From Cyanobacteria bacterium SW_9_44_58 (GTDB lineage: Bacteria; Cyanobacteriota; Cyanobacteriia; Cyanobacteriales; Rubidibacteraceae), in assembly GCA_003021905.1 (NCBI GenBank), contig PXPI01000012.1, positions 1 to 62,735 of the forward strand: a stretch of DNA of 62,735 nt, given 5' to 3'. The number at the start of each line of letters is the position of its first letter. Position 1 is the stretch's first letter. The notes under the pieces are model-generated. The model ran no database searches and had not been told where the DNA came from. It worked only from the letters and a program-made list of their open reading frames with translations. Below are positions 1 through 62,735 of this stretch, piece after piece. Made by a program: the position numbers and the translations under genes.

Positions 1-372
1 AAGTTTTAGGTAGTCGCCCTCAAACTTGGCATTTTGAGGAAACGTTATTGACTGTTGCCCTTTTCTGGAGTTGAACCGAGGCAGTCTTGCTCTCTTCTCA
101 AAGAAATTCTTGTAGGCATTAGCTAGATTGAGGGCAACAACTTGAAGACATTGGGAGTAAACGTCATCCTTCAGCCAAGGATACTCCTGTTTTAGGGAGG
201 GAAGTAACCCTTGGATGTATTTGCGGGACAACCCTTTTCCCGTCTGCTGATAGGTCTGTTGGCACAAGTTCAAGGAATAATTCCAGAAAACCCGACAACA
301 GCCGAAGCTCTTGGCAAGAGCAACTTGCTGTTCCAGTGTCGGATAAACTCTGAACTTACGGGCAACGTACAT
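1..372 (-). mobile_element. tnpB: IS200/IS605-family TnpB (OrfB), 5' part only, runs off left edge
   Basis: The minus strand is open for 124 codons from the ATG at 372 to base 1 with no stop, so the C-terminal part lies outside the window. The product opens MYVARKFRVYPTLEQQ and continues with FWNYSLNLCQQTYQQTG, the usual N-terminal helix-turn-helix region of TnpB/OrfB proteins. The RuvC-like catalytic residues would lie beyond the edge and cannot be checked. An in-frame TAA just upstream fixes the ATG at 372. TnpB is an RNA-guided nuclease of IS200/IS605 elements. No tnpA is visible on this side. The family call is from recognised motifs; whether the element is intact is unknown. Confidence 0.85.
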
Positions 373-429
373 AAGTTATCGATTTTAGCCAATGCTGATA
401 AAATTATAACAGAAACCGCTAATGTCGTC

Positions 430-527
430 ATTCATAAGGCGCCGTCGCCGGAATTGATTTCCGGCGTTCTATGAGCGCCGTTACTCCGACAAATCAGAGA
501 TTATGTCGGGAGACTTCTGACGACGGC
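430..527 (+). repeat. structured repeat R1 upstream of tnpB
   Basis: It begins ATTCATAAGGCGCCGTCGCC. It can fold as an outer stem GGCGC/GCGCC (437-441 with 474-478) around an inner hairpin CGCCGGAA/TTCCGGCG, followed by a hairpin CCGACA (486-491), loop AATCAGAGATTA, TGTCGG (504-509). A second copy lies at 51313-51410 and the last hairpin recurs at 62539-62562. It lies between the tnpB start and the next gene, so it may be the left end of the IS or a separate small repeat. The SpoU methyltransferase GTG is only about 30 bases downstream. Confidence 0.7.
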
Positions 528-557
528 TAGTTAAACTGAAACGAGTCAAGAATCATT

Positions 558-1373
558 GTGCTAACGAGTATCAAAAACCCCCTAATTAAAAATATTCGGA
601 AACTTCATTACAGTAAACATCGCAAAGCCCAACGCCTATTTTTACTAGAAGGAACGAATTTAGTCGAAGCGGCATTTCAGGTGAACTATCCGCTGGAGGC
701 AGTTTGCTATACCTCTCACTGGCAAAATAAGCATCCTGATTTATCTGAAAAAATCCAACAATGGGCGCAACGGACAGAAGTCGTTTCCCCAGAGATTATT
801 CATGCGATTTCAACGACAAAAACGCCTGATGGCGTGATCGCGATCGCGCCCCATTTTTCTTGGCAATTCCCTGACCCCTCCACAATACAATTAGGACTCA
901 TTTTAGAACAACTGCAAGATCCAGGGAATATGGGAACCATTATTCGCACAGCGGCTGCCGCTTTCGTAGAAGGCATCTGGGCAAGCGAAGATAGTGTGGA
1001 GTTTGATCATCCCAAAGTGTTGCGGGCTTCTGTTGGGGCTTGGTTTCGTCTGCCCATGGCTACTACTAGCGATTTATCTTCCTTAGTTCAACAATTTCCG
1101 GGGCAAGTGGTTGCCACTGTTCCCACAGCAGAGAAAACCTATTGGGAAGTGGATTTTCAAAAGCCTACCCTGATTTTGATGGGCAACGAAGGGGCAGGAT
1201 TATCCCCAGAATTGGCAAATTTAGCCGATGAGCAGGTAACGATTCCTGTTGCAACTGGTGTGGAATCTTTAAACGTCGCGATCGCGACTTCCTTAATTTT
1301 ATACGAAGCAAAACGACAAATCGCGATGAACAATCATACTATATCCCCTTCGGGTAAAAATTGTTCTAAATAA
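558..1373 (+). CDS. SpoU/TrmH-family RNA 2'-O-methyltransferase
   Basis: This 271-residue protein is predicted to transfer a methyl group from S-adenosylmethionine to a ribose 2'-OH in tRNA or rRNA. The three SPOUT motifs are present in order: DPGNMGTIIRTA (about 121-132), GNEGAGLS (about 210-217) and ESLNVAIATSLILYE (about 236-250), the last forming the trefoil-knot cofactor site. The N-terminal 90 residues match the substrate-binding domain seen in RlmB/TsnR-like members. The start is GTG; codons upstream fall in repeat R1. The 3' end overlaps the convergent protease gene by 40 bases. The exact RNA target cannot be assigned, so no symbol is given. Confidence 0.9.
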   Translation: MLTSIKNPLIKNIRKLHYSKHRKAQRLFLLEGTNLVEAAFQVNYPLEAVCYTSHWQNKHPDLSEKIQQWAQRTEVVSPEIIHAISTTKTPDGVIAIAPHFSWQFPDPSTIQLGLILEQLQDPGNMGTIIRTAAAAFVEGIWASEDSVEFDHPKVLRASVGAWFRLPMATTSDLSSLVQQFPGQVVATVPTAEKTYWEVDFQKPTLILMGNEGAGLSPELANLADEQVTIPVATGVESLNVAIATSLILYEAKRQIAMNNHTISPSGKNCSK

Positions 1374-3547
1374 TTCTGAACTTCCTCCCCACTGTGACGA
1401 GTTGCGTCTTCTCCAATGACATTATCGACTAATTGATTACCTTGCCTTCCCAATAAAAACCGTAACGTTAAAAACCCATCAGTTTCTCCCTTCACTTTTC
1501 CATTACCATCCACATCTAAGAATGAGGATTCGGCTTGGGACAAATAGCTTTCAATCGCATCTGCACTGTCTCGGGCAGCATCTGGTGCCACTGCATTATT
1601 TACTAACCCTTCTCCCCTCAATCCAAACAGATAGCGGGCAATTAATACCCCATCCGTCAAAGCTTGAGCATCACCATTGTCATCTACATCTAGCGTCAAA
1701 CTTTCTGATGCCGCTAAAGGTTGTTGATTGCTTTCTAAGGCGCTTAATGCCTCATCCGCTTGAATTAATCCTTGTCCTGTTACCAAGTCAAACCCAGTAT
1801 CAAATTCTGATGTACTGGGATCATCCATGTCGATTGCTGTTGTTTCCAACAAATTCTCGATCTGGGCTGGCGTTAAGCTCGGATCGGCCTCCTTAAGGAG
1901 AGCGGCTGTAGCGGCAGCATGAGGGGCGGCAGCAGAGGTGCCAAAAAAGTTTGGATTAGAATCGGAATCGGCAGGAATATCCTTGCCGAAAAACGTGGTA
2001 TTGGTGCCATCAGGGGCAACAATATCGGGGTTTTTGCGAACTTCCACCTCTTGTAAGCGATTTCCTTGATTATCAAATTGGATGGGTGTCCCGCCAGTAG
2101 AGGAAAATTCCTCAACTTGGGGCGGATTCGTGCCAAACGCCGGCGTATCTGTAAAAGCGGCAGCACCGACGGATATTGCCCCTTCGGCATTGGCATGACC
2201 AAAAATCGTACTACTATTAGTATCAAACTCTTCAATGGAGAGATTTCCAAACCCAATATATTTCATTAAATCAGGACTTTCGCTATCTAAGGTTTTACCA
2301 ATGGCTAAATTAAAGGTATTTCCTACTACTGAACTATCATTGGTGAAACTAAAAATTTCTAAGGGATTCTTTCCTTGATTTGCCTCAAAACTGCCAGCAA
2401 TAACATCTGTTTTGTCTTCATTCAATAAGAAAATATCAACATCATTTTGCGCTCCCTTTCCTCCACTAAGGTTGGGAAAAGGTTTGTCCCACTGAAAAGA
2501 CAATTTAACTTGTTCCCCTTGAGGAATTGTTAGTTCTTGGAATAAATCAGTTCTAGAACTGGGATCAAAATCGTGGGCTTCCAGTCGAAAGTTTCCTAAA
2601 TCAAATACTTGGCCACTGGGGCGAAATTCACTCTGATAACTTTGGCGGCCGCTATTGCCTGCTGCCGAGAAGTAAGTTACTCCTTGTTCTGTTACTTGAT
2701 CTATGGCCTGGCTAATAATGCCGTCTTGAAAAAAGGGCTCATTTAAATAAGCCACATCATCAACAATAATATCTGCTCCTGCTTGCGCTAACTCTAAAAT
2801 TCCCTGGGCAAAGTTAACTTTTCCTCCAGCGGCAGTGTGAAAAGCTAAATTAGCATCTGGGGCAACATCATGGATAAGTTGCAACATGGCGCGTCCTTCA
2901 TCAGTTCCCCCTTGCTGTAAATCGGATAAAACATTGACATCTGACGGTAAGTCGCCGCTGGCAATATCGCTACTTGCCCCACCTTGACTGTTGAAACTGT
3001 CAGAAATAACGCCGATAGTTACATCGTCTCCAGTAAAGCCGAATTGATTGGTGACAATGTCTGCGTTAGTGGCAGTCTTAGCTTGCGAGGTAGTACTGCC
3101 AACATTTTGAATTAGTTGATCAGCAGAGGTTGCTAAGGATTCACGACTGATTTTCCCGAAACTAGCATCCCCTAAATTAGGGGTTTTTGATGGAAGCGGA
3201 CTAACATTTACCTCTTTTGGATTAGCAATTTCTGGAATAAAAAAATCGTCAATTGCTGCGCGATCGCTGTTCAATAGGGGCTGAATTGAGGAGGGATTAA
3301 CCAACTGATTATTGCTTTCGACACTTAAATTAAATCTTGATAAATTACTTACGAAATTGCCGTTATTTTTGCTGAAAAGCAACTCGGTTGCTATGGGAGT
3401 CTCATCTAGGTTTAAAAGCGGAATACTAGACCGATCTTCTTTTGTAATTTGATATTTGTTGAAATCATTTTGATTGGGGCCAGGGCTAGTTAAGGAAGAG
3501 TTAATGACACGATTAAAACTTTTTGTATTCCAAAAAACAGCAGACAT
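1334..3547 (-). CDS. subtilisin-fold (S8/S53-like) protease with C-terminal EF-hand/dockerin-like repeats
   Basis: 737 residues. The first 160 are low-complexity and unassigned, with no clear signal peptide. The protease domain spans about 165-600: Asp in TIGVISDS (about D183), the oxyanion Asn in FSAAGNSG (about N298) and the nucleophile in FFGTSAAAPHAA (about S538). Where subtilisins carry the catalytic His (HGTHVAG), this protein reads GTDEGRAML (about E217), which suggests a Ser-Glu-Asp triad as in sedolisins; that alignment is an inference. The C-terminus has two Ca-binding-type repeats, LDVDDNGDAQALTDG and LDVDGNGKVKGETDG, resembling dockerin modules. Single gene on the minus strand with an AT-rich upstream region. 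Confidence 0.8.
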   Translation of the reverse strand: MSAVFWNTKSFNRVINSSLTSPGPNQNDFNKYQITKEDRSSIPLLNLDETPIATELLFSKNNGNFVSNLSRFNLSVESNNQLVNPSSIQPLLNSDRAAIDDFFIPEIANPKEVNVSPLPSKTPNLGDASFGKISRESLATSADQLIQNVGSTTSQAKTATNADIVTNQFGFTGDDVTIGVISDSFNSQGGASSDIASGDLPSDVNVLSDLQQGGTDEGRAMLQLIHDVAPDANLAFHTAAGGKVNFAQGILELAQAGADIIVDDVAYLNEPFFQDGIISQAIDQVTEQGVTYFSAAGNSGRQSYQSEFRPSGQVFDLGNFRLEAHDFDPSSRTDLFQELTIPQGEQVKLSFQWDKPFPNLSGGKGAQNDVDIFLLNEDKTDVIAGSFEANQGKNPLEIFSFTNDSSVVGNTFNLAIGKTLDSESPDLMKYIGFGNLSIEEFDTNSSTIFGHANAEGAISVGAAAFTDTPAFGTNPPQVEEFSSTGGTPIQFDNQGNRLQEVEVRKNPDIVAPDGTNTTFFGKDIPADSDSNPNFFGTSAAAPHAAATAALLKEADPSLTPAQIENLLETTAIDMDDPSTSEFDTGFDLVTGQGLIQADEALSALESNQQPLAASESLTLDVDDNGDAQALTDGVLIARYLFGLRGEGLVNNAVAPDAARDSADAIESYLSQAESSFLDVDGNGKVKGETDGFLTLRFLLGRQGNQLVDNVIGEDATRHSGEEVQNYLEQFLPEGDIV

Positions 3548-3959
3548 AGATTGATCATTACTCCAATTACAGAAAATAGAAAGCTACCTCCAATCGTATT
3601 ATAGCCACATTAGCAACTATAGCCCTTTACTTTATTCATATTTAATTAATCTCTAATTGATTTAGAGTTAATATATTTATTGGTAATATTTCAAGATTTA
3701 TTTTTCTACAAATATAACAATCTTCTTTGTTCAAACTAACTCATTACTTCAAAGCTGACAGACAAAACTTTGCGATCCCCGTTTAAGCTTGGCAGAAGCC
3801 CTTTTGTTACTAGTCAATTCCTGATGGAGTTGTGTTCTAGTAGCTCATAGATTGATCCTCATCGCTTGAGTAAGGCATGATAGAAAATAATAAATCGAAA
3901 ATTAAGGAAGTGTCAGAATAGTAAAGCCTTCTTTAACTTCTAGAAATTAACATTGACCT
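3548..3959. other. intergenic, AT-rich, divergent promoter region
   Basis: 412 bases between the protease start and ftrC, so promoters for both genes should lie here. No ORF of note. One imperfect inverted repeat is visible at 3646-3671 (TTAA-T-CTCTAA, loop, TTAGAG-TTAA). I see no RNA gene or recognisable operator. Confidence 0.5.
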
Positions 3960-4346
3960 ATGACTAACAACACTGAAAATCAAACGAAAAATCAAAACTC
4001 GAATCTGAGTGAAGAGTCCACATTGAATATCATGCGGAACTTTTCTCAGACCTATGCTAAGCGTAGTGGCACTTATTTCTGCTCTGATCCTTCCGTTACT
4101 GCAGTAGTGATTGAAGGATTAGCCAAGCACAAGGAAGAGCTTGGCGCTCCCTTGTGTCCCTGTCGTCACTACGAAGACAAGGAAGCCGAAGCCAAACATG
4201 GCTATTGGAACTGTCCTTGTGTCCCCATGCGGGAACGGAAAGAATGCCACTGCATGCTATTTTTAACTGAAGATCATGACTTTGCCGGTGAGGAACAAGA
4301 CATTGATTTAGAGTATATCAAGGAAGTTCGTGAGACAATGGGATAA
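3960..4346 (+). CDS. ftrC: ferredoxin-thioredoxin reductase, catalytic chain
   Basis: This is the 4Fe-4S subunit that passes electrons from photosynthetically reduced ferredoxin to thioredoxins. The diagnostic cysteine pattern is complete: FCSDP, then LCPCRHYEDKEAEAKHGYWN, CPCVPMRERKECHC. These supply the cluster ligands and the active-site disulfide. Length 128 residues is near the usual 110-120, with a polar Asn/Gln-rich N-terminal extension of about 20 residues. The variable subunit ftrV is not in this window. Two small genes follow closely (DUF309 and an unknown) and may be co-transcribed. The thioredoxin at 60.8 kb belongs to the class of proteins this system reduces. Confidence 0.96.
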   Translation: MTNNTENQTKNQNSNLSEESTLNIMRNFSQTYAKRSGTYFCSDPSVTAVVIEGLAKHKEELGAPLCPCRHYEDKEAEAKHGYWNCPCVPMRERKECHCMLFLTEDHDFAGEEQDIDLEYIKEVRETMG

Positions 4347-4366
4347 CCGATTATCCCTAGGAAACG

Positions 4367-4762
4367 ATGCCATCAAGCTCCTTTTGGCAAGGCATTGCAC
4401 AATTTAATGAGCAACAGTTCTACGCTTGTCACGATACCTTTGAAGAGTTATGGATGCAAGCAGAGATATTAGACCGTAACTTCTATCAAGGACTGTTGCA
4501 AATTGCCGTTGGCTGCTATCACCTCAGTAATTCTAACTGGCGGGGAGCAGTCATTTTATTAGGAGAAGGAATTGGACGGTTGGAAGACTATGAACCAATT
4601 TACTCAGACATAAATGTTACGCAATTAATTGAGCAAAGCCGCAGCTTGCTCGATTCTTTACAAGAGATTGGACAAGACAATATTGAAACTTGGGTAGAAC
4701 ATCTCCAGGAAACCTCTCTACCGAAAATTATTAGCGTTCAAGGGCAACATCATGATTCCTAA
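4367..4762 (+). CDS. DUF309 family protein
   Basis: 131 residues. The motif FYACHDTFEELWMQA followed by FYQGLLQIAVGCYHL is the DUF309 signature, an all-helical fold often found in cyanobacteria and chloroplasts. The His and Glu of the first motif are strongly conserved in the family, but no biochemical role is established that I can name. It starts 20 bases after ftrC and its 3' end overlaps the next gene by 11 bases, so the three form a likely transcription unit. Confidence 0.85.
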   Translation: MPSSSFWQGIAQFNEQQFYACHDTFEELWMQAEILDRNFYQGLLQIAVGCYHLSNSNWRGAVILLGEGIGRLEDYEPIYSDINVTQLIEQSRSLLDSLQEIGQDNIETWVEHLQETSLPKIISVQGQHHDS

Positions 4763-5138
4763 AATTACCAATGCCTTAGCTTGGGAACAAGCCCAATTAT
4801 TGATGCAACCCGCTTATATTCGCGTGGTGGATAATATACGAAAAGCCCTAGAAGACTCCAACTGGCAAGAAAGTTATCAGGAAGTGGAAACGCCGTTGCC
4901 AGGTTATGAAATCTGCTTAAGTTCTCAAGGAAAAGATGTCAAAATTAATCTGTGGGAACTGTGTTTTGAAGTGTGTTTTCAAGACTATCAACGGGGAACT
5001 GTTCCTTTAGAATCTGAATTAAATGTTGAAATCGATACTTCCTTGTTAGATGATGAAACGGGAGAAGTAGATTGGCAAAAATTAGATAACAAAGCCAGGC
5101 AACAAGTGGAACAATTATTTACAAGTTTAGAAAATTAG
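4752..5138 (+). CDS. conserved cyanobacterial-type protein, function unknown
   Basis: 128 residues, acidic, with no signal peptide or membrane segment. Visible features are LAWEQAQLLMQPAYIRVVDN near the N-terminus and NLWELCFEVCFQDYQ in the middle. I recognise the general pattern from cyanobacterial genomes but cannot assign a family. It overlaps the DUF309 gene by 11 bases and lies 6 bases before ygfZ, which argues for translational coupling and co-expression with those genes. Confidence 0.75.
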   Translation: MIPKITNALAWEQAQLLMQPAYIRVVDNIRKALEDSNWQESYQEVETPLPGYEICLSSQGKDVKINLWELCFEVCFQDYQRGTVPLESELNVEIDTSLLDDETGEVDWQKLDNKARQQVEQLFTSLEN

Positions 5139-5144
5139 AAAAAA

Positions 5145-6122
5145 ATGAGCAGTCTTTCGGAACAAAAACAAATTGCCAAAAAAGAAACCGCTATCTATCA
5201 ACATCCTAATTGCGGTGTTATTGAATTAACCGGAGAAGATAGCTTACAGTTTCTCCACAACCAAACCACCAACGAAATTAAAAGCCTCAAACCCGGCCAA
5301 GGATGCCATACCGTTTTTCTGAATGCAACTGCCCGTACTCTTGATTTAGCTACAGTTTACGTCACCCAAGATCGCATTTTCTTATTAGTTTCTCCCAACC
5401 GGACACAGTTTTTAATGGCGTGGTTGGATAAATATTTATTCCCAATGGATCAAGTTAAATTGAATAATGTGTCTGAAGAGTATGCTGTTCTTACTTTAAG
5501 CGGAGAAACAAGTTCAGACCTTCTGACTCAGTTGGGAATATACCCCATGGCAGAGCAATCATTTGCTAGCCATGAGATGACAACGATTAATGATATCTCA
5601 GTACGTATTGCTGTGGGGACTGGATTAGCCCTTGCCGGTTATACTTTGCTGGTTGCCGCTTCCCAAGCTTCACCCCTCCAAGAAACAATTGCCAATGCCG
5701 GGGCAACTCCCATTAGTGAGCAAGTTTGGCAGCAATTAAGCTTAGAACAAGGCAGACCATTGCCGGACTACGAACTAACAGAAGATTATAATCCCTTAGA
5801 AGCCGGATTATACCAAGCGATTTCCTTTGATAAAGGGTGCTATATCGGTCAGGAAACGATCGCGCGCCTAAATACCTATAAAGGGGTAAAACAACGGCTA
5901 TGGGGGATTAATCTTTCCCAAACCGTTGACCCAGAAACCCCGATTACTGTCGAAGGAAAAAAAGTGGGAAAAATCACCCGCGTTCTCGAAACGGAGGAAG
6001 GTGTCAAAGGATTGGGCTATATTCGCACCAAAGCCGGCGGAGAAGGCTTACAAGTGCAAGTGGGAGATGCCAAAGGCGAAGTGGTTGCTCTTCCTTTCCT
6101 TACTCACGAATATCATGATTGA
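5145..6122 (+). CDS. ygfZ: YgfZ/GcvT-type folate-binding protein
   Basis: 325 residues. The signature KGCYIGQE (about residue 230) marks the YgfZ family, tetrahydrofolate-binding proteins related to the glycine-cleavage T protein and involved in assembly or repair of Fe-S clusters. The GcvT N-terminal fold is seen in VIELTGEDSLQFLHNQTTNE. It is the last gene of the ftrC-DUF309-unknown-ygfZ run, whose first product is itself an Fe-S enzyme; the functional link is inference. It converges on hisB, with 32 bases between the stop codons. Confidence 0.88.
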   Translation: MSSLSEQKQIAKKETAIYQHPNCGVIELTGEDSLQFLHNQTTNEIKSLKPGQGCHTVFLNATARTLDLATVYVTQDRIFLLVSPNRTQFLMAWLDKYLFPMDQVKLNNVSEEYAVLTLSGETSSDLLTQLGIYPMAEQSFASHEMTTINDISVRIAVGTGLALAGYTLLVAASQASPLQETIANAGATPISEQVWQQLSLEQGRPLPDYELTEDYNPLEAGLYQAISFDKGCYIGQETIARLNTYKGVKQRLWGINLSQTVDPETPITVEGKKVGKITRVLETEEGVKGLGYIRTKAGGEGLQVQVGDAKGEVVALPFLTHEYHD

Positions 6123-6154
6123 TCCAGAAACTTTTGCGACAATCAGGTCAATGT

Positions 6155-6781
6155 TTAAAGCATCCCTTTAGAACTGGGAACTTGACCGCTGCGACGGGGA
6201 TCGACTTCTACCGCACTGCGACAAGCCCGGGCAAATGCTTTAAACGTCGCTTCGATAATGTGGTGGGAATTAATCCCGTCAAGTTGACGAATATGCAGCG
6301 TCATCTGGCTATGATTGACCAGTGCCACAAAAAATTCTCGGACGAGTTGCGTATCATAGGTTCCTACCCGTTGGGTGGGAATCTCCAACCCATAACTGAG
6401 ATGCGGCCGTCCAGAAAAATCTAATGCCACTTGAATTAGGGCTTCATCAAGGGGGGCTAGAAAATTGCCAAAGCGTTGAATGCCTTTGCGATCGCGCAGG
6501 GCTTGGGCAAATGCCTGGCCAATGGTAATACCAACGTCTTCATTGGTATGATGATCATCAATTTCTGTATCCCCAGCGGCTTTTACTTCTAAATCAAACA
6601 AGCCATGGGAGGCCAGTTGATGAAGCATATGATCCAGAAACGGAATCCCAGTATTGGCATCACAGTTGCCTTCTCCATCTAAGTTAAGCGTCACAGAAAC
6701 ATCCGTTTCTCCTGTGGTGCGAGAAACGGTAGCAGTGCGAGGGGCGGAAAAATTAGAGACTGAACGGTGGGAAAGTTGCAT
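6155..6781 (-). CDS. hisB: imidazoleglycerol-phosphate dehydratase
   Basis: Converts imidazole glycerol phosphate to imidazole acetol phosphate in histidine synthesis (cytosol). 208 residues, the single-domain form. The metal-binding motifs are present: [24 protein letters not shown] and the C-terminal [15 protein letters not shown], each supplying His/Glu ligands for Mn. The start [19 protein letters not shown] is typical. It lies 66 bases downstream of fabI on the same strand and may be read with it, although the two pathways are unrelated. Confidence 0.97.
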
Positions 6782-6847
6782 TTTCGGTTTGAACGCTACG
6801 GTAAATCAATCAGTAAGGGGGGGAAATATCCCACATCAACAAATGCC

Positions 6848-7624
6848 TTACATCCCCATTATGTTATATCCCGAATCCACGTATAATATTTGCCCGGTAA
6901 TGCCACTGGCAAGGTCACTGCATAAAAAGGCGGCAGTATTCCCCACTTCAGTTTGGGTTACTGTTCGCTTTAAGGGGGCAGTTTCTTCCACATGACGAAT
7001 CATATCTAAAATGCCGCCTACGGCAGAGGAAGCAAGTGTCCGAATTGGCCCGGCAGAAATGGCATTGACGCGAATATTTTGTTCTCCCAGTTCTGACGCG
7101 AGATAGCGAACGCTCATTTCTAAGCCGGCTTTGGCAACTCCCATGACATTATAATTGGGAACGACCCGTTCTCCCCCTAAATAAGTCATGGTGATAATGC
7201 TGCCTCCCTCGTTCATCAACGGCTTGGCAGCTTGGGCTAATCGGGTGAGGGAATAAGTGCTAATTTCCAGGGCTTGATTAAAGCCTTCCCGGGAGGTTTT
7301 GCTAAAATCTCCTGATAATTCTTCTTTACCGGCAAAAGCAAGACTGTGAACTAAAATATCAAGCTTTCCCCATTTTTCCGCGACAGCTTGGAAAGTTTCT
7401 TCAATTTGTGTATCGTCTTGAACATTGCAAGGGAGAAATAAACTGGGATTGAGAGGGGATACTAACTCTCGAACTTTTTTCTCAAATTTGCCGCGCTCAT
7501 CCGGCAGATAAGTAACGCCCAATTCAGCACCCGCCTGATGAAGTTGTTGCGCAATGCCCCAAGCAATAGAGCGATTATTGGCAATTCCGGTTACCAGCGC
7601 TTTTTTCTGACTTAAATCCAGCAT
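6848..7624 (-). CDS. fabI: enoyl-[acyl-carrier-protein] reductase (NADH), FabI type
   Basis: Catalyses the last reduction of each fatty-acid elongation round. 258 residues. The Rossmann start reads ALVTGIANNRSIAWGIA, characteristic of FabI rather than generic SDRs. The catalytic Tyr and Lys lie in NYNVMGVAKAGLE, with the FabI spacing Tyr-X6-Lys. YLGGERVVPNY and the C-terminal ITGQILYVDSGYNIMG complete the pattern. Upstream lies a hairpin-rich stretch after hpf, so fabI probably has its own promoter. Confidence 0.97.
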   Translation of the reverse strand: MLDLSQKKALVTGIANNRSIAWGIAQQLHQAGAELGVTYLPDERGKFEKKVRELVSPLNPSLFLPCNVQDDTQIEETFQAVAEKWGKLDILVHSLAFAGKEELSGDFSKTSREGFNQALEISTYSLTRLAQAAKPLMNEGGSIITMTYLGGERVVPNYNVMGVAKAGLEMSVRYLASELGEQNIRVNAISAGPIRTLASSAVGGILDMIRHVEETAPLKRTVTQTEVGNTAAFLCSDLASGITGQILYVDSGYNIMGM

Positions 7625-7692
7625 TGATTATTTTTTCAGCATAAATGACAGCCCTTCTAGATTACCAAACAAGCGACCGCTCTAATTAACAC

Positions 7693-7726
7693 TCTCCCGT
7701 TATAGCGCAAAGCCTTTAACGGGAGA
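7693..7726. other. perfect 10-bp hairpin between hpf and fabI
   Basis: TCTCCCGTTA at 7693-7702 pairs with TAACGGGAGA at 7717-7726 around a 14-base loop. A second possible stem is AGATTC/GAATCT (about 7724-7729 with 7755-7760). Read on the minus strand it follows the hpf stop. There is no U-tract, so it is not a classical terminator. The hairpin followed by GTGTTAA on the minus strand resembles right ends of cyanobacterial IS200/IS605 elements, so it may be an IS relic. Confidence 0.55.
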
Positions 7727-7780
7727 TTCTTAGTTCGGCGACCTAGGAAGGAGGGAATCTACAAGCTTCTCCCAGTGGGG

Positions 7781-8476
7781 TTACACTTCGGCAGCAGGGT
7801 ACTCGCTCAATTCTTCTCCTTCGAGGCGGGAGTTGCTATGACCATTATCGTTTTTGCTTGTTTCGCGGCTTTTTTCAGAGAGCAACCCTTGAGTGTGGCC
7901 ATTGCTATTGCGCGGTTGGATTACCCCGTATCCCCCATGATTGCGCTGATAAATTACATTGATATTCCCGGTTTCTTCATTGCAGAAGACATAAAAATCA
8001 TGATCCACCAACTGTAATTGCTCTTTAGCTTCTTCGATGCTCATGGGGGGCATGGCAAAGTATTTTACCCTTACCACATCTTCTGGAAGCTGAGGGGAAC
8101 GATTGCTGATTAAATCCTCGCTAACCGGTTCCGGGGCAACAGTTTCTGCAGTTTTTGGACTTTCATGAATCTTTTTGTCCAAGTGTTTCTCTTTATATTT
8201 ACGAAGCTGACGGGCAATTTTATCGGCGACTAAATCAATGCTGGCATATAAATCGCCGCTATGTTCCTGGGCTCGAATCACTTTTCCATTGGCATATACC
8301 GTAACTTCGGCTTGGGCGCGATCGCTGACGCGAGAGTTATGAGCAACTGATAAATGAACATCCACTTTTGAGGTGAGTTGTTGAAAGTGTTTGACCGCAT
8401 TTTCCAATTTCTCTTCAACATAATTGCGGATTGCTTCAGTCACTTCAATGTTATTGCCCTGAATCAAAAGCTTCAT
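7781..8476 (-). CDS. hpf: long-form ribosome hibernation promoting factor (LrtA/HPF)
   Basis: 231 residues. The N-terminal domain (about 1-100) opens [20 protein letters not shown], as in the S30AE/HPF fold that binds the 30S decoding centre. A linker rich in Lys, Glu and Pro leads to the C-terminal dimerisation domain ([20 protein letters not shown] to GGYGVIQPR, about 130-190). Long HPFs join two 70S ribosomes into inactive 100S dimers. In cyanobacteria the gene is called lrtA (light-repressed transcript). The last 40 or so residues after GVIQPR are extra compared with homologues I know and run up to the IS-like hairpin region. The long upstream gap fits the known long leader of lrtA. Confidence 0.93.
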
Positions 8477-8904
8477 AATGGCTACTCCATCTTCTAACAG
8501 TTTTTAATTGGTTCATGTTTCCCAAAACCGGGTTGGGGGTTAAGAACGTTATTTTATCCTTAATTGCCCGAGCAAGCAATCAAACTTTATTTTTAATTAA
8601 TAAATGCCAATTGGCCCGTTTGATTTTTGCATGACAAATTTTCTTTTTGCTGACAACAGATTGCAGAGATTATGCCAGTATTTCTTAGACAAAAACGCAT
8701 CAATTATTTTCGTTCCCATTCACTTGTTTGATAATGCTTCATGCTTTACGAATCGAAGGATTGATTGATGCCAAGGATAACTCCTCCTCTCAACTTTCTT
8801 CCATCTATTTAGCCTAGCATTTTGTGTTCTAGTTAACTATCGTCTGTTATAGGCTTTTAATGGTTGTTAACATTTCTTGTTAATATTGAAACAAATGAAG
8901 TTAA
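8477..8904. promoter_or_regulatory. hpf/lrtA leader and divergent lipB promoter region
   Basis: 428 bases, AT-rich, between divergent hpf and lipB. No ORF is supported. In Synechococcus lrtA the long untranslated leader controls mRNA stability in light and dark; by analogy the hpf leader probably occupies part of this stretch. I do not see a recognisable riboswitch or terminator. Confidence 0.4.
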
Positions 8905-9567
8905 TTGCCCTTGCCATTGAAACGACCTTGTTGTTTAAAAAATCAAGGACAAGTTCCCTATGACATTGCTTGGGAACAACAGCGATCGCTGATTGCCGAA
9001 CGCATTAATCATCCGGAACGGGATGATGTTTTGATCCTCCTAGAACATCCCCCCGTTTATACCCTCGGCACCGGTTCTAATGACAAGTACCTCAAATTTG
9101 ACCCAACTAATCCCAAAATTCCGCTGTATCGCACAGAACGAGGCGGAGAAGTTACCTATCATTGTCCCGGTCAACTTGTGGGATATCCCATTTTGAACTT
9201 GCGCTATCACCAATGCGATTTGCATTGGTATTTACGACAACTGGAAGCCGTACTGATTCGCACCTTAGAAGACTATGGATTGGCGGCAGTGCGAGAAAAA
9301 GGGTTAACGGGAGTCTGGGTAGAAGGTGTGAAAGTAGGCGCGATCGGAATTAAGGCCAAACGTTGGATTACCATGCACGGTTTTGCTTTAAATGTCTGTC
9401 CCGATTTATCCGGATTTTCGCAAATTGTCCCTTGCGGGATCAGCGATCGCGCTGTGGGGAGTCTGCAACAATTTTGTCCTGACATTACCCTTTCCCAAGT
9501 ACGCCAAACCCTGATTTATCATTTTGCAGAGGTATTCTCGGTAGCCCTCTACCAGGAAATCAACTAG
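8905..9567 (+). CDS. lipB: octanoyl-ACP:protein octanoyltransferase
   Basis: Transfers octanoate from ACP to lipoyl domains of 2-oxoacid dehydrogenases and GcvH. 220 residues. The family motifs are [19 protein letters not shown], the catalytic Lys region [16 protein letters not shown] and the catalytic Cys in [14 protein letters not shown]. The frame is closed by TAA at 8902-8904, so translation must start at a TTG (8905, 8911 or 8917); no ATG exists before the conserved [15 protein letters not shown], which is unusual and leaves the exact start uncertain. Its 3' end overlaps the convergent coiled-coil gene by 8 bases. Confidence 0.93.
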
Positions 9568-10198
9568 CCTTGCGTTTCGGTTTTTGTTTTTTCTGAGAGG
9601 ATTGTTGTTGCTGTTGCTCAGATGAATTTAAGGAGGATTGTCCATTGCGAGTTACCTGAAGCATTTGTGTCAAACGTTGTTCTAAGTTCATCAGCACCGA
9701 AGCGGCATAATCATCAGCATCCTTGCGCAACTGTTCACATTCGGCATTGGTCTGTTGACGCAGCTTTTCAATTTCCTCCAGGGTTTGTTGATGAAGTTGC
9801 TCACATTCTTGCTGGGTTTGGGCATGAATTTCAGAAGCCTCTTGGCGAGCTTGTTGAACAATCCGAGTTTGGTCTTTAATTTCTGTTGCTTCTTGTTGGG
9901 CTTGTTGCAAAAGATGATCGCGCTCGCTATAAGCTTGTTGGAGGATACTTTCTTTTTCCTGCAAAATATAATGAGCTTGTTCAAACGCTGCGTCCAAATT
10001 ATTCCAAAGCTGATCCATTTGATGGAAAAATTGCTTCTCGTTGACAAACTTATAGGGGGTCAAGGGAAGATTATGGCTATTTTCCATAAATTCTTCCAGT
10101 TTTCCTAGTTTGTCTTGGATGAGGAGTTTTTCCGATGAAGGTTGTTGGTCGTCTGGTTGGTTAGGTTCGGATTCGCTGTAGGAGTTTGTGCGTAACAT
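9560..10198 (-). CDS. DivIVA-like coiled-coil protein
   Basis: 212 residues. Residues about 30-70 ([39 protein letters not shown]) precede a long Gln/Glu-rich coiled coil (about 80-170) with heptads such as [19 protein letters not shown], then [19 protein letters not shown] and a basic Ser/Gln/Lys tail. This resembles a cyanobacterial protein related to DivIVA/ATP-synthase b-like coiled coils, usually found beside coaD. Its function is not established here. The start lies inside coaD, giving a 94-base overlap in another frame; the next ATG (10087) would remove conserved-looking residues. Confidence 0.8.
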
Positions 10199-10659
10199 TG
10201 ATAAATATCTATAGCAACAGTTTTCGGAATTAAATGTTCAACAGAGCCGCCAAAGCGAGCAATTTCTTTGACCACGCTGCTGCTTAAAAAACTATACTCA
10301 TTGGAAGTCGCCAAAAAGACAGTTTCCATTCCTTGGCAGAGGGTTTGATTAGTGTGTGCCATTTGCAATTCTTTTTCAAAATCAGACAACACCCGCAACC
10401 CTCGCAAAAGAACTTTAGCGTTGCGTTTTTTGGCATATTCTACCGCTAATCCGGCAAACTGATCTACTTCCACACCAGACAGATGCTGAGTGCAGTCTTG
10501 AATTTGTCGAATACGCTGTTGCACTGGAAACAGCGGCTCTTTGTTCGGATTCAACAAAACCGCTACAATAACATGATCAAACAGCTGTGTTCCTCGCTCA
10601 ATAATATCAAGATGCCCAAAGGTAATGGGGTCGAAACTGCCAGGATAAATCGCAATCAC
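10105..10659 (-). CDS. coaD: phosphopantetheine adenylyltransferase
   Basis: Makes dephospho-CoA from 4'-phosphopantetheine and ATP, the penultimate CoA step. 184 residues. [19 protein letters not shown] carries the (T/H)xGH nucleotidyl-transfer signature; [18 protein letters not shown] and [15 protein letters not shown] complete the fold. The usual length is about 160, and the extra Asn/Thr/Ser-rich tail (from about residue 157) is encoded where the downstream coiled-coil gene begins, so the tail sequence is constrained by two frames. The overlap suggests translational coupling. Confidence 0.96.
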
Positions 10660-10908
10660 CAGTCTAACTAACTTTGCAAATTAATGGTCTTACAGTGAGG
10701 ATTATAGTCTTAGCGGGGGATTGATACCAACGATTTTTTCTTTAATTTCTCTAGATTTTTGGATCCAGAAAATCGAGTTCTTTAAATTATTGTCCCGTTT
10801 TTTGATAAAATAGCTATGCAACTGAGGTGAAACTGCCTCATCTTGAGAAAAATGCCAATCGCGTTAAAGTAGCTAAGTAGAAGAAGTAAAGATAGGAATT
10901 ATAGAACA

Positions 10909-12192
10909 GTGACGCAAACGAATTTAGATTTTCTCGCAAAAACCGACCCGACTGTTTCGGGCATGATTCAGAAAGAACTGCAGCGACAACGAGAACACCT
11001 AGAACTCATTGCCAGTGAAAACTTCACGTCTCCGGCAGTGATGGCGACTCAAGGCTCGGTTCTCACCAATAAATATGCCGAAGGACTTCCCGGGAAACGT
11101 TATTATGGCGGTTGCGAGTTCATTGACCAAGTAGAAGATTTAGCCATTGCTCGCGCCAAGGAACTGTTTGGCACCGCCAGTGCGAATGTTCAACCCCATT
11201 CCGGGGCACAAGCCAATTTTGCCGTTTTCCTCACTCTCCTCAATCCCGGCGATAAAATTATGGGCATGGACTTATCCCATGGGGGGCACTTGACTCATGG
11301 CTCGCCAGTAAATGTGTCAGGGAAATGGTTTGAAGTGACCCATTATGGCGTTAATCAAGAAACGGAACAACTTGATTACGACCAAATTCTCGAAGTCGCT
11401 CGCAAAAAACGTCCAAAATTAATCATCTGTGGCTACTCTGCTTACCCGCAGCTTATTAATTTTGAAAAATTCCGCGCTATCGCAGATGAAGTAGGAGCCT
11501 ATCTGTTAGCCGATATTGCCCATATTGCCGGGTTAGTCGCCAGCGGTCATCATCCTAACCCGGTCCCTCACTGCGATGTGGTCACAACAACGACACACAA
11601 AACTTTGCGTGGCCCTCGGGGAGGCTTAATTCTGACTCGCGATCCGGAATTGGGCAAGAAATTTAACAAAGCAGTCTTCCCCGGAACCCAAGGAGGGCCT
11701 TTAGAACATGTCATTGCCGGGAAAGCCGTCGCATTTGGCGAAGCCCTGACCCCGGAATTTAAGTCCTATTCAGGGCAAGTGATTGCCAATGCCCAAGCCA
11801 TGGCCAAGCAATTGCAAAACCGCGGCTTCAAAGTGGTCTCCGGCGGCACGGAAAACCATCTGCTGTTGTTGGATCTACGTTCGGTTAATCTCACTGGTAA
11901 ACAAGCGGATCAATTGGTGAGCGATGTGAATATTACGGCCAATAAAAATACCGTTCCCTTTGATCCCGAATCGCCCTTTGTCACCAGCGGCTTACGGTTA
12001 GGATCCCCTGCAATGACTACCCGCGGGTTAGGAACCGAAGAATTTACCGAAATTGCCGATATTATCGCGGATCGCTTACAGAATCCCGAGGATGAACAGA
12101 TTAAACAAAACTGTGCCCAACGAGTGGCAACGCTGTGTAAGCAGTTTCCTCTCTATCCCCACTTGAACATTCCGGTTCCGGCAATGGTTTAA
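10909..12192 (+). CDS. glyA: serine hydroxymethyltransferase
   Basis: PLP enzyme that interconverts serine and glycine with tetrahydrofolate. 427 residues, full length. The PLP lysine lies in [16 protein letters not shown]; other family blocks are [32 protein letters not shown] and [11 protein letters not shown]. Translation starts at GTG 10909. The 249-base leader contains a small hairpin TGAGG/CCTCA (10823-10827 with 10836-10840) downstream of an AT-rich GATAAAAT that could be a -10 box. I see no glycine riboswitch. Confidence 0.97.
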
Positions 12193-12266
12193 AATCTGAC
12201 TTGTTTCCCATCCCTCAGCAGTGTCATTATCATGATAGATATATTTATGGTTCGTGAAGAAAAGCA

Positions 12267-13325
12267 ATGCCTGCTGAGTGGTACTACGTTATTTCTTTTG
12301 TTTTGGGAACAAGTTTTACAATTTCATTTACCCCGCTGGTTAAAAAAATTGGCCTGGCAACGGGACAGGTAGATCAACCTGATTATCGGAAAATTCATCA
12401 AACCCCGATTGTGCGCATTGGGGGAGTTGCTATTTTTCTCGCAACCGGGTTAACCCTGGTTGCCCTTTACTTTATGGAAGGGTTTTATTTTTTAAATGAT
12501 CAACAAACAGAAGCAATTCTCAGCGTCACCCTAGGTGGGGGCGTTTTTTTTGTTATGGGATTTGCCGATGATCTTTGGGATTTGTCTCCTTTATGGCGGT
12601 TAGGGCTGCAGTTCCTAGTAACCCTCGGATTATGGCGGCAAGGATTGCAAATTGATTTAGAATTTCTGCCTTGGGAAAATTTTCTGCTGAGGGAGGGGTT
12701 AAGTGTTGCCATTACGTTTCTATGGTTGGCTGGAGTTGCCAATGCGATCAATTGGATTGATGGGATGGATGGTTTAGCCAGCGGCGTGACTGGTATTATT
12801 GCCCTGGGGATTTTATTTGTCACCTTAGAAAATGGCAATTACGGGATCGCGTTGCTTATGGCAACGGTGGCTGGAAGCGCGATCGCGTTTCTCTGGTACA
12901 ATTTCGACCCGGCAACGGTGTTCATGGGAGATGGCGGATCTTATTTTCTGGGATTTATGCTCGCTGCTTGCAGTTTAGTAGGAATTGCCAATGAACCGGC
13001 CTTAGGAAACAAAATTGCCCCGTTTTTTCTATTAGGGGTTCCCATTGGTGATATGCTGATCGTGATTAATACTCGCTTGCGTCAAGGGAAATCTCCTTTT
13101 ACCGCCGATAAAGTCCATATTCACCATCGGATTTTGGCAAAAGGGGCGTCCCCAACCATGACGGCTTTATTTCTTTATGCTTTAACCCTGTGGATGGGAA
13201 CCCTTGCTTTGGTATGCTGCAACTTGGAAAAACCCTGGATTTACTTTGTTCCAGCGACAATTTTGCTGCTAGTAATGACGCGGCAACTGCAACGAAACCG
13301 TAAGGTGGAAGAAAAAGAGCTATGA
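12267..13325 (+). CDS. MraY/WecA-family polyprenyl-phosphate sugar-1-phosphate transferase
   Basis: 352 residues with about ten membrane segments. It should move a sugar-1-phosphate (probably GlcNAc-1-P) from UDP-sugar to undecaprenyl phosphate, starting a cell-surface glycan. Catalytic motifs: the Asp pair in FADDLWDL (about 101-102), NAINWIDGMDG (about 159-169), MGDGGS (about 220-225) and HIHHR (about 284-288). The HIHHR and NxxNxxDGMDG pattern points to the WecA/TagO branch rather than MraY. It overlaps cinA by 4 bases (ATGA), so the two are translationally coupled despite unrelated functions. Confidence 0.9.
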   Translation: MPAEWYYVISFVLGTSFTISFTPLVKKIGLATGQVDQPDYRKIHQTPIVRIGGVAIFLATGLTLVALYFMEGFYFLNDQQTEAILSVTLGGGVFFVMGFADDLWDLSPLWRLGLQFLVTLGLWRQGLQIDLEFLPWENFLLREGLSVAITFLWLAGVANAINWIDGMDGLASGVTGIIALGILFVTLENGNYGIALLMATVAGSAIAFLWYNFDPATVFMGDGGSYFLGFMLAACSLVGIANEPALGNKIAPFFLLGVPIGDMLIVINTRLRQGKSPFTADKVHIHHRILAKGASPTMTALFLYALTLWMGTLALVCCNLEKPWIYFVPATILLLVMTRQLQRNRKVEEKEL

Positions 13326-14584
13326 GCGCGGAAGTAATTTGTGTGGGAACGGAGCTGCTGTTAGGGGATATTCTGAACCGCAATACGCAGTTTTTGGGCC
13401 GAGAACTGGCTAATTTAGGAATTCCCCATTATTTCCAAACGGTGGTGGGAGACAATCCGGATCGCATTAAACAGGTATTGGCAATTGCCAGCGATCGCGC
13501 CCAGATTCTTATTGTTACCGGTGGTTTGGGACCTACTCCCGATGATATCACCACCGAAACCATTGCCAGTTTTTTTGAGACGCCCCTGGAGGAACGCCCG
13601 GAATTAATTGCCGATATCGAAGCCAAATTTGCCCAACGGGGAAAAAAAATGTCTCCAAGCAACCGCAAACAAGCTTTGATGCCAGTGGGAGCGCAAATCC
13701 TCCATAATCCCATGGGCAGTGCCTCTGGGATGATTTGGCAACCCCGGCCCAATTTAACGATTATGACATTTCCTGGGGTGCCCGCAGAAATGGAACGGAT
13801 GTGGACGGAAACGGCAGTGCCATTTTTGCAACAGCAAGGCTGGGGAGATAATGTCATTCTCAGTCGCACGTTACGGTTTTGGGGCATTGGGGAATCCAAT
13901 TTGGCCGAAAAAGTCAGCAGCTATTTAGACTTGTCCAATCCCACCGTTGCCCCCTATGCCTCAAAAGGGGAAGTCCGGCTGCGCATTTCAGCACGGGCCC
14001 AAACGCAACAAGAGGCGCAGGCCCTTATTAACCCCATTGAAAAACAAATTCAAGAAATTGCCGGTTTCGACTATTTCGGTGCTGATGAGGATTCCTTAGC
14101 CAGTGTCACCGGAAACTTACTCTTAGAAGCGAAACAAACTGTGGCTGTGGCCGAATCTTGTACCGGCGGCGGTTTGGGGGCGATGCTCACTTCTGTCTCT
14201 GGCAGTTCCGGCTATTTCCTGGGGGGGATTGTGGCTTATGACAACGAACTTAAACAGCAATTATTGGGGGTTAAAGCCGAATCCTTAAATCAAGAAGGGG
14301 CAGTGAGCGGCACAGTGGCGCAACAAATGGCATTAGGCGTAAAAAAACAATTTCAAAGCGATTGGGGGTTAAGTATTACTGGCATTGCTGGCCCCAGCGG
14401 CGGCACAGCCGAAAAACCGGTGGGATTGGTTTATTTGGGAATTGCCACCCGGGATCATCAAACCTATCAGGTAGAATTACGGCTAGGAGAACAACGCCTG
14501 CGAGATACCATTCGTCATATTAGTGCTTGTCATGCACTGGATCAGTTACGACGAAACTTGTTGTCAGCAAATGTCTCTGGATAA
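13322..14584 (+). CDS. cinA: CinA, competence/damage-inducible protein family
   Basis: 420 residues with the two-domain layout. The N-terminal MoaB/MogA-like domain has EVICVGTELLLGDILNRN and VTGGLGPTPDD (an ADP-ribose pyrophosphatase in characterised members). The C-terminal domain has VAVAESCTGGGLGAMLTSV and SITGIAGPSGGTAEKPVG, the nicotinamide-nucleotide amidohydrolase (PncC) part with its Ser/Lys active site. Together they salvage or clear NAD-related metabolites. It is coupled to the WecA-type gene upstream and its stop region holds the ribosome binding site of the next small gene. Confidence 0.95.
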   Translation: MSAEVICVGTELLLGDILNRNTQFLGRELANLGIPHYFQTVVGDNPDRIKQVLAIASDRAQILIVTGGLGPTPDDITTETIASFFETPLEERPELIADIEAKFAQRGKKMSPSNRKQALMPVGAQILHNPMGSASGMIWQPRPNLTIMTFPGVPAEMERMWTETAVPFLQQQGWGDNVILSRTLRFWGIGESNLAEKVSSYLDLSNPTVAPYASKGEVRLRISARAQTQQEAQALINPIEKQIQEIAGFDYFGADEDSLASVTGNLLLEAKQTVAVAESCTGGGLGAMLTSVSGSSGYFLGGIVAYDNELKQQLLGVKAESLNQEGAVSGTVAQQMALGVKKQFQSDWGLSITGIAGPSGGTAEKPVGLVYLGIATRDHQTYQVELRLGEQRLRDTIRHISACHALDQLRRNLLSANVSG

Positions 14585-14586
14585 GG

Positions 14587-14856
14587 ATGATGGAAGCCTT
14601 TAACCCTGTTCCGCCACAATGGACGCATGATGCAATTCACTCCCTTGATTTTTGTTGTCCCCGTTGTGGGAATGAAGCCGCAAAAGCGCAGCGGGTGTGG
14701 ATTAATCGCCGTGCCCCAGTAATTGGGGATAATTACGAACGGAAATGGCAAGAATTTTATCAGTGTGACTGTGGCGAAGTTTGGTGGGCTTGGAGCAATG
14801 ATCGTCCTCCTTCAGAATTGGCGCAGCGGGAAAATCCGCCGGAAAGCGGCCGTTAA
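14587..14856 (+). CDS. small zinc-ribbon protein, function unknown
   Basis: 89 residues starting at the tandem ATGATG after AAGGA, 2 bases past the cinA stop. Two cysteine pairs, CCPRCGNEAA and CDCGEVWWAW, form a likely zinc ribbon. The Trp-rich segment GEVWWAWSN and the basic RVWINRRAPV suggest a nucleic-acid or protein-binding role, but that is inference only. I recognise it as a conserved cyanobacterial-type small gene without an assigned function. It is probably in the cinA transcript. Confidence 0.75.
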   Translation: MMEAFNPVPPQWTHDAIHSLDFCCPRCGNEAAKAQRVWINRRAPVIGDNYERKWQEFYQCDCGEVWWAWSNDRPPSELAQRENPPESGR

Positions 14857-14926
14857 TCCCAGGGGAGATGACAAGATAAGTTATTAATGGTTTATTGTAG
14901 ATTTTAATCATGACAAGGAGTCGGTT

Positions 14927-16273
14927 ATGAGTTACGATTACGATTTATTTGTTATTGGCGGCGGTTCCGGGGGAATTGCTGCTGCCCGACGAGCGACAGA
15001 ATATGGAGCAAAAGTGGGGTTAGCTGAATTTGATCGCTTAGGGGGCACTTGTGTCAATCGCGGCTGTATCCCGAAAAAGTTGATGGTGTATGCCTCTCAT
15101 TTTTCCCATTGGTTGGAAGATGCCCCCGATTATGGCTGGTCGGTGGGGGATACCTCCTTTGACTGGCAAAAACTCACCAAAGCGGTAAATGGGGAAGTGG
15201 ATCGCCTCAACGGGGTATATCAACGGATGCTGGATAAAGCTAATGTTAGCCTTTATGAGGGCTATGCCCAATTTGTAGATACCCATACCCTAGACATTGA
15301 TGGGGAAAAGATTACTGCCGATAAAATTTTAATTGCAGTGGGAGGCATCCCGGAAAAAGCCAATATTCCCGGTATTGAACACGCGATCGTCTCCGATGAT
15401 ATGTTTACGCTGCCCACTCAGCCAAAACGGTTTGTTGTTCTCGGGGGCGGTTATATCGGTGTGGAGTTTGCTTGCATTCTCAATGCCTTAGGCTCACAAG
15501 TCACGCAAATTATTCGTCGTCCCTATATTTTACGCGGATTCGATCACGATATTCGGGAACATTTGCAAGGCACCTTGACTGACCAAGGGCTGCAGGTGTT
15601 GGATGAAACCGAAATTGCTTCCATTGAGAAAACCCAAGACGGGCTGAAATTAGCGACGAAAGGGAATCACGAAGAAACCATTACCGCTGATACGGTTTTA
15701 GCGGCCACGGGGCGCATTCCTCGCTTGGAAAAATTGGGGTTGGATAAAGCCGGTGTGGAAGTGAAAAACGGCGCGATCGCGGTAAATGATTATAGTTGTA
15801 CCACAGTTCCCAATATCTTTGCGGTAGGAGACTGCACCGATCGCATTAATCTGACCCCAGTTGCGATTCAAGAAGGACGAGCTGTTGCCGATACCGAGTT
15901 TGGCGACAAAAATCGGATCATGAGTCATGAAAATGTTCCTGCAGCCGTTTTTACCAGTCCAGAAGCGGCAACTGTGGGCTTTAGCGAAGCCGAAGCTCGG
16001 AAACAGTACGGCGAAGATGCCATTAAAATTTATCGGGCGCGGTTTGGTTCCACTTACTTTAGCTTAACCCAACGCAAAGAAAAGGTAATGTTGAAATTAG
16101 TGGTGGATCAAAACAGCGATCGCGTGTTAGGGGCACACATGGTTGGAGAAGCGGCAGGGGAAATTATGCAAGGCTTAGCGATTCCTATCAAAATGGGGGC
16201 AACGAAAGCAGACTTTGATGCCACGGTTGCCATTCACCCCTCGGTGGCAGAAGAGTTTGTCACTATGCGTTAA
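14927..16273 (+). CDS. gor: glutathione-disulfide reductase
   Basis: NADPH-dependent flavoenzyme that reduces GSSG. 448 residues. The FAD-binding GGGSGGIAAARRA is at the N-terminus; the redox disulfide lies in GGTCVNRGCIPKKLM; the NAD(P) fold has VVLGGGYIGVEFA; the C-terminal interface has KADFDATVAIHPSVAEEF, whose His is the active-site base. IRRPYILRGFDHD after the second Rossmann glycines is a GR-type NADPH segment. A strong GGAG precedes the ATG. Dihydrolipoamide or trypanothione reductase are less likely because of the CVNRGC redox motif. Confidence 0.95.
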   Translation: MSYDYDLFVIGGGSGGIAAARRATEYGAKVGLAEFDRLGGTCVNRGCIPKKLMVYASHFSHWLEDAPDYGWSVGDTSFDWQKLTKAVNGEVDRLNGVYQRMLDKANVSLYEGYAQFVDTHTLDIDGEKITADKILIAVGGIPEKANIPGIEHAIVSDDMFTLPTQPKRFVVLGGGYIGVEFACILNALGSQVTQIIRRPYILRGFDHDIREHLQGTLTDQGLQVLDETEIASIEKTQDGLKLATKGNHEETITADTVLAATGRIPRLEKLGLDKAGVEVKNGAIAVNDYSCTTVPNIFAVGDCTDRINLTPVAIQEGRAVADTEFGDKNRIMSHENVPAAVFTSPEAATVGFSEAEARKQYGEDAIKIYRARFGSTYFSLTQRKEKVMLKLVVDQNSDRVLGAHMVGEAAGEIMQGLAIPIKMGATKADFDATVAIHPSVAEEFVTMR

Positions 16274-16426
16274 GGCAGTGTTTGTCGGTGGTCGGGAAAA
16301 GTTGCAGATGAGGCTTTTTTCAACAGGAGATGTCTGTAACAATTATTATCAATTCATCACCGAACGTTTGTTAAGTTTTTTTAAGGCAACCTACAAGCTA
16401 AAAAATCACGGTTAATCACGCAATTA

Positions 16427-17182
16427 ATGGCTAGTGTTTCCATTATTATTCCCACCTTCAATGAGGCGCGTTACCTAAAACCAACGTTGCGTTATCTGAG
16501 GAATTTATCCCCAGCAGCAAAAGAAATGATTATTGTTGATGGCAATAGTCAAGACGCAACGCTTTCCGTAGCGCAGAATACGGCTTCGGAATTTGCTGAA
16601 CCGTCTATTTTAAAGTGTTCCAGTACCGCTGCTAACCGCGCCCATCAAATGAATGAAGGGGAAAAACTTGCCACCGGCGATTATTTATGTTTCCTCCATG
16701 GTGACACTTATGTTCCCCATGATCTAGTTGCCATCATTGGCAAAACCCTTTTTGATCCCACAATTGCTTGTGGCGGCTTAATTTCGATTATGAGTGGGGA
16801 ATCGTGCACCCGTTGGGGCATTTCCTTACATAATTTCTTGAAAACCTACTATGCCCCATTACTCTTTCATCCTTTCCTATTTTTTCGTAAGGGATTACGA
16901 CTCTTATTTGGCGATCAAGTTATGTTTTGTCGCCGCCAAGATTTTCTAGATTGCGGCGGCTTTGATGCCACACTGCCCATTATGGAAGAAGCGGATTTAT
17001 GTCTCCGTTTGTGCCGCTATGGTCGCATCAAACAAGTCAATCGCATTGTCCAATCTTCTGATCGCAGAGTCGCTAAATGGGGCGTATGGAAAGCAAATTT
17101 AATCTATTTAATAATTGGTTGTTTGTGGGGAATTGGCATATCGGCAACCTGGTTAAAACAGTTTTATGAAGAAATCCGTTAA
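16427..17182 (+). CDS. family 2 glycosyltransferase, TIGR04283-like (arsenosugar-type)
   Basis: 251 residues. The GT-A fold starts SIIIPTFNEARYLKPTL; VDGNSQDAT and FLHGDTYVP supply the DxD-like metal site, and GGFDATLPIMEEADL fits the acceptor side. The mid-protein run GDQVMFCRRQDFLDCGG is typical of the TIGR04283 group, which curated annotation links to arsenosugar biosynthesis. A hydrophobic C-terminal segment (LIYLIIGCLWGIGISATW) may anchor it to the membrane. The neighbours, DUF547 and rhodanese genes, recur with this family in cyanobacteria as far as I recall. The radical SAM and methyltransferase partners are not in the window. Confidence 0.8.
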   Translation: MASVSIIIPTFNEARYLKPTLRYLRNLSPAAKEMIIVDGNSQDATLSVAQNTASEFAEPSILKCSSTAANRAHQMNEGEKLATGDYLCFLHGDTYVPHDLVAIIGKTLFDPTIACGGLISIMSGESCTRWGISLHNFLKTYYAPLLFHPFLFFRKGLRLLFGDQVMFCRRQDFLDCGGFDATLPIMEEADLCLRLCRYGRIKQVNRIVQSSDRRVAKWGVWKANLIYLIIGCLWGIGISATWLKQFYEEIR

Positions 17183-17213
17183 AAAAATCGTACCAACCGA
17201 TATAAGCCAGTCT

Positions 17214-17900
17214 TTATTGTTCATTCAAATGCCAATCATAGGCAAGATATTCCAAAAATACTGATTCTTTTATCGTCATCGATAAATACTGATTAATATA
17301 AGCAGGAATTGAGGAAGCAACATTGAGAAAATCTTTTTCGTACCACTTAAAAATCTTGCTGCACTGAAGTAAGTTAGAGTCAGGATAATATCTTACTTTG
17401 TCTGAGTTATTAATAAAACGAGCAGCATCAGCATTTAATTGTTGATTAATCCAACTCGGTTGATAAGCTTCATTCCGTAGAAGGGGACATCCCTTAGCCG
17501 CGCAAACTAAAGCAAAATGAATCCGAGGTTCTTGCCATTGTTTACGAAGCAGTTGATGTTCAATATCATTAAGACTTACCCAGTTATTATTAATTTGATA
17601 AATCGGTCGTGAAAAAAATCGTAAAAATGAAAGCCAATTGGAAATACAAAAAAAAGTCGGAAGAATCGAATCAATGGGATATTGCTTTAAAATTTGTGCA
17701 ATAACAAGGGCATTATAAAGATTAATCAGTAACGTTAGCATTTCTTGGCTTGTCAGTTGTTGCAGCTGAATATTAGAAATCGAATTTAACCATTGATTAA
17801 GCGCTTTTTCTCCTTCTCCTTGCCAACATTGATAGTTAACTTGTCCATAGCAATTCACATATTGTTTTAATAGCTTATCCCAAACTGAATAATCAACCAT
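17214..17900 (-). CDS. DUF547 domain protein
   Basis: 228 residues, largely the DUF547 domain: LINLYNALVIAQIL, HFALVCAAKGCPLLRNEAY and LLQCSKIFKWYEKDF. The conserved Cys-rich CAAKGCP block suggests a cysteine-dependent role, but no enzymatic activity is established for this family that I can state. No signal peptide is seen, unlike many exported DUF547 proteins. Its ATG lies only 6 bases from the ATG of the divergent rhodanese gene, so there is almost no room for separate promoters. Confidence 0.85.
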   Translation of the reverse strand: MVDYSVWDKLLKQYVNCYGQVNYQCWQGEGEKALNQWLNSISNIQLQQLTSQEMLTLLINLYNALVIAQILKQYPIDSILPTFFCISNWLSFLRFFSRPIYQINNNWVSLNDIEHQLLRKQWQEPRIHFALVCAAKGCPLLRNEAYQPSWINQQLNADAARFINNSDKVRYYPDSNLLQCSKIFKWYEKDFLNVASSIPAYINQYLSMTIKESVFLEYLAYDWHLNEQ

Positions 17901-17906
17901 CCCATT

Positions 17907-18365
17907 ATGCTTTTTTTATTCATTAAACGTTTCATTAGACCATTAGCGTGGATCATTTTGAAACAGCAAATTCGTCGTCAATTTCCTACTGTTAAACAGC
18001 TTAGCACGAAAACCTTAGCAAACTGGTTAGAAAACCGTAAACCAAAACTACAATTAATTGACACGCGAAACCAAGAAGAATTTTTCGTGAGTCATCTGCC
18101 AAATGCCAAGCATATTCCTGATTTAGAGACAGCACAAAAGAATCTTGATCCTAATGTTGCAATTGTCGCTTACTGTTCGGTAGGATATCGTTCTTCTCAA
18201 CTCGCTGAACAGTTACAACAGTTAAGTTATCCTCAAGTTTGGAATTTAGAAGGCTCAATTTTTCAATGGACAAATGAAGGTAGAATGTTAAGACAGAATG
18301 GAAACCTAACTCAACATGTTCATCCCTATAGCAAAAGCTGGCAATGGTTACTGAAAAATCATTAA
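17907..18365 (+). CDS. rhodanese-like sulfurtransferase domain protein
   Basis: 152 residues. A basic and hydrophobic N-terminal stretch (FIKRFIRPLAWIILKQQIRR) is followed by a single rhodanese domain: LQLIDTRNQEEFFVSHLPNA and the catalytic loop VAYCSVGYRSSQLA with its Cys. It could carry persulfide sulfur or, as in Cdc25-like relatives, bind oxyanions such as arsenate; the loop length fits thiosulfate/polysulfide enzymes better. It is placed between the DUF547 and LptF/G genes and next to the TIGR04283 transferase. Confidence 0.87.
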   Translation: MLFLFIKRFIRPLAWIILKQQIRRQFPTVKQLSTKTLANWLENRKPKLQLIDTRNQEEFFVSHLPNAKHIPDLETAQKNLDPNVAIVAYCSVGYRSSQLAEQLQQLSYPQVWNLEGSIFQWTNEGRMLRQNGNLTQHVHPYSKSWQWLLKNH

Positions 18366-18410
18366 TAACATTCTTGATTTGTCGTTTTTTGAAATCGTAA
18401 ATTTATCAAT

Positions 18411-19556
18411 ATGCAAGTTAGCCTAACAAAAACCATTCCTGTTTTAGATCGCTATTTGATTCAACAACTGATTCTTCCGTTTTTATTTGGTATTGGCGCA
18501 TTTTCTTCGATTGGTCTTTCTGTAGGAGCGGTTTTTGAATTAGTTCGAGAAGTGGCCGAGTCGGGATTGCCGGTAACAATCGCTCTAAAGGTATTTTTCT
18601 TAAGAATGCCCGAATTTATTGTTCTGGCATTTCCCATGTCCACGTTACTGGCAACCTTAATGACTTATAGCCGTTTATCCAGTGATAGCGAAATTATTGC
18701 TTTACGCAGTGTTGGTGTTAGTGTTTATCGATTAATGATTCCGGCGTTAGTCATGAGTTTCTTAGTTACTGGAATGACCTTTGCCCTTAATGAATTATTG
18801 GTTCCTGCGGCTAATTATGAAGCAAGCACCACCTTAAAACGTGCCTTAGAAGGAGAAAAACCGCCCTTTCGTCAAAAAAATATTCTTTATACCGATTACG
18901 ATGATGTCAAACAGCCTAATGGAGAAAAACGGGAAGTTTTAGTTCGTTTATTTTATGCGGAACAATTTAATGGCGAAGAAATGAGAGGACTGACGGTAAT
19001 TGATCGAACACGCGCCAATATTAGTCAAATTATTAGTGCCGAATCAGCCACTTGGAATCCCCAATTAAATAAATGGGATTTTTATAATGGTATTAGCTAT
19101 ATCATTGCCCCTGATGCTTCTTATAATAATGTTGTGCGATTTGAGCATAAAGTTTTAAATTTACCAAAAGCTCCCCTAAAATTAACACAGCGATCGCGTG
19201 ATTATGGAGAAATGAATATTGCTCAATCCTTGGAATATTTAGAACGTATTCAAAAAACCAGCGATGATGATAAACTGCGAGAGTTAAAGGTACGCATTCA
19301 ACAAAAAGTTTCTTTTCCCTTTGTCTGTTTAATGTTTGGAATTGTGGGAGCAACCTTAGGAACAAAACCCCAACAAACAGGGCAGGCAACAAGTTTTGGC
19401 ATTAGTATTTTAATCATTTTCGGCTATTATCTGCTAGCATTTATTACTGGTGCCATGGGCCAAGTTGGAATTTTTTCACCGTTTATGGCAGCTTGGATTC
19501 CTAATTTTTTAGGCTTTGGAATCGGAGGGTGGTTATTATTTCGCTCAGCTAATTAA
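18411..19556 (+). CDS. LptF/LptG (YjgP/YjgQ) family permease
   Basis: 381 residues. Membrane helices cluster at both ends: about 15-120 (LPFLFGIGAFSSIGLSVGAV, LAFPMSTLLATLMTYSRLS) and about 300-380, with a soluble beta-rich domain between them. This is the layout of LptF/LptG, the transmembrane subunits of the ABC machine that extracts lipopolysaccharide from the inner membrane. Cyanobacteria often have a single such gene forming a homodimer, so F and G are not distinguished. No lptB is adjacent. The DUF1499 gene begins right at its stop. Confidence 0.9.
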   Translation: MQVSLTKTIPVLDRYLIQQLILPFLFGIGAFSSIGLSVGAVFELVREVAESGLPVTIALKVFFLRMPEFIVLAFPMSTLLATLMTYSRLSSDSEIIALRSVGVSVYRLMIPALVMSFLVTGMTFALNELLVPAANYEASTTLKRALEGEKPPFRQKNILYTDYDDVKQPNGEKREVLVRLFYAEQFNGEEMRGLTVIDRTRANISQIISAESATWNPQLNKWDFYNGISYIIAPDASYNNVVRFEHKVLNLPKAPLKLTQRSRDYGEMNIAQSLEYLERIQKTSDDDKLRELKVRIQQKVSFPFVCLMFGIVGATLGTKPQQTGQATSFGISILIIFGYYLLAFITGAMGQVGIFSPFMAAWIPNFLGFGIGGWLLFRSAN

Positions 19557-19557
19557 A

Positions 19558-20094
19558 ATGAAAATGATTCCTTTTGCCTTCAAAGCCATGAACTTTAAAT
19601 TTATCCAATCAATCCTGCTGGTAACAAGCATCTGTGTGGGGGTCTTCTTAGTCAATCCAACAGCAACTCTGGCAAGTAATTCCGTCCAAATTGCAAGTAT
19701 TTTTTCTTTTTCTGGAGAACAGCCGAAAAATCTAGGAGTTAAAAACGGTCAACTTGCCAAATGTCCTCAAACGCCCAATTGTGTTTCTAGTCAAAGCAAA
19801 GATGTTACTCATAAAGTAGATCCCTTAACTTATGATTCATCGCGGAAAGAAGCATTGAATCGGTTGAAAACAATTCTCAAAGAAATCAATAATGCTGAAA
19901 TTATTGAAGTCAAACCTCAGTATTTATATTCCCAATTTACATCTCGAATTATGGGATTTGTTGACGATGTGGAATTTTATTTCCCGCTTCAAGAAAAATT
20001 GATCCATGTTCGTTCTGCATCGCGAGTTGGGCAATCTGACTTAGGCGTAAATCGTCGTCGCATTGAGAGAATTCGTCAGCAATTTAAAACGTAA
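19558..20094 (+). CDS. DUF1499 family protein, probably exported or membrane-anchored
   Basis: 178 residues from the ATG at 19558, next to the stop of the permease gene; an ATG at 19588 is also possible. A hydrophobic N-terminal segment (SILLVTSICVGVFLVNPTAT) acts as signal or anchor. The DUF1499 core follows: CPQTPNCVSSQSKD, SRIMGFVDDVEFYF and VRSASRVGQSDLGVNRRR. The function is unknown. A paralogue without signal peptide lies at 48202-48585, with near-identical core motifs. It may share a transcript with the upstream permease. Confidence 0.85.
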   Translation: MKMIPFAFKAMNFKFIQSILLVTSICVGVFLVNPTATLASNSVQIASIFSFSGEQPKNLGVKNGQLAKCPQTPNCVSSQSKDVTHKVDPLTYDSSRKEALNRLKTILKEINNAEIIEVKPQYLYSQFTSRIMGFVDDVEFYFPLQEKLIHVRSASRVGQSDLGVNRRRIERIRQQFKT

Positions 20095-20106
20095 ACAAGA
20101 ATTGAT

Positions 20107-21105
20107 TTAGCGCGTTTGAAAAATATTTTGTACCATAGGTCGTGTAACTTTATTACTAGCTTGATCTAATTCTGCCACTTCCGAGTCACTCAATCGCCAT
20201 CCTAAAGCCCCAATATTTTGCTGGGCTTGTTTCATGTTTTTTGCCCCAGGAATGGGAATTGTTCCCTTACAAATACACCAATTGAGTGCAATTTGCGAGA
20301 AGGTTTTATTGCGAGTATTGGCAATGGTTTCTAATGTTTTTAAAACCGGTTGTATCCCAGGCAGCAAATAGCGAAATAATAATCCCCGTATGCCCTTTGG
20401 AAAAACGCCGTTACCATATTTTCCCGTTAATAATCCTAATGTCAGGGGACTATAGGCAATGAGTCGAATGCCTAATTCATCGCAAAGCGCTTTTAATCCC
20501 AATTCTTTAATGGGATAAGTTGATAATAAAGAATATTGGACCTGTAACGTATAAATCGGAACACCGCGCTGGGCAAATTTTTGATAAACTTCTTTGAGTC
20601 GTTTGGGACCGTAATTCGATAAACCCACCCCTTTAACTTCTCCTTGTTCATAAAGATCGGCAAGTCCCTCTAAGAGGGCGTTTTCTTGCCAAGGGGCATA
20701 ATTGGCAGTGGGCCAGTGCATTTGGACTAAGTCCACGGGTTTTCCCAAGCGGTGTGCCGAAGCGCGGCAAGCGGCCACTATAGACTGACGGGTTAAACGC
20801 CAGGGATAAGCCGCCAATTTGGTGGCAATGCAAATGTTGTCTTTTTCTTTTCCTTGATACTGCTGACTAAACTGGCCTAAAAGTGTCTCGCTGCGTCCTT
20901 TTAGTTTCCCTGTGCCATAGGAGTCTCCTGTATCAAATAGGGTCACGCCATGATCAACACAGAAGTTAAAGACCTCCTGTAGCTGTTGGTCTTTACTTTC
21001 ATCATAATCCCAAAGCAGTTTGTTTCCCCAAGCCCATGTTCCACAACCCATCGTTGGTAATGAAAGTTTCTCACTGACTTGAATTTTATTTTCCCTAGCT
21101 TGCAT
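20107..21105 (-). CDS. aldo/keto reductase
   Basis: 332 residues, cytosolic NADPH-dependent oxidoreductase with the AKR (alpha/beta)8 barrel. The catalytic tetrad can be placed: Asp and Tyr in TLFDTGDSYGTGKLKGRSE, Lys in ICIATKLAAYP and His in DLVQMHWPTAN. The C-terminal cofactor motif is IPIPGAKNMKQAQQNIGALG. The substrate is unknown. It is divergent from the P450 pair and convergent with the DUF1499 gene; a link with P450 products is possible but not shown. Confidence 0.92.
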   Translation of the reverse strand: MQARENKIQVSEKLSLPTMGCGTWAWGNKLLWDYDESKDQQLQEVFNFCVDHGVTLFDTGDSYGTGKLKGRSETLLGQFSQQYQGKEKDNICIATKLAAYPWRLTRQSIVAACRASAHRLGKPVDLVQMHWPTANYAPWQENALLEGLADLYEQGEVKGVGLSNYGPKRLKEVYQKFAQRGVPIYTLQVQYSLLSTYPIKELGLKALCDELGIRLIAYSPLTLGLLTGKYGNGVFPKGIRGLLFRYLLPGIQPVLKTLETIANTRNKTFSQIALNWCICKGTIPIPGAKNMKQAQQNIGALGWRLSDSEVAELDQASNKVTRPMVQNIFQTR

Positions 21106-21330
21106 GGTTATCTCGATTCTCGTCTGGCCAATACTGGCATATTGACATTTGATTATCCCATATATTGCGATTTGCCCATTAATTTGCTTGTTATTTTCTC
21201 AAAGCAACTCAAGTATCGGCAAAACGTCTTAACTTTTTGCGTACCGCTACAATTGATTGCCCACAGAATAGGAAATCGGGTGAAACAATAAGTTACACTC
21301 AAACTGATTGGCACTTATTGAAAGTTTACC

Positions 21331-22686
21331 ATGACAATTACCACTCCCATTAAAGAAGAACTTCCCCCTGGTCCAACAACGCATGCGTTACAACAATTAA
21401 TAAAATGGACAGCAGAACCATTAAATCTTTTAGAAGAATCATTTCAAAAATACGGTGATCCTTTTACTCTTCGTTTTCGTAAAAATAATCCTTTTGTTTA
21501 TATTTCAAATCCAGAAAGCATACAAGAAATTTTAAGCCGCGATTGCGCTAAGTTTGATAGTGGCAGAAATAACCATATTTTACTGCCAATTGTTGGTGAA
21601 CACTCGATTTTATTAGCTGATGGCAAACAACACGCGCGCCAACGAAAACTTATTTTTCCCCCGTTTCATGGTGAAAAAATCCGTCACTACGGAGAAATTA
21701 TAACGAAAATAACGCAAAAAACAGCAAAACAATGGGAAGATGGAAAGCCTTTTTCCATGCGGCCGGCAATGCAGCAAATTACCTTAGAAGTCATTATGCA
21801 GGCCGTTTTTGGTATTTCCGATTCCCATCGCAGCCAGCAATTAAAAACCCGTCTTACCAAATCATTAGAATTAACAGGCGGTTCGATCTTACAATCAAGT
21901 TTACTCTTTTTCCCTGTTTTCCAAAAAGATTTTCCAGGTAGTCCTTGGCGCAATTTTCTACAACGGCAAAAAGCAATTCATCAACGACTGCAAGCAGAAA
22001 TTGAACAACGGCGGCATCAAGGAAAAGTAGAGGGAAATGACATTTTGAGTCTATTAATGTCGGCAGAAGATGAAGATGGCAATCCCATGAGTGATGGTGA
22101 ATTGCGGGATCAATTAATTACCCTCTTATTTGCTGGACATGAAACAACGGCAACAGCATTGGCTTGGGCATTTTATTGGATTCATAAGTTGCCAAATGTA
22201 CGAGACAAATTACTGGCTGAATTAGCAACAGTAACCGATGTTAGCGACTTTAAATCCCTAAACCGATTGCGTTATTTGCATGCCGTTTGTATGGAAACGC
22301 TGCGCATTTATCCCGTAGCGATTCTTACCTTTCCTCGGATTGCCAAGTCAACGGTAACCATTGGCAATTATGAATATCCCCCTGAAACAGTACTTGCCCC
22401 TTGTATTTATCTGTTACATCAACGAGAAGACATTTATCCGAATCCAAAACAATTTCGACCTGAGCGTTTTTTAGAACGAGAATTTAGCCCTTACGAATTT
22501 ATGCCCTTTGGCGGCGGCAGTCGCCGCTGTGTTGGCGATGTATTCGCGCCCATGGAGATGAAAATTGTGATAGCAACCGTTTTGAAACAGTATCGATTAG
22601 CCTTAGCAGAAAAGAAAGAGGTTAAGCCGGTGCGAAGAGGGGTAACTGTTGCACCGGCAGGTGGCGTGAAGATGGTTTTAGATTAA
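21331..22686 (+). CDS. cytochrome P450, CYP110-like (first of tandem pair)
   Basis: 451 residues, heme-thiolate monooxygenase without an N-terminal membrane anchor. Landmarks in order: helix C region HARQRKLIFPPFHG (about 102-115), I-helix oxygen-activation motif FAGHETTATALAW (about 267-279), ExxR motif ETLR (about 322), PERF (about 377) and heme loop FGGGSRRCVG with the Cys ligand near residue 400. The sequence style matches CYP110, cyanobacterial P450s that oxidise fatty acids, alkanes or terpenes. No dedicated ferredoxin or reductase gene is adjacent. A paralogue follows after 58 bases. Confidence 0.95.
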   Translation: MTITTPIKEELPPGPTTHALQQLIKWTAEPLNLLEESFQKYGDPFTLRFRKNNPFVYISNPESIQEILSRDCAKFDSGRNNHILLPIVGEHSILLADGKQHARQRKLIFPPFHGEKIRHYGEIITKITQKTAKQWEDGKPFSMRPAMQQITLEVIMQAVFGISDSHRSQQLKTRLTKSLELTGGSILQSSLLFFPVFQKDFPGSPWRNFLQRQKAIHQRLQAEIEQRRHQGKVEGNDILSLLMSAEDEDGNPMSDGELRDQLITLLFAGHETTATALAWAFYWIHKLPNVRDKLLAELATVTDVSDFKSLNRLRYLHAVCMETLRIYPVAILTFPRIAKSTVTIGNYEYPPETVLAPCIYLLHQREDIYPNPKQFRPERFLEREFSPYEFMPFGGGSRRCVGDVFAPMEMKIVIATVLKQYRLALAEKKEVKPVRRGVTVAPAGGVKMVLD

Positions 22687-22744
22687 TGACTAATTGAATT
22701 ATTCGTCAAAAGAGAGACTGTCGAATTTCCATTTTACCTGAGTT

Positions 22745-24085
22745 ATGAAGCAAACAATTCCAGGTTTAAAAACGCCTCCTTTCCTACAAACACTAGAACT
22801 CATTGCTAATCCCATTCGCTTTTTTGATAAGTATCAAGCTCGTTATGGAAATATTTTTGCAGCGCAAATTTTAGGCAACCAGTCATCGCCAGTCTTTTTT
22901 ATTGGCGAATCAAATGCTGTAGAAACCATTTTTACGGCGCCTTCAAACCAGTTTCAATTAGGAAAAATCACTCATGTTTTTCGTCCCTTTACCGGGGATC
23001 AATCTCTGATCATGTTAGATGGCGAGGAACATCTGCGACAGCGAAAGTTGTTGATGCCTCCACTCCATGGCAAACGGATGCATTTGTATCAAGATATCAT
23101 TTGTGAGTTAACCGAAGAAGCGATTCAAACCATTCCGAAACATCAGCCTTTCTCGATTCGCAAGCTAATGGCTGATATTACGCTAAAAGTAATCATGCGG
23201 GTAGTTTTTGGCTTAAAACCCGGCGACCGTTCTGAACAATTACAGAAATTAATTCGCGACCTATTAGACGCAATTACCAATCCCCTTTATTCAAGTTTGT
23301 TTTTCTTTCCCCAATTACAAATTGATTTCGGTCAATATAGTCCCTGGGGACATTTTATTAGAAAACAAAGCGCGATCGATGATTTAATTTATGCTGAAAT
23401 CCAAGAGCGTCGCCAACAAAATGATAAGGATAAAACCGATATTTTAAGTTTATTATTATCAGCTCAAGATGAATCTGGCCAGGGGATGAGTGACCAAGAA
23501 TTGCGCGATCAATTAATTACATTGCTCTTGTTAGGTCATGAAACAACAGCTTCTTCCTTAGCGTGGATGTTTTATTGGGTCTATTCTTCCTCCACAGTCC
23601 GGGAAAAATTAACAGCAGAAATAAAAGCATTAGGAGAACACCCCCAACCGCAAGAGCTCATTAAACTTCCTTATTTGAATGCGGTTTGTCAAGAAACTCT
23701 CAGATTGTATCCCATTGCTTTAATTGCTCAGCCGAGAGTTGTTCAAGAAACAATCACCATTAATGAAACGTCTTTTTCCCCAGATAGCATTTTAGTGCCT
23801 TGTATTTACTTAGCCCATCACTGTGAGAAAACTTTCCCTAACGCTAAAACATTTAATCCCGAACGATTTTTAAATCATCACTTTAGCAGTTCTCAATATT
23901 TTCCGTTTGGCGGCGGAAGTCGTGCTTGTATCGGTGCTGCCTTTTCTCTATATGAAATGAAGTTAATTTTTGGAACGATGTTTGCCAAAATTTCTTTAAA
24001 ACTGACATCACAAAGCAATATTACACCAGTACGCAGAGGAATTACAATTGTTCCTTCTACAGGGGTCAAAATGCAATCAATATAG
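22745..24085 (+). CDS. cytochrome P450, CYP110-like (second of tandem pair)
   Basis: 446 residues. It has the same landmarks as its neighbour: HLRQRKLLMPPLHGKRM, LLGHETTASSLAW, ETLRLYP, PERFL and heme loop FGGGSRACIG. The two proteins align along their whole length, including the YSPWGHFIRKQSAI versus SPWRNFLQRQKAI segment, so this is a tandem duplication that has diverged considerably. Substrate-contact regions (B-C loop) differ, suggesting different substrates. It is probably co-transcribed with the first copy. Confidence 0.95.
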   Translation: MKQTIPGLKTPPFLQTLELIANPIRFFDKYQARYGNIFAAQILGNQSSPVFFIGESNAVETIFTAPSNQFQLGKITHVFRPFTGDQSLIMLDGEEHLRQRKLLMPPLHGKRMHLYQDIICELTEEAIQTIPKHQPFSIRKLMADITLKVIMRVVFGLKPGDRSEQLQKLIRDLLDAITNPLYSSLFFFPQLQIDFGQYSPWGHFIRKQSAIDDLIYAEIQERRQQNDKDKTDILSLLLSAQDESGQGMSDQELRDQLITLLLLGHETTASSLAWMFYWVYSSSTVREKLTAEIKALGEHPQPQELIKLPYLNAVCQETLRLYPIALIAQPRVVQETITINETSFSPDSILVPCIYLAHHCEKTFPNAKTFNPERFLNHHFSSSQYFPFGGGSRACIGAAFSLYEMKLIFGTMFAKISLKLTSQSNITPVRRGITIVPSTGVKMQSI

Positions 24086-24235
24086 AACGATTTTCAAGAT
24101 AGAAATTTTTTTGCTCTATTGCCCCTTCTATTTGTAGACAATTGATAAAGTATCACGAAACACACTGTACAATTCCCCCAAAAATCGCCACAATAAGATC
24201 AAGTAGCAATTAATATCAAGGAAGTTAAAATAGCA

Positions 24236-24979
24236 ATGAAAGCATTACGACGTTGGAGCATTCGTTTCGGATTATTTAGCGGCGCTATGGCGAGTATGCT
24301 ATGGGGAATGACCGCAACTACCCTAGCACTGCCGCAATCCCAGATTATTGAAAAATTAAAGCAAGTTCCCGTTTTTACTGTGGCCAATGAAAAAGGATCG
24401 CCCTTAGTGGCCTCGGGAGGCAATAATAGCCGTGTGACTGGTGTATTTATGAGTCAACAGGATGCCCAAGAATTTGTCAATAACCTCAAAAAAGAAAATC
24501 CTGAATTGGGAAATAAAGTACAAGTTGTTCCTATATCTTTAGGCAGAGTTTACAAACTTGATAAGCAAAACGAAGGTAAATCTAAGGAGTTAGATTTTCG
24601 TTATGTTCCTATGGAAGAGGAAGTTAACTCTGCGCTTTCTGTTTTAAAACAACAGGGCCAAGACATTGATAATTTTGGGGGAGTTCCTTTGTTCATTGCT
24701 CGCGGCGGAGAAGATCAAGGATACTTAACCGTTAAACGAGGAAATGGCGACCCGGTTATTCCCATGTTCTTTGAAAAAGAACAATTGGAAAATATGATCG
24801 ACAAATTCAAAGAAAGTCAACCTCAAAATGCCGACTCAGTCAAAATTGATGTTACAACCCTAGAAAGTGTCTTAAAAACCCTGGAAGAAAATAATAATGA
24901 ACAGTTGAAGCAAGTCGTTTTAGTTCCTTCTCAAGAATCCATGCAGTTTATTCAACAAAATTCCCAACAGCAAAACTAA
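24236..24979 (+). CDS. Tic22-like family protein
   Basis: 247 residues. An N-terminal hydrophobic stretch after MKALRRWS ends in TTLALP and looks like a signal peptide. The mature part begins IEKLKQVPVFTVANEKGSPL and contains two similar halves: GVFMSQQDAQEFVNNLKKEN near the start and VIPMFFEKEQLENMIDKFKE later, the Tic22 pattern. Cyanobacterial Tic22 homologues sit in the periplasm or thylakoid lumen and are proposed to act as chaperones in outer-membrane biogenesis. It lies 4 bases upstream of prmC. Confidence 0.87.
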   Translation: MKALRRWSIRFGLFSGAMASMLWGMTATTLALPQSQIIEKLKQVPVFTVANEKGSPLVASGGNNSRVTGVFMSQQDAQEFVNNLKKENPELGNKVQVVPISLGRVYKLDKQNEGKSKELDFRYVPMEEEVNSALSVLKQQGQDIDNFGGVPLFIARGGEDQGYLTVKRGNGDPVIPMFFEKEQLENMIDKFKESQPQNADSVKIDVTTLESVLKTLEENNNEQLKQVVLVPSQESMQFIQQNSQQQN

Positions 24980-24983
24980 CACC

Positions 24984-25865
24984 ATGGTTTCTGGTCAGGA
25001 ATTAGCGCGTTGGCGGGAAGAAACTCGCAAACAAGCGCTTGCGCTTTCCATTTCTCCTCAAGAAGTGGATTGGCTGCTAGAAGCGCTAACAGGGTTAAGT
25101 TCATTGCGTTTATATTTAGAAACTTATCAAGGTGATGCTGAGATTCCCCTGCGCGTTTCTTTTTCTGAATTGAAGAAACGATGGGAAAAACGAGTACGAG
25201 GGCGCATTCCTGTGCAATATCTGGCGGGGGAAACCCCCTGGCGGGATTTGTCTGTTCAAGTCTCTCCAGGGGTGCTGATTCCGCGACCGGAAACTGAGAT
25301 GATTGTGGAACTGGCTTTGAATTATGCTCGTGAGGAATTTAGACAAGGGCATTGGGTAGATTTGGGAACGGGAAGTGGCGCGATCGCGCTCGCATTTGCC
25401 AAAGCCCTGCCCCTAGCTGCGATTCATGCTGTTGACAATAGTCCTGCCGCTTTAGCCGTTGCCCGACAAAATGCGCAAAATTTAGGACTAGCCAGTAACA
25501 TACAATTCCATCAAGGGTCTTGGTTTGGCCCCTTAAGGCATCTGCAAGGGCAAATCAGTGTTATGGTCTCTAATCCTCCCTATGTTCCCACTGCCGCCTT
25601 AAAACAACTGCAGCCGGAAGTGGCAAAACATGAACCCCACCTTGCCTTGGATGGGGGAAAAGATGGCTTAGCTGCCATTGGCCATTTAATTGAGACGGCC
25701 CCGCAATTTCTCCGGAGAGGAGGACTTTGGTTAACGGAAATGGGGGCTGGACAGGCTGGGACAGTCGAACAATTGCTCAAAAATAATGGACATTATTGCA
25801 ACATTGCGATCAAAAAAGATCTATCCGGTATGGAACGCTTTGCCCTTGCTGAGGTTAAATCCTAA
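24984..25865 (+). CDS. prmC: release factor glutamine methyltransferase
   Basis: Methylates the GGQ glutamine of peptide release factors. 293 residues. The helical N-terminal domain is followed by a Rossmann methyltransferase: RPETEMIVELAL, VDLGTGSGAIALAFAK (SAM site) and the substrate motif VSNPPYVP (about 192-195). VQYLAGETPWRDLSVQVSPG is the usual PrmC linker region. A run of HIP1 (GCGATCGCG) falls inside the SAM-site codons. It is coupled to the Tic22-like gene upstream. Confidence 0.95.
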   Translation: MVSGQELARWREETRKQALALSISPQEVDWLLEALTGLSSLRLYLETYQGDAEIPLRVSFSELKKRWEKRVRGRIPVQYLAGETPWRDLSVQVSPGVLIPRPETEMIVELALNYAREEFRQGHWVDLGTGSGAIALAFAKALPLAAIHAVDNSPAALAVARQNAQNLGLASNIQFHQGSWFGPLRHLQGQISVMVSNPPYVPTAALKQLQPEVAKHEPHLALDGGKDGLAAIGHLIETAPQFLRRGGLWLTEMGAGQAGTVEQLLKNNGHYCNIAIKKDLSGMERFALAEVKS

Positions 25866-25948
25866 GCAAGGTCTCTAATCCTTCTTCAACTGATCGTTAA
25901 TATTCCAAGATTGAATAATGAGAAAGCTGTCTTACCCCATTAAGATGG

Positions 25949-26689
25949 ATGATGGCTAGTCGTCTTTATCAAGCTGAAATGGACAACGCAAATTCCTCTT
26001 CCAGTGACAAAATTACTGAACTGCAAGACAAACTCTTTTCCCAACCTGCGAAAAAACAAATTCCCATTGTCTCAGAATTAGCCAGTGCGGGAGAAGCCGG
26101 ATTAGATGTTTTAATGACTTTTCTAGAGAAACAAGGAGAAAAACCGACTCCTGCTGTGGGAGAAGCTTATATCGAGTTATACTTAGCAAATTTGCCCAAA
26201 ACAGAACAATTTTTACAAGAAACGTTTCCCCAAGGCGTCGTGCCCCTCAACAGCGAACGGAATGTTGATTACTCGCCCATCCAGCAAGCATTAGCCCAAC
26301 GAGACTTTCAAGAGGCGGATCGGTTGACTTTGCGAAAGCGGTGTGAGTTAGCCGGAGAACAAGCAATGCAACGCAGATGGGTCTATTTTACAGAAGTGAA
26401 GAACTTTCCCAGCACGGATCTACAAACCATGGACAAGCTGTGGTATGTTCACTCGCAGGGGAAATTTGGTTTTTCCGTACAACGGAAAATTTGGCTCTCT
26501 TTAGGACAAGATTTTCCGAAACTATGGGAAAAAATTGGTTGGAAAAAAGGCAAATTTTGGACGCGTTACCCCAATGAGTTTATTTGGGATTTAAGTGCGC
26601 CGGTGGGACATCTTCCCCTGTCGAATCAGTTGCGAGGGGTGCGCAGTTTCGCTTCTCTCATGTCTCATCCCGCTTGGAAAAAGAATTAA
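25949..26689 (+). CDS. gun4: GUN4-domain Mg-chelatase regulator
   Basis: 246 residues, close to the length of characterised cyanobacterial Gun4. It has an N-terminal helical bundle (about 20-90: KKQIPIVSELASAGEAGLDV) and a porphyrin-binding GUN4 core (about 100-240) starting PIQQALAQRDFQEADRLT, with TMDKLWYVHSQGKFGFSVQ, WEKIGWKKGKFWTRYPNEF and APVGHLPLS. Gun4 binds protoporphyrin IX and stimulates Mg-chelatase (ChlH), directing tetrapyrroles to chlorophyll. The two-domain build distinguishes it from GUN4-only kinase-linked proteins. The siroheme genes cobA and chelatase, another tetrapyrrole branch, lie 1.4 kb away. Confidence 0.93.
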   Translation: MMASRLYQAEMDNANSSSSDKITELQDKLFSQPAKKQIPIVSELASAGEAGLDVLMTFLEKQGEKPTPAVGEAYIELYLANLPKTEQFLQETFPQGVVPLNSERNVDYSPIQQALAQRDFQEADRLTLRKRCELAGEQAMQRRWVYFTEVKNFPSTDLQTMDKLWYVHSQGKFGFSVQRKIWLSLGQDFPKLWEKIGWKKGKFWTRYPNEFIWDLSAPVGHLPLSNQLRGVRSFASLMSHPAWKKN

Positions 26690-26711
26690 TATAAGCCATA
26701 TCGACAAATTT

Positions 26712-28079
26712 ATGACTTCTGAAAAAACAACGTCTGAGTTTTCTCTCTCTCATTGGCGCGGGGGAAGTTTCCTTTATCGGTTAGTGGGATTATTCTACCC
26801 TTGGCGCGAGGGGAGTTATCTTTTGCAATGGGCAGAACCCCTTGGCGCGGTGTTAATGGCATTGGTGTTAGGATTAGCCCCCTTTGTCTCTTCTACTCTC
26901 CTGGGTGTCTTACTCATTGCCGGAACCGGGTATTGGATGCTTTTAACCCTGTCGGAACGGGATTTGATCGGTCTCACGCCCATTCACTTATTGGTACTGC
27001 TGTATTGGGGCATTGCTGCCATTGCTGTTGCCTTTTCTCCGGTAAAAGCAGAAGCATTGACAGGGTGGGTAAAACTAACCCTTTATTTAGGATGGTTTGC
27101 CCTGTCAGCACAAGTGTTGCGATCGCGGTCGTTGCGGAATTGGACGATCGCGCTTTATCTCCTCATTTCTCTGATTGTAAGCGTCTATGGCATCCGACAA
27201 GAAATTTTTGGGGTGGATCAATTAGCCACTTGGACGGATCCCGACTCTTCCTTAGCGGACGAAACCCGCGCCTACAGTTATTTAGGGAATCCCAATCTAC
27301 TCGCCGGCTATTTAATAAGCGCGATCGCGCTATCGATGTCGGCGCTTTGGGTATGGCGCAGCTGGCTGCAAAAAGGGGTTGCCCTCACCGCATTGCTGAC
27401 AAATACCTATTGCTTATATGCCACTGATTCCCGCGGGGGTTGGATTGCCTTTGTGGGATTAACAACCGTCTTTCTCCTACTCCTTTACTATTGGTATCGA
27501 GACGCCTTGCCCAAGTTTTGGCGCATCTGGCTGCTGCCGCTAGTCTTTACCTTCTTTGCCGGGTTATTGTTCGTTGCCATTACCTTTGTGGAACCCTTGC
27601 GGCTGCGCGTCATGAGTATTTTTGCCTGGCGCGAAAATAGCAGCAATAATTTTCGACTCACGGTTTGGTTTGCCGTTTTTGACATGATTCGGGATTATCC
27701 TTGGTCTGGCATTGGGCCGGGCCATGCCGCGTTTAATGAAATTTATCCCCTCTATCAACGTCCCAATTACAATGCCTTAAGCGCCTATTCCATTTATTTA
27801 GAACATCTGGTGGAAATGGGCATCATTGGGTTTACCGCCTTTTTGGGATTGCTGGGAACCATTGCTTATCATGGCTGGCAGAAGCTAACGGCCCTGCGAA
27901 ATTTAAATCATCGCGAGGGATTTTGGATCATTGGCGCGATCGCGGCCATGGCCGGTATGTTAACCCATGGCTTAGTCGATACGGTATGGTATCGTCCCGA
28001 AATTAACACCCTCTGGTGGTTTATGGTTGCTATTGTTGCCAGTTACTATCCGCAACTGCATGGTGCCAAGAATAGATAA
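26712..28079 (+). CDS. ictB: IctB-like polytopic membrane protein (O-antigen ligase superfamily)
   Basis: 455 residues from the ATG at 26712; the frame is open farther upstream into gun4, but the start after TCGACAAATTT gives the normal N-terminus. About ten membrane helices, with Wzy/WaaL-type segments YSYLGNPNLLAGYLISAIAL, ATDSRGGWIAFVGL and GIGPGHAAFNEIYPLYQ. In cyanobacteria this family is annotated as IctB, a putative bicarbonate transporter; membership of the O-antigen-ligase superfamily means a glycan role is a real alternative. Confidence 0.82.
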   Translation: MTSEKTTSEFSLSHWRGGSFLYRLVGLFYPWREGSYLLQWAEPLGAVLMALVLGLAPFVSSTLLGVLLIAGTGYWMLLTLSERDLIGLTPIHLLVLLYWGIAAIAVAFSPVKAEALTGWVKLTLYLGWFALSAQVLRSRSLRNWTIALYLLISLIVSVYGIRQEIFGVDQLATWTDPDSSLADETRAYSYLGNPNLLAGYLISAIALSMSALWVWRSWLQKGVALTALLTNTYCLYATDSRGGWIAFVGLTTVFLLLLYYWYRDALPKFWRIWLLPLVFTFFAGLLFVAITFVEPLRLRVMSIFAWRENSSNNFRLTVWFAVFDMIRDYPWSGIGPGHAAFNEIYPLYQRPNYNALSAYSIYLEHLVEMGIIGFTAFLGLLGTIAYHGWQKLTALRNLNHREGFWIIGAIAAMAGMLTHGLVDTVWYRPEINTLWWFMVAIVASYYPQLHGAKNR

Positions 28080-28107
28080 GCCCATCCTCTGTGCGGTTCG
28101 TTTGGTT

Positions 28108-28884
28108 TCATACGTTGATGATTTTGGGGCGGCAATAGTAAAGAACGGCATGCAAATCAACGACTTTGCCAATCACTGCAACAGCAGGGGCGCTAAAGTC
28201 TTCGTCTTCCATTTGTTGTAAAATGCTGTCGAGGGTTCCAATCAAGTCCTCTTGTTCGGGAAGGGTGCCCCAACGAACTAAAGCAATTGGTGTCTCACCG
28301 CTTAAGCCGGCAGTTTTCAGTTGCGGAATAATATGCGGTAAATTGTGCACCCCCATATAGATGACAATGGTCTCCGATCCCTGCGCGATCGCGCGCCAAT
28401 TGACTTTCGGTCGATATTTTCCTACTGATTCATGTCCTGTTACGAAAGTGACCGAAGAACTAATATTGCGATGGGTAAGCGGAATTCCAGCATAGGCAGG
28501 GGCAGCGACACCTGCGGTAATTCCTGGCACTACTTCCACAGGCACTCCCGCTTCCACCAAGTCTCCCATTTCTTCACCGCCGCGGCCAAATACAAACGGA
28601 TCGCCGCCTTTTAAGCGGACAACAATCGTGTGGGTTTGTGCTTTTTCAATGAGCAGCCGCGTTGTTTCCGGCTGTTTTTTGGAATGGCGTCCCCGTCGTT
28701 TTCCAGCATTAATCTGTTCCGCTTGGGGATTAATCATCCCGAGAATGGCTTCGCTAACCAGGGCATCATAAATGACAACATCGGCATTTTCCAATAAGGT
28801 TTTTCCTTTGAGGGTAAATAAGCCGGGATCGCCAGGCCCTGCGCCCACTAAATAAACTTTGCCAAGCGGTTGTTGATGGGTCAT
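28108..28884 (-). CDS. cobA: uroporphyrinogen-III C-methyltransferase (SUMT)
   Basis: Adds two methyl groups to uroporphyrinogen III to give precorrin-2, the entry to siroheme and cobalamin. 258 residues, the single-function form without a CysG-type dehydrogenase domain. Motifs: VYLVGAGPGDPGLFTLKG, DVVIYDALVS, VRLKGGDPFVFGRGGEE and PGITAGVAAPAYAGIPLTHR. It overlaps the upstream chelatase gene by 4 bases, so the two act as a siroheme pair. The precorrin-2 dehydrogenase is not in the window. Confidence 0.96.
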   Translation of the reverse strand: MTHQQPLGKVYLVGAGPGDPGLFTLKGKTLLENADVVIYDALVSEAILGMINPQAEQINAGKRRGRHSKKQPETTRLLIEKAQTHTIVVRLKGGDPFVFGRGGEEMGDLVEAGVPVEVVPGITAGVAAPAYAGIPLTHRNISSSVTFVTGHESVGKYRPKVNWRAIAQGSETIVIYMGVHNLPHIIPQLKTAGLSGETPIALVRWGTLPEQEDLIGTLDSILQQMEDEDFSAPAVAVIGKVVDLHAVLYYCRPKIINV

Positions 28885-29699
28885 ACGACAAGTTGGTTAA
28901 TAATAAGATCAGTGAGAGAGAAGCTGCGGCTTAAAGGGGGTCCCAGATGGAATTCAACTTGAGGAAACTGGCGTTGCCAATCTGCTGTTTGTTGCGCGAT
29001 CGCGTCAGTCAGTCCCCCCGGAAATAGAAAATAGGGAATCATGCTGATTTGTCGGGTTCCTTGTTCCACCAATGCTTCCAGTTGTTCACTAACAAGGGGA
29101 GAAATCGACCAATAAGCCGTGGTAGCCCCTAATTCCTGCGCTAAGGCTGCAATGGGTTGATTGGCGCCCTGGCGCCGACTGCCATGGGAGACTATTATTT
29201 TAGCCGATGATGGCGAAGACGGAAGGGAGCAGCTTGGGGAGTGAGCAATTTCCCCTAAGTTTTCCTGCAATTTTTGCGCCATTAAGGGGGATTGTCCCAC
29301 ATAGGGGGCTAACTCAAGGGACATGCCTTCCCCGGCCTTTTCCTGGGCTTGTGCTAAGGCAGCAGGAATATCTTCCCGCACATGAACCCCCGGCAACAGA
29401 AATAAGGGAAGCACTCGCAAATGAGTTATTCCTTGCTGTTTTATTTCGGTAAGAATCTGCGCGATCGCGTCTTCTAGGGATAAAGGAGCTAATTCCAAAG
29501 CCGCCGTGTAAACGAGAGGTTCGGGAGGTTTTGTCAACACTGCGGCCGTTTCTTGTTGTTGGGAAGAAATCGGAGACAGCGAAGCTTGTTTGGCGGCTAG
29601 CTTTTCTCGAACCTCTTGGGCAACCCTCAACACTTCCTGTTGCGGACGGGGGTCGCGACTTCCGTGATAAATCAATAAATAAGCAGTTTTTTCGAACAA
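28881..29699 (-). CDS. sirohydrochlorin chelatase, two-domain CbiX/SirB type
   Basis: 272 residues made of two related halves, each starting with a His metal-ligand motif: LLIYHGSRDPRPQQEVLRVA (N-terminal) and IIVSHGSRRQGANQPIAALA (about residue 170). A second His is seen in LPLFLLPGVHVREDIP. It should insert Fe (siroheme) or Co (cobalamin) into sirohydrochlorin. Pairing with cobA and the lack of other cobalamin genes nearby favour siroheme, an inference. An Ala/Gln/Ser-rich linker lies between the two halves. Confidence 0.9.
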   Translation of the reverse strand: MFEKTAYLLIYHGSRDPRPQQEVLRVAQEVREKLAAKQASLSPISSQQQETAAVLTKPPEPLVYTAALELAPLSLEDAIAQILTEIKQQGITHLRVLPLFLLPGVHVREDIPAALAQAQEKAGEGMSLELAPYVGQSPLMAQKLQENLGEIAHSPSCSLPSSPSSAKIIVSHGSRRQGANQPIAALAQELGATTAYWSISPLVSEQLEALVEQGTRQISMIPYFLFPGGLTDAIAQQTADWQRQFPQVEFHLGPPLSRSFSLTDLIINQLVV

Positions 29700-29986
29700 C
29701 AGCTACAATTTGAAATTAATCTTAACGTCTAGTTTCATCATAACGGGATGAGCTGGAGCATTTTGTATCATTTGTACGCCCTTGACTCGCTTTTTCCATC
29801 ACCCTGGAGCATTTCTGCTGAAAATAGGAAAAATCAAAGACTATAAAAACTATATAAAATCAACAGAATTGTCAATTATTTTACTGTTATGGGGCTTTCT
29901 AGAAATGCTATGAATTGAGAGAAGAAAATTCCTGTCTTTTTTGGATTAAGCAGGAGAGGCTGGGAACAATTCAGGAGGTTAAGTGA

Positions 29987-30238
29987 ATGTGGACAATTGT
30001 TTGGACAGATAATCATGGCTTTGATCACTACCGTCGCGAAAGCAAGGAAGGGGCAAAAGATCTAGTGAATACCCTTTACCATCGTTTAGAAGTCGATGAG
30101 AGTACCATTTTGATCTTTCCCCCGCAAAGCGAACTAGAAATTAATGAATTAATGGAGGGTACCTCTAGTTGGCGACCGGAGTCCCTTTCTTTTAAAGAAA
30201 CGACATTAATGGAAACTTCTTCATCAGGACAAAGTTGA
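29987..30238 (+). CDS. small conserved hypothetical protein
   Basis: 83 residues with a strong Shine-Dalgarno (AGGAGGT) 8 bases before ATG, so it is very likely translated. The sequence starts MWTIVWTDNHGFDHYRRES and contains GAKDLVNTLYHRLEVDES and ILIFPPQSELEINELM, then a Ser/Thr-rich tail. No known domain is recognised; no signal peptide. It stands alone between divergent chelatase and convergent pdxH. The 287-base upstream gap contains the repeated word CTGGAGCATTT but no clear operator. Confidence 0.75.
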   Translation: MWTIVWTDNHGFDHYRRESKEGAKDLVNTLYHRLEVDESTILIFPPQSELEINELMEGTSSWRPESLSFKETTLMETSSSGQS

Positions 30239-30283
30239 GAAATGCATTCCAACTGTTGCTTCCCTGCGGGGGAGCAAAAACGC

Positions 30284-30934
30284 TTAAGGGGCTAATCGTT
30301 CTCGAACCCAACTGCCGTCAGACTGTTGCCGATACCGCAACCGATCATGCAATCGACTGGGACGGCCTTGCCAAAATTCAAATTCGGTGGGAAAAAGCCG
30401 ATATCCCCCCCAATGGGGTGGTTTTGGAATTTTTTGCCCGTCATACTTGTGTTGGAGTTGGGCAATATTATCCTCTAAAACGCTTCGAGATGAAATGAGT
30501 TCACTTTGCGGAGACGCCCAAGCCCCTAACTGAGAATCAAACGGACGACTGGCAAAATAGGCTTCTGATTCTTCTACAGAAACTTTTTCCACATACCCTT
30601 CAATGCGAACTTGTCGTTCTAATTCCGCCCACCAAAATACCAATGCCGCCCAAGGGTTTGCTGCCAGTTGTTGCCCTTTTTGGCTATTATAGTTGCTATA
30701 GAAAACGAACCCTTCCTCATCAAATCCTTTTAATAAAACAATCCGCGCATCGGGTTTTCCTTCTGCAGTTGCTGTTGCCAAAGTCATGGCATTGGGTTCC
30801 GGCAACTCCCCGGATAAGGCTTGATCAAACCAGGTTTGAAATTGGATAAAGGGGTTGGGATCTGCCTCAGTTTCGTTTAAACCGGCACGGGTATAATTGC
30901 GACGTAAATCAGCAACATGAGAACTGGAAGTCAT
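30284..30934 (-). CDS. pdxH: pyridoxamine/pyridoxine 5'-phosphate oxidase
   Basis: FMN enzyme that makes pyridoxal 5'-phosphate. 216 residues. Conserved blocks: [60 protein letters not shown] and the C-terminal [18 protein letters not shown] with WVRERLAP, which form the FMN and PLP sites. It matches the canonical length. Confidence 0.97.
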
Positions 30935-31003
30935 AACTCAGAATCAGTCTTTTATCTTTAATTCCTATACCATGATCAGCATAACCAATAACTAACAATT
31001 GAT

Positions 31004-31435
31004 TTAAAGATAGGTTCTCACCTGTTCCGGCACAACATTTAATTCTCCAGAACGACACTTATCAATATCAACCCAACGGGCAACTTTTTCCCGTTCCCCC
31101 TCATTAAATCTGACTTCCTCTTTCTGATAAAAATCAGGATTGGCAAAGTCGCATTGATAAAGTTGAATTACTTCGTGTCCTGGTTGACCATTAAAGGAAA
31201 AAATACTTTCTAAACAATTCAGATATTGAATATTGGCAATTGCCGTATCCAACTCTTCTTGAAATTCTCGTTTCAGGGCATCGACACTGCGTTCGCCAAA
31301 TTCAATACCGCCCCCTAACGCCCGATAAAAATACTGTTGTTTACTTGCATCATAGCCTTGAGAAAGAAAAACCCGGTTATTGTTATCTTTAATCAAACCG
31401 AGAACCAAGAAACGAATTTTATTGGGATTATGCAT
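31004..31435 (-). CDS. Nudix hydrolase
   Basis: 143 residues. The Nudix box is complete as GGGIEFGERSVDALKREFQEEL (read in two parts: GGGIEFGERSVDALK and REFQEEL), giving the Mg-binding REFQEE. N-terminal IRFLVLGLIKDNNNRVFLSQ starts the fold. Substrate class cannot be told from sequence; GHEVIQLYQCDF after the box is common in uncharacterised members. It lies downstream of ffh and upstream of pdxH on the same strand with gaps of 126 and 69 bases. Confidence 0.9.
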   Translation of the reverse strand: MHNPNKIRFLVLGLIKDNNNRVFLSQGYDASKQQYFYRALGGGIEFGERSVDALKREFQEELDTAIANIQYLNCLESIFSFNGQPGHEVIQLYQCDFANPDFYQKEEVRFNEGEREKVARWVDIDKCRSGELNVVPEQVRTYL

Positions 31436-31561
31436 AATTCCTAGATTTGTTATTTCTAATTGCTTCTTTTAAATGGTTTTTTCTTATTAAAAAATTAGCA
31501 GTCGTCAAGGAAAGTTTGCTGGAACATGATTCACTCAATAATGATAATAATGGGTCACTGC

Positions 31562-33016
31562 TTACAGTTCGCCAAAGCCTTTCTTTTTCTTCTTCTTTTT
31601 CTTTTTCTTTTTACCTGTACCTGGCGGTTGACGAAAACCGGGCTGCGGTTGACCGCCCATATCGCCGCCGCCAAGCATGCCGCCGAGTCCGCCGCCGCCC
31701 ATACCGGGCATTCCCATTTGACCTTGTCCCATACTTTGCATCATAGAACGCATTTTCCGAAAGTCTTCCACCAGTTTCGAGACATCCTTCTCCTGGTGGC
31801 CGGAACCTTTTCCCACCCGACGGCGGCGACTGGGAGATTTGGCCAACAATTCCGGCTGTTCTCGTTCTTCGGTGGTCATAGAATTAATCATGGCCTCAGT
31901 GCGTTTGAGTTGGCTTTCCCCTTTCTCCAAATCCGCACCGCTTAGTTTATTCATGCCGGGAATCATTTTCATGACACTGCCAAATGATCCCATATTTTTC
32001 AGCAAGCGCATTTGTTTGAGGAAGTCATTAAAATCAAATCGCGCTTCCAGCATCTTGGCTTGCATGGCTTCGGCATCGGCCATGTCAATTTCTTCCTGGG
32101 CTTTTTCCACCAGGGAAACTACATCGCCCATCCCAAGAATGCGCGAGGCCATCCGTTCCGGATAAAAGGGTTGCAGAGCTTCGACTTTTTCTCCAACCCC
32201 AATAAATTTAATGGGCTGTCCCGAAACTTGACGTACTGACAAGGCCGCGCCGCCGCGAGTGTCGCCGTCCAATTTGGTTAAAATGGCGCCGGTAACACCC
32301 ACTTCTTGGTGAAAGGTTTCCGTGAGACTGGCCGCTTCTTGTCCAGTCATGGCATCTACGACCAGCAAGACTTCATGGGGAGACACAGCATTTTTGATGG
32401 CGCTCAGTTCTCCCATCATGTCTTGGTCGATTTGCAAGCGCCCAGCAGTGTCGATGATAACGGTATCAATGCCCTCGGCTTTGCCTTGTTCAATACCTTT
32501 TTGAGCAACTTCTACCGGATTGGCTTCAGTTCCCATTTCAAAGACAGGAACTTCAATTTGTTCCCCTAAGGTTTTGAGCTGGTCAATGGCTGCTGGGCGA
32601 TAAACGTCGGTTCCCACCATCAAGGCGCTTCGCTCTTGTTTTCTCAAATAGAGGGCGAGTTTAGCCGTGGCAGTGGTTTTGCCGGTTCCTTGCAACCCTG
32701 CCATGAGAACCACCGTCGGCGGGGTTTCCGCTTGGGCCAGGGGGACATTGCTTTCCCCCATTACCTTGACCAGTTCATCATTGACGATTTTGATAAACTG
32801 CTGGTCTGGACTGACCCCAGAAATCACCTCAGCTCCTTGCGCCGCTTGTTCCACATCGGCAATGAAGTTTTTCACCACTTGCAAGTTGACATCTGCTGAG
32901 AGCAAGGCGCGTCGAACTTCTTGCAGGGCCGGTTTGATATTGCTGGAGGTAATTTTGTCTTGACCGCGAAGTTTTTTCCAGGCAGATTCTAAACTTTCTG
33001 ATAATGCGTCAAACAT
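31562..33016 (-). CDS. ffh: signal recognition particle protein Ffh/SRP54
   Basis: GTPase that binds the 4.5S RNA and signal sequences to deliver membrane proteins. 484 residues. N domain MFDALSESLESAWKKLRGQ; G domain with GLQGTGKTTATAKLAL, DTAGRLQID, TKLDGDTRGGAAL; M domain with FLKQMRLLKNMGSFGSVMKM and the RNA-binding SPSRRRRVGKGSG. The tail is odd: a Met/Gly-rich part (MGMPGMGGGGLGGMLGGG) and then a run of 11 lysines before GFGEL. The RNA partner gene is not found nearby. Confidence 0.97.
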   Translation of the reverse strand: MFDALSESLESAWKKLRGQDKITSSNIKPALQEVRRALLSADVNLQVVKNFIADVEQAAQGAEVISGVSPDQQFIKIVNDELVKVMGESNVPLAQAETPPTVVLMAGLQGTGKTTATAKLALYLRKQERSALMVGTDVYRPAAIDQLKTLGEQIEVPVFEMGTEANPVEVAQKGIEQGKAEGIDTVIIDTAGRLQIDQDMMGELSAIKNAVSPHEVLLVVDAMTGQEAASLTETFHQEVGVTGAILTKLDGDTRGGAALSVRQVSGQPIKFIGVGEKVEALQPFYPERMASRILGMGDVVSLVEKAQEEIDMADAEAMQAKMLEARFDFNDFLKQMRLLKNMGSFGSVMKMIPGMNKLSGADLEKGESQLKRTEAMINSMTTEEREQPELLAKSPSRRRRVGKGSGHQEKDVSKLVEDFRKMRSMMQSMGQGQMGMPGMGGGGLGGMLGGGDMGGQPQPGFRQPPGTGKKKKKKKKKKKGFGEL

Positions 33017-33692
33017 AGAATAAAGTTAATTGATATCAATCTATTTCAGTTTTACTGGAATTGATAATTATAGGTCTTTTTCCAAAGTAGCGTTTTGGGA
33101 GGAAGCAAAACTGGAACAAGACTGCTGAGAAATTTCTATTCCAACGATACTGCTACAGTAACAGGGAATCTCAGCGTTCAAAAGGTTAAGGGCAAATCTC
33201 AGTTTGAACAATACTCCATAACTCGCCAATCACAGCATCGCCTTGCCTAAACTTCACTCTTGTTTCCAGAGAAAACTGTCATTGAAGAATGCATATTTAT
33301 AATAATTTGTCAATGGCTTAAGTGGGAAGAAGTTAATTGCTTTACAAAAATTCATGCAACCTTTCCTTGTTGTCAAGAGGGGGATATTCCCTAATTAGCC
33401 ACGAGTTGATTGGCTTTTACCGCTATTTTTTTGACGTTTGCCACTATTCTCCACAATCCAAAATAAATATATCAGAAAAAAAAATTGATTTTCAAGGCAG
33501 CGCCTGAAACGGTTGCCAATTCGTTAGCCTTTACTTAATTTAATATAAGATATTTTCATTAATTACTGATTTCAGTTGAAATATTTCAATAAAATAAATT
33601 GAGAAACAAAGCACCCATGTTGCATTTAAAATTTGTCGGGAGTGAGTCGCGCGATCGATGATAAAAGATGTATCCTGCTCATAAATTGAGGA
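33017..33692. other. 676-base intergenic region without a supported gene
   Basis: AT-rich space between divergent ffh and the phytol-kinase-like gene. One short open frame from TTG 33095 to TAA 33250 (51 residues) has no good start or match and is not called. GTTTTGGGAGGAAGCAAAAC near 33092 vaguely recalls an SRP RNA apical loop but lacks its conserved pairing. It holds promoters for both flanking genes. Nothing else is visible. Confidence 0.4.
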
Positions 33693-34403
33693 ATGATCTT
33701 GGTATTGCCTTATTTATTATCCGCTTCCCCGGTGTTTCCCGTTTGGCCTACTGTCTTGGCGATCGCGTTTTTAGGAGGAATTGTTCTGCTGGCAGAAGCG
33801 CTCAGTCGGATATTGATTTCCGATCCTGAGTTTACTCGGAAAGTTGTCCATATTGGCGCTGGCAATGTCATTTTACTGGCTTGGCACTTTAATCTCCCGG
33901 CCTGGATCGGCATCAGTGCTGCCGCGATCGCGGCGGCCATTGCTTTATTGTCTTATTTCGTACCGATTTTACCCAGTATCAATAGTGTGGGACGCCAAAG
34001 TCTAGGCACCTTTTTTTATGCTGTCAGTATCGGCGTTTTAATAAGTTGGTTCTTCCCACAACAACCGCAATATGCTGCCATTGGGATTCTAACCATGAGT
34101 TGGGGAGATGGCATGGCTGCCCTGGTGGGTCAAAATTGGGGTCGTCATCGCTATCGAATCTTTGGAAGTACGAAAAGCTGGGAAGGCTCCCTGACAATGG
34201 CAATAGTCAGTTATGCCATTTGCTGTCTGATTTTGCTAGCAGTAGAAGGAAATCTATGGTCAAGCTGGTTTATTCCTCTAGTCGTAGCTGTTCTTGCCGC
34301 TGGCTGTGAAGCAATCTCCAAGCTAGGCATCGATAATTTAACGGTTCCCATTGCCAGTGGGGGGATACCTTTTCTCCTAATACAGCTGTTTGTTGCTCAC
34401 TAA
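33693..34403 (+). CDS. phytol/dolichol-kinase-like CTP-dependent kinase
   Basis: 236 residues with about seven membrane helices. The CTP-transferase-type motif is LTMSWGDGMAALVGQNWGRH followed by GSTKSWEGSLTMAIVS, which marks the phytol kinase (VTE5) / phytyl-phosphate kinase (VTE6) / polyprenol kinase group. In cyanobacteria such enzymes recycle phytol from chlorophyll for tocopherol. Phytol versus phytyl-phosphate activity cannot be separated by eye. The early DPEFTRKVVHIGAGNVILLA also fits. Confidence 0.85.
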   Translation: MILVLPYLLSASPVFPVWPTVLAIAFLGGIVLLAEALSRILISDPEFTRKVVHIGAGNVILLAWHFNLPAWIGISAAAIAAAIALLSYFVPILPSINSVGRQSLGTFFYAVSIGVLISWFFPQQPQYAAIGILTMSWGDGMAALVGQNWGRHRYRIFGSTKSWEGSLTMAIVSYAICCLILLAVEGNLWSSWFIPLVVAVLAAGCEAISKLGIDNLTVPIASGGIPFLLIQLFVAH

Positions 34404-34474
34404 CTTCGTTACATTTAATACAGTTTATTTTCCCAAAGCCATTCACGCTAGATCATGGCGAATTAGGGGGAATT

Positions 34475-36724
34475 ATGACTAATCAGCTAAATTCTCGTCA
34501 GCAATTTCGCCTAAATTTTTGGCATGCTTTGGCGAATAATCTGCAACCAAAAGATCTATTTTTAAGTTTAATGGCAGGTGTCATTACTGGCACTATCGGG
34601 GTTATTCGCGCAATTTCCTATGCAACATTAATTTTTTCGGGAAGTTTAGCCTCAGCGTTAGGAGTTGGTGTGGGATTAACAATATTTAGTACTGGAATGG
34701 TTAGTTTTGTTGCTGCAATTTTTAGTGCGCTTCCAGGAATGATTGCAACGCCTCTGGCTGCGCCAACAGCAATTACTGCTATTTTAGCAAGAGAACTTGT
34801 TACTGATTTAAGGACAAGTGTTTCTGCCTCAGAAATTTTAATAACCGTCCTCGCCGCGATCGCGCTTTCTTCTCTTTGTACTGGTGTATTTTTGTTAATA
34901 TTGGGACGTTTTAAGTTAGGAAGCAAGATCCGTTTTATTCCCTATCCTGTTGTGGGCGGTTTTATGGCAGGAACAGGTTGGTTATTGGTTTCAGGTTCGA
35001 TTCAAATTACCACAAATATTAATTTAACATTTACGAATTTATTAATCTTTTTTCAACCGGATCCTTTATGGCATTGGGGGGCTGCTTTATTAGTCGCTTT
35101 AATTTTATTACTGGTATCTGGTCGCTACCAGCATTTCTTAATCATGCCCTGTAGTTTATTAGGACTGATTTTCGGATTTTATGCGGTGTTATGGACAACC
35201 GGAACGTCTCTTTCTACAGCTAGGGAACAAGGCTGGTTATTAGAAAGATTTGCCGCAGGCGGACTCTGGCACCCCCTCACTTTATCCCGACTCGATGCCA
35301 TTCAATGGTCAGCAATTCTTTCTCATTGGGGAATGATTGTTTCCTTGATGTTAGTAAGTTTATTATCGTTAGTTCTGAGTAATAGCGGCATTGAATTGGT
35401 TGTTGGTAGAGATATCAGTCTGAATCGAGAATTAGAAGCCATTGGGGTTTCCAATATTGCTTCCGGTATGGGAAGCGGCATGGTGGGAAATCAAGCCTTG
35501 CCTAGTACTTTGCTGGTTAATAAAATTGGCGCCAATAATCGCTTATCCGGTATTAGTTCCGGCATCTTTTGCTTTGTTGTCTTAATTCTAGGTTCTTCTT
35601 TTATTTCATTATTTCCGAAACCGATTTTAGGCGGATTAATTTTATATTTAGGACTATCTTTATTATGGCAATGGGTGTACAAAGCATGGTTTACCCTCAA
35701 TTTTTCCGATTATTTTATTGTCATTGTTACCTTAGTCGTTATTAATGCCGTAGGCTTTTTAGAAGGAATTGCCGTCGGCTTTATCATGAGTGTTATTTCC
35801 TTTATGTTTAACTATAGCCAACTCAATGTGGTTAAACAAAGCTCTTCCACTGCCACCACAAGAAGCAATATTCATCGCACGCAACCGGAACGGGAAACGT
35901 TAACGAAAAAAGGAGAGCAAGTTTATATCTTAGAATTGCAAGGATATGTCTTTTTTGGTACAGCCGACTATCTATTGCAACAAGTGCGCGATCGCATTGA
36001 CAAAAGGCAAGAATCTCCGATCAATTATATCCTGATTGATTTTCGAGAAGTGGAAGGACTCGATGCCTCTGGAGTACTCAGCTTTATTAAAATCCTTAAA
36101 ATTGCTCGTCAATACAACCTCACCTTAGTTTATAGCAATTTGCTGCCAAAAGTGGAAACGCAACTCCGTCAAGGGGGAGCCATTGATCAACAAGAAAAAA
36201 TATGTTGGATTCTTCCCGATTTAGATCGCAGTTTAGAATATTGCGAAAACGAATTATTAAAAAATTCCTGTTCTCATAAAACGGAAAAAACGTCTTTAAA
36301 AGAGCAATTAATCGATCTATTTTTAACGCCGGAACAAGCAGAAGCATTTATCCAATATTTAACCCCGCAAAAGGTAGATGCAGGAGAAGTTATCTTTGAA
36401 GCAGGGGCAACGCAACAATGTTTATACTTTATTGAATCAGGACAAGTGAGTGTGTTGCTCGACTTGCCGGATGGACAAACCAAGCGCTTGCAAACCCACG
36501 GTCAGGGAACGCTGCTTGGAGAAATGCGATTTTATGGCAAACCCCCTCTTTCCTCTCTAGTCGCTGCTGATTATCCCAGTCAACTTTATCGGCTCGATCG
36601 CGAAACGTTTGAAACCATGAAACAACAAGCACCGTCTCTCGCTTATGCCCTGCAAGAATATATTGTTCGTTTCTTGTGCGATAGCCTGACGCGACGGGAA
36701 GAACAAGTGCGAATCAGTGCCTAA
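34475..36724 (+). CDS. SulP (SLC26)-family anion transporter with STAS and C-terminal cNMP-binding domains
   Basis: 749 residues. Transport domain about 25-450: LMAGVITGTIGVIRAISYAT, GSLASALGVGVGLTIFSTGM, PYPVVGGFMAGTGWLLVSGS. STAS domain about 490-600, with YILIDFREVEGLDASGVLS. The C-terminal cyclic-nucleotide-binding fold (about 640-740) reads GEVIFEAGATQQCLYFIESG and GTLLGEMRFYGKPPLSSLVA. Sulfate, bicarbonate or another anion may be the substrate; BicA-type bicarbonate carriers are SulP members but normally lack the cNMP module. The fusion suggests gating by a nucleotide or another ligand (inference). Single gene. Confidence 0.9.
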   Translation: MTNQLNSRQQFRLNFWHALANNLQPKDLFLSLMAGVITGTIGVIRAISYATLIFSGSLASALGVGVGLTIFSTGMVSFVAAIFSALPGMIATPLAAPTAITAILARELVTDLRTSVSASEILITVLAAIALSSLCTGVFLLILGRFKLGSKIRFIPYPVVGGFMAGTGWLLVSGSIQITTNINLTFTNLLIFFQPDPLWHWGAALLVALILLLVSGRYQHFLIMPCSLLGLIFGFYAVLWTTGTSLSTAREQGWLLERFAAGGLWHPLTLSRLDAIQWSAILSHWGMIVSLMLVSLLSLVLSNSGIELVVGRDISLNRELEAIGVSNIASGMGSGMVGNQALPSTLLVNKIGANNRLSGISSGIFCFVVLILGSSFISLFPKPILGGLILYLGLSLLWQWVYKAWFTLNFSDYFIVIVTLVVINAVGFLEGIAVGFIMSVISFMFNYSQLNVVKQSSSTATTRSNIHRTQPERETLTKKGEQVYILELQGYVFFGTADYLLQQVRDRIDKRQESPINYILIDFREVEGLDASGVLSFIKILKIARQYNLTLVYSNLLPKVETQLRQGGAIDQQEKICWILPDLDRSLEYCENELLKNSCSHKTEKTSLKEQLIDLFLTPEQAEAFIQYLTPQKVDAGEVIFEAGATQQCLYFIESGQVSVLLDLPDGQTKRLQTHGQGTLLGEMRFYGKPPLSSLVAADYPSQLYRLDRETFETMKQQAPSLAYALQEYIVRFLCDSLTRREEQVRISA

Positions 36725-36818
36725 GACTTATTTCTTTGTGATGATACTATAGTCTTGCAATTAAGCTATATTACAGGCAGGGTCATTCGAGTCTCAATCA
36801 CAGCAACAGGCAAGCGTT

Positions 36819-38108
36819 ATGGTTAGCACTGCAGAACAACGGTTGACTTGCAACCGCATCTTTCGTCATCTTACCTTTTATAGCAAAAAACAATTCACCG
36901 GTCGCTTAGATGTGCAAGCCGCCAATGGCCAGTCCTGGCAAATTTATCTCAATCTGGGACAACTGGCTTGGATTGCTGGGGGAATACATCCCCACCGACG
37001 TTTTATTAGACACCTTCAACTGGCTGATTCCACAAATGCTGTTCTGCAAAAGGTTTCTCAATATTCGCTTCCTGCCTCAGACAACCCCGAATGTAGTGAA
37101 TATCATCTACTGGCCAAATTAGCTCAAGAGAAACAATTAAGCCCAGCTCAGGTGACGCAAGTGATTAAACAAGCCTTAATCGAAGGACTGTTTGATGTGG
37201 TACAAGCCACAGAACTGGCCTCTCCTACCCTACAAGAATTTTTTAGCCAGCAATCGGGCCAACAATTAACGACAGTGGCAGATTTGGAAGGAGCCAGCGA
37301 TAGCTTCTATGTTCAAGTTAACGAAAACCATCGTCCTTCGCAACAAGCTCGTTTACCCTATACCTGGATGCAACCGGTAATGGAAGTGCAGCCGGAGGTG
37401 CAAAAATCCTGGGAACGTTGGCTGGGAATGGGGTTGCAAAATTATTCTCCCAATGCTGCGCCTGTTGTCAGATCCCCGGAGCAATTAAAACAACAAACCT
37501 CAGAAAAGGTTTATCAAAACTTAATGAGCTTGATGCAAGGCAAAGAAACCTTGCGGGATTTAGCGGCTCGCTTGAAGCGCGATATTTGGGGGATGACACA
37601 AGTTTTACAACCGCTGATTCATCAGCAAGTGATTGGATTTGTTGATATTCCTGATTTATCTCTATTTTCCGCAAAACAAGGGATGAGTGAACAGAGAAAT
37701 GCTCGTCAAACCAATCGGGCAACGGCGACGAAAAAAGAACTCATTGCCTGTGTCGATGATAGTCCCCAAACCCAAAAAATGATTGAGACGATCGCGCACG
37801 CTTCAGGGTATAATTTTCTAGGCATCTATGAAAGTGTGGAAGCCTTGCCCACTTTAATTGAGAAAAAACCCAAGCTCATCTTTCTAGACTTAGTTATGCC
37901 AGTGGTGAACGGCTATGAATTGTGTCATCAAATTCGCCGTGTGGAGGCTCTAAAAAATGTCCCTGTCGTCATTCTAACGGGGAATATGGTAGATCGGGTG
38001 CGAGCGCGCATGTCAGGAGCAAATGAATGTATTACCAAGCCTGTGGAAGTAAATAAAGTCCAGGCAGTGTTGAATCGTCAATTTGCTAATCCGGCACCGG
38101 CTCAGTAA
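36819..38108 (+). CDS. PatA-type response regulator (PATAN domain + receiver)
   Basis: 429 residues. The N-terminal PATAN domain reads FYSKKQFTGRLDVQAANGQS and LNLGQLAWIAGGIHPHRRF. The middle region (about 120-300) is helical, with MQGKETLRDLAARLKRDIWG. The C-terminal CheY receiver (about 308-425) has the acidic pocket in IACVDDSP, the phospho-acceptor Asp in LIFLDLVMPVVNGYEL, Thr in VVILTGN and Lys in CITKPVE. Proteins of this type (PatA, PixG, PilG) act in pattern formation or phototaxis. No chemotaxis operon adjoins it, so its kinase is unknown. Confidence 0.88.
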   Translation: MVSTAEQRLTCNRIFRHLTFYSKKQFTGRLDVQAANGQSWQIYLNLGQLAWIAGGIHPHRRFIRHLQLADSTNAVLQKVSQYSLPASDNPECSEYHLLAKLAQEKQLSPAQVTQVIKQALIEGLFDVVQATELASPTLQEFFSQQSGQQLTTVADLEGASDSFYVQVNENHRPSQQARLPYTWMQPVMEVQPEVQKSWERWLGMGLQNYSPNAAPVVRSPEQLKQQTSEKVYQNLMSLMQGKETLRDLAARLKRDIWGMTQVLQPLIHQQVIGFVDIPDLSLFSAKQGMSEQRNARQTNRATATKKELIACVDDSPQTQKMIETIAHASGYNFLGIYESVEALPTLIEKKPKLIFLDLVMPVVNGYELCHQIRRVEALKNVPVVILTGNMVDRVRARMSGANECITKPVEVNKVQAVLNRQFANPAPAQ

Positions 38109-38183
38109 GTACAATCCGTGGAATGGAAATTGGACAATTGCTAGCGTGCGGGGTTTCAGTTTGAGTAAGTTTTAGAGAACGGA

Positions 38184-39959
38184 ATGAAGTTACCAGTTCT
38201 TAATCAAATTCGCCAGCGGCAGGATGATCAAAATCAGTTTTCTCCCCCTGTGACGCTGTCATTAATTATTATTGTCGCTTTATCTGTAATTACCTTTTTA
38301 TGGCGATTAGGCAGTATTGGGCTGGTAGATGAAACGGAACCCAAATTCGCTGAAGCCGCCCGTCAGATGCTAGAAACGGGAAACTGGGTTACACCTTACT
38401 TTAACGGCGAAACGCGCTTCGATAAACCTCCTCTCATTTACTGGTTAATGGCCATTGCTTATCAAGTTTTTGGAGTGAATGAATGGGCAGTGCGGCTTCC
38501 CTCAGCTTTGAGCGCGTTGGGGCTTACGATTTTTCTATTTTTTGTGCTGGCACGGTTTGGCGTTTCTCCGTTGGCAACAACATCGCCGGTTAAACAGCGG
38601 CACTGGGCAAGTTTAATTGGGGCAGCGACGCTTGCTTTGACGCCAGAATTTATCATTTGGGCACGCACTGGAGTGTCCGACTTGTTGTTAACGGGATGTA
38701 TGGGCAGTGCTTTATTGTGTTTTTTTATCGGGTATGTGCACTCAGAAACGGTTCCCGAAAAGCCTTTTTTTCGTCTTAATGTTCCTTCGCCCTGGTATAT
38801 TGGGTTTTATATTTTAAACGCCTTAGCTGTGTTAACAAAAGGGCCAGTGGGCGTGGTTTTGCCAGGATTAATTATTATTACTTTTTTACTATATCAGGGG
38901 AATTTGTGGAACGTTTTTAAAGAAATGCGCCTCCTTTCAGGGGCGATTATTTTTCTAATTTTAACCATTCCTTGGTATGTTTTAGTAATTGCAGAAAATG
39001 GTGAATCTTATATTAACTCATTTTTTGGCTATCATAACATTGAACGGTTCACGCAAGTAGTCAATGATCACGGTGCGCCGTGGTATTTTTATTTTTTGAT
39101 AGTATTAATTGGGTTTGCTCCTTTGTCAGTTTATTTACCGGGCGCGATCGCGCAACTACAAGTTTGGCGGAGACGATTTTGGTCTCGTCAACCGCGCCGT
39201 CAACAGTTAGGAATTTTTGCATTTTTTTGGTTTGCTGTTATTTTTGGTTTCTTTACCATTGCTGTTACGAAACTGCCCAGTTATATTATTCTGTTGCTCC
39301 CTGCCAGCGCTATTTTAATCGGCTTATTTTGGAGTTATTACTGCGGAAATTCCGTTAATAAAACTTTAACAATTAATCTCTTAATTAATATTATTTTTGT
39401 CTTAGGGTTAGGAATAACTTTCTACAACAGCCCTAATTTTATCGGTTATGATCCGGCTGCTCCTAATTTATCGGAAATTTATGCAACAGCGAAGCTTCAT
39501 TTGACAGGGGCAAAAATTTGGTTAGCGACAGCGGTGCTGTTAAGTTTTGCTTTCATTAGCAAATCGTACTTGCGTTGGGCATGGGGAATTAATCTACTGG
39601 CAATGTTGCTTACTTTTATTTATGTGTTGCAACCAGCAGTGTCTTTAATGGATCAGGCGCGACAATTGCCATTGCGAGATTTAGCCCAACTGGAAAAAAC
39701 AGTGAGAAAACCTGGGGAAGCGTTAATTATGATTGGGATGGAAAAAACCAGCGTCGTTTTTTATACGCAACATCAAGTGACCTTTTTTGATGAAAAGAAA
39801 AACGCGATCGCGCATTTAAAACAACAACCTCAAGAGGAATCAGTTTTAATTTTAAGTCACCCGCGCAAACTCAATGAAATTATCGAAAAAGTGGAACAAG
39901 TAACGTTTTTAGGTCAAAGCGGAGAATATCAATTAATTCGTATTAAACCAGCTCTTTAA
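38184..39959 (+). CDS. ArnT/PMT-family glycosyltransferase (GT39/GT83-like)
   Basis: 591 residues with about twelve membrane helices. The family start is visible: LGSIGLVDETEPKFAEAARQ (acidic catalytic Asp-Glu) and GNWVTPYFNGETRFDKPPL, as in ArnT-like lipid-linked-sugar transferases. HNIERFTQVVNDHGAPWYFY is a further conserved loop. The likely role is to add sugars from polyprenyl phosphate carriers to outer-membrane glycolipids or proteins. The acceptor is unknown. Short soluble C-terminal domain (about 490-590). Confidence 0.9.
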   Translation: MKLPVLNQIRQRQDDQNQFSPPVTLSLIIIVALSVITFLWRLGSIGLVDETEPKFAEAARQMLETGNWVTPYFNGETRFDKPPLIYWLMAIAYQVFGVNEWAVRLPSALSALGLTIFLFFVLARFGVSPLATTSPVKQRHWASLIGAATLALTPEFIIWARTGVSDLLLTGCMGSALLCFFIGYVHSETVPEKPFFRLNVPSPWYIGFYILNALAVLTKGPVGVVLPGLIIITFLLYQGNLWNVFKEMRLLSGAIIFLILTIPWYVLVIAENGESYINSFFGYHNIERFTQVVNDHGAPWYFYFLIVLIGFAPLSVYLPGAIAQLQVWRRRFWSRQPRRQQLGIFAFFWFAVIFGFFTIAVTKLPSYIILLLPASAILIGLFWSYYCGNSVNKTLTINLLINIIFVLGLGITFYNSPNFIGYDPAAPNLSEIYATAKLHLTGAKIWLATAVLLSFAFISKSYLRWAWGINLLAMLLTFIYVLQPAVSLMDQARQLPLRDLAQLEKTVRKPGEALIMIGMEKTSVVFYTQHQVTFFDEKKNAIAHLKQQPQEESVLILSHPRKLNEIIEKVEQVTFLGQSGEYQLIRIKPAL

Positions 39960-40055
39960 GTTAAAATAAACGCGATCTGCTTTCCATTTCGTTCAGAGTG
40001 ATTATTTTAGTTAAAATCTGAATCAGATAATATTACTGAATTTGGAGAGCCAACA

Positions 40056-40595
40056 ATGGAGACGGCAAAACAATTTCAGACGGTTCTAGAAACGCGAAAA
40101 ACAACTACTGAGGCAGCGCTGAAATTATTTGATGAACTGGATACAGTTGATTTAGACTTTATGATGGGGCAATGGCAAGGAGAAGGGTTACATACCGATC
40201 ATCCAATGGATGGTTTATTAGAAGCTTTTGATTGGTATGGCAAGCAATTTATTGATGCTGATCAAGTTCATCCTTTACTATTTTCAGATCGTCATCAAAA
40301 CGTGTTTAAAGTAACACCCAATCCCACCCTTATGAACTTAGCAATGCCTTTAAATTTTCCGAGAAATCAAGCAACGCAATTGCTATTTCGTTTGACTCAT
40401 CCGCTCATTAAAACAGAACAGTCGAAAGCGCGATTGCGAATGATGGAGTATCGCAATCAAGTCAGTGCTACAATGATTTATGATTATTTACCCATTCATG
40501 ACACGTTTAGAAAAATTGATGAGAATACCGTATTAGGTTTAATGGATTTTAAATCAATCAAACAACCCTTCTTTTTTATTTTGAAAAGAGATTAG
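40056..40595 (+). CDS. DUF4334/GXWXG domain protein
   Basis: 179 residues. The N-terminal motif FMMGQWQGEGLHTDHPMDGL matches the GXWXG pattern, followed by LEAFDWYGKQFIDADQVHPL; the second half has ARLRMMEYRNQVSATMIYDY and PIHDTFRKIDENTVLGLMD, the DUF4334 part. Such proteins have a lipocalin-like look, and their function is not established. No signal peptide. It is an isolated gene with its own SD (GGAG) 10 bases before ATG. Confidence 0.85.
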   Translation: METAKQFQTVLETRKTTTEAALKLFDELDTVDLDFMMGQWQGEGLHTDHPMDGLLEAFDWYGKQFIDADQVHPLLFSDRHQNVFKVTPNPTLMNLAMPLNFPRNQATQLLFRLTHPLIKTEQSKARLRMMEYRNQVSATMIYDYLPIHDTFRKIDENTVLGLMDFKSIKQPFFFILKRD

Positions 40596-40612
40596 ACTCA
40601 CTGGATGTGAAT

Positions 40613-42049
40613 CTAATTGTCTAGCTGGGTTTGTTCTCTCAATTTTTCCGGGAGATCGATAAACACGCGATCGCGACTTTCTAAGCCCTCTAAAATTTGG
40701 GTTTGATTCTCAATGGTTAAGCCCAGGGTTACCGGTTGAAACTCGGGTTTATTGTTTTCATTGACGACCATGACACCGGTTTTGCCATCTTGGGTAACCA
40801 CAGCAACCGTGGGAATCACTAACGTATCTTCCAGTTGGTTGCCGATAAAGGTAACATCGGCATTCATCCCCGATTGCAGCTTATTTTGCCCCGAAACCAA
40901 CGCAATTCTAACCTCAAAAGACGTTACATTTTGCTCCACTACTGCTTCTGGGGCAATTAATTTGATCTGCCCCTTGAACACTTCATTGGGAAAAGCATCG
41001 GCTACAATTTCCACGGGTTGCCCTTTCTTTAATTGCGTGACATCCACTTCCGGCACTTTCGCTAATACTTCCAATCCTTCAGCCAGAGCAATAATGGAAG
41101 TCGAAGTGGCAGCAGCAGTGCTAGAGGCGGATGTTGTTGGGGTAACAAATGCTCCTTCTGTGGCGTATTTTTGCGTTACCCCCCCTGAAAAAGGGGCTTG
41201 GACGGTACTATCTTCATATTGAATTTGTGCTTCTCGAAGTTGGGCTCTGGCAGCCCTAACTGTCGCTTCTAAGCGGTCAATTTCCTCTTGGCGCGTGCCT
41301 CGCTTTAATTGTTGCAAGTTGGCGCGAGCCGACGCCACTTCCGCTTCCAACTGTTCAATTTCAGGACGGTTGGTATTTTTGGCCTGTTGAAGCCGTTGTC
41401 GGGCTTCGGCAAGTGCTGCTTGTGCGTTACGATATTGATTGCGTACTTCGTCAAAGCGGTCTTGCGCGATCGCGCCCTCCGCTAATAACATTTTATTGCG
41501 GTTGAGGCGTTCTTGTGCCAATTCATATTGCGACTGAGCCGATTCCACTTGCGATTCAATTTGGGCAATATTTTCAGGAATGCGCGCTTTTGCTTCTGCC
41601 AATCGGGCTTGGGCTTGGGCTAAATTCGCTTTCGCTTGTTCAATTTGTTCGATGCGCGATCCGGCTTTTGCTTCTGCCAACCGGGCTTGAGCCTCTGCTA
41701 AGTTGCTTTGGGCGCGTTCCAGTTGCGCCTGGAGTTGGTCATTTTCCATTTTGGCTAGCGGTTGCCCTTTCTCCACGCGATCGCCTTGTTCCACATAAAG
41801 TTGTTCTAAACGCCCTGCCGTTTTCGGGCTAATATTCACACTTTGAATCGGTCGTACTGTGCCGCTGGCTTCAATTTCCACCCGCAAATCTTGCCGTTCC
41901 ACAGGAACTGTCAATTCTTGCAAATTATAATCTTGTTTGTCCCGATTCAGAAAATAACTGGTTGTTCCGGCAGTCAAAGCCCCAACAGCAACGACACCGA
42001 CAAGCCATGGCAAAGGCCGTTTAATTTTACCCACCCACGGTAATTTCAT
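40613..42049 (-). CDS. HlyD/MacA-type periplasmic adaptor subunit
   Basis: 478 residues. A single N-terminal membrane anchor (PLPWLVGVVAVGALTAGTTS) is followed by a biotinyl-lipoyl half-motif (ISPKTAGRLEQLYVEQGDRV), a long coiled coil rich in Ala, Gln and Glu (about 105-270), the second lipoyl half (VQAPFSGGVTQKYATEGAFV) and beta-barrel domains. Such adaptors bridge an inner-membrane ABC or RND pump to an outer-membrane TolC channel. No pump gene adjoins it here: both neighbours are unrelated, which makes this an orphan adaptor in the window. Confidence 0.92.
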   Translation of the reverse strand: MKLPWVGKIKRPLPWLVGVVAVGALTAGTTSYFLNRDKQDYNLQELTVPVERQDLRVEIEASGTVRPIQSVNISPKTAGRLEQLYVEQGDRVEKGQPLAKMENDQLQAQLERAQSNLAEAQARLAEAKAGSRIEQIEQAKANLAQAQARLAEAKARIPENIAQIESQVESAQSQYELAQERLNRNKMLLAEGAIAQDRFDEVRNQYRNAQAALAEARQRLQQAKNTNRPEIEQLEAEVASARANLQQLKRGTRQEEIDRLEATVRAARAQLREAQIQYEDSTVQAPFSGGVTQKYATEGAFVTPTTSASSTAAATSTSIIALAEGLEVLAKVPEVDVTQLKKGQPVEIVADAFPNEVFKGQIKLIAPEAVVEQNVTSFEVRIALVSGQNKLQSGMNADVTFIGNQLEDTLVIPTVAVVTQDGKTGVMVVNENNKPEFQPVTLGLTIENQTQILEGLESRDRVFIDLPEKLREQTQLDN

Positions 42050-42208
42050 GTATCAAAATTGATCATCAATAAGATTGATTTTGGACGCAAAAACATTAGC
42101 CTATCTAGCTTATCCTGGAAAATATTTTTAGAAATCTATCTCCTTGGGGAATTTTCTCGGAAAATGTTTGCTAAATTTTCATTGAATGTTCATTTATTAG
42201 GGAAGGTA

Positions 42209-44101
42209 ATGAGAAATCCTCCTTGGCGCGAACGGTTGAGATATGCTTTTGATAATCTCCTCTCAAGAGGATCAATTGCCCTATTAGGGTGGCTGATTCT
42301 CATTGGAGCCGTTGTGGTTTTAAGTGTTTCTTTTATTACTTGGAAAACCGGTTATGGTTCGCAACCGACACTTGCTGATCAGATTTGGTCATTCTTAATT
42401 ACTACCTTAATTTCTTGGGATCCTACAGAAGGATTGCCTTGGCCAACACGCATCAGTATGCTGATTTTAATTCTGTTTAATTTATTTACTGTCAGCATTA
42501 TTATTGGGGTCATTGTTGCCGGAATTGAAGGGCAGCTTTACCAATTGCGCCGGGGACGTTCCCAAGTTTTAGAATCGGATCATATTGTTATTTTAGGCTG
42601 GTCAACGCAAGTATTTCCCATTCTCTCAGAATTATTATTGATTGATGATGATCGCATTCCCGTTACGGTCGTTATTCTGGGGGATAAAGATAAAGTAGAA
42701 ATGGAGGAAGAAGTCCGCACTCGTATTAAGAAAAACCGTCGCATCAAAGTCATTTGCCGCCAAGGAGTTGCCACGGATTTAATTGATTTGAAAATCACCA
42801 ATTTAGACCGGGCAAAATCTATCATTATTCTTCCTCCTGAAGAAAACGATCATCCCGATACCAGTGTTATTAAAACGCTTTTAGCGCTTTCCAACAATCC
42901 GGAACGTCGGTTAGAACCTTATCGCATTGTTACCGAAATTCAAAATCCCAAAAACTTACAAATTGCAGAAACCGTTGGCAAAGATCGCGTCGAATTTGTT
43001 TTAACCGGCGACTTTATTGCTCGCATCATTGCTCAAATTTGTCGGCAACCTGGGTTATCCCGAGTTTATTTAGAACTGCTTTCTTTTGCCGGTAATGAAA
43101 TTTATTTCGATCCGGTAACAACTCTTGCTGGGGCAACATTTTCCGAAAGTATTTTTGCGTATCAAAATGCGTTGGTAATTGGGTATTGTCCCCAAAATGA
43201 TTATCCCTGTTTGAAACCTGCCCCGAATACAGTTCTTAAAAAAGGGGATCAAATGATTGTTATTGCTGATAATTATCGCGATATTAAATTATGGGAAAAT
43301 CGAGAACGTATTCAGTTTTCGGAAGACGCTTTAAGTAATAAAGTTGTCGGTAAAAAACCTGAGAAATTCTTAATTTTAGGATGGAATGAACAAGCGGAAA
43401 CCATTATTCAAAAACTGGATTCTTATGTCTGCTTAGGATCAGTAGCAACCGTCATTGCGGATGAAAATAAACTGGGGGAAGACGATAGCCCAAAATTACA
43501 ACGGCTGCAACATCTGAGTGTGTTATTTCAACAAGGAGATATTACCGATCGCCAACTTTTAAATAGCCTTCCCCTACAAGCCATTGATCATATAATTTTA
43601 TTGGCCTATTCTGATGATTTAGATGCAGAAGAAGCGGATGGCATTACCTTAACCTCTCTCCTTCACTTACGGCAAATTGCCAAAGAAGGAGGCTATCCCT
43701 TTTCCATTACCAGTGAAATGATGGATAGCCGCAATCAACAGTTAGCGACGATCGCGCAGGTGGATGACTTTATTGTCAGCGATCGCCTCACCAGTTTGAT
43801 GATTTCCCAAATTGCAGAAAATCCCCTGTGCAGCGATGTTATCAATGAATTATTGGAACCCAATGGCTGCGAAATTTACTTAAAACCCATTTCCAATTAC
43901 ATCCAACTGCACGAACCCTTATCGTTTTATACCCTAATGAAAGCTGCGCAACAAAAAGGCGAGATTGCCATCGGCTATCGGTGTTCGAGTTTAGTAACCC
44001 AGGAATATCAGGGGTATGGCATTGTGGTTAATCCTGTCAAATCTACTCCCATTCAATTCAGTGAACGCGATCGCTTAATTGTGATTGGAGAAGATTTCTA
44101 A
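42209..44101 (+). CDS. CASTOR/POLLUX-like ion-channel protein
   Basis: 630 residues from the ATG at 42209. TTG 42059 and ATG 42164 are alternatives, but the 42059 start would leave 9 bases to the divergent adaptor gene, and MRNPPWRERLRYAFDNLLSR resembles the N-terminus of homologues. Two membrane helices flank a pore-like loop (about 25-120), then two RCK/TrkA-N-like domains begin DHIVILGWSTQVFPILSELL and EKFLILGWNEQAETIIQKL. Plant homologues are nuclear cation channels; the bacterial role is unsettled, probably K+ or other cation flux. It overlaps the convergent invertase by 4 bases. Confidence 0.85.
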   Translation: MRNPPWRERLRYAFDNLLSRGSIALLGWLILIGAVVVLSVSFITWKTGYGSQPTLADQIWSFLITTLISWDPTEGLPWPTRISMLILILFNLFTVSIIIGVIVAGIEGQLYQLRRGRSQVLESDHIVILGWSTQVFPILSELLLIDDDRIPVTVVILGDKDKVEMEEEVRTRIKKNRRIKVICRQGVATDLIDLKITNLDRAKSIIILPPEENDHPDTSVIKTLLALSNNPERRLEPYRIVTEIQNPKNLQIAETVGKDRVEFVLTGDFIARIIAQICRQPGLSRVYLELLSFAGNEIYFDPVTTLAGATFSESIFAYQNALVIGYCPQNDYPCLKPAPNTVLKKGDQMIVIADNYRDIKLWENRERIQFSEDALSNKVVGKKPEKFLILGWNEQAETIIQKLDSYVCLGSVATVIADENKLGEDDSPKLQRLQHLSVLFQQGDITDRQLLNSLPLQAIDHIILLAYSDDLDAEEADGITLTSLLHLRQIAKEGGYPFSITSEMMDSRNQQLATIAQVDDFIVSDRLTSLMISQIAENPLCSDVINELLEPNGCEIYLKPISNYIQLHEPLSFYTLMKAAQQKGEIAIGYRCSSLVTQEYQGYGIVVNPVKSTPIQFSERDRLIVIGEDF

Positions 44102-45612
44102 CAGGAACGCCTTATGATAGATAACAATGAGAGTTGGTTCGGCTTTTCCATTAACTCTTTTGCAACCAGGTAGCCCGAAATCGTCCAAGTTTGATAAAGA
44201 CGAGCGCGTCTACCGAGACGCTGGGCACGTCTGCCTTCATAATATTCTGGCCACTTATCCACATCTAGGGATTGTTCAGCAAGACTAATGGCATGTTGTG
44301 CCAATTGCGTTTGATTGAATTTCACCGCAGCAGCAGTTAAAATCCATAACAACACCGGCCAGCTTCCCCCATTATGATACGACCAAGGCACATTTTTGGG
44401 ATCGCAACCGGTAAGGGTTTCCCAATCTCGATCTTCTAAAGCGGGGTAACACAGTTTTAAGGGATTATGGCCTATGAGTTTTAGTTTTTGGTAACCTATC
44501 AAGTTCAAAATTCCTTCCGATTGCTCTTGCGTAATTAATCCCGATACAATCGCAAGGAGATTGCCTTGGCTGAAAAAGCGGAAATCCATCCACCCGACAC
44601 TGACATTCCCCACTAAATAACCGGTGTCGGATTGACCAGAGGTCATTAGCCACCGCGACACCCAATCAGGCACTGCATTCGTATATATATTGAACTGGTT
44701 TAAAACCGTGTTGCCAAATTGTTCTGTTTGGTAATCGTATATTTGCGTTAGTTTATTTTGATCAAGCCAGTAGTGGTCGCGAATATAACTGGCCAATTCC
44801 TTGCGGCGAGTTTTGATTTGGTTCAGTAAATTGTCATCGCCCACTTGATCGAGATACTCCTGGCTTAGCAAATTGGAGGCGGCTGACAAAGCCATATAGA
44901 AAAGGACTTGGATCTCCAAGGGATAGCCATGAACGCTCAAACGGCGATCAATCATGAACGTTGCTTCCGGAACCAGCATTAAGGGGGTTGTACTAAACCC
45001 GTTGGCTAAACAAAGTTTGAGAATCAGATAAATTCCTCGTTGAAACGCTTGATGATGCGCAATTTTTTCTTCAGGCTGGCCGGCTTGTTCACAAGCATTT
45101 TCATAGACATTCAAAACAAAGATCCACCATAGCGCAGAATCAAATGGTAAAACGCGGCCAATTGCTCGTTGACCGAAATCTCTCTCGACATTGACAGTGA
45201 TTGCAGAATCAGAGGCCAGTTTAAAGCTAGCCGGCATTAACCCTTGGGCTAAATTAACTTGATCCCCTTTTATTAAATGACGAGCAGCCATAAAAAGGGG
45301 TAAGTTTTCTTCAATGGGAGGCTGCTCATCATAATCAATTTGCAATCCCAAGGTAAATTCTAAAAAATTGCGAACCAGTCTTCTTTCACCTTGAGAAATA
45401 AATGCAATTCCTGCTGAAACAAAGTCACGAATGAAACAGTGATCGTAATTGACCGGATCGCGACTGAGTTCGTCTTTTTTTTGATCATGATTAGAGTCTG
45501 GTAAGGCGGCTAAAGTACCGACCGGAAATTGACCTTCGCGATCCTGGTAATAAATGACAGCTGCTTTTAAAAAATCCCAAGCTTGTTGGCGCAATTGTTC
45601 AGCACGAGTCAT
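44098..45612 (-). CDS. alkaline/neutral invertase (GH100)
   Basis: 504 residues. Cleaves sucrose to glucose and fructose in the cytosol. Family blocks: DPVNYDHCFIRDFVSAGIAF, DSALWWIFVLNVYENA, VSVGWMDFRFFSQGNLLAIV and NVPWSYHNGGSWPVLLWILT. These match GH100, the neutral invertases shared by cyanobacteria and plants. Sucrose is a compatible solute in cyanobacteria, so the enzyme probably tunes osmolyte pools. It begins 23 bases downstream of the M61 protease gene, in line with an operon of Crp-M61-invertase. Confidence 0.93.
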   Translation of the reverse strand: MTRAEQLRQQAWDFLKAAVIYYQDREGQFPVGTLAALPDSNHDQKKDELSRDPVNYDHCFIRDFVSAGIAFISQGERRLVRNFLEFTLGLQIDYDEQPPIEENLPLFMAARHLIKGDQVNLAQGLMPASFKLASDSAITVNVERDFGQRAIGRVLPFDSALWWIFVLNVYENACEQAGQPEEKIAHHQAFQRGIYLILKLCLANGFSTTPLMLVPEATFMIDRRLSVHGYPLEIQVLFYMALSAASNLLSQEYLDQVGDDNLLNQIKTRRKELASYIRDHYWLDQNKLTQIYDYQTEQFGNTVLNQFNIYTNAVPDWVSRWLMTSGQSDTGYLVGNVSVGWMDFRFFSQGNLLAIVSGLITQEQSEGILNLIGYQKLKLIGHNPLKLCYPALEDRDWETLTGCDPKNVPWSYHNGGSWPVLLWILTAAAVKFNQTQLAQHAISLAEQSLDVDKWPEYYEGRRAQRLGRRARLYQTWTISGYLVAKELMEKPNQLSLLSIIRRSC

Positions 45613-45635
45613 GACTTGATGGAATAACTAAGTGT

Positions 45636-47459
45636 TTAAACGGTTGTCACTCCTAACCAACCAAATAACAGTTCTTTTTGTTCCGTCGTGGGTTCCTCAA
45701 TACTACTAATTTGATAACTACTCGGTTGCGACGAGGCTAAGGTTATCCTGTGAGTAACTAATTCATCTTCATGGAAGACGGTTAGATTAATGGTATCCCC
45801 TGCTTGATAATCCTTAACGCGATCGCTGAGTTGTTCTGCATTGACACGAATATCATCAATGGCAAGCAATTCATCGCCAGCATCAACCCCAGCTAATCCC
45901 GCTGGTGATTCGGCATCCACAAATTTAATCTTGTTCGCCCCATTTTCTTGCGCCGCTTTGATCCCTAAATACGGGGCGGAATCATTATCTTCTGCGGCTG
46001 TGAGTTGTAAGCCGAAGGGTTCTAAGTATTCTGCAAAGGGCAGTTCTTCTGTGGTGTGGAGATAAGTTTGTAGAAATGCCGTTAAATCCGTCTCAGCAAC
46101 CGATTCCAGAACCGATTTTAACTGTTCATTGGTGTAGCCGATTTCCGGTTTGCCAAATTGTTCCCACAGCGATCGCAGAACATCGTCCAAAGAACGCTCA
46201 TTCTTATGCCTGCTCCGAATCAGCAAGTCAAGCAACAGGGAAACCAACTCGCCTTTGAGATAGTAAGAAACTTGATTATTATCGCTATTGGCATCGCGGC
46301 GATATAATTTAATCCAAGCATCAAAACTGGATTCGGCTAAGGGTTGTACTTTTCGCCCTGGGGTAGTCAAATAACGGGAAATATCTTTCCCTAAATTGTC
46401 TAAACAGGTTCTGGCATTATAAATCCCTGCCCGCATGGGAATCAACGCATCATAATAACTGGTTGTCCCTTCGGCAAACCAAAGGGCAGTGGTATAGTTT
46501 TCTTGGGTATAATCAAAGGTTTCTAAGGCTTTGGGGCGAATGCGTTTCACATTCCACAGATGGAAGAATTCATGGGCTACCAGCTGCAGGAAGCGGTTAT
46601 ATTTATCAGAGGCGCGAAAACCGAAACGAGGATAAATTAAACAACAGCAATTTTTATGTTCTAAGCCGCCAAAACCGCTGGCTGCTTGATGCAAGAGAAA
46701 AATATAGCGATCGTAGGGCAGTTCTCCATAAATGTCTGCTTCGGTAACAACAATTTTTTTGATATCTTCGATAAGTTGTTTGGGATTGGCATTCCCTTTG
46801 CCCCAAATTGCTAGCTGATGGGGTTTGTCTAAGACTTCAAACTCATAAACGTCATGGGTGCCAATTTCAAAGGGACTATCGACTAACGTATCAAAATTGT
46901 CGGCAATAAAGGTATTGGTTTTGCCTTCTACTGCGGGTAAGGGAGTGGTGACTTTCCAGTTGCTGGCAGGGGGAACAATTTTAATTTCAAGGGGCGTTTC
47001 TTTTTGGTTGGGAAGATAAAAGAACAGCGCCGCGCCATTAAAATAACCGTGACTGGCATCGAGATGATTGGTTCTTACAGTTAATTCATTGGCATAAACT
47101 TGATATTCAATACGAACAGCATTCGTTTGGTCAGTATTAATTTTCCAGGCATTTTTACTTTGTTTTTGTCGGGGCAAAGATTCTCCATTATTGGCATTAT
47201 AAGCGGTTACCCCTAGAATGTGGCGCGCATATTCTCGGACAACATAAGACCCTGGCGTCCACACAGGAAAGTGGATATCTAGGGTAGTTGCTTCCCAATT
47301 TTCAACTTGTAATTGGACGTGGAATAAATGAGTTTGCGGTTCCGGCAACGAAACCTCATAAAATAATTGGGGTTGCGTTTTTTCGGTTGTGGGTTGGCGG
47401 GTAATCGTTGCTTCCGTCATAGGTTTGTTATCTGTAACTGCTTGCTCGCCGCGATTCAA
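45636..47459 (-). CDS. M61-family metallopeptidase with PDZ domain
   Basis: 607 residues. N-terminal beta domain (about 30-180: VQLQVENWEATTLDIHFPVW), then the zinc motif VAHEFFHLWNVKRIRP (about 290, HExxH) and downstream AEGTTSYYDALIP, which has the third ligand Glu. A PDZ domain follows at about 495-580 (GANKIKFVDAESPAGLAGVD, IDDIRVNAEQL). It resembles glycyl aminopeptidases. No signal peptide is seen, so it is probably cytosolic. The start overlaps the upstream Crp-type gene by 4 bases. Confidence 0.92.
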   Translation of the reverse strand: MNRGEQAVTDNKPMTEATITRQPTTEKTQPQLFYEVSLPEPQTHLFHVQLQVENWEATTLDIHFPVWTPGSYVVREYARHILGVTAYNANNGESLPRQKQSKNAWKINTDQTNAVRIEYQVYANELTVRTNHLDASHGYFNGAALFFYLPNQKETPLEIKIVPPASNWKVTTPLPAVEGKTNTFIADNFDTLVDSPFEIGTHDVYEFEVLDKPHQLAIWGKGNANPKQLIEDIKKIVVTEADIYGELPYDRYIFLLHQAASGFGGLEHKNCCCLIYPRFGFRASDKYNRFLQLVAHEFFHLWNVKRIRPKALETFDYTQENYTTALWFAEGTTSYYDALIPMRAGIYNARTCLDNLGKDISRYLTTPGRKVQPLAESSFDAWIKLYRRDANSDNNQVSYYLKGELVSLLLDLLIRSRHKNERSLDDVLRSLWEQFGKPEIGYTNEQLKSVLESVAETDLTAFLQTYLHTTEELPFAEYLEPFGLQLTAAEDNDSAPYLGIKAAQENGANKIKFVDAESPAGLAGVDAGDELLAIDDIRVNAEQLSDRVKDYQAGDTINLTVFHEDELVTHRITLASSQPSSYQISSIEEPTTEQKELLFGWLGVTTV

Positions 47460-48175
47460 AGACTTGCTGTTGCTAAGTGGCTCAGTTGACGGCTATTGGT
47501 AAGAGATAAGGTTTGGTTATCGACATTTAATTCTAACCAGCCATTATTTTGAAACTTATTTAAAAATTTCTGAATATTTTCTAAATTAAGGTCGGCAATA
47601 TCCGCTAAATCTTGTTCTGGAGGGAGTAAGATTTCCATGCCCTGTTCGGTGGGTTTGCCATAGGTTTCAGCTAAGGTCACCAAGGTATGAGCTAATTTCA
47701 CAACCGGCGGATAATGCTGCAACTGTAAGCGGGTATCCATTTGGCGCAGTCGTCGAACTGTCATTTGGAGAAGCTTGTGATGCAGCTGGGAGTCTTGAAA
47801 CAGGCTTTGAATGAAGCGTTGAGCAGAAATGCTAATCACTTTGGTGTCGCTGAGAGCAACAATTTCTGTAGCGCGAGGAGGCTCATCTAAAATCGCACTT
47901 TCCCCGAAAAAGTCTCCTCGTCCTTGAATAGATAGGGTAATTGGTGCTTGATGATGCCAACGTCTTACTTTGACCCAACCTGACACAATAAAATAAACGG
48001 CATTTCCCCAAGATTGATCGGAGAGAATCACTTCCTCGGCGCTAAACTCTTGCTCAATCGCAACCGAGAGCAACCAGTCCAAGGTTTCTATCTCAGCTGC
48101 ATTCAGTAAGGGGAAAATTTCACTAACAACTGTACTCTCCATTAAAAATTGTTCGGGTGACTTTGAATTAATCAC
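47456..48175 (-). CDS. Crp/Fnr-family regulator
   Basis: 239 residues. The cNMP-binding fold reads EVILSDQSWGNAVYFIVSG and GRGDFFGESAILDEPPRATE. The C-terminal winged helix (about 160-235) includes LPPEQDLADIADLNLENIQKF, with a recognition helix unlike CRP or NtcA. The classic cAMP-binding Arg is present in PPRATE, but the ligand is not proven. It overlaps the M61 gene by 4 bases and probably controls or is co-expressed with it. Confidence 0.88.
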   Translation of the reverse strand: MINSKSPEQFLMESTVVSEIFPLLNAAEIETLDWLLSVAIEQEFSAEEVILSDQSWGNAVYFIVSGWVKVRRWHHQAPITLSIQGRGDFFGESAILDEPPRATEIVALSDTKVISISAQRFIQSLFQDSQLHHKLLQMTVRRLRQMDTRLQLQHYPPVVKLAHTLVTLAETYGKPTEQGMEILLPPEQDLADIADLNLENIQKFLNKFQNNGWLELNVDNQTLSLTNSRQLSHLATASL

Positions 48176-48201
48176 AAATTAGGATTGATAATTGATTATT
48201 G

Positions 48202-48585
48202 TTAACTGGCAACTGCTTTGAGTTGCTCACGAATTAACTCAACTCGCTTGCGGTTTACTCCCAAATCGGATTTTCCTAAACGCGATGCCGAGCGGACGTG
48301 AAGGACTTGATTGACATCATCTTTATGAAACTCAACATCATCCACAAATCCCATTAATCTGCTTTTAAATTCAGCATAAAGGTAGTTTTCAGTTTCTTCA
48401 ATGATAGTCGTTCGTTCCATATTTTCAACGACTTTTTTAATGTCGGCAATGGAGACATAGGGAAGCGGATCAACAGCATGTTCGGAATCGTCGCTTTGGC
48501 TAGAAACACAGTTGGGAGTATCAGGACAAGGAGCGAGCTTTCCTGCTTTGACGCCTAAGTTGCTGGGTCGTTTTCCGGCAAACAT
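48202..48585 (-). CDS. DUF1499 family protein, no signal peptide
   Basis: 127 residues, essentially the bare DUF1499 core: CPDTPNCVSSQSDD, SRLMGFVDDVEFHK and VRSASRLGKSDLGVNRKR. It is a paralogue of the exported copy at 19558-20094, from which it differs by lacking the N-terminal hydrophobic segment. Both start the core with (P)xNLGVKxGxLAxCP. The function is unknown. It lies 26 bases upstream of the Crp-type gene on the same strand and may head that transcript. Confidence 0.85.
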   Translation of the reverse strand: MFAGKRPSNLGVKAGKLAPCPDTPNCVSSQSDDSEHAVDPLPYVSIADIKKVVENMERTTIIEETENYLYAEFKSRLMGFVDDVEFHKDDVNQVLHVRSASRLGKSDLGVNRKRVELIREQLKAVAS

Positions 48586-48616
48586 AACTTTTTTTGGTCT
48601 TTTATTCTATCAAAAA

Positions 48617-48826
48617 CTAGGGTTTAAACACAGGCGCAATTTCGGTGTAAGAAGGAAGGGAAAATTCCATTACTTGTTGCGCGATCGCGCTCAGTTGCGT
48701 AAAGTTTTCGATGACACGATCACAGGAGTCCTCGGGTAGATTCAGTTCTAGCAAACCGGCAGTTTGTTCAACGTAAGCGCGATAATCCGAAGGAGGCGGA
48801 GAACTTTGGGAACTAGAATCACTCAT
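48617..48826 (-). CDS. DUF4089/AtzG-like small protein
   Basis: 69 residues from the ATG at 48826; a longer frame upstream has no better start. The segment YVEQTAGLLELNLPEDSC then QLSAIAQQVMEFSLP and the end IAPVFKP follow the DUF4089/AtzG pattern. AtzG-type proteins are small partners of an amidase (AtzF/TrzF-like) and stabilise its complex. No amidase gene is in the window, so the partner may be elsewhere or the role may differ. Confidence 0.7.
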   Translation of the reverse strand: MSDSSSQSSPPPSDYRAYVEQTAGLLELNLPEDSCDRVIENFTQLSAIAQQVMEFSLPSYTEIAPVFKP

Positions 48827-48949
48827 AAAAACTGTCGTTGTGCTGACGGTAAAAATACCATTCCATATTACCGCTATTGTAACGATTTTCCACACAGAAG
48901 CACCCCCTGCCATTAGCTAAGGGGAAGCAAACTTAACTCGCTGATGTGT

Positions 48950-50029
48950 TTATAACGCTTTTAAAAGGGCGTCTCCCATGCCTTGACAACCGACATAGGT
49001 CATGCCTTCCGACATAATATCTCCAGTGCGATATCCTTGGTCTAATACTTGAAATACGGCTTTTTCCAGCTTATCAGCAGCTGCAGGTTCATCTAGCCCG
49101 TAACGCAGCATCATCGCGGCACTTAAAACTTGCGCCAAGGGATTGGCTTTATCTTCGCCGGCAATATCGGGGGCAGAACCGTGAACCGGTTCAAAGACAC
49201 CAGGGTTTCCGTCCCCAATACTCGCCGAAGGAAGCATGCCAATACTGCCGGTTAACATGGCTGCGGCATCGGAGAGAATATCCCCAAAAAGATTCCCGGT
49301 GACAATCGTGTCAAATTGCTTGGGGGCACGAACCAGTTGCATAGCCGCATTATCCACATACATATGAGACAGTTCAATGTCAGGATAAGATGAAGCCAGG
49401 GCATTGACGCGATCGCGCCATAATTGAGAAACTTCCAATACATTGGCTTTATCCACGGAACACAGTCGCTGATTCCGTTTTTGAGCGGTTTCAAAGGCAA
49501 CTTTGGCAATGCGATCAATTTCATGATCGCTATAAGCCATGGTATTCACACCGCGCTGTTCTCCGGTTTCGGCAGCAAAGATGCCTTTCGGTTCCCCAAA
49601 ATAAACCCCGCCGGTTAACTCTCGCACGACCATAATATCTACTCCCTCCACAACTTCGCGTTTCAAGGTTGATGAATCGACCAATTGGGGGAGAATTTGC
49701 GCGGGACGCAAGTTGGCAAATAATTCCAGTCCGGCGCGCAATCCCAATAAACCGGTTTCGGGACGTTGCCGACGGGGTAAATTATCCCATTTGTAACCCC
49801 CAATGGCAGCGAGCAACACAGCATCGCTGCGGCGACAAGTATCTAGGGTTTCTTGTGGCAAGGGGTCTCCGGTTTCATCAATGGCAGCGCCGCCAATCAA
49901 GGCTTGGGAAAATTCAAATTGCAAGCCATACTGCTGACCAACAGCGTTTAGGATATAGACAGTCACACCGATAATTTCCGGGCCAATGCCATCTCCCGGC
50001 AATAGGGCAATTTGATAAGTTTGTGTCAT
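48950..50029 (-). CDS. leuB: 3-isopropylmalate dehydrogenase
   Basis: Oxidative decarboxylation step of leucine synthesis. 359 residues. Motifs: [73 protein letters not shown] and [20 protein letters not shown], the last two giving metal and NAD contacts. The [10 protein letters not shown] segment distinguishes it from isocitrate dehydrogenase. The 166-base gap to the divergent gene holds the promoters of both. Confidence 0.97.
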
Positions 50030-50195
50030 TGCTTAGTACAAGTTTTCGATCATAGAACTAAGTGGTTATCTTACCAAGATTGTTATCTAGTGCGCGATTG
50101 AAAATGCATCTCTCTTTCTCCATGGAGAGAAATGATGCTGTTAGAAAACTGAGAACGTGCGTTAAAATAGAAGAATATTAATATCAGGTTAACTG

Positions 50196-50663
50196 ATGGC
50201 AGTTCATCGTGTGCGAGTTGCGAAAGATAAAGCCGGTTTAGTGCAAGCCCTAACCATTGGCAAAGAAAGTACAGGAACCTTTGAAACTTATGCCGATGTC
50301 ATTATGTTTGCAGCGGCTTATGGGGGAAAATATCAGCGAGCAACTCCCATTGAGACTGGCATTAGCAAAGATCCGGCACCGATTAGCCTAGAAATTTTTT
50401 TATCACGGGGATACGATTGGGCGATTAAGCTGCTCGCGATCGCGCAAACGCAAAATTCGACTGTCCTTTCTCCCTATGATCCCCAAGCAGCAGCCCAACG
50501 GGTGATGATTCTAGAACAAGCGGCGAATGGCGGACTGGAATTGCTAGCAGAACAATTGCGCGGTGCCGTAGACTACAGCGATCGCCTCCTGTTAATCTTA
50601 AATCAAGAACGTTTCCCCATTGCTCAACCGACGACAGATTTTGATTTAACCCGTTTTTTGTAG
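50196..50663 (+). CDS. DNA phosphorothioation (Dnd)-associated protein 4 homologue, orphan
   Basis: 155 residues. The N-terminal VHRVRVAKDKAGLVQAL, the TFETYADVIMFAAAYG block, SLEIFLSRGYDWAIKLLAIA and the C-terminal NGGLELLAEQLRGAVDYSDR LLLIL (read in two parts) match the protein annotated as Dnd system-associated protein 4, which usually lies in phosphorothioate DNA-modification islands. Here no dndBCDE or dndFGH gene is visible within the window. The promoter side has an inverted core CTCCATGGAG near 50120. It is either a remnant or a regulator with another partner; recognition is by memory of the family, not by search. Confidence 0.7.
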   Translation: MAVHRVRVAKDKAGLVQALTIGKESTGTFETYADVIMFAAAYGGKYQRATPIETGISKDPAPISLEIFLSRGYDWAIKLLAIAQTQNSTVLSPYDPQAAAQRVMILEQAANGGLELLAEQLRGAVDYSDRLLLILNQERFPIAQPTTDFDLTRFL

Positions 50664-50696
50664 AGCAAATCGAACAACTAAGCTAATGAGAGTTCT

Positions 50697-51089
50697 GTGA
50701 CACATACGTTTTTACTTCAACCCGGACAATGGACGCTAAAGGGATTTTGGTGCGAAACCCATCTGAATCCGCTTCCCATTGAGGGGACAGTGAATATTGT
50801 ATGGAATCAACCGAATTGGTTTAGCTATACACAAAGGCTGACGCTTCCCTATTACCAACAAAATTCTACGAATAATTACTATTTTTCCAGTTCGGAATTG
50901 TCTTTAAATTATCGAGGATATCTAGGATTTCAGCAAAACCAATACACCTTTGTGCTCAAGCATAATCAATTAGGGAACTTAGAATTAGGGAACTTAGAAG
51001 GCAATGGCTGGATTACCCCCACTTCAATTATCCAAAGATACTGGGTGCTCAATGATCGCAAACGTCGTCAAGGATTTGAAACCTTTTAG
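50697..51089 (+). CDS. unknown protein downstream of the Dnd-associated gene
   Basis: 130 residues starting at GTG 50697, 33 bases after the upstream stop. The body is beta-rich and aromatic: LLQPGQWTLKGFWCETH, INWNQPNWFSYTQ-like segment VNIVWNQPNWFSYTQR and NYYFSSSELSLNYRGYLGF. I do not recognise a family. A 15-base tandem duplication (50968-50982 and 50983-50997) encodes the repeated LGNLE in the sequence HNQLGNLELGNLEGNG, so a slippage event is visible. An inverted repeat GCAAAAA/TTTTTGC (51089-51095 with 51113-51119) follows the stop and might end the transcript. Confidence 0.65.
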   Translation: MTHTFLLQPGQWTLKGFWCETHLNPLPIEGTVNIVWNQPNWFSYTQRLTLPYYQQNSTNNYYFSSSELSLNYRGYLGFQQNQYTFVLKHNQLGNLELGNLEGNGWITPTSIIQRYWVLNDRKRRQGFETF

Positions 51090-51412
51090 CAAAAAGATGC
51101 CGACACCTACTATTTTTGCAGTTGTCTTACCCAAGGACATCAAATGATACTTACCTTAGAAGCGACATTAAGATGCACGCTCTGAGGAACATCAGCAACT
51201 TCTGTCTTACTGTAAACATAAAGGAAGAAGCCAAAATGACGTAATCAGGGAACAGATTAGGAAGTTATCAATTTCACGTAGTGAGGATATTAAACCCCCT
51301 TGATTGATGGCGATTCATAAGGTGCCGTCGCCGGAATTTAGTTCCGGCGTCCCGTGAGCGCCGTCTACCGACTAAATCAAAGATTGTAGTCGTAGGATTC
51401 TCGCCTAGGTTG
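51090..51412. other. intergenic region holding repeat R2
   Basis: 323 bases between the unknown gene and the convergent kinase. The first half has no ORF or RNA gene that I can support, apart from the inverted repeat after the stop. The second half is repeat R2 (51313-51410), which ends 3 bases from the kinase stop codon. Confidence 0.6.
51313..51410 (+). repeat. structured repeat R2, second copy of R1
   Basis: It starts ATTCATAAGGTGCCGTCGCC like R1. The outer stem is GGTGC/GCGCC with a wobble replacing the GGCGC of R1; the inner hairpin CGCCGGAA/TTCCGGCG is kept. The last hairpin is CGACTA (51369-51374), loop AATCAAAGATTG, TAGTCG (51387-51392), where both arms changed together relative to R1. 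Repeat ends at the kinase 3' end. Confidence 0.75.
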
Positions 51413-54400
51413 CTAAAAACTCATCTCTTGCAGTAATCTCACCAATTCTCTTAAACGGATGGGTTTTCTCAGATACTGGTTTGCCCCTACTTCTAGGCAT
51501 TTTTTTTCCTCTCCGGCATTAGCGGCAGGCGTCAGGGCAATTATCGGCGTTGCCTGAAAATCCGGTTGCGCCCGCAGTTGACGGATGGCTTTCCATCCCT
51601 CCGTTTCCGGCATTTCCACATCGATGATAATGATCTGGGGTTGGTGTTCTAAAGAACTCGATATTGCACTTTGAATCTCATCAGCCGTAATAAGGGAATA
51701 ACCGGTTGCTTCTAAGTAAGAAGATATCGTCATCAAATGAGCAGATTGATTGCTCACAATTAAAAGTTTTGGCAACCCTTGCGATGATTCAGTTTCTAAT
51801 GACGGGCTTGTTCCACGATAGGGAATCGTCAATGTAAAACAACTGCCCTTGCCAACGGTGCTTTCTACCGTTACGTCGCCGCCATGCAACTGGGCAATGC
51901 GTTTCACCAGAGACAATCCTAAACCCGTTCCCCCTTGTTGGCGATTGAGTTTACTATCTACTTGGGTAAAGGGTTCAAATAAATTGGGAAAATTTTCCGG
52001 GGCAATGCCAATTCCTGTATCAAGCACAGAAAAGGCAACGTCTGCATTTTGATTCATCAATTCCACTTTTAAGGCAACCCTGCCCTGTTCCGGGGTAAAC
52101 TTAACGGCATTAGACAGTAAATTGAGCAACGCCTGTCGCAACCGCTGTTCATCTCCTTCTACAACTGAGACTTGTGGAGATAGCTCTGTTGTCAGGGCAA
52201 TTTTCTTTTTAGAGGCTGTTTCTTGGATGAGAGAGACGGTACTTTGACAAAGTTGGGGGATGGAGATTTGTTCTTGGTGCAGTTCCAATTTTCCGGCTTC
52301 AATTTTAGAGAGATCGATATCGTTAATTAACGCCAGCAGATGAGTGCCGCTATTTTGAACAGTATTCAGACACTTTAATTGTTTTGCGTTGAGCGGCCCA
52401 TAAATTTGTTCTTGCAACCCCTCTGTCATCCCTAAAATACTGTTGAGGGGGGTGCGAAGTTCATGGCTCATTGTGGCGAGAAATTCATCTTTCAGGCGAT
52501 TTGCCTTTTCCAATTCGGCATTGGCTTGTTTTAATCCTTCTTCATAGCGTTTTTTGGTACTGATATTTTCAAACATCTCAATGGTAGAGATGAAATTCCC
52601 CTCTTGATCGCGATTGGCAGAGATTGTAAGACTCACCCAAATCAGTTCGCCATTTTTATGGATAAATCGTTCTTCAATTTGATAAATATCGCGTTTGCCA
52701 GTAACAAGTTCCTCAAATAGGGGCTTTTCTTTTTGAAAGTCTTTAGAATGCGCAAAATCTGCAATATTTTTGTTGATCAGTTCTTGGTAGGAATAACCTA
52801 AAGTTTCTGTGTAAGCGGGATTGACAAACAGCAATTGTCCTTGGGAATCAGCCATAGACATGGGAAGTGGGGCATTTTCGACTAGATAGCGAAATCGGGC
52901 TTCACTGGTTGCCAGTTGTTGAGCTGTTTTTTGACGCTGGGTGAGTTCTTGGTATAAAGAGCTTAAAGCTTGTTCCAATTCTAAAGTGCGGCTTTGGACT
53001 TGATTTTCCAGTTTTTCTTGCGTGCCTTTGATTTGACTGAACTCAGCTTTTAATTTATTGGCCATAGTTTGGGTATTTTCGGCCAATTGCCGAATTTCTT
53101 TCACTCGTGAGGCGGGAAAGGTAATTGGTTCAGGATGGGTTAGTTTTTGGGGCAAATTCGTTGTCTTGTCGGCTATTTCCTGCAAAGGAGCAGTTAACCA
53201 AGAGGTGACTGACGGTATGGTGGCAAAACCGGCGGCCATCGCGACTAACGCCAATAGCAAATATCGAATATAATTTTGTCGTACCGTCTGCACTGTATAG
53301 GTTGCTGGCAACTGGAACTGCAATTGCCAATTGAACTGGTTCAATAAGGGCTGTTCAAAGCGATAGGTTGATTGCTGCCACTCGATAACAGCAGGTTGAG
53401 AAGCGTTAACGGGGACGTTTTGGCGAAGTTGATTGGCGGGCTGTGTTGTCTCTAGCGATGAGTGAAATCTCTTGCCGCAGACTGATTCTGGTTGATTGCT
53501 GAAAATAACGTTTCCACGCTCATCGCAAAGAGTAAATTCCAGCTTTTGCCAGGGTTGTTTTTGTTCTAAGCCTGACCAGTTATTAAGAATTTGTTCAAAT
53601 TGGTTTTTCAGAGGCGCAATATTCAATTCCCCATAAACCATGCCGGAAAAGGTTTCCGATGACGATCGCGCTGCCGCAACGCTAATATAAGGGAAGGCAT
53701 TGGCGCGATGAAATTGACTGACCATTGCTGTTTGCTCATTCTCCAATTTTTGGAAGGCAGCGTTTTGAGATACATTGACCCCAATTCGCGAATTTCCTTG
53801 ATTTTTGACAGGACTGGCATGGAGAATCTTCCCTGCGGCATCGGTTAGATAAATTTGTTCAAAGTGGGTATCAAATTGCCGAAATAAGTTTAGTTTTTCA
53901 CTGGAAATGTTTTCTTGTTGCGCAAGTTGTTGCAGTGCTAATTGATGCTCTTGCAACCAAGTTTGCATTTGGCTGTTTAGGATTTGACTGAGACTTTGCA
54001 AATTGTGAGCTAAGTTTTCTTCAATCCGATTTTTAACAGTGTATCCTTCCCAAACCGTAAAACTGATTATTATCAAAACTAGTAATGTAATTAAAAGATT
54101 GGAGATCAGTTGTCGAATATTGAACTCTTTGTGTTGACTTGCTTGGGCAATTCGGTCTAGAAATTGGCGAGGCAGCCCATAAAAAATCTGTGTGGCAATT
54201 AAAGTATTTAAAGCACTGTTGAGAAACTGTTTAACCGCAATTAAGCCAGTGGACAAGGTCCCAATTGACATCAAGCCATAATAAAATCCCCATACTAAGG
54301 GAAGCCCAATCACTAGCCAATAGACAATATCCCAAAGGGGCAGATACCAATTCTTGCTGCGTGTTCCTGCCCATCCCAGCCAAATCGCTTCTAGTGTAAA

Positions 54401-54622
54401 TAGAACAATGGCATAGGGATGTCCCCACAAGTAATAGGTATAGCTGCTGCTAATCAGGGCAATAACAACTGCTTTTGTGGTGCCGTGCAAGAGAAGTGTC
54501 AAAACGACAAAAATGCCGCCAAACAGCAAATCGACCCCGTAAAATAGCGGAATGCTGAAATAATTGCCGAGTAAGGCGCCAAGCGTTAGCAGAATTAGAG
54601 AGAGTTGTGGCAGAAAATTCAC
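51413..54622 (-). CDS. hybrid sensor histidine kinase (membrane, Cache-like, PAS, HK, receiver)
   Basis: 1069 residues. The N-terminal block (about 1-165) has five or six membrane helices (FGGIFVVLTLLLHGTTKAVV, YAIVLFTLEAIWLGWAG). One more helix near 185-205 and another near 455 bracket a periplasmic Cache-like sensor. HAMP-like linker, then PAS (ARFRYLVENAPLPMSMADSQ), HisKA with FLATMSHELRTPLNSILG, HATPase with GGTGLGLSLVKRIAQLHGG and a C-terminal receiver (IIIIDVEMPETEGWKAIRQ). Output regulator unknown. It lies next to a broken paralogue that shares its HATPase and receiver sequence. Confidence 0.9.
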   Translation of the reverse strand: MNFLPQLSLILLTLGALLGNYFSIPLFYGVDLLFGGIFVVLTLLLHGTTKAVVIALISSSYTYYLWGHPYAIVLFTLEAIWLGWAGTRSKNWYLPLWDIVYWLVIGLPLVWGFYYGLMSIGTLSTGLIAVKQFLNSALNTLIATQIFYGLPRQFLDRIAQASQHKEFNIRQLISNLLITLLVLIIISFTVWEGYTVKNRIEENLAHNLQSLSQILNSQMQTWLQEHQLALQQLAQQENISSEKLNLFRQFDTHFEQIYLTDAAGKILHASPVKNQGNSRIGVNVSQNAAFQKLENEQTAMVSQFHRANAFPYISVAAARSSSETFSGMVYGELNIAPLKNQFEQILNNWSGLEQKQPWQKLEFTLCDERGNVIFSNQPESVCGKRFHSSLETTQPANQLRQNVPVNASQPAVIEWQQSTYRFEQPLLNQFNWQLQFQLPATYTVQTVRQNYIRYLLLALVAMAAGFATIPSVTSWLTAPLQEIADKTTNLPQKLTHPEPITFPASRVKEIRQLAENTQTMANKLKAEFSQIKGTQEKLENQVQSRTLELEQALSSLYQELTQRQKTAQQLATSEARFRYLVENAPLPMSMADSQGQLLFVNPAYTETLGYSYQELINKNIADFAHSKDFQKEKPLFEELVTGKRDIYQIEERFIHKNGELIWVSLTISANRDQEGNFISTIEMFENISTKKRYEEGLKQANAELEKANRLKDEFLATMSHELRTPLNSILGMTEGLQEQIYGPLNAKQLKCLNTVQNSGTHLLALINDIDLSKIEAGKLELHQEQISIPQLCQSTVSLIQETASKKKIALTTELSPQVSVVEGDEQRLRQALLNLLSNAVKFTPEQGRVALKVELMNQNADVAFSVLDTGIGIAPENFPNLFEPFTQVDSKLNRQQGGTGLGLSLVKRIAQLHGGDVTVESTVGKGSCFTLTIPYRGTSPSLETESSQGLPKLLIVSNQSAHLMTISSYLEATGYSLITADEIQSAISSSLEHQPQIIIIDVEMPETEGWKAIRQLRAQPDFQATPIIALTPAANAGEEKKCLEVGANQYLRKPIRLRELVRLLQEMSF

Positions 54623-54683
54623 GCTTATAGTGTCACTATTACTGTTTTTTCTAGTTTAAATCACAAAAGCATATTATTTTATA

Positions 54684-57518
54684 TCATGAAAAAGAAATTA
54701 TTTGATGAATGGCATTCACCAGTTTTTTTAACTGTACCGGTTTGGCAAAATATTGATCAGCGCCGGCATCGAGACATTTTTCCTCATCGCCTGACATAGC
54801 AAAAGCAGTCAGGGCAATAATGGGGGGGTTGATGGAATTGGGTTCCGCCCGTAGCCGGCGAATGGCTTCCAGTCCATCTAGTTCCGGCATTTGAATGTCC
54901 ATCAAAATCATATCAGGTTGTTCTTGCAAGGCTTGCGCGATCGCGTCCCAACCATTGGTTGCAACCACCACCGAATATCCTTTGGCTTCTAAATAGGAAG
55001 AGGTGGTGAGAACATTTGCTTCATCATCATCGGCAATTAAAATTTTTGGCGAACGAGTGCCGAATCCGCTTGCTTCAAGGGTTGCATAATTTTCCGTGGA
55101 AGTTTCTAGAAATTGTTCTGTTTCTTGGCTGGGATAGTAAGGAATGGTAACGGTAAAACAACTCCCTTCTCCCACTTGACTGCTGACAGTTACCTCGCCG
55201 CCATGTAAATGAGCTAAGCGTTTTACTAAAGACAAGCCCAACCCGGTTCCTTACAGCGCTCCATTCCAACCAGCGATAGGAACCGTCGGCACAACGGTAG
55301 CGATTGATGAAATAGGGAACTGATTCCCCTCTAGCTAGTTGCGCGATCGCGCTTTGGGTGGCGTCTCTGTCATCAGGATGGACGAAATTTAGGAAATAGC
55401 ATCCTTCCAGTTCAGCAAGGGAATAACCCAAAATGTCTTCCCAGCGTTGATTTAAACGGGTGAAATAGCCTTGGGTATTGGCAATACACAGTAAATCGAG
55501 ACTGACGGAGAAAAAATGATCCAGTTCTTCGTTTCGTTTCTCTAAGTCGGCAGTGCGAAGGGCTACTTGGTTTTCTAAATCGGCATTAAGGGCTTCTAAA
55601 TTGGCAAGCGCTTCTGTGCGTTCCAATTCTACGGCAATGCGATCCCCTAAAACATCGAGAATTAATTTCAAGCGATTAATATCGGTAAGGGGTTCATTGT
55701 GGATAATACACAAATGTCCCAGCACTTCTTTGCTTAAATTATACAAAGGCACACTGATATATCCTTGTGCGCCGATTCTTTGCAACAAGGAATTATTGGG
55801 GAAATCCTCTTGCAATTTTTCCGGGTAAGCTAAACCGCCATGGCGAAGAGCAACTGCGCAAGGGGTGTATTCTTGTTCTGAGAGGGTAAAGTTCGGTTGC
55901 CATTGCCCGTCGCCCCAAACCGCAATACTTTGCAGTTCCTGTTGTTGTTTTCGGTAAAGAAGAACCCAACTCACGTCTAAGGCATTGGCAATATACGCCA
56001 CCACAGAGGCAAAAAAGTTTTCGCGGCTCACATGTTTCGTTGCTTCTACCAGAGTGCGCCAACCCTTTTCCACGTTTTTGCGTTCCGTAATGTCTAAAAC
56101 AACCCCGTTAAACACAATATTGCCATTTTCAGCTTGGGAAGGGGTATTGGCAATTCCTTGCACCCAACGGATACCTTGCTGGCTACAAACCCGAAATTCA
56201 CATTGCCAACGGGTTTTTTGGCGAATTGCGGTTTGCGTTTTTGTTTCCACTTCTTGCACATCTTCGGGATGAATCCGCTCAAACCAATGGCTGGCTTGGG
56301 AGGGATCCACATCGGAGGGAATCCCAAATAACGCCAGCGCCCCTTCATTAGCAAACGGAACCGACCATTTCCCCTCCGGCGTCGCCACAAATTGATAAAT
56401 TCCCCCAGGCACACTGTTGGCAATATCCAGGAGTTTGCTTGTCGATTTTCTAACGCTTGTTGCGCTTGTTGACGCTTTTTGACTTCGCGACGGAGGTTGC
56501 GCTCCGTGATGGCTTGTTCCAGCGCGATCGCGCATTGACGGGCCCCTCGTTTCACCAGATCTACTTCTTCCTCTCTCCAATAGCGGGGGGTTTCTCCGTC
56601 ACTCACCATCAATAAACTCCACACTTTTCCTCGGCAGATAATGGGAACAATGAGGCTGGCGCGAATCTGAAACTTGAGAAAGGGGGATTGATCCGCTACG
56701 TTCAGTTCTGAATAGACATCATTGATCACTCGCGCCTGAAATTGATGATAGCGTTGACACCATTCCGGGCTGGGATAAAATTCCCGAATTCGAGAAGTTT
56801 GCAGCGGCTGTTTTGATTCAATGCTAGCTTGGGAACGAACTTGCGCGCTGCGATTTTTGTAAATTTGGTAAATCAGGGCGCGATCGCAGTTTAGAAACGT
56901 TCTAATTTGTTGAGTCGTAATATCTAAAATTGCCTGAACATCTAAAGAAGACCGAATCTGTTGCGAAAGAGAATTTAAAAACTGTTCCGATTGCAGTTGC
57001 CGATTTAAATCTTCGGTGCGGCTTTGGGCAATTGTATTTTGATTGGGGGAATTAGGTTGTGAAAGACTTGTCGTTATGGAAGCGCGATCGAACAAAATTT
57101 GGCGAAAAAGCCAATCACGTTTTAAGATACCAACTAATTCTTCGCTATTATCATCAATAACTGGAATTTCTGTAACATTGCTCGTTTGAAAAATTTCCCA
57201 AATTTGAGCCCAACTTGTTAATTGCGAGTAATAAATTGTGGGGTCCGGCGGCAACATCACCGCCTTCACTGGCAAGTTTTCCAACTCATTTTCCTGTCCC
57301 CAGCAACTTAGAATTTGTTTTGCCGTAATGATTCCTAGTAATTGATTCTGGGCAACAACCCAAATCCAGTTGACACTCGAAGCACTGCCATGGGTTTCCG
57401 GTTCAGAAATGAATAAGTTTAGGGCTTCCCTAACCAAACAATCGGGGTGAATCACTAATGGAGAAAAACAAATTGTCTTTTGAATCTCTAGTTGTGAGTT
57501 ATCAGGGTTGCCCAACAT
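54684..57518 (-). pseudogene. broken hybrid histidine kinase (CBS-GAF-PAS-GAF-PAS...receiver)
   Basis: Three minus-strand frames make one gene. Frame 57518-56094 starts with a CBS pair and a GAF domain (LNCDRALIYQIYKNRSAQVR) up to RRE VKKRQQAQQALENRQ. A frameshift near 56435 moves reading to the frame that continues SKLLDIANSVPGGIYQF, with PAS, GAF and PAS through YRCADGSYRWLEWSA. Near 55250 this joins directly to the HATPase end, GTGLGLSLVKRLAHLHGGE, in another frame, so the rest of the PAS, HisKA and most of the ATPase are missing. A complete receiver (MILMDIQMPELDGLEAIRRL) follows to 54684. Two independent lesions argue for a true pseudogene rather than a single sequencing error. Confidence 0.85.
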
Positions 57519-57811
57519 TGCAAATATTGCCCAAAAACGGAAGATTGAATAAGTTATTTTTCACAATTATCGATAGTTTGGAGATAAAATTAAGAAAGTT
57601 AATACCATTTTCCAACCAATTTTAATATAAAATCCCTGTTTTTAACTACTTGTTACCTGTCGTTTTTTAATCAACTAAAAATTGCTACTTAGTTACTTGA
57701 ATTTGATCTAATATGAAATTGATTAATTCATGCTATACATTAGGACTCCCATTGCCTTGTCTCCCCAACTTATCTGTAGCAAACATTGATCCATTTGATA
57801 TAATTATTTAC

Positions 57812-59653
57812 CTAATCATCTAACCCCGGTCGAGGCATGGGTTTAATGGCTTGCTTGTTCAGGTGGCGCAACCAACTCCCGCCAATGACGCCGATAATTA
57901 AAGCAATCCAACCGGTTGTGGGTTGCAATAACAAAAATCCACCCACCGATAACATTAACCCAAATAATAGTAAAATTGCGGCTAACACCCGCTGAATGTC
58001 ATTTTGTAAGTTTTGGCCTGGCGGCACCCCAGTTCGTTTTGCTTGTCGGCGCCAGCCCCAACCGCTAGGACGGACACGGCGATAAAATTCATCCAAAGTT
58101 TCCTCCGATTCGGGGGGAGTTAAAAAGAGAACTACAATCCAGAAAACGGAGACAATAACAGTAATTGTTAACAAACGAATCCCGTAATCTTGTAAAGGGG
58201 TGATCACATTGGATTCCAGCCAAAGGCGCGAAGCGCGATTAAGCAATCCTAATTGAGAGACTTCCAGCTTTGAAATTAACGTTACAGTAGATCCGACGAC
58301 TAAACTCCCGACAATTGCTGTTAATTCTGCTGCTGCATTAATGCGCCACCAAAACCAACGTAAAACTAAGACTAATCCGGAGCCAGTACCAATGGCAATT
58401 ACCAGACGGAAGACAGTTGCTACATCTTCAGCAAAAAACGCTGCGATCGCGCCTATGGCAGTTAAAATCCCAGAAGCAACTCGTCCCACTAGAACTAATT
58501 CGGCCTGATTAGCATTGGGATTAAAAAAACGTTGATAGAAATCATTAGTCAAATACGACGCTCCCCAGTTAATAGACGTGGAAACGGTACTCATAAAGGC
58601 AGCAACTAGAGAAGCAATGACCAAGCCCAACATTCCGACCGGTAAATAATCAAGCATCAACTTGAAATATCCCAATTCCAAATCTTCCAAGTCTGGGTAA
58701 ACCACCATCGCCACTAATGCTACGACCACCCAAGGCCAAGTACGAATAAGATAATTAAGAACATTAAATAACCAAACCGCTTTTTCTGCCTCTGCTTCAT
58801 TTTTGACCGCCGCCAAGCGCTGCACAAATTCGCCTCCCCCATCGCTGCGGCGAAACGACCACCATTGCACCAATAAATAAGCAGAAAACGTCGTTAAGGT
58901 AATTCCGGCTGTATCACTCCAACTCAAATCTGCTGTCAGGGGAACAAAAGATAAAATATCCTCGTTGGTTTGGGCTTTTACCGAAGAAACTAATTCTTCC
59001 ATGCCGCCGACACTATTGACAGCAATTACCGCAACGGCAATCGCCCCAAATACCCCTAAAAAGAATTGAAAAAAGTCAGTGGCGACGACGCCCCATAATC
59101 CTGAAAAACTGGAATAAATCAGAACAAAAATACTAACCCCAATCACACTCAAGAGTTTGACATTTTCTCCAGGTTCAATGCCTAGACTTTGCCATAACTC
59201 TAGGGCATCCACTGCTTTCACCATGGCTAACATGGCGTATCCAATGCCGATGCAATTAATGGGAACAGCAAATAAAAACGCTTTTGTTCCTCGTAAAATG
59301 GCCGCCATTTTTCCCCCGTAACGCAATTCCGTTAACTCGGCATCGGTAACAATTTCTGAGCGCCGCCACAATCGCGCAAAAATATAAATCAAAATTAAAT
59401 GGGCAATGGCAAAGTTCCACCATTCCCAATTGCCGGCAATGCCTCGGCTTCCTACAACTCCAGCAATATAGAGGGGAGTATCAATGGAAAATGTTGTGGC
59501 TGCCATACTCGTTCCCGCTAACCACCAGGGAAGAGAACGCCCAGAGACAAAAAAGTCCACCAAACTGGTAGAGCCGCGTCGAGATAGAATTAATCCTAAT
59601 GCCAGAGCCAGAATCAAATAGAGAAGGATAATCAGCCAGTCAATTAATTGCAT
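57812..59653 (-). CDS. sodium:solute symporter (SSS) family protein
   Basis: 613 residues with about 13 membrane helices. The SSS pattern is visible: DWLIILLYLILALALGLILS, FFVSGRSLPWWLAGTSMAAT, FSIDTPLYIAGVVGSRG and the Na-site region VASLVAAFMSTVSTSINWGA. It should bring in a solute with Na+; the substrate cannot be predicted. The neighbouring histidine kinases are not fused to it. The 293 bases between it and the pseudogene are AT-rich without a gene. Confidence 0.93.
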   Translation of the reverse strand: MQLIDWLIILLYLILALALGLILSRRGSTSLVDFFVSGRSLPWWLAGTSMAATTFSIDTPLYIAGVVGSRGIAGNWEWWNFAIAHLILIYIFARLWRRSEIVTDAELTELRYGGKMAAILRGTKAFLFAVPINCIGIGYAMLAMVKAVDALELWQSLGIEPGENVKLLSVIGVSIFVLIYSSFSGLWGVVATDFFQFFLGVFGAIAVAVIAVNSVGGMEELVSSVKAQTNEDILSFVPLTADLSWSDTAGITLTTFSAYLLVQWWSFRRSDGGGEFVQRLAAVKNEAEAEKAVWLFNVLNYLIRTWPWVVVALVAMVVYPDLEDLELGYFKLMLDYLPVGMLGLVIASLVAAFMSTVSTSINWGASYLTNDFYQRFFNPNANQAELVLVGRVASGILTAIGAIAAFFAEDVATVFRLVIAIGTGSGLVLVLRWFWWRINAAAELTAIVGSLVVGSTVTLISKLEVSQLGLLNRASRLWLESNVITPLQDYGIRLLTITVIVSVFWIVVLFLTPPESEETLDEFYRRVRPSGWGWRRQAKRTGVPPGQNLQNDIQRVLAAILLLFGLMLSVGGFLLLQPTTGWIALIIGVIGGSWLRHLNKQAIKPMPRPGLDD

Positions 59654-59884
59654 AATCAGACTTACTTAAAGTGAAGTATAAAAAAAACAGCCATCCCATT
59701 AACCCGTTCTCCGTTTATTGATAGGGGTTAATTGTCTTACCATAGAAACAGTATAAATCAAAGATGGCAACTTAAATTGCGTCAACATCTTATCATTGTC
59801 TGATCAGGTGTCAGCGCATAACCCTGTCAAGGAATTGCTATTACCGTTAAGCGTCGTCAATTGCTAAGAGGATAAATCGTAATT

Positions 59885-60718
59885 ATGGGACTATTTGATC
59901 GCATCAGCCGCGTTGTACGCTCCAATGTTAACGACCTAGTCAGCAAAGCTGAAGATCCAGAAAAAATGTTGGAGCAGTCACTGACTGATATGAACGAAGA
60001 CTTGGTGCAGCTCCGCCAAGCCGTTGCGAAAGCTATTGCCGCTGAACGTCGCAGTCGTAAGCAGTATGAAGATCAACAGGCAGAGGCCAACAAGTGGCAA
60101 CAACGGGCGCAACTTGCCTTGAGCAAAGGACAAGAAGACCTCGCCCGCCAAGCCCTGCAACGGAAAAAATCAGCCGCCGATGCCGCGGAACAACTCAAGC
60201 CCCAAGTTGATAAGCAAAAACAGCAAGTTGATACGCTCAAAAAGTCGCTGATTGCCTTAGAAAGTAAAATTTCCGAAGCGAAAACCAAAAAAGAAATGCT
60301 TAGCTCACGCATGAAAGCCGCTAAGGCCAATCAGCAATTGCAAGAGCAAATGGGCAACTTGAATACTAGTGGTGCCATGAATGCGTTTGAGCGCATGGAA
60401 GAAAAAGTGACCGAAATGGAAGCCTCTGGTCAAGCCGCAGCTGAATTGGCTGGCGAAAGCGGCGGTATTGAAGATCAGTTTGCTCAACTTGAATCGGGCA
60501 GCGATGTGGATGACGAACTCGCAGCAATGAAAGCCCAATTATCCGGTTCTTCCGAGAATCAGGAGGCATTGCCGGAAGGGGAAGAGTCCAATACCAGTCA
60601 AGATCAAACCAACTATCAAACAACCCAAGATCAGAATCAAACCCAAAATCAAGATGCGGTCAGTGACAGTGAAATGGATGCCGAATTAGAAGCACTTCGC
60701 AAACAACTTGATAGTTAG
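59885..60718 (+). CDS. vipp1: Vipp1/IM30 (PspA family) membrane-remodelling protein
   Basis: 277 residues. It starts MGLFDRISRVVRSNVNDLVS, with the amphipathic helix and the PspA coiled coil (RQAVAKAIAAERRSRKQYED, LKKSLIALESKISEAKTKKE). The C-terminus has two similar ends: DDELAAMKAQLSG and, after a Gln/Asn/Thr-rich linker, DAELEALRKQLDS. The second is the Vipp1-specific extra helix, which separates it from PspA. ESCRT-III-like rings of Vipp1 maintain thylakoid and plasma membranes. It has its own upstream region of about 230 bases. Confidence 0.95.
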   Translation: MGLFDRISRVVRSNVNDLVSKAEDPEKMLEQSLTDMNEDLVQLRQAVAKAIAAERRSRKQYEDQQAEANKWQQRAQLALSKGQEDLARQALQRKKSAADAAEQLKPQVDKQKQQVDTLKKSLIALESKISEAKTKKEMLSSRMKAAKANQQLQEQMGNLNTSGAMNAFERMEEKVTEMEASGQAAAELAGESGGIEDQFAQLESGSDVDDELAAMKAQLSGSSENQEALPEGEESNTSQDQTNYQTTQDQNQTQNQDAVSDSEMDAELEALRKQLDS

Positions 60719-60832
60719 AGAAGCGACAGATGAGCGATATCATTTAATCGCGTTCCGAAGAGGGGAAAGGTAGCATTGAAGGTACTGATTGCCCCTCTAT
60801 TTCCATTAAAGAATGTGATAGCAAAAGGTGTT

Positions 60833-61159
60833 ATGAGTAATTTAATCGCAACCACCGATTCTGAAATCAATCAGGAAATTTCCCACTCTGAAAAGCCGGT
60901 TTTACTCTATTTTTGGGCATCTTGGTGCGGCCCTTGCCGGATTGTTTCCCCGTTTGTGGAGGCAATTGCCCAGGAATATGAGGATCGCCTTAAAGTGCTA
61001 AAAATGGAAGTTGATCCCAATCCAGAAGCGGTAAAAACCTATAAAGTTGAGGGGGTTCCTGCTTTAAGATTAATTCAAAACGGGGAAGTTTTTTGGTCTC
61101 ATGAAGGCTCAATTACGAAAGAAAAACTAAAACAAAATATTGATAATTCTTTTAACTAG
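60833..61159 (+). CDS. thioredoxin
   Basis: 108 residues from the ATG at 60833, preceded by AAAAGGTG; the open frame reaches 60776, but the extra 19 residues look non-conserved. The redox motif is FWASWCGPCRIVSPF; cis-Pro lies in VEGVPALRLIQNGE. It resembles m/x-type or single-domain thioredoxins of cyanobacteria. The ferredoxin-thioredoxin reductase catalytic chain encoded at 3.9 kb could reduce it. A clear hairpin follows 16 bases after its stop. Confidence 0.93.
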   Translation: MSNLIATTDSEINQEISHSEKPVLLYFWASWCGPCRIVSPFVEAIAQEYEDRLKVLKMEVDPNPEAVKTYKVEGVPALRLIQNGEVFWSHEGSITKEKLKQNIDNSFN

Positions 61160-61175
61160 TGAAGTGTTAACAATA

Positions 61176-61203
61176 AGGAGATGGAAAAGAATTGCCATCT
61201 CCT
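61176..61203 (+). terminator. hairpin after the thioredoxin gene
   Basis: AGGAGATGG (61176-61184) pairs perfectly with CCATCTCCT (61195-61203) around a 10-base loop. It lies 16 bases after the thioredoxin stop. The downstream sequence GATTAATTGCC is not a clean U-tract, so termination is likely but not certain. Confidence 0.5.
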
Positions 61204-61347
61204 GATTAATTGCCGATAATATTTATCGTTATTAACTAACAATAAATATTATTGTTTTTTGAGTCTTCAAAATAAAAAAGTACGAATTAATAGTATTTTT
61301 AATATTTTCTCTTTAATTGTCCAAATTACTAATTTTTAATACCAAAA

Positions 61348-62517
61348 ATGCAATTTGCTCAACGTCTTAACCCCCTACGCCGAAATGTTTTTGCTGACAT
61401 GGATTCGGCCAAAGCGAAAGCCAAAGCAGCTGGAAAGGAAATTATTGATCTTTCTCTGGGTTCCTCGGATTTAGCTGCCGGGAATCATGTTTTGGATACG
61501 ATTAAGGATTCCCTGTATGATCCCAGTACTCATGGCTATACTTTGTTCCATAATACCGGCGAGTTTCGGAAGGCTGTGGCAACTTGGTATGAAAACAAAT
61601 ATGGGGTAGCTGTGGATCCGGAAACGGAAGTGCTTCCCTTAATTGGCTGTCAGGAGGGAACGGCTCATTTGCCTCTAGCCTTACTGGATCCTGGAGATTT
61701 GGCACTGTTGCAAGACCCGAGTTACCCCTCTCATTCCGGGGGAATTCATTTAGCAGGGGGCGAGATTTATTGGTTGCCGACGCTGGCGGAAAATGACTTT
61801 TTACCGGTTTTCTCCGAAATTCCGCAACAAGTGCGAGACCAAGCTAAGCTAATGGTGCTGAGTTACCCTCACAATCCCACCACTGCTTTAGCACCGTTAT
61901 CATTTTTTCAAGAGGCGGTGCAATTTTGCAAAGAGAACGCGATCGCGCTGGTTCATGATTTTCCTTATGGGGATATGGTGTTTTCCGGCTCGCCTCCTGC
62001 CCCGTCGGTGTTACAAGCAGATCGCAACAAGGAAATTTCCATTGAGTTCTTTACGTTCTCTAAATCCTACAATATGGGGGGATTTCGCATTGCCTTTGCT
62101 GTGGGGAATGAGGAATTGATTTTAGGCTTGCGGCAAGTCAAAGCTGTTGTCGATTTTAATCAGTATAAGGGAATTCTCAACGGCGCGATCGCGGCTTTAA
62201 CCGGTCCCCAAGAAAGCATCCAGAAAACAGTGAATACCTTTGAAAAGCGCCGCGATGTTTTTGTGAATGCCCTAAACCGCATTGGCTGGGAAGTTCCTAC
62301 TCCCGCTGCCACCATGTATCTTTGGGCGAAACTCCCTGAGTCTTGGCAAGGAAATTCCATGGAATTTTGCACGCAGTTAGTGGAAGCCACAGGCGTTGCC
62401 CTTGCTCCAGGTTCTGGCTTTGGCAATGCCGGAGAAGGGTATGTGCGTATGGCGTTAGTACGGGATACCAGCAAGTTAGAACAAGCAGCAGCTAAAATTG
62501 CTCAGTTTCTTGATTAA
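61348..62517 (+). CDS. class I/II PLP aminotransferase, LL-DAP aminotransferase-like
   Basis: 389 residues. The PLP lysine is in FTFSKSYNMGGFRIAFAVG. Other blocks: DLSLGSSDLAAGNHVLDTI, HGYTLFHNTGEFRKAVATWY, LIGCQEGTAHLPLALLDPGD and SYPHNPTTALAP. The set resembles the second type of cyanobacterial enzyme annotated as LL-diaminopimelate or aspartate/alanine-like aminotransferase. The true substrate is uncertain. A HIP1 site lies inside. Repeat R3 begins within about 10 bases of its stop. Confidence 0.88.
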   Translation: MQFAQRLNPLRRNVFADMDSAKAKAKAAGKEIIDLSLGSSDLAAGNHVLDTIKDSLYDPSTHGYTLFHNTGEFRKAVATWYENKYGVAVDPETEVLPLIGCQEGTAHLPLALLDPGDLALLQDPSYPSHSGGIHLAGGEIYWLPTLAENDFLPVFSEIPQQVRDQAKLMVLSYPHNPTTALAPLSFFQEAVQFCKENAIALVHDFPYGDMVFSGSPPAPSVLQADRNKEISIEFFTFSKSYNMGGFRIAFAVGNEELILGLRQVKAVVDFNQYKGILNGAIAALTGPQESIQKTVNTFEKRRDVFVNALNRIGWEVPTPAATMYLWAKLPESWQGNSMEFCTQLVEATGVALAPGSGFGNAGEGYVRMALVRDTSKLEQAAAKIAQFLD

Positions 62518-62525
62518 TTGCATAT

Positions 62526-62687
62526 CGTGAGCTACTGAACGGCGAATCAAAGATTACGCCGTCGGCTTCCTACCCAACAAACTGCGAAACAGTAGAGGTC
62601 TTACAGAAGTCGCCGTAAAGCCCATTGCTTTTAGCAGTGGGATATAAGGCGAGTTAGTCGAGGGGGTTCAATCCCCCTGAGACTGAC
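62526..62687 (+). repeat. structured element R3 with IS200/IS605-like right-end hairpins
   Basis: It starts CGTGAGCTACTGAACGG, sharing CGTGAGC with R2. First hairpin ACGGCG (62539-62544), loop AATCAAAGATTA, CGCCGT. Then TCGCC/GGCGA (62610-62614 with 62648-62652) encloses a 6x6 internal loop and CCCATTGC/GCAGTGGG (62621-62628 with 62634-62641). Then GTTAGTC/GACTGAC and AGGGGG/CCCCCT flank TTCAAT (62653-62687). GTAAAGCCC...GTGGGAT is the style of cyanobacterial IS200/IS605 right ends. No tnpB is next to it on the left, so it is a solo end or a small non-autonomous element. Confidence 0.6.
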
Positions 62688-62735
62688 AAACTCCGAATCA
62701 GTTCTCTGATAACATCATTTTGACTCCTCTCTGTT

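What the first reader, a model, noticed from the sequence alone, without database searches (positions are those of the whole stretch)
1334..3547. Subtilisin-fold protease with Glu where the catalytic His is expected
Asp (TIGVISDS), Asn (SAAGN) and Ser (FFGTSAAAP) are in place, but the His motif is replaced by GTDEGRAM. This suggests a sedolisin-like Ser-Glu-Asp triad in an S8-like frame. It also carries two Ca-binding dockerin-like repeats, unusual for a non-cellulolytic phototroph, implying attachment to a cohesin-like or surface partner.
Basis: partly seen in the sequence, partly recalled or inferred. Interest (0 to 1): 0.5.

Follow-up and report, generated by a model that had tools for sequence, protein, structure and literature searches.

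The report
Subtilisin-fold protease with glutamate as base
A cyanobacterial gene encodes a subtilisin-shaped protease in which the usual catalytic histidine appears to be replaced by a conserved glutamate, and it ends in a dockerin-like plug whose probable socket, a cohesin-fold domain that standard searches miss, exists in related cyanobacteria but was not found in this genome.

Summary
The gene (1334-3547, minus strand, 737 aa) is real. Glu217 is Glu in 57 of 57 relatives with that column. It probably sits where subtilisin has His64: it opens the helix of a confident subtilisin-fold model and aligns with the catalytic Glu of sedolisins, though plain alignment to subtilisins does not show it. 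His226 and His237 vary. One correction: Ser182 (56/56), not Asp183, aligns with Asp32, and invariant Asp264 aligns with Ser125 in most alignments (not), so the acid may have moved to a third place. The oxyanion Asn is kept. This subfamily appears to have been described in 2007 (recalled, not read).

The tail is two 57-residue calcium-loop repeats, dockerin-like but not Pfam dockerins. Related cyanobacteria encode a domain that folds as a cohesin: 13 matches in a same-genus genome with the orthologous protease and tail, none here. In one other genus a cohesin-dockerin-like protein, usually with a propeptide domain, lies directly upstream of propeptide-less copies of this protease. Function is inferred throughout.

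The parts
1334..3547 (-). whole protease ORF, 737 aa, ATG start; its last 40 bp overlap tail to tail with the rRNA methyltransferase-like ORF 558-1373 (+) (name by eye)
3113..3547 (-). N-terminal region (aa 1-145), counterpart of the propeptide of relatives but badly diverged: 23% identity to the same-genus orthologue over 111 aligned codons, no hit with the family propeptide profile at E 0.1
1712..3100 (-). subtilisin-fold catalytic domain, about aa 150-612
   Evidence: AF2 pLDDT 93.2; Foldseek and VIA; Pfam PF00082 E 8.7e-17
3002..3004 (-). Ser182, aligned with subtilisin Asp32 (56/56 Ser)
   Evidence: (local run)
2999..3001 (-).
2897..2899 (-). Glu217, probable counterpart of His64 and general base (57/57 Glu)
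   Evidence: one search aligns it four residues further on
2756..2761 (-). Asp263-Asp264 (58/58 each); Asp264 aligns with subtilisin Ser125 and is the likelier catalytic acid
   Evidence: (S53); against: (on Asn123) and the S8 run (in a gap)
2654..2656 (-). Asn298, oxyanion residue of S8 type (58/58)
2213..2635 (-). beta-rich insertion (about aa 305-445) between the oxyanion Asn and the S1 region; very weak likeness to a C-terminal domain of PDB 9ues and 3afg
   Evidence: strands; domain 4, 3.6 and 2.9 bits
1934..1936 (-). Ser538, nucleophile in GTSAAAP (54/54)
1529..1696 (-). dockerin-like repeat 1 (aa 618-673)
1355..1525 (-). dockerin-like repeat 2 (aa 675-731)

Best explanation
A subtilisin-fold serine-carboxyl protease of the subfamily in which Glu replaces the catalytic His. 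Ser538 attacks the peptide bond, Glu217 acts as general base, Asn298 holds the oxyanion as in subtilisin. The acid that supports Glu217 is more likely Asp264, at the end of the strand that carries subtilisin's Ser125, than Asp183, because Ser182 occupies the Asp32 site: in effect Asp and Ser have changed places across the active site. It descends from a zymogen with an N-terminal propeptide and works outside the cytoplasm. The C-terminal calcium-loop repeats are a dockerin-like plug that in relatives has cohesin partners. Shown: the ORF, the conservation, the predicted fold, the Ser182 register. Partly shown: the Glu217 and Asp264 registers. Inferred: catalysis, the identity of the acid, secretion, calcium, docking.
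For: Glu217, Arg219, Asp263, Asp264, Asn298 and Ser538 are invariant in the rows that have them. Glu217 is the first residue of helix 88-99 of the model, as His64 starts helix C of subtilisin (helix C recalled), and the Gly after it is kept (56/57) as in His64-Gly65. Global hhalign with three S53 sequences places Glu217 on the S53 catalytic Glu with no gap from there to the shared AP motif, and Met221 on the S53 catalytic Asp, so the S53 acid is missing; the S53 Glu replaces the subtilisin His (PMC6278154, passage). Ser182 on Asp32: (local run); the model strand also ends at Ser182. Asp264 on Ser125: both hhalign runs, three MAFFT runs; on the matching S53 Ser. In solved subtilases residue 125 is Ser in both main groups, with two exceptions, and a water links it to the catalytic acid (PMC11593635, results section), so an Asp there is well placed. 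Same-genus orthologue: Ka 0.21 against Ks 1.6 in the catalytic domain, 0.24 against 2.3 in the tail. Cohesin fold and genomic link.
Against: Direct HMMER alignment to two subtilisin BPN' chains puts His64 on Gly213, Glu217 on residue 68 and Asp264 on Asn123; positions 213-214 vary in the family, so I do not follow it. Other S8 alignments gap or miss the His64 region, and in the S8 run Asp264 falls in a gap. Asp183 is nearly as conserved (54/56). I found no activity data or structure for this subfamily. The propeptide region of this copy is degenerate, and the two paralogues in the same genome have a stop and a frame change, so this copy could be decaying. Ks is near saturation. No cohesin was found in this genome. 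No secretion signal was demonstrated.
Confidence: 0.5

Rival explanations
1. Same enzyme, but Asp183 is the acid, reached by a one-residue bulge in the strand, so that the triad is Asp-Glu-Ser in the classical subtilisin order.
For: Asp183 is conserved in 54/56 and lies directly after the first strand. The recalled abstract of Siezen 2007 speaks of a catalytic Asp on a beta strand, which could be this one.
Against: Each alignment that covers the region puts Ser182, not Asp183, on Asp32 without a gap there (local run, 108). Ser182 (56/56) and Asp264 (58/58) are more conserved. L034 has Asn at 183 with DEGRAM, the Asn motif and GTSAAAP kept.
Confidence: 0.32
2. A pseudoprotease: the subtilisin fold serves only for binding and the Glu marks a lost active site.
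For: I found no activity data. Degenerate propeptide here; broken paralogues in the same genome. CspC, a solved pseudoprotease, is among the Foldseek hits. Ten relatives start within 50 residues of the domain and so have no propeptide in the same ORF (L013-L016, L018-L020, L030, L032, L034).
Against: Ser182, Glu217, Arg219, Asp263, Asp264, Asn298 and Ser538 are invariant across phyla; lost active sites drift. A propeptide profile built from 18 members also finds, more weakly, about a dozen others.
Confidence: 0.12
3. A His (226, 237, 325, 451 or 543) takes over as base.
For: His451 is 53/58 and His325 50/58.
Against: None is invariant (226: 41/57, 237: 29/58, 325: 50/58, 451: 53/58, 543: 45/54). 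His226 is nine residues along the helix from Glu217, and His543 has a counterpart in ordinary subtilisins (GTSMASPH).
Confidence: 0.04
4. The tail is not a docking module but a calcium-dependent folding or secretion module, as RTX repeats are in other family members.
For: Some other members end in RTX-like repeats, a PEP-CTERM-like end or a T9SS-like end at the same place (labels by eye and recalled). No cohesin in this genome, where the tail is unique.
Against: The same repeat pair follows a cohesin-fold domain in proteins of G353, G341 and G143 and stands next to cohesin-like ORFs in G222. The profile's best PDB hits are dockerins, though weak (E 0.015-0.057).
Confidence: 0.35

Closest known systems
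Subtilases with Glu at the His position, reported as a novel subset by Siezen, Renckens and Boekhorst 2007 (Proteins 67:681; title seen in reference lists, abstract recalled, paper not held); CDD cd05562 Peptidases_S53_like (recalled)
   Same: Glu for His, Ser nucleophile, an Asp on a strand rather than on the Glu helix
   Different: Dockerin-like tail; the Asp assigned here to the 125 site; I could not read the paper to compare members
MEROPS S53 sedolisin/kumamolisin
   Same: Glu in the same helix position, Ser nucleophile, GTSAA motif
   Different: No Asp four residues after the Glu (Met 52, Leu 5 of 57), Asn instead of oxyanion Asp, no Pro-kuma_activ domain in the protein or in 244 genomes of the phylum
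MEROPS S8 subtilisin
   Same: Fold (Z 32.1-34.3 in the 50 rows), oxyanion Asn, GTSxAAP motif; one annotated relative is named 'S8 family serine peptidase'
   Different: Ser at the Asp32 site; Glu and Asp at the probable His64 and Ser125 sites
Cellulosomal cohesin-dockerin pair
   Same: Partner domain of relatives folds as a cohesin; repeats hold a DxDxNG loop and a helix
   Different: Repeat of about 57 aa with a longer loop, below Pfam thresholds; cohesin not found in this genome
CspB of Clostridium (PDB 4i0w)
   Same: Top Foldseek hit (E 1e-16); subtilase with an extra beta domain (jellyroll, PMC3567191 abstract passage)
   Different: A subtilase with a catalytically competent site and a prodomain that stays bound (PMC3567191, passages); only an analogy

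Membership tests
S8 subtilase | subtilisin fold | tested here: met
   e.g. Z 33.4, rmsd 2.1 over 252 residues to 6ube
S8 subtilase | catalytic Asp-His-Ser | tested here: not met
   no invariant His; Ser at the Asp32 site in 56/56; Glu217 57/57
S8 subtilase | oxyanion Asn | tested here: met
   Asn298 58/58
S53 sedolisin | Glu base at start of the helix | tested here: met
   hhalign; model
S53 sedolisin | Asp four residues after the Glu | tested here: not met
   position 221: Met 52, Leu 5 of 57
S53 sedolisin | oxyanion Asp | tested here: not met
   Asn 58/58
S53 sedolisin | Pro-kuma_activ propeptide | tested here: not met
   not in the Pfam scan of the protein; PF09286 0/244 genomes of the phylum; present in 2 of 8 other genomes that hold a relative, in G527 in separate S53 genes
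Glu-for-His subtilase subset (Siezen 2007) | Glu for His with the Asp on a strand | tested here: inconclusive
   Glu. Which Asp is catalytic is not settled (Asp264 or Asp183, both after strands); definition recalled, paper not read
Dockerin type I | match to PF00404 | tested here: not met
   none in the tail, none of 19 repeats, none over the cut-off in the genome
Dockerin type I | duplicated calcium-loop plus helix | tested here: inconclusive
   D-x-D-x-N-G loop repeated twice, one residue longer; helices in the model of L062, none made of the window tail; best PDB hits are dockerins at E 0.015-0.057
Dockerin type I | binds a cohesin | not testable with these tools
   -
Cohesin (partner domain in relatives) | cohesin fold | tested here: met
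   Foldseek E 2.1e-7, VIA Z 12.5 rmsd 2.7 over 136; integrin domains follow at Z about 10
Cohesin (partner domain in relatives) | match to PF00963 | tested here: inconclusive
   2 of 11 members, best E 0.0076

The most novel reading that the evidence does not exclude
Clan SB has a third way to build its active site: Asp32 to Ser, His64 to Glu and Ser125 to Asp together move the catalytic acid to a third segment of the fold while keeping a neutral oxyanion Asn. Some cyanobacteria run these proteases through an unrecognised cohesin-dockerin system, in which the propeptide (chaperone and inhibitor) is supplied in trans by a neighbouring propeptide-cohesin-dockerin-like protein. The window protein is a single-chain version with its own plug.
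Probability: 0.3. Interest if true: 0.75.

Novelty: new variant of a known kind. Interest (0 to 1): 0.55.

Why it matters
A 2024 survey of 53 subtilisin-like structures divides them into two groups by where the catalytic acid sits (PMC11593635, results section). This subfamily could be a third; the PDB sequence searches showed no close relative with a solved structure among the rows listed. It makes a direct test possible: can a subtilisin-type enzyme with a neutral oxyanion residue work with Glu as base, and at what pH? A cohesin fold hidden below Pfam thresholds in cyanobacteria, next to these proteases in one genus, points to extracellular docking outside cellulose degraders.

Tried and rejected
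His226/His237 as catalytic: rejected on conservation and on place in the model. Plain sedolisin: rejected on the missing helix Asp and the Asn oxyanion. Direct alignment of the His64 region with S8: HMMER puts Gly213 on residue 64 and Glu217 on 68; protein comparison aligned only the C-terminal part; hhalign and MAFFT misplace or gap the S8 HGTH segment. The His64 equivalence therefore rests on the S53 alignment, the model helix, the conserved Glu-Gly and the established S53-S8 superposition. On rechecking the calls I found these contrary registers and that of Asp264, and lowered two odds: best explanation from 0.55 to 0.5, novel case from 0.35 to 0.3; I raised the rivals Asp183 (0.30 to 0.32) and a His (0.03 to 0.04).

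S53 structures do not appear in the 50 rows shown of the fold searches, nor in the 60 rows shown; this excludes nothing. Horizontal gain: considered because G150 and the other same-order genomes listed lacked the gene, but the larger order sample has it in 26 of 195, and the same-genus genome G222 has the orthologue next to the same convergent ORF, so I do not claim it. Plasmids: tail no match; catalytic domain in 3 of 72,556 records. NCBIfam: hits only far below cut-off. PADLOC: one generic subtilase model on residues 452-586. Literature: led to the 2007 title only in other papers' references, and paper reading did not hold it; among the rows listed (17 of 17; 2; 0; 15 of 46; 2; 6) I saw no study of this subfamily's activity; among those (20 of 36; 14; 4), none on cyanobacterial cohesins. 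The tail alone was not modelled: the second AlphaFold job went to a relative holding cohesin and repeats (L062).
Full report
WHAT IS THERE. The ORF is real: 1334-3547 on the minus strand, 737 aa from an ATG. Pfam sees only Peptidase_S8, best in the C-terminal half (E 8.7e-17). By eye there is no hydrophobic leader at the N-terminus.

HOW CONSERVED IT IS. I collected relatives with whole-genome searches (27 of 194 genomes of the class at E<=1e-20; 26 of 195 of the order at E<=1e-10; own genome counted in both) and with one scan of GTDB species genomes (15 loci whose titles name cyanobacteria, Bacteroidetes, Planctomycetes, Gammaproteobacteria, Actinomycetota and Nitrospirae; phyla of the two Planctomycetes and of Larkinella and Hymenobacter recalled). 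The seeds of that scan did not include the GTDEGRAM motif. Sixty distinct rows were aligned, fragments included (a first alignment of 46 gave the same picture). Among rows that have the column: Glu217 57/57, Gly218 56/57, Arg219 57/57, Asp263 58/58, Asp264 58/58, Asp275 58/58, Asn298 58/58, Ser538 54/54, Asp183 54/56. Ser182 and Ser184 are 56/56. Histidines vary: 226 41/57, 237 29/58, 325 50/58, 451 53/58, 543 45/54. So the Glu is the rule of a subfamily, not an oddity of one gene.

STRUCTURE. AlphaFold2 on residues 130-612 with 45 sequences gave pLDDT 93.2 and pTM 0.91 (model number = protein number minus 129). The 50 PDB rows shown by VIA are subtilases at Z 32.1-34.3, for example 252 residues at 2.1 A to a subtilisin; CspB is Foldseek's first hit. 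Glu217 (model 88) is the first residue of helix 88-99, as His64 is in subtilisin (recalled). His226 (97) is near the end of that helix, His237 (108) in the next strand. No coordinates were available, so this rests on secondary structure and alignment, not on distances.

IS GLU217 THE HIS64 COUNTERPART. For: global hhalign with three S53 sequences puts Glu217 on the catalytic Glu with no gap to the shared AP motif, and in S53 that Glu replaces the subtilisin His (PMC6278154, passage); the model helix starts there; Glu-Gly is kept as His-Gly is. Against: HMMER with two subtilisin chains puts Gly213 on residue 64 and Glu217 on 68, and the other S8 alignments gap or miss the segment. Because 213-214 vary in the family and Glu217 does not, I keep Glu217.

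WHICH RESIDUE IS THE ACID. HMMER against solved subtilases aligns GFTGDDVTIGVISDS with GYTGSNVKVAILDTG without a gap, so Ser182 falls on Asp32 and Asp183 on residue 33 (the profile does the same with 9ues and 3afg). hhalign with S53 and S8, its local run with four S8 sequences, and MAFFT in three modes on 10 family members with 3 S8 and 3 S53 sequences agree; the global run did not align this part. The model strand runs 177-182. Asp264 falls on subtilisin Ser125 in both runs and all three, and on the Ser before the Trp of the S53 SSSWG motif; but one search puts it on Asn123, and the single-sequence S8 run leaves it in a gap. A 2024 survey calls residue 125 part of a catalytic pentad, Ser in both main groups of subtilases (two exceptions), joined to the catalytic acid by a conserved water; it places the S53 acid on the Glu helix, four residues on (PMC11593635, results section read). 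In this family that helix position is Met or Leu (57/57). I therefore favour Asp264 as the acid: Asp32 to Ser and Ser125 to Asp look like an exchange across the site. Asp183 remains the main rival, since a bulge could bring it in. Because the oxyanion residue is Asn, not the Asp of sedolisins, an acid optimum does not follow.

IS IT KNOWN. Siezen and colleagues (2007) reported prokaryotic subtilases with other catalytic residues. I saw that title in reference lists. From memory, its abstract describes a sedolisin-like subset whose Asp is on a strand; that fits, but I could not read it. One annotated plasmid relative is called simply 'S8 family serine peptidase'. The rows listed by my searches showed no experimental study.

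THE TAIL. Residues 618-731 hold two repeats of about 57 aa. Across 19 repeats Leu3, Asp4, Asp6, Asp16 and Arg22 (numbering of the first repeat) are invariant, a calcium-type loop one residue longer than the usual twelve. Pfam Dockerin_1 does not match; the profile's four best PDB hits are dockerins at E 0.015-0.057. In this genome the tail is unique; among 194 genomes of the class it was seen in 2 at E<=1e-6, own included. The same-genus genome G222, not in that sample, has a 70% identical protease with the same tail beside the same convergent ORF. Between the two, Ka/Ks is about 0.13 in the catalytic domain and 0.10 in the tail, with Ks near saturation. Dockerin repeats on a subtilase have been listed before, in Halobacterium (PMC2605481, passages).

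A HIDDEN COHESIN. In G143, G341 and G353 the repeat pair follows a beta-sandwich domain. AlphaFold2 on one such protein (L062, 276 aa, pLDDT 86.6, pTM 0.65) gave Foldseek hits whose first 29 rows come from cohesin entries (best E 2.1e-7; integrins follow) and VIA Z 12.5. Pfam Cohesin sees 2 of 11 members, at E 0.0076 at best. A profile of this domain finds, at E<=1, 52 matches in G353 (two of them at E 0.002, some partial), 13 in G222 (10 at E<=2e-9, three at 0.004-0.7), 10 in G341, 2 in G143, 1 in G262 and none in G000, G150, G309, G321 and G294. In G222 the repeat pair closes an ORF that lies directly before an ORF opening with the cohesin-like domain (L078, L089). So possible partners exist in the genus, but in this genome (99.7% complete) none was found.

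A SPLIT ZYMOGEN. In G353, 6 of 7 protease matches, and in G341 1 of 1, have a cohesin-like match 529-571 bp upstream on the same strand; chance of one within 1 kb is about 0.004 and 0.0007 for each. These copies are close relatives and count as one inherited arrangement, not seven events; G222's protease has none nearby. A propeptide profile built from other members' N-termini hits 5 of the 6 upstream proteins for which I held a locus (E 4e-13 to 1.5e-28: L062, L055, L084, L087, L081) and not the sixth (L096); the one on C5 was not fetched. The protease ORFs of L055 and L062 start just before the catalytic domain and give no propeptide hit. The window protein has no hit either, though its orthologue L054 has two copies. 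Ten other relatives also lack a propeptide in the same ORF; I did not look upstream of those.

STATE OF THIS COPY. Both paralogues in the genome are damaged: C116 has an in-frame TAA just before GSDEGRAM, C115 changes frame. The window copy is open throughout and its conserved residues are complete, but its propeptide region is degenerate. Decay, or a changed way of folding, cannot be excluded.

Noticed in passing
L063 (G000:C116) and L064 (G000:C115): Two paralogues of the protease in the same genome: one has an in-frame TAA just before GSDEGRAM, the other a frame change within the catalytic domain. Assembly error or decay.
   Followed up: partly
G353, e.g. L076, L081, L084, L093, L096, L099, L102: 52 matches of a cohesin-like domain in one 6.4 Mb cyanobacterial genome, many with identical scores, in the loci read placed near the C-termini of varied proteins together with the dockerin-like pair; looks like recent spread of a module.
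   Followed up: partly
L062, L055, L081, L084, L087: A propeptide domain of the protease sits in a separate upstream protein with cohesin-like and dockerin-like modules.
   Followed up: partly
window 55075-57518 (-): Two overlapping ORFs in different frames (55075-56580 and 56094-57518) read by eye like one CBS/GAF/PAS sensor gene broken by a frame change.
   Followed up: no
L108 1325-1466: A Rhizobium plasmid S8 protease has a separately annotated 'protease inhibitor I9 family protein' gene next to it, another propeptide-like protein encoded apart.
   Followed up: no
window about 2213-2635: The beta domain inserted in the catalytic domain very weakly resembles a domain that lies at the C-terminus of PDB 9ues and 3afg, so it may be a moved domain.
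   Followed up: no
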